Of a stretch of 36,044 nt of DNA, positions 1 through 36,044 are shown in pieces. This DNA is from Planctomycetota bacterium (lineage in GTDB: Bacteria; Planctomycetota; UBA1135). The first letter of the stretch is position 1. Each line of letters opens with the position of its first letter. The stretch covers positions 1-36,044 of the forward strand of contig JAPYTC010000002.1 of NCBI GenBank assembly GCA_029941685.1. The letters are read 5' to 3'. Under the pieces are notes generated by a model that was given only the letters and a program-made list of their open reading frames with translations, was not told the origin of the DNA and searched no databases. The translations under genes and the position numbers were made by a program.

Positions 1-780
1 GGTGCCGCCAGCAAAGATTCGTCCGCCAGCGTCGCGGGTCTTTTCAATTTGCTGGGCGAGGTGTTCTTTGACAACGAATCTCTCGCTATGAATGGGATGC
101 TCTTCAACAGTGTCGCAACTAATCGGAAGAAATGTACCTTGCCCAACATGTAGGCTTAAATATGCAATCTCAACTTGAGCAGTAATAAGTTGTTGCATCA
201 TTTCTTCGTCGAAGTGCAAGCTTGCCGTTGGCGCTGCTACCGAACCGTTATTCTTGGCCCAAATAGTTTGATAACGCTCAAAGTCAGAGGGCTCGATTTC
301 ATCAGCGCCATCTAAACCACGCATTCGCCGAATATAGGGGGGTAGCGGCGGGCATCCGTGTTGTTTTAGAAAATCTAACCATGCGCCAGATTCTAATTCG
401 ACCAACCATTCGCCCCGCGACAATTTTTCGGCTAGCACCACTTTTCCTTGCTCGTCGGCACTAAACAATTCGAGGCCGATACGAATGCGCGATCCGGACA
501 GCATGCACCGCGCAGTTTGCCCTTCGGCGCGTAAAAATAAAACCTCGATTTTGCCGCCGGTGGCTTTGTGCATTTGCATCAATGCCGGCACCACTTTTGT
601 ATCGTTTAACACCAACAAGTCGCCCGCAGCAAAATGTTGCGGCAAGTCTGAAAATTGCTGGTGCTGCCAAGTGCCGGCGTTGGCGTCGGCAACAAGCATC
701 CGTGACAAGCGACGCTCGGCCGTCGGATAACGCGCGATTAGTTTTTCAGGAAGATCGAAATCTAACTCGCTGATATTCAT
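1..780 (-). CDS. queA: S-adenosylmethionine:tRNA ribosyltransferase-isomerase (QueA), 3' end truncated by window edge
   Basis: Reverse translation from ATG at 780: MNISELDFDLPEKLIARYPTAERRLSRMLVAD...FAAGDLLVLNDTKVVPA...GGKIEVLFL...NNGSVAAPTASLHF...YLSLHVGQGTFLPI..., characteristic QueA motifs. Open at the left edge, so missing from the ORF track. Start overlaps the upstream stop (TAATG). Confidence 0.96.
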   Translation of the reverse strand, partial: MNISELDFDLPEKLIARYPTAERRLSRMLVADANAGTWQHQQFSDLPQHFAAGDLLVLNDTKVVPALMQMHKATGGKIEVLFLRAEGQTARCMLSGSRIRIGLELFSADEQGKVVLAEKLSRGEWLVELESGAWLDFLKQHGCPPLPPYIRRMRGLDGADEIEPSDFERYQTIWAKNNGSVAAPTASLHFDEEMMQQLITAQVEIAYLSLHVGQGTFLPISCDTVEEHPIHSERFVVKEHLAQQIEKTRDAGGRIFAGGT

Positions 781-1979
781 TAGTCACGGTTCGCCCAATC
801 ACGGAAAATCATCATCTGACGATGAAAGTCGTGCTCTTCCATTTCGAGCGGGCTCTTAAAGAAAGCCGCAGCGGCGTGAACCGGACCACCCTCGTTGAGG
901 TCTTGCGCGCGCAGTGCAATGCGCACCAAATCTAAAACGAGTGGCGCCGCAAGCGCCGAATCTGAACCGTGCCATGTAAACTGCAACGACATTTGTGCGC
1001 CAAGGAAACCTTCGAAGTGGATGTAATCCATGGCGGTTTTCCAGTCGTGCAAGCTCGGTACGAAGTTAATGCTTACTCCACTGTGCATGAACGGATTGTT
1101 CGGCAAGATGCTTGGCAACACGACATCTTTGTTTTTCAATTTCGCCTTGGCGCGTTGCGGGTCTGCGAGTGCTGCACCATCTTTATTACCTAACATGTTG
1201 TACCCTTCCCAGGCCATCACATTAAGGTTGCGGTCCCGGAACATTGGTGCTAATGCTGTTTTGAGTAGCGTTTCGCCAGTTTTACCATCGTTGCCCAACA
1301 CCGGAACTTTTTCGCGGCGCGCAAAACCAGCGACTGCGGGCAGTGCACCCCCCGGTGCCGGAGTGAAATTAATAAATGGCACGCCTTCGCATATTGCAGC
1401 AAGCGCATATAAAATCGAACGCGACAAATCACGTGGTGCTGTTTTCAGTAACTCAATCGGGTCTGCATCAGAGTTGTACCAAGCCTCGTCTAACATTTCG
1501 CGTTCGCGTTCGGCCGACGCTAAGTAAATTACCGCACCACGACGTAAGCGCTCGCTTCTTTTCCAATCACGGATGTTTTCGCGCAACTGTTCTAAGACAT
1601 CAGGCAGAGGCATCGACAGCATGTCCGCCGACTTGTGATTGACAGTAGCTTCGTCTTCGGGCTCGGGAATTCCGGCAGCGATAGACATTTCTAGTCGATC
1701 GCGAACGCCACCGGACATATCTACGATGTCACGGGGCAACACATTGGTGCGTACCAAATTTTCAGCTGCATCATGTGCATTGCCGCAGACGTCCCAACCG
1801 GTGACGGAGAACGATTCGACATCGGCCCAACCACAATCTTTAAGACCATCAATCTCGGTCACTAACCCGATCTTTGGCATCCCACCACGAAGGGCTTCAA
1901 TACCATGAACTACCGTGGTGCCAATTGCACCACGCACACCTACTAAAAACAAACCGGTTCGATTTACGTCGGGACTCAT
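780..1979 (-). CDS. ino1: myo-inositol-1-phosphate synthase family protein
   Basis: N-terminal Rossmann-like FLVGVRGAIGTTVV; INFTPAPGGALPAV; VLGNDGKTGETLLKTALAPMF; typical of the Inos-1-P_synth family. Confidence 0.9.
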   Translation of the reverse strand: MSPDVNRTGLFLVGVRGAIGTTVVHGIEALRGGMPKIGLVTEIDGLKDCGWADVESFSVTGWDVCGNAHDAAENLVRTNVLPRDIVDMSGGVRDRLEMSIAAGIPEPEDEATVNHKSADMLSMPLPDVLEQLRENIRDWKRSERLRRGAVIYLASAEREREMLDEAWYNSDADPIELLKTAPRDLSRSILYALAAICEGVPFINFTPAPGGALPAVAGFARREKVPVLGNDGKTGETLLKTALAPMFRDRNLNVMAWEGYNMLGNKDGAALADPQRAKAKLKNKDVVLPSILPNNPFMHSGVSINFVPSLHDWKTAMDYIHFEGFLGAQMSLQFTWHGSDSALAAPLVLDLVRIALRAQDLNEGGPVHAAAAFFKSPLEMEEHDFHRQMMIFRDWANRD

Positions 1980-2650
1980 TATTCTTTTAACAATTCTTGG
2001 TAACGTTGCAGGACTAGAGCTTCGTCGCCATATCCGACACTGCCCACAACAGTATTCACGGAAGGTGACTGCTCATTCATGTTGGGGTATTGTCGCGCTT
2101 CCTCGGTCAATTGTTTAGCTCTTTTATTATTAGTCTGCTGTTTTTGCACCAAAGTGGACGCCGGCTGTACCTGCTGTGGCTTGCCGTCGACGCCTACTTT
2201 TACAAGATCTGTGCTTAGCAACGCCTGCTGCGAGACCGTCAGATGCAGCGGTGAATAAGACTGCCATTGCAAAAACACTGCAAATGCAGCGGACATAAGC
2301 ACCATGCCGCTAAGCTGATGCACTGGACGGAATTTTACTTTTGGTTTCGCGCCATCAGCGAGTTGTTGTTTGATTTCGTGGTCGACGCTATCACTAAGGC
2401 ATGTACGCGCGATTGCTTGCGGGTCACTCGATTTATCAATGCTACCAACGATGCCACCCCACGGCCGCGCCACTCGCCATGCAGCGACAAAGCAAACCAT
2501 AAACACAAAAACAGCCGTGCCCATTGCATTAACCTGCTCAACCGTGGCTGCCCAATAGCAAACCACCGCGACACATGTTGCCGCTTGAAAAACTTGAGCA
2601 ACACGCTGAATTCTAAATTTAATCAGCAGGGATTTGGCTAATGAATTCAC
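1979..2650 (-). CDS. uncharacterised membrane protein (GTG start)
   Basis: ORF with TM segments near the N-terminus and a further one; TAATG overlap with the downstream gene and GTGA overlap with the upstream gene. Confidence 0.7.
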   Translation of the reverse strand: MNSLAKSLLIKFRIQRVAQVFQAATCVAVVCYWAATVEQVNAMGTAVFVFMVCFVAAWRVARPWGGIVGSIDKSSDPQAIARTCLSDSVDHEIKQQLADGAKPKVKFRPVHQLSGMVLMSAAFAVFLQWQSYSPLHLTVSQQALLSTDLVKVGVDGKPQQVQPASTLVQKQQTNNKRAKQLTEEARQYPNMNEQSPSVNTVVGSVGYGDEALVLQRYQELLKE

Positions 2651-3399
2651 TGTGGCTTTGGATGACGCACCAACTCAAAAGTCAAAGTCACCGGATGGTT
2701 AAGCGGAGGCAGCAAAAAGATGTTTGGATACCAGATCGACTGACTAGACCCGCGCGGGTCGGTGCCACCGAGCAAATGGTTGGCTGGACTAAACATCACT
2801 AATGAAATCAAATTGCCCTGCCCTTGCGCTGCGAAAAACTCTTTAGCATCTTTGTGCGGACGAATGAAGCGTGAGCCGAGGTAAACCCATTCGCCACGCT
2901 TGTAGGTTCGCTCTTCTTGAACGTTTAACACTAAATCTTCAACACGATATTTATAATGATCGATATCGCCATCTCCGTTGGTAACATCCCATTCAGCATA
3001 AATAACAAAGCCATTTCCGGTAGGTGGCTGATAAACATGGGTCGGCGAGCCCTCTTGAATTTCGGCATCGCTCGGCTGCGGATCGACGGCGACCATCTTT
3101 CCGTTTTCGCCTTTCTCAGCTCCGACCATGAGCATCGCAGCATTAAGCGCCTCCGCGTTTAACTTCTCTATGAAGAACAAAGATTCGTGGTCTTTGCCTT
3201 GCGGTTGCAGCACTAATAAATACTCAAGTGGTTCACGCAACTGACAAATAAATGACTCGATGGTGATTTGTGATTTTTCGAGGTTGACACCGACACCCTG
3301 TTCGGCGAAGGCATCAATTATTTCTTGTTGGCTCTGTGCTACGGACGGCGCCACGAGGGTGCTGAGGGCAAAGAGTATTGTTGTGAGACAGTGTTTCAT
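2647..3399 (-). CDS. uncharacterised secreted protein
   Basis: Signal peptide MKHCLTTILFALSTLVAPSVAQSQ; 4-nt overlaps with both neighbours in an operon. Confidence 0.75.
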   Translation of the reverse strand: MKHCLTTILFALSTLVAPSVAQSQQEIIDAFAEQGVGVNLEKSQITIESFICQLREPLEYLLVLQPQGKDHESLFFIEKLNAEALNAAMLMVGAEKGENGKMVAVDPQPSDAEIQEGSPTHVYQPPTGNGFVIYAEWDVTNGDGDIDHYKYRVEDLVLNVQEERTYKRGEWVYLGSRFIRPHKDAKEFFAAQGQGNLISLVMFSPANHLLGGTDPRGSSQSIWYPNIFLLPPLNHPVTLTFELVRHPKPQ

Positions 3400-5462
3400 T
3401 TGGTTGGGTTAGTCCGCAGGCGACGTAAACGCGCTGCTGCAATTTTACCTGTTTCGTGCTCAACTAGTGCTGCAAGATTGCAGGCAACTAATTGCTGGTG
3501 AGCAGGAATTGAATAAGGTGAAAGGTCGACTGCACGCTGCGCTAAGGCCACTCCCATCACTAAAGACCTATTCGGCTGGTTATGCGGCACGGCGATACAG
3601 AACTGCGCGGCCTCTAACAGCAACTCGGCCTCGACCTGCCCGCTGAGCAATGGCCGGAGAGACTGAGGTTGGTGCTTAATAACCGAGTCGAGATACAGCT
3701 GGCGATGAGCGATGGCTCTTGTTAAGTCATGCCATCCGGCGCCCTGTGGAGCGAACCCTTCGCGCACAGCAAACTCATATTTATTAACCCTGTCTGGAGT
3801 AAGCAGCAGCTTTTCGAGAGCCTCAAAGGCAAATACGTCATTGTCCTCTAACTGCGCCGCCAAGCACCATGCACGCAACTGCCAAGACTCATGCCGTTCA
3901 TCTAAAGATCGCGCGGCCTTTTCTAATAGCTGCCGAGCCACTTGCGCATTTGATTTGCTGATTCGAGCGGCGGTGTAAATCAACAACACCGCGCCGTTAT
4001 TATTTACGCGTAACGGAAACAGACTTGACAAAAACTTGTCTTCGTTAACTGGTGAATGTGCGACTACAGCATCGACCAATTGATTGAAGTTGTTGCTCAC
4101 GCGCGCGACTTCGGCTAACGATGAAATGTCGGTTAAAGGCGCGACATCATTTGCATTTTGCTGCAGGCGAAGCAATTCGAGCGCCCAATGTTCGATAATA
4201 AAAGCAGCGGATGATTCGCCGCTACGATCAGCACAACTGCGGTAAACGACGCGCCGCAATTCGTCAGTCAAATCGGCCAATTGTTGCTGACCATCAATCA
4301 TCAACAACAATTCTTTAGGTGCAGCAATATTCGTTTGCACGGCGAATTCAATTAACGCCTCGGCAACTTCGTAACTACTCCACTCGTCGTTCAACAAGGT
4401 AATCACCGTCATTGGCTGCGCGGGAGCATGTTGCTTAACCAACGAGCGTATCGCCGCAGCACGCACGTCTTCTTGGTGACGCACAAAAAAAGCCACTGTG
4501 TCGGTCAAACGTAGCGTCGCAAGAGTTGGATTGAATCCGAAGGCGTTTAATATCATTTTTTGCCAGGCAGCTGGAAAGTCTGCGAAATGATCAACTGCGA
4601 AATTGGCGCTCTCATCAGATTTTGCAATGCGGCTAACTAGTAATGACGAAACTTGTTGATGAGTCAGCAATGGATGTTGCATGTACAACTCTTCGTCCCC
4701 ATCTAGCACATCAGAATTCGATAGCGCGCGCGCAACCGCAACCGCCGCAGAAATAAACTGCGGATTATTACTACTCAATAACCAGTGTGCGGCGGCTTGC
4801 TGACATTCAACTGAGTCTTGACGCGCGATAAATGGCATCCACTCGGCTTGTTGGGGGAAATCGTTTGAGCTAACTCGCTGCGTGTACAATTCAAGGAACG
4901 ACTCGGGTGTGTGGTATTCAACGACCTTGTTCAGCATCGCCGCTCGATACGAATCGTGACTCGACGACAACTGAGAGCCCAAGTAGTCACGAAAGCTGCC
5001 GTCGTCTGGTAATCGCGGCAAATAAGTTAAGAAGCGTTGGGCCAAAGCCACGTCGCGCTGTGCTGCCAAATCTACCAATGGAATATAGTCACTTGCGGTT
5101 TTGCAAAGTAACACCAAGTTGCGCAAGGCCAGAAATGCTGTTCGAGAATGCGACTGCTGTGCGATTGAAAGCAACCGTTGGCGGTCGTTGGGCTCAATGC
5201 AACCACCCCATTCGCGCAACAGCGCGTGCAACAAACTCGGAGTAGTTTCAGGGACCAATAACTCGTCAAAAACTTCGAGCGCCGAGTGGCCTTCGAAAAT
5301 GACCGCGTACTCAGCCAAGGCAGCGCGGCGATCGGAATCGACCGTAGCGTCTAGAACTTGTGAATAGACAAATTGCTCGTTGCCTTCCCATGGCAAAGCC
5401 AAAATATCATTAACCGATAAGGCTTGCTGCGGAGCGCAAAGTAGAAGGGTTGCAACTATCAT
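3396..5462 (-). CDS. large secreted uncharacterised alpha-helical (HEAT/TPR-like) protein
   Basis: Long ORF. The ORF track start at 5468 is TTG; ATG at 5462 (MIVATLLLCAPQQALS) gives a signal-peptide-like start. Leu/Ala-rich helical repeats. Confidence 0.75.
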   Translation of the reverse strand: MIVATLLLCAPQQALSVNDILALPWEGNEQFVYSQVLDATVDSDRRAALAEYAVIFEGHSALEVFDELLVPETTPSLLHALLREWGGCIEPNDRQRLLSIAQQSHSRTAFLALRNLVLLCKTASDYIPLVDLAAQRDVALAQRFLTYLPRLPDDGSFRDYLGSQLSSSHDSYRAAMLNKVVEYHTPESFLELYTQRVSSNDFPQQAEWMPFIARQDSVECQQAAAHWLLSSNNPQFISAAVAVARALSNSDVLDGDEELYMQHPLLTHQQVSSLLVSRIAKSDESANFAVDHFADFPAAWQKMILNAFGFNPTLATLRLTDTVAFFVRHQEDVRAAAIRSLVKQHAPAQPMTVITLLNDEWSSYEVAEALIEFAVQTNIAAPKELLLMIDGQQQLADLTDELRRVVYRSCADRSGESSAAFIIEHWALELLRLQQNANDVAPLTDISSLAEVARVSNNFNQLVDAVVAHSPVNEDKFLSSLFPLRVNNNGAVLLIYTAARISKSNAQVARQLLEKAARSLDERHESWQLRAWCLAAQLEDNDVFAFEALEKLLLTPDRVNKYEFAVREGFAPQGAGWHDLTRAIAHRQLYLDSVIKHQPQSLRPLLSGQVEAELLLEAAQFCIAVPHNQPNRSLVMGVALAQRAVDLSPYSIPAHQQLVACNLAALVEHETGKIAAARLRRLRTNPTK

Positions 5463-5538
5463 TTCCAAACAGTTTAACGGCCCTAAGCAACAGTTGGTTC
5501 ACGCTTTATCGCAACTAAATCCATGCTATTCTCTAGGT

Positions 5539-6210
5539 ATGGACGACCTCCGCCCTCCTAAACTCGAAGTTTATCGAGATGAATCCGTTGCTCGTGATTA
5601 CGATCAGCGCTGGAGTGGTGCATTGGGCAAAAAGCGTGATGTGCGCAAGGCTAAAGCAATCTGCCAAGCCTTTGATGCTTTACAGACCCATTATCCTGAA
5701 GCTTCGCTGCGCAGCGTCCTCGATATTCCGTGCGGCACCGGACGCTTCTCCGATTTGTTTGATGCGTACAAGTGTCACACAATTGGCGCTGACCTCTCGA
5801 TTGAAATGTTGCAGCAGGCACAAGCCAAACACCCGCAACACGATTTTATTTGCGCCGATATTGGACGCCTGCCTTTTGCCGATGATGCCATCGACGTTGG
5901 CGCTTGCATTCGCATGTTGCATTTAGTGCACTCAGCCGAATTGCGCATTCGTTTTCTGAAAGAGCTAAACCGTGTTTGTAAATACGGTGCGATTATCGAC
6001 TACAGGCATTCACACACCGTACGAATTTTTTCACGCCGCATGCGATTCCGCCTCGGAATGTATAAAGAAGATCCGCAGCTACCGTCGCCAAGACAGATTC
6101 AGTGCGAACTTCAACAGGCTGGATTTAAACCGCTAGCCAAAATAAACGTGCATTTCGCACCGCTACTTAGTGATAAATTGATTTTTCCGGTAATCTCAAA
6201 TGAAACTTAA
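5539..6210 (+). CDS. class I SAM-dependent methyltransferase
   Basis: VLDIPCGTGRFSDLF (motif I), GADLSIEMLQQAQAK, FICADIGRLPFADDAIDV; Methyltransf_11-like. Start at the internal ATG 5539 (MDDLRPPKLEVY) preferred over 5380. Confidence 0.88.
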   Translation: MDDLRPPKLEVYRDESVARDYDQRWSGALGKKRDVRKAKAICQAFDALQTHYPEASLRSVLDIPCGTGRFSDLFDAYKCHTIGADLSIEMLQQAQAKHPQHDFICADIGRLPFADDAIDVGACIRMLHLVHSAELRIRFLKELNRVCKYGAIIDYRHSHTVRIFSRRMRFRLGMYKEDPQLPSPRQIQCELQQAGFKPLAKINVHFAPLLSDKLIFPVISNET

Positions 6211-7234
6211 CCCGACCCCTCTCAACCCGACCCCTCTCAGTGAATTTTTCGCGCGACACGGTGCCGACTTCATCGACATTTATGGTGTACAAATTCCGCG
6301 GCACGGCGGCGGAGTAGTCACGCTCGAGTATCAAAAGGCGCGCGAAGGCACTCTGATTTGTGATGGTGGGCACCGCGCATGGATTGACGTACATGGTGCA
6401 GATGTTTGCGATTTCTTTCAGCGAACTTTGGCTAGTGACTTAAGCAACCTTAACGTCGGTGAGCACCAGCTATCTGCCATGCTCGACGGCAAAGGCCGCT
6501 GGATTGCAGAATTGGTGCTGTACCGTTTTGCTGACAGGGACAATAGTTGGCATATTGGAGTCGATATCCCTGTTGCCTGCTGTGACGAGTTTTTGCAAAA
6601 GCTAGACATGATGCATTTCGGCGAAGATATTTCATTCGTCAAATCCGATGCAGCGCGTATCAAGATTCTTGGCAAGCTGCCAACCATCAACCACGATGGT
6701 GTGTTAATTAGTCGTCCCGATGCCGGCGTTGAATGCCATGAAATCATTATCGCGTCAGATTTAGCAACAGATGTCATGCAGCAGCTGGTCGACAATGGCC
6801 ATCAATTAGGTGGATGGCTTGTGCAAAACACTTTGCGTGTTGAGGGAGGCTTTCCATTATGGGGCAGCGATTTCGATGGCAACCACACACTGCCTAGCTG
6901 CAACGAATGGCGACGCGCATCCATAACTAAAGGTTGTTACGCTGGACAAGAAGTTGTCGCCAGGATTAACACTTACGGCGAAGCTCCGCGTCAACTTTGT
7001 CAGCTACACTTTATGGGTGAACCACAATTAATGCAAGGGGCAACCTTATTTGATGCCGAAGACAAAAAAGTCGGCAATGTATGTAGCTGTATTTTTTCAC
7101 CGCAATTCGACAAAACAATTGCTTTTGCTTTTATCAAACGCACTGCCGCGCAAACGGGCACTCCACTAAAAGCAACGTTGCAGCAAGCGACAGCTAACTG
7201 CGAAGTGGTAATGCCAGAAAAAGTATTCGGATAA
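6200..7234 (+). CDS. ygfZ: YgfZ/GcvT-like folate-binding protein
   Basis: Contains KGCYAGQEVVARINTYG, the YgfZ signature (KGCYxGQE), within a GcvT-like fold sequence. Confidence 0.87.
   Translation: MKLNPTPLNPTPLSEFFARHGADFIDIYGVQIPRHGGGVVTLEYQKAREGTLICDGGHRAWIDVHGADVCDFFQRTLASDLSNLNVGEHQLSAMLDGKGRWIAELVLYRFADRDNSWHIGVDIPVACCDEFLQKLDMMHFGEDISFVKSDAARIKILGKLPTINHDGVLISRPDAGVECHEIIIASDLATDVMQQLVDNGHQLGGWLVQNTLRVEGGFPLWGSDFDGNHTLPSCNEWRRASITKGCYAGQEVVARINTYGEAPRQLCQLHFMGEPQLMQGATLFDAEDKKVGNVCSCIFSPQFDKTIAFAFIKRTAAQTGTPLKATLQQATANCEVVMPEKVFG
6209..6238. repeat. two perfect tandem copies of AACCCGACCCCTCTC
   Basis: Copies at 6209-6223 and 6224-6238, encoding LNPTP-LNPTP at the N-terminus of the YgfZ-like protein. 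Confidence 0.95.
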
Positions 7235-7235
7235 A

Positions 7236-8546
7236 CTAGTACAACGAACGCATTTCTTGCGGGCGGAAATCCGGGAAGAACTCTTGGGGTGTTTTATAGC
7301 CAAAGTGGTTTTTCAACACGCTGTAGTACACATTACGGAAATCGGTGGTCACGGGGACGTCACGACCTTGGTACAAATCTTTCTTGGCTAAGCCGGTCCA
7401 GTCACCATGAATCTTTCCTCCCTTGACATCACCGCCTATCACAAACATCGCCGAGCCGTGACCATGGTCAGTACCCGTATTGCCGTTTTCACGAACGGTG
7501 CGACCAAATTCTGTCATCACCATAATGGTAGTGTTGTCTAGCTCTGGTCCAAGATCGCTACAAAACGCAGCCAAGCATTGTGCGAAGTCCGTCATGCGAG
7601 TCGCCATCTTGCCCTCGACTCCGCCTTCACCAGTGTGATCGTCCCACCCGTTATAGTCAATGCCAGCCACTTCAAGACCTTCACCCGCCTTCAACACTTT
7701 TGCGATCTGCTGCAATCCGGTAGAGAATCGCGACGATGGATATGCAGACCCGGAAACGGTTACGTCGCCACTACGTTTCGTAGGTGCTTTGCCAACAATT
7801 TCTTGGAAGCGACGCAAAGTTTCGATGGTCATGCGTCCAGATTCAACGACGCCTGCTGCATCATTGTCTGGTTGCATGTTCGCCATTTCACCTCCCTCAA
7901 GCATGCCTCCTGAATCACCGTAAAAGCGTTCGAAAATATCTAAGTTTTTATTGCTTTTTTTCTTTGTTGCATTGCCTGGCACTGCCAAAACTGGAAAGGT
8001 TCCACGCAACGAACGCGGCAATAGTTCTTGAATAGCCACCGCCCTAAATGTGGCGGATGATTCGGTTTTTGTTGCCATCAAGTAACGGTTCAACCACCCT
8101 TCTCGCATCGTGCGATTGCCAGGAGCCGCGAATTCCATCCAGTCTTGTGCGTCAAAGTGTGAACGCGTACCGTGGGTTGAGCCGGCACAAACAATCGGTG
8201 CAAAACGTTTGCTTTTATAAAGAGATTCAAGAGGCGCCAACGCGGGGTGCAATGCGAAAGTGGAATCAAGCCTTATCAGACCATCGTCGAGATCCATGGC
8301 TAGAGTAGGTCGGTGACCTTCGTAGGAAGAATCGCCGTACGGAACAATCATGTTTAAACCATCGGCAGCGCCGCGTAAAAAGATGCACACTATCGACTTT
8401 TCACCATTAGCACCAATCGCTGCTGGTACGGCCTGTCCCACTTCAAAAGTGCGAGCAAATGCCGGAACCTGACTAGCCACTGTCGCGGCACCAACGCCTT
8501 GTAAAAACCGACGGCGCGAAGTTTCAAATTTGTTTTTGTTTTTCAT
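7236..8546 (-). CDS. DUF1501 domain-containing protein with Tat signal
   Basis: SRRRFLQGVGAATVASQVPAFA twin-arginine signal; IVCIFLRGAADGLNMIVPYGD; TIMVMTEFGRTVRENGNTGTDHGHGSAMFVIGG typical of DUF1501. Confidence 0.95.
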   Translation of the reverse strand: MKNKNKFETSRRRFLQGVGAATVASQVPAFARTFEVGQAVPAAIGANGEKSIVCIFLRGAADGLNMIVPYGDSSYEGHRPTLAMDLDDGLIRLDSTFALHPALAPLESLYKSKRFAPIVCAGSTHGTRSHFDAQDWMEFAAPGNRTMREGWLNRYLMATKTESSATFRAVAIQELLPRSLRGTFPVLAVPGNATKKKSNKNLDIFERFYGDSGGMLEGGEMANMQPDNDAAGVVESGRMTIETLRRFQEIVGKAPTKRSGDVTVSGSAYPSSRFSTGLQQIAKVLKAGEGLEVAGIDYNGWDDHTGEGGVEGKMATRMTDFAQCLAAFCSDLGPELDNTTIMVMTEFGRTVRENGNTGTDHGHGSAMFVIGGDVKGGKIHGDWTGLAKKDLYQGRDVPVTTDFRNVYYSVLKNHFGYKTPQEFFPDFRPQEMRSLY

Positions 8547-8550
8547 AAAA

Positions 8551-10134
8551 TTATTGCTGCTGAAATTCTGGGGAACCTAGTAACATGCCGACCAATGTTG
8601 GTGCAGCTTTATAAAAGTCAGGGGTTTTTGTTTTCTCTAAATACTCTGACGTGACCGTGGTCAAGGCCGCGCGAGTACGGCCTCCGGCGCCACCAGGTAT
8701 CACCATTTTGGTCAAATGATGCTGCCACAATCGTGGCGACGAATCGGTTGGCACTTGTTGATAGAATGCGTCAGAAACTTTCACACCGCGAATTTTGCCG
8801 CCGACCAAATCTGTAGCAAACTGCCAGCGCAACGCCATAACACCCGGATCAAGCCACGCCTCGGCCACATCGTAATATCCCGTTGGGTCGTCACAATGGT
8901 AAATTGGCTGCCCCATGTCTTTTAGATAATTCTCTAAGCCGCGCAACGATGTGATCTCGGCAGCAGTAACCCGCAACGCACTGATAATGAACTCGAAAGG
9001 TGTCTTAAACTTGTTACGGTAGTTCTCGCGCGCGAAAAACAATTCGCTGCCGATGATCTCTCGCACCATCGCAGTGATGTCGCCATCTGTTTTGCGGTAA
9101 ACCTTTGCTACTTTCGTTACTAACTTTTCATCCGGCACGTCCGCAACCAAGTAGCGCACCATCTTCATTGCAATAAATTCTGACGTGCCTTTATGCTTGC
9201 CAAGAATCTCAAGCACTTCACGCCCTTGCCCGTTGTCGCCAGTCTCATCTTCGTGAATGTTTTTCCCAAGCACCCTGAAATTTCCTTCAACGTGCATCTT
9301 ACTATCAAACTTATACTCGTGACTGCCACTTCTCCCACCATCGAATGTCCAGCCCGTCAGTACATTCGCCACTGCGATTACATCATTTTGGCTGTAATAA
9401 TTATCAACGCCCAAAGTGTGCAGTTCGAGCAATTCACGCGCATAGTTTTCATTTAATCCGCGCTGCGTTGCCAAGCTGACCGCCTCAGCAGCCTGTGTTT
9501 TTGAACCCGTCTTACGCTTGGCGCGCCGCTCAATTGCTTGAAGCTCTTGCTTTGATGGTGGACGCCGTGACAAATGGTTGTCGAGGTAATTCAGCATCGC
9601 CGGATGCGTGGCCGCGTCACTTAACATCGTCGGAAAGTCTTTCCATACGTTATCGCGTATCACCTCGCGCTCATAATCATTTATTTGCGAAAAGATTTGT
9701 CGACCCTTAGTGAAACTAACATTGAAATGGTTGCGCCAAAAATCAATCATGACCTCGCTGGCCTGTCGCTCTGACAATACCGCGCGTAAAGCCACCGCCT
9801 GCATCAATTCGCCCATCGGCAGCCGCTGCAATCTTCGCGACGCCTTCCTTTCTTCTTCGGTAGCATCACGGCCGGCATTGTTGCTAGATATAAACTCTGA
9901 ACACTCGGCGACACTTAAATCAAGAGTTTCAAATTCAGCAATCCGCTCTTTCAAATCTGGATTTTCCGAGGGCTTTACCTGCAGCTGTTCGTTTAGCCAG
10001 GCATCAATACCTGTATTCAAAACCTTGTCAACATCTCCGGGGCGGGCGCCGAAGGCTAATCGAGAAAACAAATGTGAGACTTTCTCGCGCTGCGAGAGCG
10101 GTTCAAGTTTAGATTTAGTAGTTGGTGATTTCAT
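8551..10134 (-). CDS. DUF1800 domain-containing protein
   Basis: VSHLFSRLAFGARPGDVDKVL; FWRNHFNVSF; NENYARELLELHTLGVDNYYSQNDVIAVANVLTGWTFDG typical of DUF1800; paired with DUF1501. Confidence 0.95.
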   Translation of the reverse strand: MKSPTTKSKLEPLSQREKVSHLFSRLAFGARPGDVDKVLNTGIDAWLNEQLQVKPSENPDLKERIAEFETLDLSVAECSEFISSNNAGRDATEEERKASRRLQRLPMGELMQAVALRAVLSERQASEVMIDFWRNHFNVSFTKGRQIFSQINDYEREVIRDNVWKDFPTMLSDAATHPAMLNYLDNHLSRRPPSKQELQAIERRAKRKTGSKTQAAEAVSLATQRGLNENYARELLELHTLGVDNYYSQNDVIAVANVLTGWTFDGGRSGSHEYKFDSKMHVEGNFRVLGKNIHEDETGDNGQGREVLEILGKHKGTSEFIAMKMVRYLVADVPDEKLVTKVAKVYRKTDGDITAMVREIIGSELFFARENYRNKFKTPFEFIISALRVTAAEITSLRGLENYLKDMGQPIYHCDDPTGYYDVAEAWLDPGVMALRWQFATDLVGGKIRGVKVSDAFYQQVPTDSSPRLWQHHLTKMVIPGGAGGRTRAALTTVTSEYLEKTKTPDFYKAAPTLVGMLLGSPEFQQQ

Positions 10135-10174
10135 GCCAGTATTATTCTAATCAACAAGACCCTATAGAAAGCGA

Positions 10175-10636
10175 CTAGTTGCGCCAAATACCCTCGCCTT
10201 TGCCGTTTTCCAGTGGTCGCCATTGATAATCAACGAAATCTTCAAATGGCCGTAAAGGCAAGCTGCGGATCTCAACTAGTGGCTCTGTGCGCACATAACC
10301 GACGCTTAAGCCGTTTTGTGCATCAACCTGCCACTTTGCCAACAAAACAAGATAGCTCGATCTCTCGACTCGCCAATGCAGAGTTTGCCATTCGCCGTCT
10401 ACTCCGTAAACCGGCACCGAAGAAAACGCCACATTTTCGGACGGCCCGACATAGCGCGTTTCGATTCGCGCCTTATCTTGATTGTAAACATAGAGCAAAG
10501 TGTAAGGTGCATGGTGACCCATATCCCATTGCTGCGCATTCAATCCGTACTGACGGTTGCCGTCCATGAGTTTGAGGCTAGGCTGTGTCGCGCAACTAGC
10601 CAACGAAGCCAAAACCAACAAACTGATTTTTACCAT
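10175..10636 (-). CDS. putative lipoprotein of unknown function
   Basis: Short N-terminal hydrophobic segment with lipobox-like LASC; overlaps the upstream gene by 7 nt with GAAGG SD-like sequence. Confidence 0.7.
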   Translation of the reverse strand: MVKISLLVLASLASCATQPSLKLMDGNRQYGLNAQQWDMGHHAPYTLLYVYNQDKARIETRYVGPSENVAFSSVPVYGVDGEWQTLHWRVERSSYLVLLAKWQVDAQNGLSVGYVRTEPLVEIRSLPLRPFEDFVDYQWRPLENGKGEGIWRN

Positions 10637-11499
10637 TTATAAAAACCTTCGCCGCTCTTTTTGCCTAACTTGCCCTCAGCCACCATGTCACGCAACAATT
10701 GTGGCGGCGCGAAACGGTCGCCTAATTTTTCGCATAAGTATTCGGCAATGCCAAGACGCACGTCTAAGCCAACCAAATCGGTCAGTCGCAACGGACCCAT
10801 TGGATGTCGGTAACCCAGCTCCATGGCCTTGTCGATATCGGCAGCGCTGGCAACTCCCGCTTCGACCATGCGCATTGCTTCGAGTCCGATGCAAACCCCT
10901 AAACGCGACGAAGCAAAACCAGGAGCGTCTTGCACAACGATGGGCTCTTTACCCAAACGCTTACTTAGCTCGACAGCAAGTTCAATGTTTGCTTCGCTAG
11001 TTTGTTCACCAACCACCACTTCGAGTAACGCCATCAACGGTACAGGGTTGAAAAAATGCATGCCGATAAAACGTTGTGGGCAGCACATGCTTGATGCAAT
11101 TTTACTAATCGACAACGAGGACGTGTTGCTGGCGATCAGACAGTCGTTGTTAACGGCATCTTCAATTTGTGCCATAACCGATTGCTTCAATTCTAATTTT
11201 TCAGGAATCGCCTCGACCACCAACTGTGCATCAGCACAGCTTGCCGCCAAATCAGTTGAGGTGCTTATCAACGCTAACGCAGCCTTAGTTTCGTCAAGGC
11301 TAGCCTTGCCTTTTTCAACTGCCTTAGACAACATACGTTCGATGTTTGCCATGCCTGCAGCCACAGCTTGCTCGTTGATGTCAAACAACACCACCTGCAT
11401 GCCAGCCTGCGCGCAAACTTGTGCAATGCCATTGCCCATAGTGCCCGCGCCTAAAACTACGGCGCGAGAAATGGATTGTGCGGATGAAGAGTCGCTCAT
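10630..11499 (-). CDS. 3-hydroxyacyl-CoA (3-hydroxybutyryl-CoA) dehydrogenase
   Basis: VVLGAGTMGNGIAQVCAQAG; ASNTSSLSISKIAS; PQRFIGMHFFNPVPLMALLEVV; LGYRHPMGPLRLTDLVGLDVRLGIAEYL. Confidence 0.96.
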   Translation of the reverse strand: MSDSSSAQSISRAVVLGAGTMGNGIAQVCAQAGMQVVLFDINEQAVAAGMANIERMLSKAVEKGKASLDETKAALALISTSTDLAASCADAQLVVEAIPEKLELKQSVMAQIEDAVNNDCLIASNTSSLSISKIASSMCCPQRFIGMHFFNPVPLMALLEVVVGEQTSEANIELAVELSKRLGKEPIVVQDAPGFASSRLGVCIGLEAMRMVEAGVASAADIDKAMELGYRHPMGPLRLTDLVGLDVRLGIAEYLCEKLGDRFAPPQLLRDMVAEGKLGKKSGEGFYKW

Positions 11500-11503
11500 G
11501 TCG

Positions 11504-13711
11504 CTATTTTAAACGCACCGTTTCGCCATTCAGCACTTGAGCCTCATCCAATTCAAAAACATGGACGCCTTCTGGTGTGCGGCATCTAATCTCTGTAACC
11601 ATCGCCTCGCCATTTTCACCTGAGCAATAAGGTATACGCGCACTAAACTGACCACTAGCGTCACTGAATGCATGAGCCGTCCATTGTTGATTAGCAACGA
11701 ACTGTTCGCCGTTAACGAGAAATACAAAGTCAACCGTGAAATCTACTGCTGAATTCGGCAGTGTGCTGCCAACAACATTGGCGCCTGCTACGTATTCCCA
11801 GATGCGTCCTACCGAAGTTTGACCGCCGAGCTGTTCACCAACTGCAACAATTGTTGGCGACATATAAACCAATCGCAAAAACGCAATACTTGATGCCGGC
11901 CCGTGGGCGCCATCAGCATCGCCAAAATTATATACCTGTGCCGCCATTGTTTGAAACCATTTAGGTAACAACCGCACACCGGCACCTTTGACCACCGACC
12001 GGTAATCCTTTACATCAGCGCCAATGCGTTGCGCATGCGAGGCGAGCAAATCGGGTAGTCGTGATGTAACAACAACATACTGCACCTTACGCTCTCGCAA
12101 AATATTTTCAGCTACAGCTAAATCATCGGTCATGAAAAACCTTGCCGGATCAATAAAACTATCACGGCCGATATAAGACCCGAAGTTAGTCGCAATACTT
12201 GGACGCTTCGCCACCCACTCAATCGTGTGGCCGAAATCCCAGGCTGCGAGCACCGAACGCTCGGCGGGTTTTTGCCGTCCTATCCATTCGAATAAATCGT
12301 GTTCGGCACCAGTCACTTCGTCGTAGCCATGGTTCTGATATGCCTCGATTGAATATTTCACGCCCTGAAATTGCGCCGCCACGATGAAGCAAGCGGCTAA
12401 GGCGACTTGAACCGGCCACTTTGCTTTCGTCTTGGACAATAAGTAGCAAACACTAACCGCGACCACCACCGCCAATGGCGCAGCGAGAGCGTCAGCGAAA
12501 CGACGTTGCGCACAGGCCTGCAGCAGCAACGGTACTAAAGCAATCAACCATGGCAGCAACACTGGAGTAGCGAATTTGTTTTTGCGCCATGCCAGCCAAT
12601 AACTAAACGGCAATACTAATACCGACCACCCTATCCACACGCCAAATCCTGTTGACTGTGTCGATCCATTACCAATGAGCGGTGCTGACTCGGCGATACC
12701 TGACATGAATTCATCAACGCGCGACACCCAAGCAAAGCCCTCGAGTATCCCTGATGCTAGTGGCAGACCAAAAGCAAAAATCACTGCGACGAAAACGGCA
12801 CCACTCGCCAACACGTAGTGCATGTATTTTCGCGACGCCTTTTGGCTACGTGACCCCCACAGAGGTAGTGGCAGCAGCACTCCGAGCGCCAGCCACAGCA
12901 AATGAAAGTATGACAAGTTGATTACCATCCATGGGTAATCCTCAATCCATGGCGATTGCAGAATCGCCGGCAGCAACACTATCAAGGCCGCTAGGTGAAA
13001 AAGACTGACAAATAACGCGACTTGACGATTGAAGTAATTGTAAAGCCACCACAAACACAGTAACTGCAGCGGCAATAAATACATTAATGCACCGACCCAA
13101 ACGCCGAGCATCAAACCAGCAGCAGCACCCGATGCCACCGCTGACAGAATGCAGAAACGTAAACTAGAAAAACCGCCGAAACGTGATGGAAAGCTAAACC
13201 CACACAATATGAAACAGTTGAGCAACGAAACCAAAGCGTGATGATCGGCAACACCAATCGAGCCATAATGCATCGAGCCATAATGGAAAGCGTGCAGTAA
13301 ACCAGCCACTAAAGCAGCGCCACGACCCATGACCATCCATGCGGCTAAAGCAACCAAGATAGAAGTGAGCACCGAGAAGTACAGCGCTAACGACCCCATC
13401 TGCATTTCGATGTCGTCGTCGTTATCACCGACTAAAACATCTGCCACCATCGTGTAATAAGGTGGCCATGGAATAATCGCGCCATGAGGGTAGTTCAAAA
13501 AATCATCCCGCGCGGACGGCATGCCATCTGCTTTGCGATATTCACTTAACCGCCGCATGTGATAAAGACCGTCGCTATCTAAACTGTGCCACTGCGCGCT
13601 ATTCGCCGAATCAGCATTGTAGGCTGGCATGCCAACTCGCATCGTATGCGAAACATAAGCCACCAAAAGTAAAGCGGCTATCATCAACCATGGCGCGAGT
13701 TTTTCTTTCAT
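11504..13711 (-). CDS. STT3/PglB/AglB-like oligosaccharyltransferase family membrane protein (putative)
   Basis: N-terminal LDSDGLYHMRR (DxD-type loop), SIGVADHHALVSL (DHH loop), many TM helices, then VLAAWDFGHTIEWVAKRPSIATNFGSYIG (equivalent of the WWDYG/WDxG catalytic region) and YVVVTSRLPDLL soluble domain. Confidence 0.78.
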   Translation of the reverse strand: MKEKLAPWLMIAALLLVAYVSHTMRVGMPAYNADSANSAQWHSLDSDGLYHMRRLSEYRKADGMPSARDDFLNYPHGAIIPWPPYYTMVADVLVGDNDDDIEMQMGSLALYFSVLTSILVALAAWMVMGRGAALVAGLLHAFHYGSMHYGSIGVADHHALVSLLNCFILCGFSFPSRFGGFSSLRFCILSAVASGAAAGLMLGVWVGALMYLLPLQLLCLWWLYNYFNRQVALFVSLFHLAALIVLLPAILQSPWIEDYPWMVINLSYFHLLWLALGVLLPLPLWGSRSQKASRKYMHYVLASGAVFVAVIFAFGLPLASGILEGFAWVSRVDEFMSGIAESAPLIGNGSTQSTGFGVWIGWSVLVLPFSYWLAWRKNKFATPVLLPWLIALVPLLLQACAQRRFADALAAPLAVVVAVSVCYLLSKTKAKWPVQVALAACFIVAAQFQGVKYSIEAYQNHGYDEVTGAEHDLFEWIGRQKPAERSVLAAWDFGHTIEWVAKRPSIATNFGSYIGRDSFIDPARFFMTDDLAVAENILRERKVQYVVVTSRLPDLLASHAQRIGADVKDYRSVVKGAGVRLLPKWFQTMAAQVYNFGDADGAHGPASSIAFLRLVYMSPTIVAVGEQLGGQTSVGRIWEYVAGANVVGSTLPNSAVDFTVDFVFLVNGEQFVANQQWTAHAFSDASGQFSARIPYCSGENGEAMVTEIRCRTPEGVHVFELDEAQVLNGETVRLK
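13257..13285. repeat. near-tandem 15-nt repeat ATCGAGCCATAATG-C-ATCGAGCCATAATG
   Basis: Exact 14-nt copies at 13257-13270 and 13272-13285, encoding HYGSMHYGSI in the STT3-like protein. Confidence 0.9.
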
Positions 13712-13712
13712 T

Positions 13713-15887
13713 CTAAAAACGCAGCGCGTAAACCACCTTTAGTGTGAAGTCGTGCTGCGTGGGTACAATCATACGGTTAGCCAATTCTTCCCAACCACTG
13801 TCAACGACAAAAAATAATTCGCGGCCGTCTTTAAGAATATACTTCAAGCGTGACTGAACACCCAATGTATCGCTTTGATTGTCGGCCTGCAATAAGGTGC
13901 CCCAGGACATTTGTGGTCCGAAAGAACAATCTACTGACAAGCTTTGAATCCGCGTAGTGAAATCGCCTACGGGCAAGTGACCGCGATTCTCACCGTACGA
14001 TAGTTTCACTTTCGTTGAAGATGACGGTCGATAAGTCAAAGATGTGTTCAACTTAACAATGTTGCCATCATAATATTCGCCGCCCGACAGGTAGGTACCC
14101 GACGACCATGTTTCGCGCGACGATGTAGCGTACTTCAACATATGTTCCATCCAGGAATAGTCGCCGGCTAACATGGTGACGCCATTTGCTATCTCGTAAT
14201 CAGTGGCTGGTCGGTCACGCATAACTTTAGTGTGAAACTTAACGCTAGAGCCGTCCTGAAATTCAGCACCGAACAATCCCAGGCGCAAAGTCGAACTAAT
14301 CAAATCACCGCTAAGGTCGGTCCATAATTCTGGTGCAATCATGAAATCATATTGACGCACGGTTGAATTACTTGGCAGCGGCTTCCATTTCACAAGGGCT
14401 TTGGTCATCATTTCGCCGGGACGCCGAACATATCCCATCGCTGGCAAAAAGTCTGGCTGGGTTGCGATATTTGCGAGGGAGAACTCCCATTCGCTTTGAG
14501 TAAAAGCTGCTTGCAAGCCGAAACCTAGACCACGGAGACCGCTGTCTTCGTCGGAGCTTTGCACTACGAATGTGTTCAATGAAAAGTTAGCATCGAACAC
14601 ATCGGCAACGGAGAAATGGTAATCGATGCCGCCGACTGAGTTAGAACCCAAACTACTTGGATTTCCTGAAGTGAACAACGCCCCCAAACTAGATGACTTG
14701 GATAAATGATATGACGGTCGGAAAACGAACAAGTCTCCCCCCGGAACTCCTAGTGACAACGCATCGCTGGTGCGCACCGCTAAAGCTCCGATATCGAAAG
14801 GTCCGGTGCGCCCGGCCATGCGCACACCGTAATCAATGCCCACTGGTTGCCCACCAGACAGTCCGATGCTACGACTGAAAAAGGGCAACAGGTTTTTGCT
14901 GCCGCGGTCGCCCCAAGCCGATTGCTCGCCGAACTCAAACAAATTGCTGTCTTGCAAAAAGAAGTCGCGTTTTTCGGGATAGAATGTTGGGAAACGCGAC
15001 AGATTAACTTTGCGATCATCAACTTCGGTTTCGGCGAAGTCAGTATTAAAAGTGAGCGAAGACTTTAATGCCGGAGTAATAGACCAATGGAACTCGCCAC
15101 CAATATCGCCAAACACATCTTCGGTGCCCGCGTGCTGATCAACTCGCTTCACTTTAAAATAGGGACGAAATTCAATGCCGAGACCCTGGCTCAATCCAGA
15201 AAAACCGCTCAATTCTCCGGCAGTAGATACGTTGCCCAAGAACAATTCACGCCGTGGCGATGCCCAACGATACTGAGCACGGGTCGAACCACGATAGCGC
15301 TGGAAATTAACTCCCCAAGTACTGTTGTCTCCACTACTTAGCGTGGAAAACGGGATTGCCATTTCACACACCCATTTCTCGGCATGAACCTTCGACACTC
15401 CTTCCCAGAAACCGTTCCATGGCTTATTGAAGCGCCGCCCGTTTTCGCTAATTAAGGCATCGCCGCGTGATCCAGCCGCAGACATCTGAAAGAAATAGGC
15501 TGACTGCTTGTTATTAAAGGTATCAAGCACAAACTCGATGCGGTCGTCGTCGCTTAAAAACGCGTCGCGCGACACATTTTGCAACACCATCTCACCCACG
15601 TTATCTTCGAAGCACTCAAACGCAATATACAAAAATTCGTGGTCACGCGCCAAATAGCAGACTGTGCGTTGTGCAGCAGGACGCCCTTGCTTAGGTTTAA
15701 CCTCGGTGAAGTCGTCAATCTTTGCTGCTTGTTGCCACACTTCATCATCAAGAAACCCGTCAAGCAATGGTGATTGCTGCACAACCGTAATTTGCAATTG
15801 CTTCACTGGCGCAACAGCAGAATCTTGAGCGGTGATTGGCCCTAATATCGCAAAAGAGCAAATGATGGCTGACGTTACATGAAACAT
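13713..15887 (-). CDS. DUF5916/CBM9-like carbohydrate-binding outer-membrane protein
   Basis: PLLDGFLDDEVWQQAAKIDDFTEVKPKQGRPAAQRTVCYLARDHEFLYIAFECFED...DRIEFVLDTFNNKQSAYFFQMSAAGSRGDAL; beta-rich C-terminal half ending VVYALRF. Start taken at ATG 15887 (MFHVTSAIICSFAILG); the ORF track extends to 15917. Confidence 0.85.
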   Translation of the reverse strand: MFHVTSAIICSFAILGPITAQDSAVAPVKQLQITVVQQSPLLDGFLDDEVWQQAAKIDDFTEVKPKQGRPAAQRTVCYLARDHEFLYIAFECFEDNVGEMVLQNVSRDAFLSDDDRIEFVLDTFNNKQSAYFFQMSAAGSRGDALISENGRRFNKPWNGFWEGVSKVHAEKWVCEMAIPFSTLSSGDNSTWGVNFQRYRGSTRAQYRWASPRRELFLGNVSTAGELSGFSGLSQGLGIEFRPYFKVKRVDQHAGTEDVFGDIGGEFHWSITPALKSSLTFNTDFAETEVDDRKVNLSRFPTFYPEKRDFFLQDSNLFEFGEQSAWGDRGSKNLLPFFSRSIGLSGGQPVGIDYGVRMAGRTGPFDIGALAVRTSDALSLGVPGGDLFVFRPSYHLSKSSSLGALFTSGNPSSLGSNSVGGIDYHFSVADVFDANFSLNTFVVQSSDEDSGLRGLGFGLQAAFTQSEWEFSLANIATQPDFLPAMGYVRRPGEMMTKALVKWKPLPSNSTVRQYDFMIAPELWTDLSGDLISSTLRLGLFGAEFQDGSSVKFHTKVMRDRPATDYEIANGVTMLAGDYSWMEHMLKYATSSRETWSSGTYLSGGEYYDGNIVKLNTSLTYRPSSSTKVKLSYGENRGHLPVGDFTTRIQSLSVDCSFGPQMSWGTLLQADNQSDTLGVQSRLKYILKDGRELFFVVDSGWEELANRMIVPTQHDFTLKVVYALRF

Positions 15888-15919
15888 TAGGCGGATAGAA
15901 TAAACTATCCATACCAAGA
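15888..15919. promoter_or_regulatory. 32-bp divergent intergenic region with perfect inverted repeat GGATAG-AATAAA-CTATCC
   Basis: Inverted repeat at 15893-15910 between the minus ATG at 15887 and the plus ATG at 15920. Confidence 0.5.
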
Positions 15920-18265
15920 ATGCGTCACTTACATTCCTTTCTCTACTTCATCGGCGTTGGTGCCTTAATCGCCGGCGTCACCGATAGCATTGCCATCGCC
16001 CTCGGCGGCTCGGCGGGCAATCACCTTTTGGCCATCGGTTTTGTGCTGCTATCCATCGGCAACGGACTGCGCTTCAACGGCGCCGGACACACTCCACCAC
16101 GAGCATCTTTTTTGCTTCTTGGGCTCGCTGGCGCCCTACCACTATTCGCAGGGATGGCGCCACTCAGTGCTGCTTTCGGCGCAATGTTTTTTCTACCGTT
16201 GCGCGCACTCGGCGCAAACCTTGGCGCCGCTGTGGCTAGCCACAAGTTCAACAAAGGTCTATTGTTGTTCGGCACGCTAATCGGCGCCAACGTTATTCCT
16301 GGCATCGCAGTCGGCATCCCTGGGTTTATTTGCGTTTGGGCTTTAACAGGAATCCTGCAACGCTACTACCTCATTAATTCCAAAGACGAAGTAAGCACTC
16401 AACCAATGAACATGAACGAGTCGCTAGTGCCATTCACCGGCGGAGTTGCCATCGCAATGTTGATTTTACTGTTCTTGCCCTACGCAACAGTTTTCGATTA
16501 TGCAACAACTGCCGACAACACTATCCGCGGCAACACCATGTTGTTTCTGTTTGCGATTTCTTGGTTTACTTTAGCGGCTGGTTTAGCCGACACCATGGCT
16601 ACATCTGCACTGCGCATTAGCTCGGCAATATTAGCCGTCACTGCTGTTTACTCTTTAGGTTTTATCGAAAAACTGAGTACGCCAGAAATATACGGTAGCT
16701 TTTTCCAAGACCCAAGGATTCTCAATCTGGCCAACGCCGACACCCTAATGCTCTCTGAAGAGAACCCTCTATATGTCCCATTAATCACATCCTTCTGTTT
16801 TGCAATTCCGCTGGCACTCGCTGCGGTGTTTTTACGCAGCATCATTCGTGACCGCAAACAACTGGCCGCGACCATCAGCGGCTTCGCTGCAGCATTCATT
16901 ATTATTGCTATTGCACCCCGCGACATTGCCCTATCTAGCCGCTTGGCACTAACTGTCGCTGCATTTATCGCGACTCTATTGTTCAGTTTCAAGCTATTCA
17001 ACAGCAACAAGTACGTTGTAATTTCTGTCGCTGCACTAACAACCATTACCTGCTTATTGTTACCCGTTACACAATGGCAACCGACCGTCCATTTAGCAGC
17101 GCGCGGCAATTTCACCTGGCAGGCAACCGAAGGTAGCACATCAGCAAAACTCACCCATGTCGATCGCAATCTAGTTACAACGCACCAAGATCAAAACCAC
17201 AATGTTTATTTCGATGGGCGCTCCGCTATCACCCCATTGCCAAACAGTTTGAGTAGCTACAATCAGAGTGACGCTTTCATCAACTCTTTAAGCGCCGAAA
17301 ACGACACGCCTATTTTAATTAGTAAGCCAGAACAATTAATCAATTCTGCGGGCAACCATTCACTCATTAAACTTTACGCTAGCGCCCAATACAATTCACG
17401 TCGTTCACTATTGCGCCACGAGTTGTTCCGCCAGGCATCCATGCGACTGAATGAAAATGGTTTGTGTGTATTAAGAATTGCTAGCGACGAGTTGGCGCCA
17501 AATGTCGCGCCGCAAATTGCACAATCATTCAACGACATCTTTACCGACAGCAAAGTTTTCATTTTCTCAGACACCTTAGAAATACCCTACTTAATATTTG
17601 TCGGTAGCAATCAACCCATTGCCATCAACGACAACGCGCGGTCCATAGAAATAACCTTGGCAGCTCATACCAACGTCGATACATGGTTACTGCAAGGTCC
17701 ATGGCGTCCGGTTGATGTCTTGATGGCAAACAATCGCCCACTGCTAAATCCTAAAGTGAGCCTTTATCACCGCGCAGGCGCCGTGCTCTCAGAGTTAGCG
17801 AGTCACCAGGCTCAAGGCAGCCACTCCTTACTAGGCTTTTATGCGGCGCACCTGCAGGCTCAAGAGTATTCGGTCCACGACACCTATTTGCAAGACAATC
17901 CGCTTGCGACCGAAACCACCTCTGATGCACTCGAAGAACTACTCGCGGTCACAAAAAGCCATTCCAATTCGGATTATTTGCACCAATTATGGCGGAATGT
18001 AGGTTTAGTGTTAGTCGAGTCGCGTGAAATAACTTGGATTTCTACTTACTTCGGCTCATTGCGCAAGCTCGGTTGGGAAGACGATTTTGTACTGCTGTCA
18101 CTCGCTCATGCAGCACTCGAATCGCTAAATTTCGAAACCGCAAGTACTTTATGCATAACTATCTTAGAGCGTTATCCGCAGCACATCGCTGCCAGCGCAG
18201 TGCTTGAATTGGCACGCAATGAGCAGCAAGTGCCCCGCGATGGCCACATGGGCCACGATCACTAG
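15920..18265 (+). CDS. polytopic membrane protein with degenerate spermidine-synthase-like C-terminal region
   Basis: About 10 hydrophobic segments, then RRSLLRHELFRQASMRLNENGLCVLRI...FNDIFTDSKVFIFSDTLEIPYLIFVGSNQPI, which resembles the post-catalytic part of membrane-fused spermidine-synthase-like proteins; ends DGHMGHDH. Confidence 0.6.
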   Translation: MRHLHSFLYFIGVGALIAGVTDSIAIALGGSAGNHLLAIGFVLLSIGNGLRFNGAGHTPPRASFLLLGLAGALPLFAGMAPLSAAFGAMFFLPLRALGANLGAAVASHKFNKGLLLFGTLIGANVIPGIAVGIPGFICVWALTGILQRYYLINSKDEVSTQPMNMNESLVPFTGGVAIAMLILLFLPYATVFDYATTADNTIRGNTMLFLFAISWFTLAAGLADTMATSALRISSAILAVTAVYSLGFIEKLSTPEIYGSFFQDPRILNLANADTLMLSEENPLYVPLITSFCFAIPLALAAVFLRSIIRDRKQLAATISGFAAAFIIIAIAPRDIALSSRLALTVAAFIATLLFSFKLFNSNKYVVISVAALTTITCLLLPVTQWQPTVHLAARGNFTWQATEGSTSAKLTHVDRNLVTTHQDQNHNVYFDGRSAITPLPNSLSSYNQSDAFINSLSAENDTPILISKPEQLINSAGNHSLIKLYASAQYNSRRSLLRHELFRQASMRLNENGLCVLRIASDELAPNVAPQIAQSFNDIFTDSKVFIFSDTLEIPYLIFVGSNQPIAINDNARSIEITLAAHTNVDTWLLQGPWRPVDVLMANNRPLLNPKVSLYHRAGAVLSELASHQAQGSHSLLGFYAAHLQAQEYSVHDTYLQDNPLATETTSDALEELLAVTKSHSNSDYLHQLWRNVGLVLVESREITWISTYFGSLRKLGWEDDFVLLSLAHAALESLNFETASTLCITILERYPQHIAASAVLELARNEQQVPRDGHMGHDH

Positions 18266-18360
18266 TTTCACGGCATCTCCGCTCAAATAGCATTGTTTTA
18301 GAGTATACTCTTAAGCAATCTAGAAGCGTAACTCGCGCTCCGAATCCTCTCTCTTAAAAA

Positions 18361-20037
18361 ATGCGAACATCCCTAGCAATTCTTGCCTCTCTTTCTCTAT
18401 GCAGCCTCGCAACGGCTCAAGCTCCCGACGAATACGCCATGTACCAAGGCGATACTCTCCTTAACGATTGGGGCATTTGGCGCACCGTCGACCTCGACAA
18501 CAGTGGCGACTTTATCGGTAGCGGCGAGCTCGTCGGACTCGGTATTGACGGCAACATGATTAACTATGTACAAGACGTTAAATACCGCGAAGAAAATGGT
18601 CGTCATTTCCTTTATATCGTTTCTACTAACGATTTAATCCTACGTCTAGAAGACATGAACGGCGACGGTGACGTGGTCGATCCTGGAGAAATAGTCGAGT
18701 GGGCTGACACGCGCGCTAGCGCTGGCGTATCCAACACTTCTCCTGACGCTCTCGATCACGACTCGATTACTGGTGCGTTTTACGTTACTGACGATAACTG
18801 GTCAAACGGCACACAGCCGGGCGCAGGTATCCACCGTTACATTGACGCAAACGGCGATGGCATCGCAAGTGGTCCTGGCGAATTCTCGCAATTCGTAAAT
18901 GGAATCGCTGGCCTATCTATCGCTGGTTTAACTGGCCAAGTAGCCATCGACCTTGGCGACTTCGAAGCAATCATGGTTGATAACACTAACGGTTTCGTTG
19001 TGGCGTTCGCTCAGCAAGACTGCATGCTTTACGCTTTCCAAGATCTCAATGCTGACGGCGATGCAATGGATGCCGGTGAGGCATGGAACTTCTGTAACCT
19101 TGTAGACGACGTTGCTGGCCTAGAGCTAAACGCTGACGTCGCTTCAGGCGCACTGCCGAACGCTGGCTGTCTTTCATCAAGCGGCATTGGCATGTACGCA
19201 ACTCTAGAGGTTCTAGAATTTGCACCTGGCGCAGGTCCGCTAGGCGAAGACGTTTACTGGATTATGTCCACAGCTGCTTCTGCTACTTGTAGTGGTGCTG
19301 GTGGTCGATTGTACCGAGGCATCGACCTCAACGGCGACCTCGACCTCAACGATGCTGGCGAAGTTGTACTGTTCTTTGATGGCGCTAATTCAACTTCAGG
19401 CATGCCCTCAGCTTACGCTGGTGCTGCTCACGATGGTGGCTTCTCTATCCGTTCAGGCGGTGGCGAACTGTACTTCCTAAAGGACACTAACAATAACAAC
19501 AACGCAATGGACCTAGGCGATGCTACTTACATGAGTGGCGACCCTCTCGGTCACTTCGTTGGCGAAATGGACAACATGCCTGCAGGCGCTTTTGCTCCTC
19601 CAGCTGTGATTAATCCTAACTGGACCATTTTTGGCACATCCGGAACATCATCAACTGGTTCCAATCCGGTAATCAGCAGTAACGGTCACCCTATCATCGG
19701 CCAGACATTAGAAGTCTACCTTGATGGCGGATTGGCTAACAGCAACAACATCTTGTTCATGGGCTTCTCCGACACAGTCTGGAATCGTCCTCCAACATTT
19801 AATCTACCGTACGACATGACTGGTGTTGGAGCACCTGGCAACACTTTGTTTGTTGCTGCCAACTACCAATTCCCATCAGGGTCTAATGGTTTAGGTCAGG
19901 CGATACTGCCACTAAACATTCCTAACAATCCAAACTTCATCGGATGGGATTTGTACTTCCAGTGGTACTGTGTAGATCCAACTGTAAACGCACGTGGCGC
20001 GACCATGTCAAATGCAGCACACGCCATCATTAACTAA
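18361..20037 (+). CDS. secreted protein with repeated acidic Ca2+-loop-like DxNGDGDxxDxGE motifs (propeller-like)
   Basis: Signal peptide MRTSLAILASLSLCSLATAQ; motifs DLDNSGDFIGSGE, DMNGDGDVVDPGE, DANGDGIASGPGE, DLNADGDAMDAGE, DLNGDLDLNDAGE, DTNNNNNAMDLGD. Confidence 0.85.
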   Translation: MRTSLAILASLSLCSLATAQAPDEYAMYQGDTLLNDWGIWRTVDLDNSGDFIGSGELVGLGIDGNMINYVQDVKYREENGRHFLYIVSTNDLILRLEDMNGDGDVVDPGEIVEWADTRASAGVSNTSPDALDHDSITGAFYVTDDNWSNGTQPGAGIHRYIDANGDGIASGPGEFSQFVNGIAGLSIAGLTGQVAIDLGDFEAIMVDNTNGFVVAFAQQDCMLYAFQDLNADGDAMDAGEAWNFCNLVDDVAGLELNADVASGALPNAGCLSSSGIGMYATLEVLEFAPGAGPLGEDVYWIMSTAASATCSGAGGRLYRGIDLNGDLDLNDAGEVVLFFDGANSTSGMPSAYAGAAHDGGFSIRSGGGELYFLKDTNNNNNAMDLGDATYMSGDPLGHFVGEMDNMPAGAFAPPAVINPNWTIFGTSGTSSTGSNPVISSNGHPIIGQTLEVYLDGGLANSNNILFMGFSDTVWNRPPTFNLPYDMTGVGAPGNTLFVAANYQFPSGSNGLGQAILPLNIPNNPNFIGWDLYFQWYCVDPTVNARGATMSNAAHAIIN

Positions 20038-20076
20038 GTTAATTTAAAACATAATTAACTCTGCAATGATAACCTT

Positions 20077-20106
20077 AGAGGGAGCCATTAGGGCTCCCTC
20101 TTTTTT
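20077..20106 (+). terminator. Rho-independent terminator
   Basis: GAGGGAGCC-attag-GGCTCCCTC followed by TTTTTT; 9-bp perfect GC-rich stem, downstream of the 18361-20037 CDS. Confidence 0.93.
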
Positions 20107-20109
20107 CAC

Positions 20110-21639
20110 ATGTTAGCCACCATTCTACTTGTTGCATGCGCTCAATCACTCGACGAAATTGAGTCTACGCTCAAAGCGGCCACGGATAAAACGTCTTTCG
20201 AAAACGGCGCTTACAGTGCTGCACGTGCGCTTGCCGACCTGCGCAACGACGATGCTGCCAAGTTGCGCATCGAGCTGTTCGACACTAAATACGACACCTA
20301 CCGCGGAGTCTACCTTCGTGATTGGTTTTACAGTGGCTACCTTAAATCGACTTCACGCAGCGAAGGTGATTTAATGTTGGCTGCAGCCGCCAACAAAAAA
20401 ACTAGTAGCTGGCATCGGATCATCTTGCTACGCGGCATCGAGCGCAGCACGGCAAGGGTGTCTGGCAAACTTCTGCTCAACAAAAATTTTCTCAAAGACG
20501 ACGAGGTCTGCCGTGCTTGGCAGCGATGCGCCGGTGTTCTACTGAAAGAGTCAAGAGTTGACTTTAGTGATGTGACTGCGCCTCGAAACGGCAACGCTAG
20601 CGACAAACTCATCGCGTTATTTGATAAAGCTGGTGCACCCTACTATGGTTATTCATACTTAGACTCTTTAACAGAAAGGCAGCAATCGAATCTTGTTGGC
20701 GCAGCCTTAAAGGCGACAGATGCAGGAGATCGCGCGATCGCAATTCGTGTTTTGGCGCAACAGGCGCCGTCCAATTTTAATTTGATAGCAATCGCGCAAA
20801 AGGCATTCGACGACAACGCTGCCGGACCGCGAACCGCTGTTTTAGAAGCAGTAGTCGATAACGAAATATTCACTGCGGTGCCACTATTGATCAAGTTCTT
20901 AAAAGACGAGGTCGCGGCGTTTCCTGATTTGCCAAACCGTTTTGTCTCAGACATTGGCAGCAGCTTACGCGCCCTCACAGGAATCTCTTTTGGCAACGCA
21001 CCTGCAATGTGGGAAAAATGGTGGAACGAATCCGGTCCATCATGGATTGCCGAAGCCAAAAAAGGCAGCGTGAAAGACAAGGCGAAAGAGCCCCAACAGG
21101 ATGACACGGTTGCCCAGTTTTTCGGCATCCCCGTCGATAGCAGTAATGTAGCGATTTTGGTCGACGGCTCAGGCTCAATGTCTGCCAACCAACTGAATGG
21201 CGAAAATTGTGCGGCGGCTGCGGCAACAGAAGTCGATAAGTTTCTAGCGCAGTTGCCTAAAAAAGCGTTGTTTACGGTAGCAACTATCGAGCAAAAGCCC
21301 GAGTTCGGCTTCAAAAAAATGTTGCCCAACTCAATGAAGAATCGTAAAAAGGCCTTAGACTTCTTGGCCAAACGACCTTATCGCTCGACTTCGGCCTTGT
21401 ATGACGCTCTCGAGCAAGTAGTGCTCGACACGAGCGTCGATACTGTATTGATTGTTTCTGACGGGGGTTCATCGGCAGGCAAGCATCAATACCCTGGGCA
21501 TATTCTCGACAGCTTCGAACGCCTGTATTTACGTACAGGCTTGCGAGTGCACTGTGTGTTGGTCACCGACAGCAATAAACATGAAGGATTTTTACGCGAC
21601 CTTGCCACCGTTACCGGTGGTAGAATGGTCAGACCCTGA
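20110..21639 (+). CDS. HEAT-like/von Willebrand factor type A domain protein
   Basis: C-terminal vWA: VAILVDGSGSMSANQ (MIDAS DxSxS-like), TSALYDALEQVV, TVLIVSDGGSSAGK; N-terminal helical repeats. Confidence 0.85.
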   Translation: MLATILLVACAQSLDEIESTLKAATDKTSFENGAYSAARALADLRNDDAAKLRIELFDTKYDTYRGVYLRDWFYSGYLKSTSRSEGDLMLAAAANKKTSSWHRIILLRGIERSTARVSGKLLLNKNFLKDDEVCRAWQRCAGVLLKESRVDFSDVTAPRNGNASDKLIALFDKAGAPYYGYSYLDSLTERQQSNLVGAALKATDAGDRAIAIRVLAQQAPSNFNLIAIAQKAFDDNAAGPRTAVLEAVVDNEIFTAVPLLIKFLKDEVAAFPDLPNRFVSDIGSSLRALTGISFGNAPAMWEKWWNESGPSWIAEAKKGSVKDKAKEPQQDDTVAQFFGIPVDSSNVAILVDGSGSMSANQLNGENCAAAAATEVDKFLAQLPKKALFTVATIEQKPEFGFKKMLPNSMKNRKKALDFLAKRPYRSTSALYDALEQVVLDTSVDTVLIVSDGGSSAGKHQYPGHILDSFERLYLRTGLRVHCVLVTDSNKHEGFLRDLATVTGGRMVRP

Positions 21640-21664
21640 TTCACTTTAAACTATTCCCCTCTAC

Positions 21665-23479
21665 ATGCGATTAATTCTCTGCCTTGCTCTTATTGCCGGA
21701 TGGTTTTCAATGCCAACTGCTTCTACACTCGAAGTATATTTTATTGATACCGGCCAATCAGATGCCACGCTATTAATCTCGCCTACCGGACAAACCTTTC
21801 TGTTCGATGGCGGCGACAACGGTGATGGTAATGGTGCTGTGGTTCCGCTATTAAATTCACTAAACATCTCTACTCTCGATTACGTCGGTGCTAGCCACTA
21901 CCATGCTGATCATGTCGGAGGTCTCGACGAAGTCTGGAACAGCGGAATTCACGCGACTATTTGCTTTGACCGCGGCAACAACAATCAGCCTAGCACCCAA
22001 TCCTACAACGATTACAAAAACCGATACAGCTCGGTGCGGCAAACAATTTCTCCAGGCCAAGTCATTAACCTAGGCGGCGGAGTAACACTTACCTGCATAG
22101 TTGTAGACGGCAAATTGAGTAACGGCAACACCGTCAACCTCTCCGGTTCTTCACAACTCGAAAACTCATCAAGCATTGGCTATCGCGTCGACTACGGCGA
22201 CTTCCAAATGTGGATGGGCGGCGACCTGACTGGTGGTGGTAACGGTACCACTAATGTTGAATCTAGCGCTGCACCATTGGTTGGCGACGTCGATGTTTAC
22301 CAGGCTAACCACCATGGCTCACGGACTTCGTCCAACTCTACCTGGATATCATACTTAAAGCCTGAGTTCACCGTGATCCCTTGTGGGTCATCTAACCCTT
22401 ACGGCTACCCCAAACAAGAGGTCATTGATCGCATCAATACCACAACTAGCATGACTCCGGTGTGGTGCCCTACCGATGGCACTGGCGCTGATGGTTTTGT
22501 TGACGCCGAAGGCACCATTCATTTATCGACCGACGGCAACACCTACTCGGTAAGCACCAACGACGGCACTAGCTTTACTGCATACGTCGACGAATACACA
22601 TCTGCTGCGCCACTGCCCGGCGACGTTGTGGTCGCTGAATTTTTAAGCAACCCACAGCAGGTGTCTGATGCACTTGGCGAGTGGGTAGAAATCGTTGGTA
22701 TTGTTAGCGACGTAAATATTGACAACCTCGAAATGCGTGACGTGTCAGCCGACAATGTTAGGTTCGGCATTCCGGTGCAGCTACAGCCAGGCACTGAATT
22801 AGTTATTGCTGCTGATGGCTTGCCATCTCGCAACGGCGGATTTCGTCCGCATTTAGTATGGCCACTTGGCGATTTCAGTCTTGCAGCTTCCGACACCGTT
22901 TGGCTCGAATATGGCACCACTGAGATTGATCGAGTTGATTACGCGAGTTCGTGGGGCGGCAGCGGTATTTCTAGCGAGCGCATAGATTGCAAGAGTCCTG
23001 GCACCTTGGCGAATTTTACCGATGCTACAACTACCTTCGGTAACGGCGACATGGGTACTCCTGGTGCTGACAATGCCTCTGACACTACTAACTGGGGAAG
23101 CGGCGGTGGCAACGGACCACTCTCAGTACAATTGCTAAGTCCACCCACACGCAATGCTGTGTTCGACATGAATTGGCTGATGCCTGGTGAATCAGGCGCG
23201 CGATACCAAGGGTTTATTACTTTGGGTATTACTCCTGGTCACACCATTAATGGCACACACATTCCGGCCAACCAAGACATCGCTTATAACACCACGTTTT
23301 TGAGGCCTGGTTTCTTCGGTTCTGTTCCTGCCGCTGAAGTAATGCCGGTTAGTATTTTTGTGCCTAATAAAAACGCGCTGCGTAACCGACTTATCTATGT
23401 AACTTTTTACACTTTTGATGTTGTTGGTTCAGTGCAAGTACGCAAAGTTAGCGTGCCGCTACCGATGATCATCAGTTAG
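21665..23479 (+). CDS. secreted ComEC/Rec2-like metallo-beta-lactamase-fold hydrolase with lamin-tail-like domain
   Basis: LEVYFIDTGQSDATLLISPTGQTFLFDGGD, SHYHADHVGG (HxHxDH), YQANHHGSRTSSN; then VVVAEFLSNPQQVSDALGEWVEIVGIVSDVNIDNLEMRD...DTVWLEYGTTEIDRVDYASSWG, lamin tail domain-like. Confidence 0.87.
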   Translation: MRLILCLALIAGWFSMPTASTLEVYFIDTGQSDATLLISPTGQTFLFDGGDNGDGNGAVVPLLNSLNISTLDYVGASHYHADHVGGLDEVWNSGIHATICFDRGNNNQPSTQSYNDYKNRYSSVRQTISPGQVINLGGGVTLTCIVVDGKLSNGNTVNLSGSSQLENSSSIGYRVDYGDFQMWMGGDLTGGGNGTTNVESSAAPLVGDVDVYQANHHGSRTSSNSTWISYLKPEFTVIPCGSSNPYGYPKQEVIDRINTTTSMTPVWCPTDGTGADGFVDAEGTIHLSTDGNTYSVSTNDGTSFTAYVDEYTSAAPLPGDVVVAEFLSNPQQVSDALGEWVEIVGIVSDVNIDNLEMRDVSADNVRFGIPVQLQPGTELVIAADGLPSRNGGFRPHLVWPLGDFSLAASDTVWLEYGTTEIDRVDYASSWGGSGISSERIDCKSPGTLANFTDATTTFGNGDMGTPGADNASDTTNWGSGGGNGPLSVQLLSPPTRNAVFDMNWLMPGESGARYQGFITLGITPGHTINGTHIPANQDIAYNTTFLRPGFFGSVPAAEVMPVSIFVPNKNALRNRLIYVTFYTFDVVGSVQVRKVSVPLPMIIS

Positions 23480-24097
23480 TGTTTGCTGCAGGTGATTAAC
23501 CACAGAGTTTTTCACCTTCACCATGTCAACCGTGCTTGCTAGCTGTTGTTGCATGCTAGTCATCACGTCGGGCTCAAGCCCACACGGGTCAAAACGCTTA
23601 AACCAATCAAGGTCGGTGTTTACGTTTAATGCCACCCCGTGGTAAGTCACCCACTTGCGTACCGCCACGCCAATGCTCGCAACCTTGTGGTTATTGACCC
23701 AACAGCCGGTGTTGCGCTCATCGCGCACACCGGCCAAGTCAAAATCGCCAACGACATTTATCATCGCTGCTTCGAGGGCGTGTAAGTAAGCGTGCAAATC
23801 ACGAGCCTTATCATGCAGTGCAATTATTGGATAAATAACAAGCTGCCCAGGGCCATGGTAAGTGACTTTTCCGCCGCGCGAGATATCGTGTACCGGAACT
23901 CCGAGTTGTTCATAGGCTGAGCTCTTGGCGCCACGGCCAACGGTTAGCACCGAATCGAATTCGGCCAGCAATAGGTGATCACCTTTTTCGCCGGCGACAA
24001 TCTCGTCAACTAACTCAAGCATCAGTTGTGTAGTTTCGGCATAGTCAGCACGCCCCAAGTCAATGACTTCGAGGCGCTTGCTATGACTAAACTTCAT
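23459..24097 (-). CDS. lipB: octanoyltransferase LipB
   Basis: LTVGRGAKSSAYEQLGVPVHDISRGGKVTYHGPGQLVIYPII; NTGCWVNNHKVASIGVAVRKWVTYHGVALNVNTDLDWF. Confidence 0.96.
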   Translation of the reverse strand: MKFSHSKRLEVIDLGRADYAETTQLMLELVDEIVAGEKGDHLLLAEFDSVLTVGRGAKSSAYEQLGVPVHDISRGGKVTYHGPGQLVIYPIIALHDKARDLHAYLHALEAAMINVVGDFDLAGVRDERNTGCWVNNHKVASIGVAVRKWVTYHGVALNVNTDLDWFKRFDPCGLEPDVMTSMQQQLASTVDMVKVKNSVVNHLQQTLTDDHR

Positions 24098-24110
24098 GTG
24101 CCTGATTTAT

Positions 24111-25517
24111 TTATTTTTTCGCCATCACGTGCGGCGACATGCTGTGAACATCTTCACAAGCTTCCATGAACACTTCCGACAAAGTTGGGTGCGGGTGAAT
24201 GGTCAGCGTAATGTCTTCGGCAGTCAAGCCGGTCTCGATTGCCAGCGAACCTTCAGAAATCAGGTCGGTTACATTTGGCCCAACCATGTGCACACCAAGG
24301 ATAGTGTCCTCTTTAGCGTCGGTGATTACCTTCACTAAACCGTCAGTGGCGTGAATCGACATTGCGCGGCCATTGGCAGCAAAATTAAAGCGCCCGACTT
24401 TGTAATCAAGACCTTGCTCTTTACACTCAGCCTCGGTCAAGCCCGTCCAGGCTATCTCTGGATCGGTAAAAATCACGGAAGGCACAACCTTGCAGTCGTA
24501 CGCGATACCTGGCTGTCGACAAATCGCCCCCGCGGCGACTACGCCTTGCGCCGAACCTTTATGCGCCAACATGGGGCCCGTTGTGATATCACCCACTGCA
24601 TAAACATGCGGAGTTTTAGTTTGGCATTGCGCATCGACACTAATGAAGCCGCGCTTGTCCGTTTTTACCCCAACGTTTTCAAGGCCGATATTATCAGTAA
24701 CAGGACGGCGCCCGACTGTGAGCAAAATCACATCGGCATCAAACGTCTGCTCTTTACCGTTAACGTCAACAAGGACCTCAACGCCATCACCCTTTATGGT
24801 GTACGACTTTGCCGCTGACTTTAGGTGTATTTTGATGCCCGCCTTTTTAGCTTTGCGCTGTACAACCTTCACCAATTCTGGATCGGTGCCCGGAAGAAGT
24901 TGGTCCATGAATTCAACAACCGTAACTTCGGTTCCGACTTGTGCATAAAACATTCCGAGTTCCATGCCAATGACGCCTCCGCCAATAACCAAAATCTTTT
25001 TCGGCAATGTCTTCGGCGCTAGACCTTCGGTGCTTGACCAAACTTTATCTGAGAAGTCAAAGCCCGGGATTGGCGCTGGCTCGGAACCACTTGCAACAAT
25101 AATGTCGGTGCAAGAAATTTCGACAGTGCCCTCTGCTGTTTCAACAGTAACTTTATTAGCTGAAGAAATCACGCCCTTGCCCTTAACCCATTCGATATTA
25201 CGGTTTTTAAACAACCCGCCTATGCCGCCAGTAAGGCGCGTGACGATGGTGTCTTTCCAGGCGATCAATTTAGTGATGTCGAGCTTTGGTGTCTCGACAC
25301 TGAAGCCCATCTCTGCTGCGTGCTTGGTCGACTCCATAAAGTGCCCCGCCGAGATCAAGGCCTTGGACGGAATACAGCCAACGTTAAGGCAAGTTCCACC
25401 AAGGTTGTCTTGCTCGATGCAAACTACTTTCTTACCAAGGTCGGCCGAGCGGATGGCGGCAACATAGCCTGCGGGGCCTGCACCTATAACTACTACATCT
25501 GTTTTGATTTGTGACAT
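24111..25517 (-). CDS. lpdA: dihydrolipoyl dehydrogenase
   Basis: VVVIGAGPAGYVAAIRSADLGKKVVCIEQDNLGGTCLNVGCIPSKALI; C-terminal TIHPHPTLSEVFMEA. Confidence 0.98.
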   Translation of the reverse strand: MSQIKTDVVVIGAGPAGYVAAIRSADLGKKVVCIEQDNLGGTCLNVGCIPSKALISAGHFMESTKHAAEMGFSVETPKLDITKLIAWKDTIVTRLTGGIGGLFKNRNIEWVKGKGVISSANKVTVETAEGTVEISCTDIIVASGSEPAPIPGFDFSDKVWSSTEGLAPKTLPKKILVIGGGVIGMELGMFYAQVGTEVTVVEFMDQLLPGTDPELVKVVQRKAKKAGIKIHLKSAAKSYTIKGDGVEVLVDVNGKEQTFDADVILLTVGRRPVTDNIGLENVGVKTDKRGFISVDAQCQTKTPHVYAVGDITTGPMLAHKGSAQGVVAAGAICRQPGIAYDCKVVPSVIFTDPEIAWTGLTEAECKEQGLDYKVGRFNFAANGRAMSIHATDGLVKVITDAKEDTILGVHMVGPNVTDLISEGSLAIETGLTAEDITLTIHPHPTLSEVFMEACEDVHSMSPHVMAKK

Positions 25518-25585
25518 GTCTATTCGTGGTTGAATGGTCGCAAATTATAACGTATCGATTGAGTTTGAAGTCGTCTACCTAGTGT

Positions 25586-26017
25586 ATGAAAAAAACCACA
25601 CACCTAATCCCCTTACTAGTGGTTGCCTTATGCGCCCCATTAGCGGCTACTACTCTCCTTCAATCTCAAGGGTCTACTCCTTCAGCCAGTACATGCCCCG
25701 ATATGGGTGTTGAACTGATTAGCGCTACCTTTACACCAACGCAAATGGCCGCGTGCGAATTTGGTTTTCTGAAATACGAGGGCTTCGGCCTAGATTTGAG
25801 CTGGGAAGACCCTGTCTGCCCACTAACTGTTATCTGGGAGCCGCCCTACTCAGCCACTGTCCCAAAGCCAAATATGACATTTCAGTATGTCGACAATTCG
25901 CATGCACAACTTTTTGAATTTGTATGTGACGAAAAGCAAGAAGTTTGTCGTCACTCAAACATCCACGAATTGCCTGGCTTTTATCCATTTTACATCGAGT
26001 TGCCATGCGCTCTCTAG
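25586..26017 (+). CDS. uncharacterised small secreted cysteine-containing protein
   Basis: Signal peptide MKKTTHLIPLLVVALCAPLAATT; six cysteines in the mature part. Confidence 0.6.
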   Translation: MKKTTHLIPLLVVALCAPLAATTLLQSQGSTPSASTCPDMGVELISATFTPTQMAACEFGFLKYEGFGLDLSWEDPVCPLTVIWEPPYSATVPKPNMTFQYVDNSHAQLFEFVCDEKQEVCRHSNIHELPGFYPFYIELPCAL

Positions 26018-27171
26018 TAATGGTTTTTGCGCTTAGTTGTGCCTTAACAATGTGGCTATTGCATGGGCCACATGACTCCAAAGTCGTTGTAAGCGCCAAC
26101 ACTCCTACCGCACATAAAATTAGCGCGCAGCTGATTAAATCAATGAAAGTTCCGATAACTAGAGAAGTCGTTGTGCAATCGCTTGAAAATGATGCGCTAA
26201 TGCGGTTTTTAGAACAATTGCAAAATCCAAACAGCACTGCCAACAAAAAAAATCTTAAGGCTCAGTGCCGCATTTATCTTGTCGGATTCAACCAGCTCCC
26301 ACACCCGCAACACGATTGGCCGACGTTTTTACACGATCTATTTGCAGCGTGCTACAACAACGAATTTGCCTCAGAAATTGTAGCGCGCGCATTGATGGGC
26401 CAAAACGTATTAGACGAACAAGAGTTACCCTTGGTTATCGACATCCGCCCACCGCTTGTTGACAATGCAGAAGGAAATCACTGCCAGTGGCAGGCACTGC
26501 TTTTCCTCAATGCACTCGACATCGTGTTTCCCGCTGCAGTAAAGAATGGTCAAAGCGACTTAGTGCTACCGTTTCTCAAAGACCAATCATCTCAAGTTCG
26601 ATTTACTGCCTTTAAAGCGCTGTATCCAAAGCTATCCGCGAAAGACTTCGCGCAATGGGGTGATTTTTTCGGCCAGCTCGCTTACACCGAGCAAAAGTTG
26701 CTCGCCGAGAAAATAGCCGACGACTGCCTTCCAAACGAAGCGGCAACCATTTTAAAATCCCTGGTAAACCGGTATAAAATCTCGCTTTTAGGCGCTTTTT
26801 GCAAAGTGGCGCAGCGAGACTCTAGAGCAATTGAATTGTTGCTGCACGAAGAATTTGACTCATATACAAGCACTCAATATGGTATTATCAAGTCGGCGCT
26901 CGAGCAAAACTCACGCTCAATGACGATGCTCAAGCTCAATAACGAGGCAATATTACGTAAGCAGCTACTCAATGCATACTTCGCCGCTGGCGTAGGTAAA
27001 AATGCGCAAGCTATTGATTTATCGGTAGTTGAGTGGATTGCGCGCCTCGACAACAACCCCTTAATCCAGCAACAAGCAATAGATTTCCTACTTACTGTTA
27101 ACCAAGGAAACAGCAACGAAATAGCCAACAAACTTGTCCAAGAGCCCAGTCTAATAATTAACAAATTTTAA
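26005..27171 (+). CDS. uncharacterised membrane-anchored helical-repeat protein
   Basis: N-terminal hydrophobic anchor MRSLVMVFALSCALTMWLL when started at ATG 26005 (the ORF track start 25945 lies inside the previous gene); overlaps the upstream gene by 13 nt; HEAT-like helices. Confidence 0.65.
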   Translation: MRSLVMVFALSCALTMWLLHGPHDSKVVVSANTPTAHKISAQLIKSMKVPITREVVVQSLENDALMRFLEQLQNPNSTANKKNLKAQCRIYLVGFNQLPHPQHDWPTFLHDLFAACYNNEFASEIVARALMGQNVLDEQELPLVIDIRPPLVDNAEGNHCQWQALLFLNALDIVFPAAVKNGQSDLVLPFLKDQSSQVRFTAFKALYPKLSAKDFAQWGDFFGQLAYTEQKLLAEKIADDCLPNEAATILKSLVNRYKISLLGAFCKVAQRDSRAIELLLHEEFDSYTSTQYGIIKSALEQNSRSMTMLKLNNEAILRKQLLNAYFAAGVGKNAQAIDLSVVEWIARLDNNPLIQQQAIDFLLTVNQGNSNEIANKLVQEPSLIINKF

Positions 27172-27252
27172 TATTATTTTTACAATAAAGTCCCCCATTA
27201 TTTCAGTTTGATGGTATTATTTGCGTATCGAGAAAAGTTAAAGATTCCCTTA

Positions 27253-29025
27253 ATGTCTAGTTTTAACAGACATTCTCCAATGACTCACTCAACAACATCC
27301 CCGAAATTTGTGATCGCCGCTGTGGTTTTTTGCCTTGGCGCCACCGTAACAACAGCTCAGCAGGTCGCTGATGCTGGTGGTTGGTACGGTAAAATCCAGC
27401 AAGATAGCAGCCACCGCATCGAGATGCCTAGTGCGACTCTGTCTGGGGGCAACGATGTGTTTATTTCGAGTGACATCGATAATGACGGCTCTGCCGATTA
27501 CATAGCGGCAGGTATTTACGTCAACCCGATCTCAGGTATGTCATGGGCACGTGTTTACGTGTATTCTGGCTACACCGGCAGAAGATTATTCACTTGGGAG
27601 AACAAATATGTCGACTTCGGAGATCGTCTAGAAGTAACGATTGCCGGCGACATCAACTCCGATGGTTTCCCCGACATCTTGCTCGGTGCACCTAAAGCTA
27701 CCACTATGGGTAAGCAGCATTGTGGTGTCGCCCTCCTTATCTCTGGCGCTACCGGAAAAACAATCAAACTATGGCATGGCAATAGCCCTGGCGCATACTT
27801 TGGCGCCTCAGTCGCTGGTGTAGACGATGTCGATCGTAACGGCTTTCGCGATGTGCTTATTGGCGCCCCTGGCACATGGCTAGGTCAGCCAAACGTGGGT
27901 ACAGCTCACGTGTTCTCTGGTTCATGGAATGGCGACCCTAACTTTGGTCAGCACTTATATACCTTTACTGGCAGTCACGCCGATGCTGGCTTTGGCACTC
28001 AAGTAGGCGCTGCCGACGACATAAATCGCGATGGCTACCCCGACATTATTGTCAGCGCTCCAGGCTTTGATTCTACTCGTGGCCACGACTACCCTGGTAC
28101 GGTCGACGTCTACTCTGGCCTAGACGGCTCATCATTAGCACATTGGCAAGGACGCCACCGTGGTCACCACTTCGGTTATAGCATTGCTGGCGTAGGTGAT
28201 ATTGACCGCGACGGCTACCCTGACATCGCAGTCGGGCTACCTGCCTTCTTAACCGATCCAGGTATCGCTCAAGGTGGCGTTTTAGTCTTTTCTGGCCTAA
28301 CGCACAGCGTTATTCGTCGCTACGAGAGCCACGAACTAGCTGATGGCTTTGGCGCTTGCATTGCAGCAGTAGGTGACACAAACGGCGATTTTTGGCCTGA
28401 TGTGTTTATTGGTGCACCATTAGCCGAAAATGGTAGCGGCTCTGCAACTCTGTTTTCTGGCGAAAATGGCGCGATTCTGTTCCGCGCAGTAGGCGACGAC
28501 AATACCTCTCGCCTAGGCACCTCGCTCAGTTCTTCGGGTAGCCTCAACCGCTATGGTTTCGTTGATCTATTAGCCCTGTCATCATCAGCCACCTTAGGTT
28601 CGATGATTTCGCGCTACAGCTTCATGGAGGGTATCGATTTACCAAAGGGCAACAGCATCTCGGCGAGCAACCCTACGCGGATTCAAATCAATGTCGATAT
28701 GCCACGCGAAATGAGTGGCCAGGTTTACCGAATCCTAGCTACCAATACTGGTACAACGATCTGGCTTACCCCCCAAGGCATCCAGATTCCTCTAGCTGAT
28801 AGCAGCATTTTGCGCCGTTCAATCACCAATAGCCTGCCGCCCTTCTTCAGGAGAGATCTTGGGTATCTAGACTTTGTTGGCAACGCAATAGCCACAATCG
28901 ATTTCCCTTCGGGGCATCTGTCAAATCTTGTTGGCACTAGCCTTCATTTCTGCGCGATTGTTTACGACGCTAACGGCTATATAGAAGCCTCTACGGTCGC
29001 CAAAGAGCTACAGGTAGTTTTCTAG
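27253..29025 (+). CDS. secreted FG-GAP repeat (integrin-alpha-like beta-propeller) protein
   Basis: Repeated DINSDGFPDILLGAP, DVDRNGFRDVLIGAP, DINRDGYPDIIVSAP, DIDRDGYPDIAVGLP, DTNGDFWPDVFIGAP. Start uncertain (TTG 27208, ATG 27253 or ATG 27280). Confidence 0.92.
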   Translation: MSSFNRHSPMTHSTTSPKFVIAAVVFCLGATVTTAQQVADAGGWYGKIQQDSSHRIEMPSATLSGGNDVFISSDIDNDGSADYIAAGIYVNPISGMSWARVYVYSGYTGRRLFTWENKYVDFGDRLEVTIAGDINSDGFPDILLGAPKATTMGKQHCGVALLISGATGKTIKLWHGNSPGAYFGASVAGVDDVDRNGFRDVLIGAPGTWLGQPNVGTAHVFSGSWNGDPNFGQHLYTFTGSHADAGFGTQVGAADDINRDGYPDIIVSAPGFDSTRGHDYPGTVDVYSGLDGSSLAHWQGRHRGHHFGYSIAGVGDIDRDGYPDIAVGLPAFLTDPGIAQGGVLVFSGLTHSVIRRYESHELADGFGACIAAVGDTNGDFWPDVFIGAPLAENGSGSATLFSGENGAILFRAVGDDNTSRLGTSLSSSGSLNRYGFVDLLALSSSATLGSMISRYSFMEGIDLPKGNSISASNPTRIQINVDMPREMSGQVYRILATNTGTTIWLTPQGIQIPLADSSILRRSITNSLPPFFRRDLGYLDFVGNAIATIDFPSGHLSNLVGTSLHFCAIVYDANGYIEASTVAKELQVVF

Positions 29026-29046
29026 GCAACTAACTACTTCCATAAG

Positions 29047-29083
29047 CAGCCTTTTTCTGTGATTTTTATACAGAAAAAGGCTG
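29047..29083. other. perfect 14-bp inverted repeat (terminator or operator)
   Basis: CAGCCTTTTTCTGT-gatttttat-ACAGAAAAAGGCTG, between the FG-GAP gene and the BcsC-like gene. Confidence 0.85.
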
Positions 29084-29108
29084 TTCTGTTAGGTATCCTC
29101 GTTATGTA

Positions 29109-32100
29109 ATGCATAGATACCTACCCTTAGCTTTACTTGCCCTCCCAATGGTTGCTTTCAGTAGTACTGGGTATGCGCAAGAAGAACAAGTTGTGAATTC
29201 CGAAGAAGTGCTGCTACGAAGTGCGCGCAACGCGGTTGCCTTGGGCAACTTAGAAGACGCCGCGACTCGCTACGAAGACTTGCTTCGACAATACCCACGT
29301 TCTACCGAAGGGTTAAATGAATACGCGGGTATCTTAGTGCAGGAGCGGCGATTACTCGAAGCTGTTACGCAATACGAAGCGCTTATCCGCGTCGATGCGA
29401 ATAGCACTCAAGCGCGTATTTCTTTAGCAAACATTTACATGGAGATGAAAGAGCTAGGGTACGCAGCCGAACAACTCGAAAAAGCCTTAGCTATCGACCC
29501 TGAATTAATTGAGGCCGGCATCATGCTAGCCCGTATTCATTCATGGAACGACGACTTCGAAAAGGCCACCGAGGTTTACCAAACATACCTTCAGGGTTTA
29601 GACACTAGCGATCCAGCGACTCGCCAGCTTATGGTGGCGTTATTGCTCGACACGCGGCGCCCGGGTGAAGCGCTACCGGTATTAAAAGAATTGCTCGAAG
29701 AAAGCCCTACAGATTCAATGGTGTTGGCCGACATGGCGCGAGCATACACCATGCTAGGCAATCACGTCGAAGCCATCGGCATTGTCAGAGAACTGTCTGG
29801 CCTCGATACGGTTGATAGCTCAACCCTACTCGAGCTTTCTTACTTCATGCGCGACTCGGGCAACTTCCGCGCTGCCATCGAACTTAACGAGCGTGTGTTG
29901 GGCGACAACGCCAATGATGCCGACGCGCTCATTGCGAATGCCAACTTGCATCTCGCGGCGCATTTACCAAACAAGGCATTGCAAATTTTGCTTAGCTCAG
30001 ACCTCGATCGTGAGTCACGCGGTTACATGCAAAGCAAAGGCTTGTATCACTCCATGACTGGCGAGTACGCTCACGCTCTAGAAATCTACCATAGTTTGTT
30101 AACGGATAATGCTACCGATTACGAAACACGCTTAGCTCTTGGAAAATTGTATTGTCAAAGCGGTGAATACCAAAAAGCCAAAGCCGAATTAAAGAAAATA
30201 CCTGGCTCGTCGTCGTTTAGTCAAAAAAGCGAGCTCGAACTTGCGCGTTGTTTATTCGTTGAGCGCCGCTACCAAGAAGCGGCCGCGCATTGCCGCAGTT
30301 TAATGAACCGCAACCCTCGTGATTTCGAGGCTGTTGTGTTGCTTTCGCGCTCATACATAAAACGCAATATGGCGACCGAAGCGCGTCATATGTGCCTGCA
30401 GTTTATTAACAGCAACCCGACCGTTTCTTACGGAACCCTAGCTGTTAAAACTGCTCTTGCTGAAGCGTATCTAGCCGAAGGCCAAGGCTTACGCGCCAAG
30501 ACTATGTTCCAAGAGGTTTTACGCGACCCTTATGGGGGTCTAATCCCAGAAGCACGCTACGGCTTGGCGAAGGCCGACTCGCGCTTGACTGGCGCCGACA
30601 GTGCAAACGCTCAATTACTCGAACAGGGTATGGCTGGCATGGGAGCCGACTTTAGATTGTTAATGAACCTTGGTCAGTTAGCTTCTGCCGATGGCGATTA
30701 CAAACTGTCCATTCAGTTGTTTAACCAAATTCTTAGCTGGGACCCAGGTAACCAGGCTGCTCTTGTCAGCCGGGGCGAAGCCAAAGCATCATTACGCGAC
30801 GAAGGTATGACCCAATCAGCGCTAACGGACTTCGATCGTTTATTACGCCAAGCACCATCGAACATCCGTGCAAGACTTGGTGTCGCGCGTATTAATGCCG
30901 CAATGAAAGACTACAAAAAAGCCGTCATTAACTACGACTTGATTCTGCAACACGACCCCAGTTACTCTGTGGCTATTCGCGAGAAAGCACGCTCACAAAC
31001 TTGGTCGCAAAACCCTGATGCTGCCGCATCGACTTACGCGCAACTTGCCAAGACCGAGTCATTCAATATCAGTGGCACCGGTATGCCTAGCGCCCTCGAT
31101 GTCGAGGGCATGCACCTGTCTGGTTCAGCTCAGGCTGAAATCGAGGCAATCACTAGCCTCGAGCAACGTTCAAAAGACATGTTGTTAAATCGCTTCTACT
31201 ACAAGTCGATACCTTTGCTGCGTAGCTTAATTGAAACTGAGCCATCCAACCAAGAGGCCCGTTTCGACTTGGCTCAAGCGTTAAGCAATACTGGTCAAAC
31301 GACTTCGGCTATTAATGAATACGAAAAACTGTTGCGGATTAACCCCAATCACCGCGAAGCAGGCATGGCTTTGTCACGCAATCAACATGATTTGTTACCG
31401 AGATTTCACTCCTCGCTTGAGTCCATCAACCAAGACTCTACAGGATACGATCAAGATCCATCGAACCCGAATGGTGGCTCCAGCTTGAGCACCACTAGAC
31501 TGTCACTCGGTACATCACTGCCACTTGGCGACGTAGACGAGCGACTACACTTAACGTATAGCAAACTCGACCTCAGCCCAGGATTCGGAGAGATACCCGA
31601 AGTCAATCAAGAGGGGTATTCCGGAAACATCTTTACTATCGGTTACAAAAATACCCCTGAGCGCAATGAGCAAGGTGCGAACCGCTTCTTGTTGCATTCC
31701 AACTTAAACCTAGAGGGCTACGTTCACGATCTTGATAAGTCAATCACTTACGACATCGGTGTCGACGTCACTCTCGATGACCAGCTCACTTTGTTCGCCA
31801 ACGCATTTAGCGAAAACGTGATTGAAAACCAAAACAGTTTGGTGACCCAGCGTGAGCATCAAATCTTACTTGGCCACACCGATGCCGGCTTTGATCCCCT
31901 TACCGATAGCGACCTGACTGGTCCTGGTGGCTTAGATCAAGGTTACTTTGATTCTTTCCGTGGTTTCGCTACGAGCCCAGTATCTAGAACGGGCGCCAAT
32001 GTCGGTTTGCGTTACACAGCTAGCCGCTTCTGGGAGTCAAATATGGAGCTGACTAATGCGAGTTACTCCGACAAGAACTCGTTGCTACGCTTCCATTTCG

Positions 32101-32492
32101 CCAACATGCTGAACATCACGCTACCACCGAAAGAGCTTAAGGTGTCTTTGGTTTACGATTATCAAGATTTCGGTGACGAGACTAGCGGCGACTATCACCG
32201 AAATGTAGGTGCGGCACGCTATTTCGCGCCAAACAACTACGCCTCATACTCAGCTGCTATCGAGTGGCGCCAATGGATAGGCAAAGATTTCTTTAAGGGA
32301 GCCAATCAAACCTGGTACAACCTCGCCTATGCAAGCATCTGGGACTCAAATGGTGGTAATTACGACAACATCAGTGCCAAATTTAATTACGATTTTGACG
32401 ATCACATGTCTTTAATAATAAGCACAAGTATGTTGAATTCGGCCTACTACAACTCAAACACAGCCTTTTTCGGCTTCGATTACCGTTTTTAG
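29109..32492 (+). CDS. BcsC-like TPR protein with C-terminal outer-membrane beta-barrel
   Basis: Signal peptide; around 15 or more TPR-like units; C-terminal ~350 aa beta-rich, ending STSMLNSAYYNSNTAFFGFDYRF (terminal aromatic typical of OM barrels); directly upstream of the bcsA-like gene. Confidence 0.85.
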   Translation: MHRYLPLALLALPMVAFSSTGYAQEEQVVNSEEVLLRSARNAVALGNLEDAATRYEDLLRQYPRSTEGLNEYAGILVQERRLLEAVTQYEALIRVDANSTQARISLANIYMEMKELGYAAEQLEKALAIDPELIEAGIMLARIHSWNDDFEKATEVYQTYLQGLDTSDPATRQLMVALLLDTRRPGEALPVLKELLEESPTDSMVLADMARAYTMLGNHVEAIGIVRELSGLDTVDSSTLLELSYFMRDSGNFRAAIELNERVLGDNANDADALIANANLHLAAHLPNKALQILLSSDLDRESRGYMQSKGLYHSMTGEYAHALEIYHSLLTDNATDYETRLALGKLYCQSGEYQKAKAELKKIPGSSSFSQKSELELARCLFVERRYQEAAAHCRSLMNRNPRDFEAVVLLSRSYIKRNMATEARHMCLQFINSNPTVSYGTLAVKTALAEAYLAEGQGLRAKTMFQEVLRDPYGGLIPEARYGLAKADSRLTGADSANAQLLEQGMAGMGADFRLLMNLGQLASADGDYKLSIQLFNQILSWDPGNQAALVSRGEAKASLRDEGMTQSALTDFDRLLRQAPSNIRARLGVARINAAMKDYKKAVINYDLILQHDPSYSVAIREKARSQTWSQNPDAAASTYAQLAKTESFNISGTGMPSALDVEGMHLSGSAQAEIEAITSLEQRSKDMLLNRFYYKSIPLLRSLIETEPSNQEARFDLAQALSNTGQTTSAINEYEKLLRINPNHREAGMALSRNQHDLLPRFHSSLESINQDSTGYDQDPSNPNGGSSLSTTRLSLGTSLPLGDVDERLHLTYSKLDLSPGFGEIPEVNQEGYSGNIFTIGYKNTPERNEQGANRFLLHSNLNLEGYVHDLDKSITYDIGVDVTLDDQLTLFANAFSENVIENQNSLVTQREHQILLGHTDAGFDPLTDSDLTGPGGLDQGYFDSFRGFATSPVSRTGANVGLRYTASRFWESNMELTNASYSDKNSLLRFHFANMLNITLPPKELKVSLVYDYQDFGDETSGDYHRNVGAARYFAPNNYASYSAAIEWRQWIGKDFFKGANQTWYNLAYASIWDSNGGNYDNISAKFNYDFDDHMSLIISTSMLNSAYYNSNTAFFGFDYRF

Positions 32493-32519
32493 CCCCCTTT
32501 TGCAACACCCACAAGCTGC

Positions 32520-32560
32520 AACCCCTATTTTCACACCAAAAATGGGGGTTTTCTTATCTT
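32520..32560 (+). terminator. Rho-independent terminator-like hairpin
   Basis: AACCCCTATTTT-cacacca-AAAATGGGGGTT (12-bp stem with one G-U) followed by TTCTTATCTTT; just after the stop at 32492. Confidence 0.8.
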
Positions 32561-32709
32561 TATCAACATAAAGCGTATTATTGAGATATCCTTTAATAAG
32601 ACGTTAGGACACTTCCCCTCTCTTCGTCTACACCCCTAACAACATTCGAGATTTGAAGCCCTCAATCGACTACACCATTGGCTCCTATGCGCACGCCGAG
32701 ACCCAGCAA

Positions 32710-35700
32710 ATGGGTCCTCCGCCGTTTTTGCGTAAGCTGTTAATGCTCTTTGCTGTACTAACAACGGTTGCATACCTCATCTTCCGTGTTATGTTCACAT
32801 TGAACCTGAACGGTGGTTATGCGACTTTTGCGTCCATGCTTTTGCTTTTCGCAGAATTTTCTGGTGGCATCAGCCTTATGCTGTATTTTTTCCAGATCTG
32901 GGAGATTGAAGATGTGCCGCAACTCGAGCCACTCGAAGACGTAACGATAGACGTTTACATCCCGACATACAATGAAGATGCTTCATTGCTGCGTGCGACA
33001 GTTAACGCATCAAAAGCGATGGAGTACAAGCATCGCACCTTCCTCCTAGACGACGGCAACCGCCAAGAGATTCGTGAGCTTGCCGAAGAGTTAGGCATCG
33101 ACTACATTGCACGTGAAGAAAACCGTCACGCCAAGGCCGGCAACCTCAACCACGCACTTGAAATAACTGATGGCGAATTTGTGGTGGTGCTTGACGCCGA
33201 CCACATTCCGTCGCGTAACTTTATTACGCGCATGCTTGGTTTGTTCCGCGACCCAAAGCTAGGCTTCGTGCAATCGCCCCACGCCTTCTACAACTTCGAA
33301 AACTTCCAATCCTCCGTCGATTACTCAAAGGGCAAATACTGGGAAGAAGGCCTATTGTTCTACCAGCAAATCCAACCTGGGCGTAACCACTGGGACTCGG
33401 TGATTTTCGCCGGCTCTGCTGCAATGTTCCGCCGCACCGCTCTAGAAGACGTTGGCTTGGTGGCTGTAGAAACCATTACCGAAGACATGCACACGGGTAT
33501 CCGCATGTCTGCAAACGGCTGGCGATCGCTATTCGTTTCTGAATCACTAATCGCCGGAATGGCGGCTCCTGACGTTACCACATTCCACTCGCAGCGTTTG
33601 CGATGGGCCGAAGGTAACGTTTCAATTTTGTGGCATGACAATCCGCTGTTCATGCGCGGTCTATCACTTTCTCAGCGACTCTCCTTTTGGGCTTCAATTG
33701 TTCACTGGTTTAGTGGTTTTACGCGCATGGCAGTTTACCTAACGCCAATTTTATTGTTGTTCACTGGCGTGGCGCCTTTTACCAAGTTCACGCCACCTAT
33801 CGTGGCCATGCTAGTTTTCTACATTGTCGTAACACATGCAGTGCTGCGCACCATTTCTGGGAAACACGCAAGTTTGTTAAACATCGAATTATTTGCGATG
33901 ATGACATTCTGGACAAACTGTCGTGGTTGTTGGAAGGCGATTTTCAATCGCAAGAAATCTAAATTTGTTGTAACAGCTAAACGTGGACGTCAAGACAACG
34001 CGTCAATGGCACCATTGTTAGTACCACAAGCGCTAATATTTGGCGTGGGTGGATTGGCAATCATTTGGGGTACTTTCCGGGTCATGTTTGATCCTAACCC
34101 CGACTTCCTTGGCCTAGCAATTGCCGGCCCGCTCACCCTTTATCAAATGTGGTTGGCTTGGGCTGTAATTCGAAGGTCACTGGCAGCCGAGAACAAACGC
34201 TTCTCCTACCGCCATCGTGCTGGATTACCTGTTAGCTTCCGCTTAACCGGTCCAAACGGCGAAGAGTTCCATGGTGCAGGTATCACCAACGACATCAACG
34301 AAAAGGGTGTCGGATTCGTTGCCTTTGCTAATTATCCCGACGGTTCTGAGGGCGAATTTGATATCTCTATTGGTGGTAAAGTCGTCACCATGCCTGGCCG
34401 AATTCAGCATTCTGATGCTGATTTAATCGACCCATTGCTCGAGCGACCAAAAGATGTGATTACTATGACTCGCTACGGTGCGATGTTTATTAATCCGCCT
34501 GTTCTCGCTGTCGATGCGCTGATGGACGCATTAATGAATTACGTGGTGCCGATGCAATATGATCAATTTGCTAAATCCGGAAGCAAGCCCAATCGCCTCC
34601 TAGGATGGCTTGCGGATCCTGGTAGCTGGCGCAAGCGCAAAGAACCGCGCTTGTCATATCGCCTACCCCTCGGAATTTCCAAGGGCAATCCTGACGGCAC
34701 TGGCGAAAGCCATATTATCGAAGCAGCTACCGACGATGTGAGCCGTTCAGGTTTACGCACGCTTTTACCGGAAGAACTTGAAGTGGGCTCGACGCATGAA
34801 TTCCGTCTGCAAACCCCTTTCGGCAAAGTCAGTGGGGTGTTCGTAGTTCAGCGCATCATCGATAGAATCGTAGGCCCAGAGATCAAAAAAGAACACGTGT
34901 TCCGCTTTGTTTCTTTCGACGGCCAATCACGCTCGTTAATTCATGACTTGCTGAAGGCATCTAGCGAAAAGCCAATGCAGTCCGTACTGCGATCCCACGG
35001 GCGCAACCGCAATGCTCCCATCTATCAACCCATTGCCGTCACATTATTATGTGCAGCATTCTTGATTCCAGGAAGCCTATCGCTGTTTCAATTCATTAAT
35101 CGCGACGATATTTTCTTACGCGACATGGTTGAGGCCGGTTTACACACACGCCCCGATCGTGAGCGTTTCGAAGATCTGCTACATCTAACCATTAAAGAAG
35201 AGAAAAACTTCGCACACATGAACATGTTGATGGACGTACTTTTAGCCGAAGGACGTCGTGGTGAAGCTGATAGTTTGACGCGCTTGATGCTGCGTATTGA
35301 GCCAAACAACCTTGGCTTACGTTTTGCATTAGGTAACCTGTTAGTTGATGTCGACCGCGTTGAAGACGCAGCTGAGATTTTCCAGAGTGTTCTTGATGGT
35401 ATGGAGCGCCGCCCCGAACAAGCGCGCAATCTAGACCGTGCTGAAATTCTGCTTGCGGCCGCTCGAAATGCGACGCGCTTGCTCGACGGCGCCGCCCAGG
35501 CTATTGCATATTTCGAAGAGCTAGAGTTAACCGCTGATGTGTCAACCGACATTCTCGGCGAACACGCTGCGGTATTGTTCGCGCTTGGCGACCTCGAAGC
35601 AGCAGCTAAACTTTATGAAACATCTGGCACTGACATTACCGCGCACATTCGCGTGGCACAAATTCATGCAGCGCAACGCAATTTCAAAGCGGCCGAACAA

Positions 35701-36044
35701 GAGTGCTTGTTAGCTCTCGAGATCGACCCTAATAGTCGTGATGCGGGCGTGCTTTATGGTCAGGTGATGGCCTCGCAACAAATGCCAAAAGTGGCGTCAC
35801 GAATTTTCAGCAAGTTGCGCGACCTCTACCCTAACGATGTCGAGATTCTGACTAGTTACTCAGAAGCTCTGCTCTGGGCTGGGCGCCACCAAGAAGCTGC
35901 AGAGCAATTCTTAGTCTTGCTCGAAGATCAGCCAGTAAACCGTCGTGTTTGGCTAGGTTACTTAGATTCAGTTTCTGGTTTAGACGCAATCTCTGCCGAA
36001 CAACTCGAGCCTTGTTTTAGCATCAAGCGCAATTTGGTTGATGC
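32710..36044 (+). CDS. bcsA: cellulose-synthase-like (BcsA) family-2 glycosyltransferase with two PilZ-like domains and C-terminal TPR extension, truncated by window edge
   Basis: Translated by reading: IDVYIPTYNED, LLDDGNRQEIRELAEELGIDYIAREENRHAKAGNLNHAL, VVLDADHIPS, TEDMHTG, QRLRWAEG (D,D,D,QxxRW). PilZ-like: RFSYR...DINEKGVGF and RLSYR...DVSRSGLR. Then TM segment VTLLCAAFLIPGSLSLFQF and TPR-like repeats to the window end. A TTG at 32653 is an in-frame alternative start. Confidence 0.93.
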   Translation, partial: MGPPPFLRKLLMLFAVLTTVAYLIFRVMFTLNLNGGYATFASMLLLFAEFSGGISLMLYFFQIWEIEDVPQLEPLEDVTIDVYIPTYNEDASLLRATVNASKAMEYKHRTFLLDDGNRQEIRELAEELGIDYIAREENRHAKAGNLNHALEITDGEFVVVLDADHIPSRNFITRMLGLFRDPKLGFVQSPHAFYNFENFQSSVDYSKGKYWEEGLLFYQQIQPGRNHWDSVIFAGSAAMFRRTALEDVGLVAVETITEDMHTGIRMSANGWRSLFVSESLIAGMAAPDVTTFHSQRLRWAEGNVSILWHDNPLFMRGLSLSQRLSFWASIVHWFSGFTRMAVYLTPILLLFTGVAPFTKFTPPIVAMLVFYIVVTHAVLRTISGKHASLLNIELFAMMTFWTNCRGCWKAIFNRKKSKFVVTAKRGRQDNASMAPLLVPQALIFGVGGLAIIWGTFRVMFDPNPDFLGLAIAGPLTLYQMWLAWAVIRRSLAAENKRFSYRHRAGLPVSFRLTGPNGEEFHGAGITNDINEKGVGFVAFANYPDGSEGEFDISIGGKVVTMPGRIQHSDADLIDPLLERPKDVITMTRYGAMFINPPVLAVDALMDALMNYVVPMQYDQFAKSGSKPNRLLGWLADPGSWRKRKEPRLSYRLPLGISKGNPDGTGESHIIEAATDDVSRSGLRTLLPEELEVGSTHEFRLQTPFGKVSGVFVVQRIIDRIVGPEIKKEHVFRFVSFDGQSRSLIHDLLKASSEKPMQSVLRSHGRNRNAPIYQPIAVTLLCAAFLIPGSLSLFQFINRDDIFLRDMVEAGLHTRPDRERFEDLLHLTIKEEKNFAHMNMLMDVLLAEGRRGEADSLTRLMLRIEPNNLGLRFALGNLLVDVDRVEDAAEIFQSVLDGMERRPEQARNLDRAEILLAAARNATRLLDGAAQAIAYFEELELTADVSTDILGEHAAVLFALGDLEAAAKLYETSGTDITAHIRVAQIHAAQRNFKAAEQECLLALEIDPNSRDAGVLYGQVMASQQMPKVASRIFSKLRDLYPNDVEILTSYSEALLWAGRHQEAAEQFLVLLEDQPVNRRVWLGYLDSVSGLDAISAEQLEPCFSIKRNLVD

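Follow-up and report, generated by a model that had tools for sequence, protein, structure and literature searches.

Architecture of the synthase and its locus

By the window we mean the whole 36,044-nucleotide stretch analyzed, which comprises bases 1–36044 of a 53.7-kb contig in the draft genome of a Planctomycetota bacterium (2.0 Mb, 299 contigs, 83% complete). A gene on its forward strand at 32653–36044 encodes a BcsA-like synthase with the domain order GT2-PilZ-PilZ-TM-TPR; all synthase features given below lie on the same strand. The start codon is a TTG at 32653, with an alternative ATG at 32710. As an earlier note made from the sequence alone had described, a single open frame (32653–36042) runs out of the window. 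On the source contig we followed it to an end at ~36312, ~270 bases past the edge, for a product of 1219 residues whose translation carries four X from a run of N immediately beyond the window.

The gene at 29109–32492, also on the forward strand, encodes a putative BcsC/PgaA-like TPR porin partner of 1127 residues, with a signal-peptide-like start, a long and strongly matching TPR region and a C-terminal alternating hydrophobic pattern. No BcsC barrel model (BCSC_C) is found among the 25 Pfam matches listed for this protein; the terminal pattern, together with homology to the TPR porin of anammox relatives (full-length BLASTP match, 2e-17), points to a putative C-terminal outer-membrane barrel. 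Just beyond the window, on the strand opposite to the synthase, lies a gene for a GH5 cellulase (L003:11317-12534).

The GT2 catalytic domain (32935–33642) contains DDGN at 33049–33060, DAD at 33193–33201, TED at 33478–33486 and QRLRW at 33592–33606, in agreement with the BcsA-type core read there before, and its catalytic residues are invariant in an alignment of 24 family members. Pfam recognizes GT2 (3.7e-24) and Cellulose_synt (5.7e-12), with GT2 and TPR far over their cut-offs. Among PDB sequences, E. coli BcsA matches best (6e-82, over residues 24–539), with R. sphaeroides BcsA next, and BcsA structures also rank first in a Foldseek search with the full-length model. The TIGR03030 CelA model scores 401.1 bits over residues 29–555, under its equivalog cut-off of 699.1, so the identity of the product is not assured.

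For the entire protein encoded in the window, the AlphaFold2 model is of moderate confidence, with unreliable domain packing (pLDDT 79, pTM 0.61). Along the chain it places helices at residues 24–48 and 55–81, the GT domain, helices at 339–371, 381–401, 453–479 and 485–514, two barrels, a helix at 791–815 and the TPR region. The first two TM helices (32722–32895) are the only ones at the N terminus. PDB alignments begin at query residues 24–27, opposite residue 54–67 of R. sphaeroides BcsA or residue 196 of the E. coli protein, and thus start after the TM1-TM2 helices of BcsA that pack against BcsB, which are missing here. The next four (33667–34194) correspond to the channel helices, and between them lies the FVVTAK gating loop (residues 438–443; 33964–33981), whose FxVTxK residues F438, V440, T441 and K443 are invariant in the 24 members. 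The glutamate by which BcsA tethers its gating loop (R. sphaeroides E371) aligns with the variable P306; an invariant acid, D307, sits one residue off, which leaves the tethering acid of this synthase uncertain.

Full-length relatives occur in about 30 Planctomycetota genomes at 33–86% identity, including that of Blastopirellula marina, whose strain DSM 3645 has two copies of the same architecture. Within the same order they span 1160–1220 residues and share 37–48% identity outside the genus, and longer versions of 1760 and 2353 residues also exist. This conservation refutes a fusion that is unique to the window genome or artefactual. Matches in a plasmid collection were to the GT2/BcsA part only, none spanning 80% of the query. 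Because genome contigs were scanned with family-specific peptides, tandem-PilZ synthases outside the phylum are possible.

Among the 25 well-flanked loci (5 kb or more to both sides of the synthase), the TPR porin is present in 23, the GH5 gene in 21 and both in 19, and no other neighbor of the synthase is widely conserved. The catalytic motifs of GH5 are retained in nearly all copies. We rejected GH8 (BcsZ) as the usual hydrolase of window-type genomes, since it was found in only 3 of 20 and on contigs other than that of the synthase. The neighboring GH5 cellulase and the phylum-wide conservation go beyond the earlier note, as do the loss of the BcsB-holding N-terminal helices and the undetected BcsB described below.

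The tandem PilZ domains

PilZ1 (34198–34578) consists of a barrel and a helix and carries RFSYR at 34198–34212 and DINEKG at 34291–34308, and PilZ2 (34633–34989) has DVSRSG at 34735–34752; all three motifs are where they had been reported. PilZ2 (residues 661–767) scores above the Pfam cut-off (37 bits versus 22.5; 4.3e-9), and its equivalent segment is recognized in 12 of 16 members. PilZ1 goes unrecognized by Pfam in the window protein; the equivalent segments of 13 of the 16 members are recognized (best 9e-9). Profile–profile comparison matches the two domains to each other with 94% probability (E 8.6e-8), aligning R516 and R520 with R662 and R666, and DINEKG with DVSRSG. When the tandem is modeled alone (AlphaFold2, pLDDT 80), it forms six-stranded barrels at residues 526–612 and 672–755 with a helix after each, and Foldseek matches it to MrkH, YcgR, VCA0042, Alg44 and the PilZ domain of BcsA. 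Because the HMM, profile and fold evidence agree, we conclude that the synthase has two real PilZ folds, as had been proposed, and not one only. Single RxxxR matches are uninformative (11 in the protein against 5.3 per shuffle), and for this reason we relied on those three lines of evidence instead; together with the unusual paired spacing RxxxR...[DN]x[SNT]xxG (p about 0.0015), they rule out chance motifs as an explanation.

The arginine motif of the second domain had previously been taken to be RLSYR. Since the profile alignment sets R516 and R520 on R662 and R666, the motif is instead RKEPR at 34636–34650 (R662-KEP-R666). Conservation concurs and excludes RLSYR: R670 is present in only 8 of 24 members, versus 21 for R662 and 22 for R666. 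The description of PilZ1 as deviant and PilZ2 as intact likewise does not hold at the family level, where PilZ1 is the better conserved domain. Its R516 is kept in 23 of the 24 members and R520, D547 and G552 in all of them, with Asn, Ser or Thr at the serine position; N549 is invariant in the anammox relatives as well. For PilZ2, D695 is retained in 21 members and S697 in 18, and G700 is Ala in 17. The PilZ2 motif decays in some relatives: it is gone in both B. marina copies, and these, along with one further member (L059), lack R662 and D695. These two revisions apart, the architecture first read from the sequence is largely real.

Judged by residue conservation across the members and by the motif loss in B. 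marina, PilZ1 is the putative constant sensor and PilZ2 the variable one; as the B. marina copies lack the motif, binding by PilZ2 would not be essential everywhere. Both domains keep RxxxR and the Asp motif in most relatives, which makes dual c-di-GMP sensing by the synthase plausible. The genome encodes four GGDEF proteins, so c-di-GMP is probably made and control by this messenger is plausible.

The TM-TPR tail and its anammox counterpart

An extra TM helix (residues 791–815; 35023–35097) follows the PilZ modules and leads into a TPR superhelix that spans 35101–36042 and continues past the window, with Pfam TPR matches from residue about 880 onward. Both Pfam and the AlphaFold2 model thus bear out the tail claimed for this protein. 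The predicted topology, with six TM helices before PilZ1 and one after PilZ2, places the TPR region in the periplasm; it had been suggested to be either cytoplasmic or periplasmic, and the predicted topology favors the latter.

A two-protein version of this arrangement is found in anammox-type genomes. Four genomes with hydrazine synthase alpha (PF18582; G178, G271, G361 and G300) and those of a sister genus have GT2-PilZ-PilZ synthases of 730–850 residues, some with a third PilZ, and these anammox-type genomes also encode a separate TM-TPR protein of 137–161 residues. In seven anammox-lineage synthases, R662, R666, D695, S697 and G700 of PilZ2 are invariant. At two loci (L104 and L105) a TPR porin lies downstream, joined in L104 by a GH8 (BcsZ-family) protein, and in both anammox-type loci where all three genes stand side by side the TM-TPR gene lies between synthase and porin. 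In the fused synthase, it is the TM-TPR junction that the small TM-TPR protein matches, with 97% probability (E 2.3e-11, score 70.6; 68.2 in a control run). Control TPR windows score lower, at most 46 within the same synthase and at most 50 (49.6) within the porin, which rules out mere TPR resemblance. Read most simply, these alignments make the tail of the window synthase, homologous at its start to the small protein, the anammox accessory TM-TPR subunit fused to the synthase. The earlier proposal that the tail docks to a TPR-rich partner gains support from the adjacent porin in 23 of 25 loci and from the position of the anammox TM-TPR gene between synthase and porin; the contact itself is a prediction.

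Absence of detectable BcsB

To our knowledge, Gram-negative cellulose synthases regulated by c-di-GMP are described as BcsB-dependent. PF03170 (BcsB) detected no protein in any of the 154 genomes of the order, nor in any genome carrying the tandem-PilZ synthase. Across the phylum sample, clear BcsB matches (E about 1e-105) were found in only four genomes, none with a tandem-PilZ synthase, indicating that the model is able to detect BcsB in this phylum. All four belong to f33, the family that includes the anammox bacteria, and come from different genera than the tandem-PilZ synthases. In two of the BcsB loci (L110 and L112), BcsA lies beside BcsB, and a Pfam scan of one of these BcsA proteins finds just one PilZ. 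In a GT2-core tree, whose outgroups are few and long-branched, these two BcsA proteins group with those of Proteobacteria and away from the tandem-PilZ synthases. Given how few genomes of the phylum encode BcsB, its failure to co-occur with the synthase carries little statistical weight; what counts is that the synthase regularly occurs without BcsB. The neighbor survey and PF03170 gave no sign of a hidden BcsB beside the synthase, weak PF03170 matches in giant ORFs of another family (f73) being disregarded; it is possible that a BcsB has diverged too far for PF03170. A BcsB-free relative has been discussed before: in RiGT2 of Romboutsia ilealis the helix forming a coil with BcsB is missing, from which the enzyme was judged not to require BcsB (PMC10374906).

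Proposed mechanism and alternative readings

We consider it probable that the synthase serves as catalytic subunit in a Bcs-like cellulose-secretion system of Planctomycetota that lacks BcsB, with twin PilZ domains, a TM-TPR segment as a substitute for BcsB, a porin and a GH5 cellulase. The GT2 core would convert UDP-glucose into a β-glucan, most likely cellulose, and pass the chain across the membrane through its own channel. PilZ1, which like the PilZ of BcsA follows the final channel helix without a break, would bind c-di-GMP and thereby free the FxVTxK loop. PilZ2 would be a duplicated sensor, probably binding c-di-GMP in most members, that tunes the response or holds the following segment in position. 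The added TM helix and periplasmic TPR would act as a built-in partner in the place of BcsB and hand the glucan to the adjoining TPR porin, and the adjacent GH5 cellulase may trim or release the chain, like BcsZ elsewhere.

The role of PilZ2 admits other readings. In the same machine it might be only a structural spacer linking the channel to the TM-TPR segment, with PilZ1 as the sole c-di-GMP sensor, which we regard as a real possibility though not the favored one. The replacement of G700 by Ala in most members and the loss of R662 and D695 from the B. marina copies and L059 would fit a spacer, as would the two-barrel layout of the best fold matches, MrkH and YcgR, in which one barrel is a non-canonical companion. 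However, R662, R666 and D695 are retained in 21–22 of 24 members, the PilZ2 motif is invariant in the seven anammox-lineage synthases, and the third PilZ of some of those synthases, which also carries the motif, suggests selection for extra binding sites. A division of labor, in which opening of the catalytic gate falls to PilZ1 and PilZ2 works through the membrane helix on the periplasmic TPR, is a speculative idea that we think improbable; if true, c-di-GMP would govern both synthesis and passage through the porin.

It is also conceivable, if rather unlikely, that the product is a non-cellulose β-glucan of mixed or other linkage, as with the BcsA relatives RiGT2 and BgsA. The sub-threshold TIGR03030 score and the separation of the synthase from canonical BcsA in the GT2-core tree are consistent with this, as is the (1,3;1,4)-β-glucan made by RiGT2, a BcsB-less BcsA homologue with a PilZ (PMC10374906). 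On the other hand, the nearest solved structures are true cellulose synthases, and both the GH5 “Cellulase” of window-type loci, albeit from a broad family, and the GH8 of an anammox-type locus point to a β-1,4-glucan. We consider it extremely improbable that the protein is a conventional BcsA whose RxxxR motifs arose by chance, joined to an unrelated TPR protein by an assembly or annotation error: RxxxR alone is common and the window sequence comes from a fragmented draft genome, but the full-length architecture recurs in some 30 assemblies obtained independently, B. marina DSM 3645 among them, and HMM, profile and structure each identify two PilZ folds.

In the open-access papers searched, we found no description of a GT2-PilZ-PilZ-TM-TPR synthase. 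The BcsB-less system that we favor looks like a distinct, uncharacterized version of the bacterial cellulose machine and not a new kind of system. A large environmental clade and its anammox relatives appear to have swapped BcsB for TM-TPR, as a separate protein or fused depending on the lineage. Such a replacement offers a natural experiment on what BcsB does, and the single chain makes it possible to measure what difference two or three stacked PilZ sensors make. Anammox aggregates, moreover, matter in wastewater treatment.

Comparison with known systems

The synthase shares with canonical BcsA (E. coli and Rhodobacter/Cereibacter sphaeroides) the GT2 motifs, the channel helices, FxVTxK and a PilZ right after the last channel helix. 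It differs in having two N-terminal TM helices where BcsA has four, an additional PilZ, and an added TM helix with periplasmic TPR, and in the lack of BcsB. The BcsA PilZ layout of RxxxR followed by [DN]xSxxG occurs twice, the serine being relaxed to N/S/T in PilZ1.

Type IV cyanobacterial operons (XcsA/Tll0007) likewise pair a BcsA-like, PilZ-containing synthase with an alternative periplasmic partner and are BcsB-less (PMC12430437). Their partner is an HlyD-like protein with a TolC route, and they have one PilZ, whereas the planctomycete synthase has a TM-TPR tail and a TPR porin. RiGT2 and clostridial BcsA-like proteins also have a PilZ, lack the N-terminal BcsB-coiling helix and have no bcsB alongside (PMC10374906). 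Unlike the planctomycete protein, RiGT2 has seven TM helices, one PilZ and no TPR, comes from a Gram-positive and therefore porin-less organism, and makes a mixed-linkage glucan. In the alginate system, Alg8 and Alg44 combine a GT2 synthase with a protein of PilZ-TM-periplasmic-domain layout, and a TPR protein leads to the porin; there, however, the components are separate proteins, the periplasmic part of Alg44 is of the membrane-fusion type rather than TPR, and the polymer is a different one.

The synthase gene in the window has two candidate start codons, a TTG at 32653 and an ATG at 32710, and residues 1–20 of the protein are of low confidence in the structure model. Just beyond the window edge, a run of N in the window's own contig (L003:11044-11055) places four X residues within the TPR tail of the synthase. 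Upstream of the adjoining TPR porin gene lies a gene for an FG-GAP repeat protein (27208-29025), for which conservation has so far been observed only in the sister genome (locus L034).

Two relatives of the synthase are very long, one of 1760 residues (L064:9902-15184) and one of at least 2353 (L066:29-7090); in both, the core is the same and the TPR array is much longer. The complete genome of Planctomycetales bacterium 10988 encodes the synthase in two frames (L065:9836-13685), a possible frameshift. At three further loci, the second GH5-like copies (L042:3917, L045:3770, and L056:3579) lack the NEPH catalytic motif and may be inactive.

Among synthases of the anammox lineage, we observe a triple tandem of PilZ domains at L101:7579-10116 and L105:8821-11277, with Pfam matching three stretches in each. 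A paralogue with two PilZ domains sits directly downstream of the three-PilZ synthase at L101. Loci from other genera of the anammox-containing family (L110 and L112) display an ordinary cluster of bcsA-bcsB-bcsZ (GH8-like)-bcsC-like, and the BcsA of this cluster type has a single PilZ domain in the one locus scanned with Pfam.
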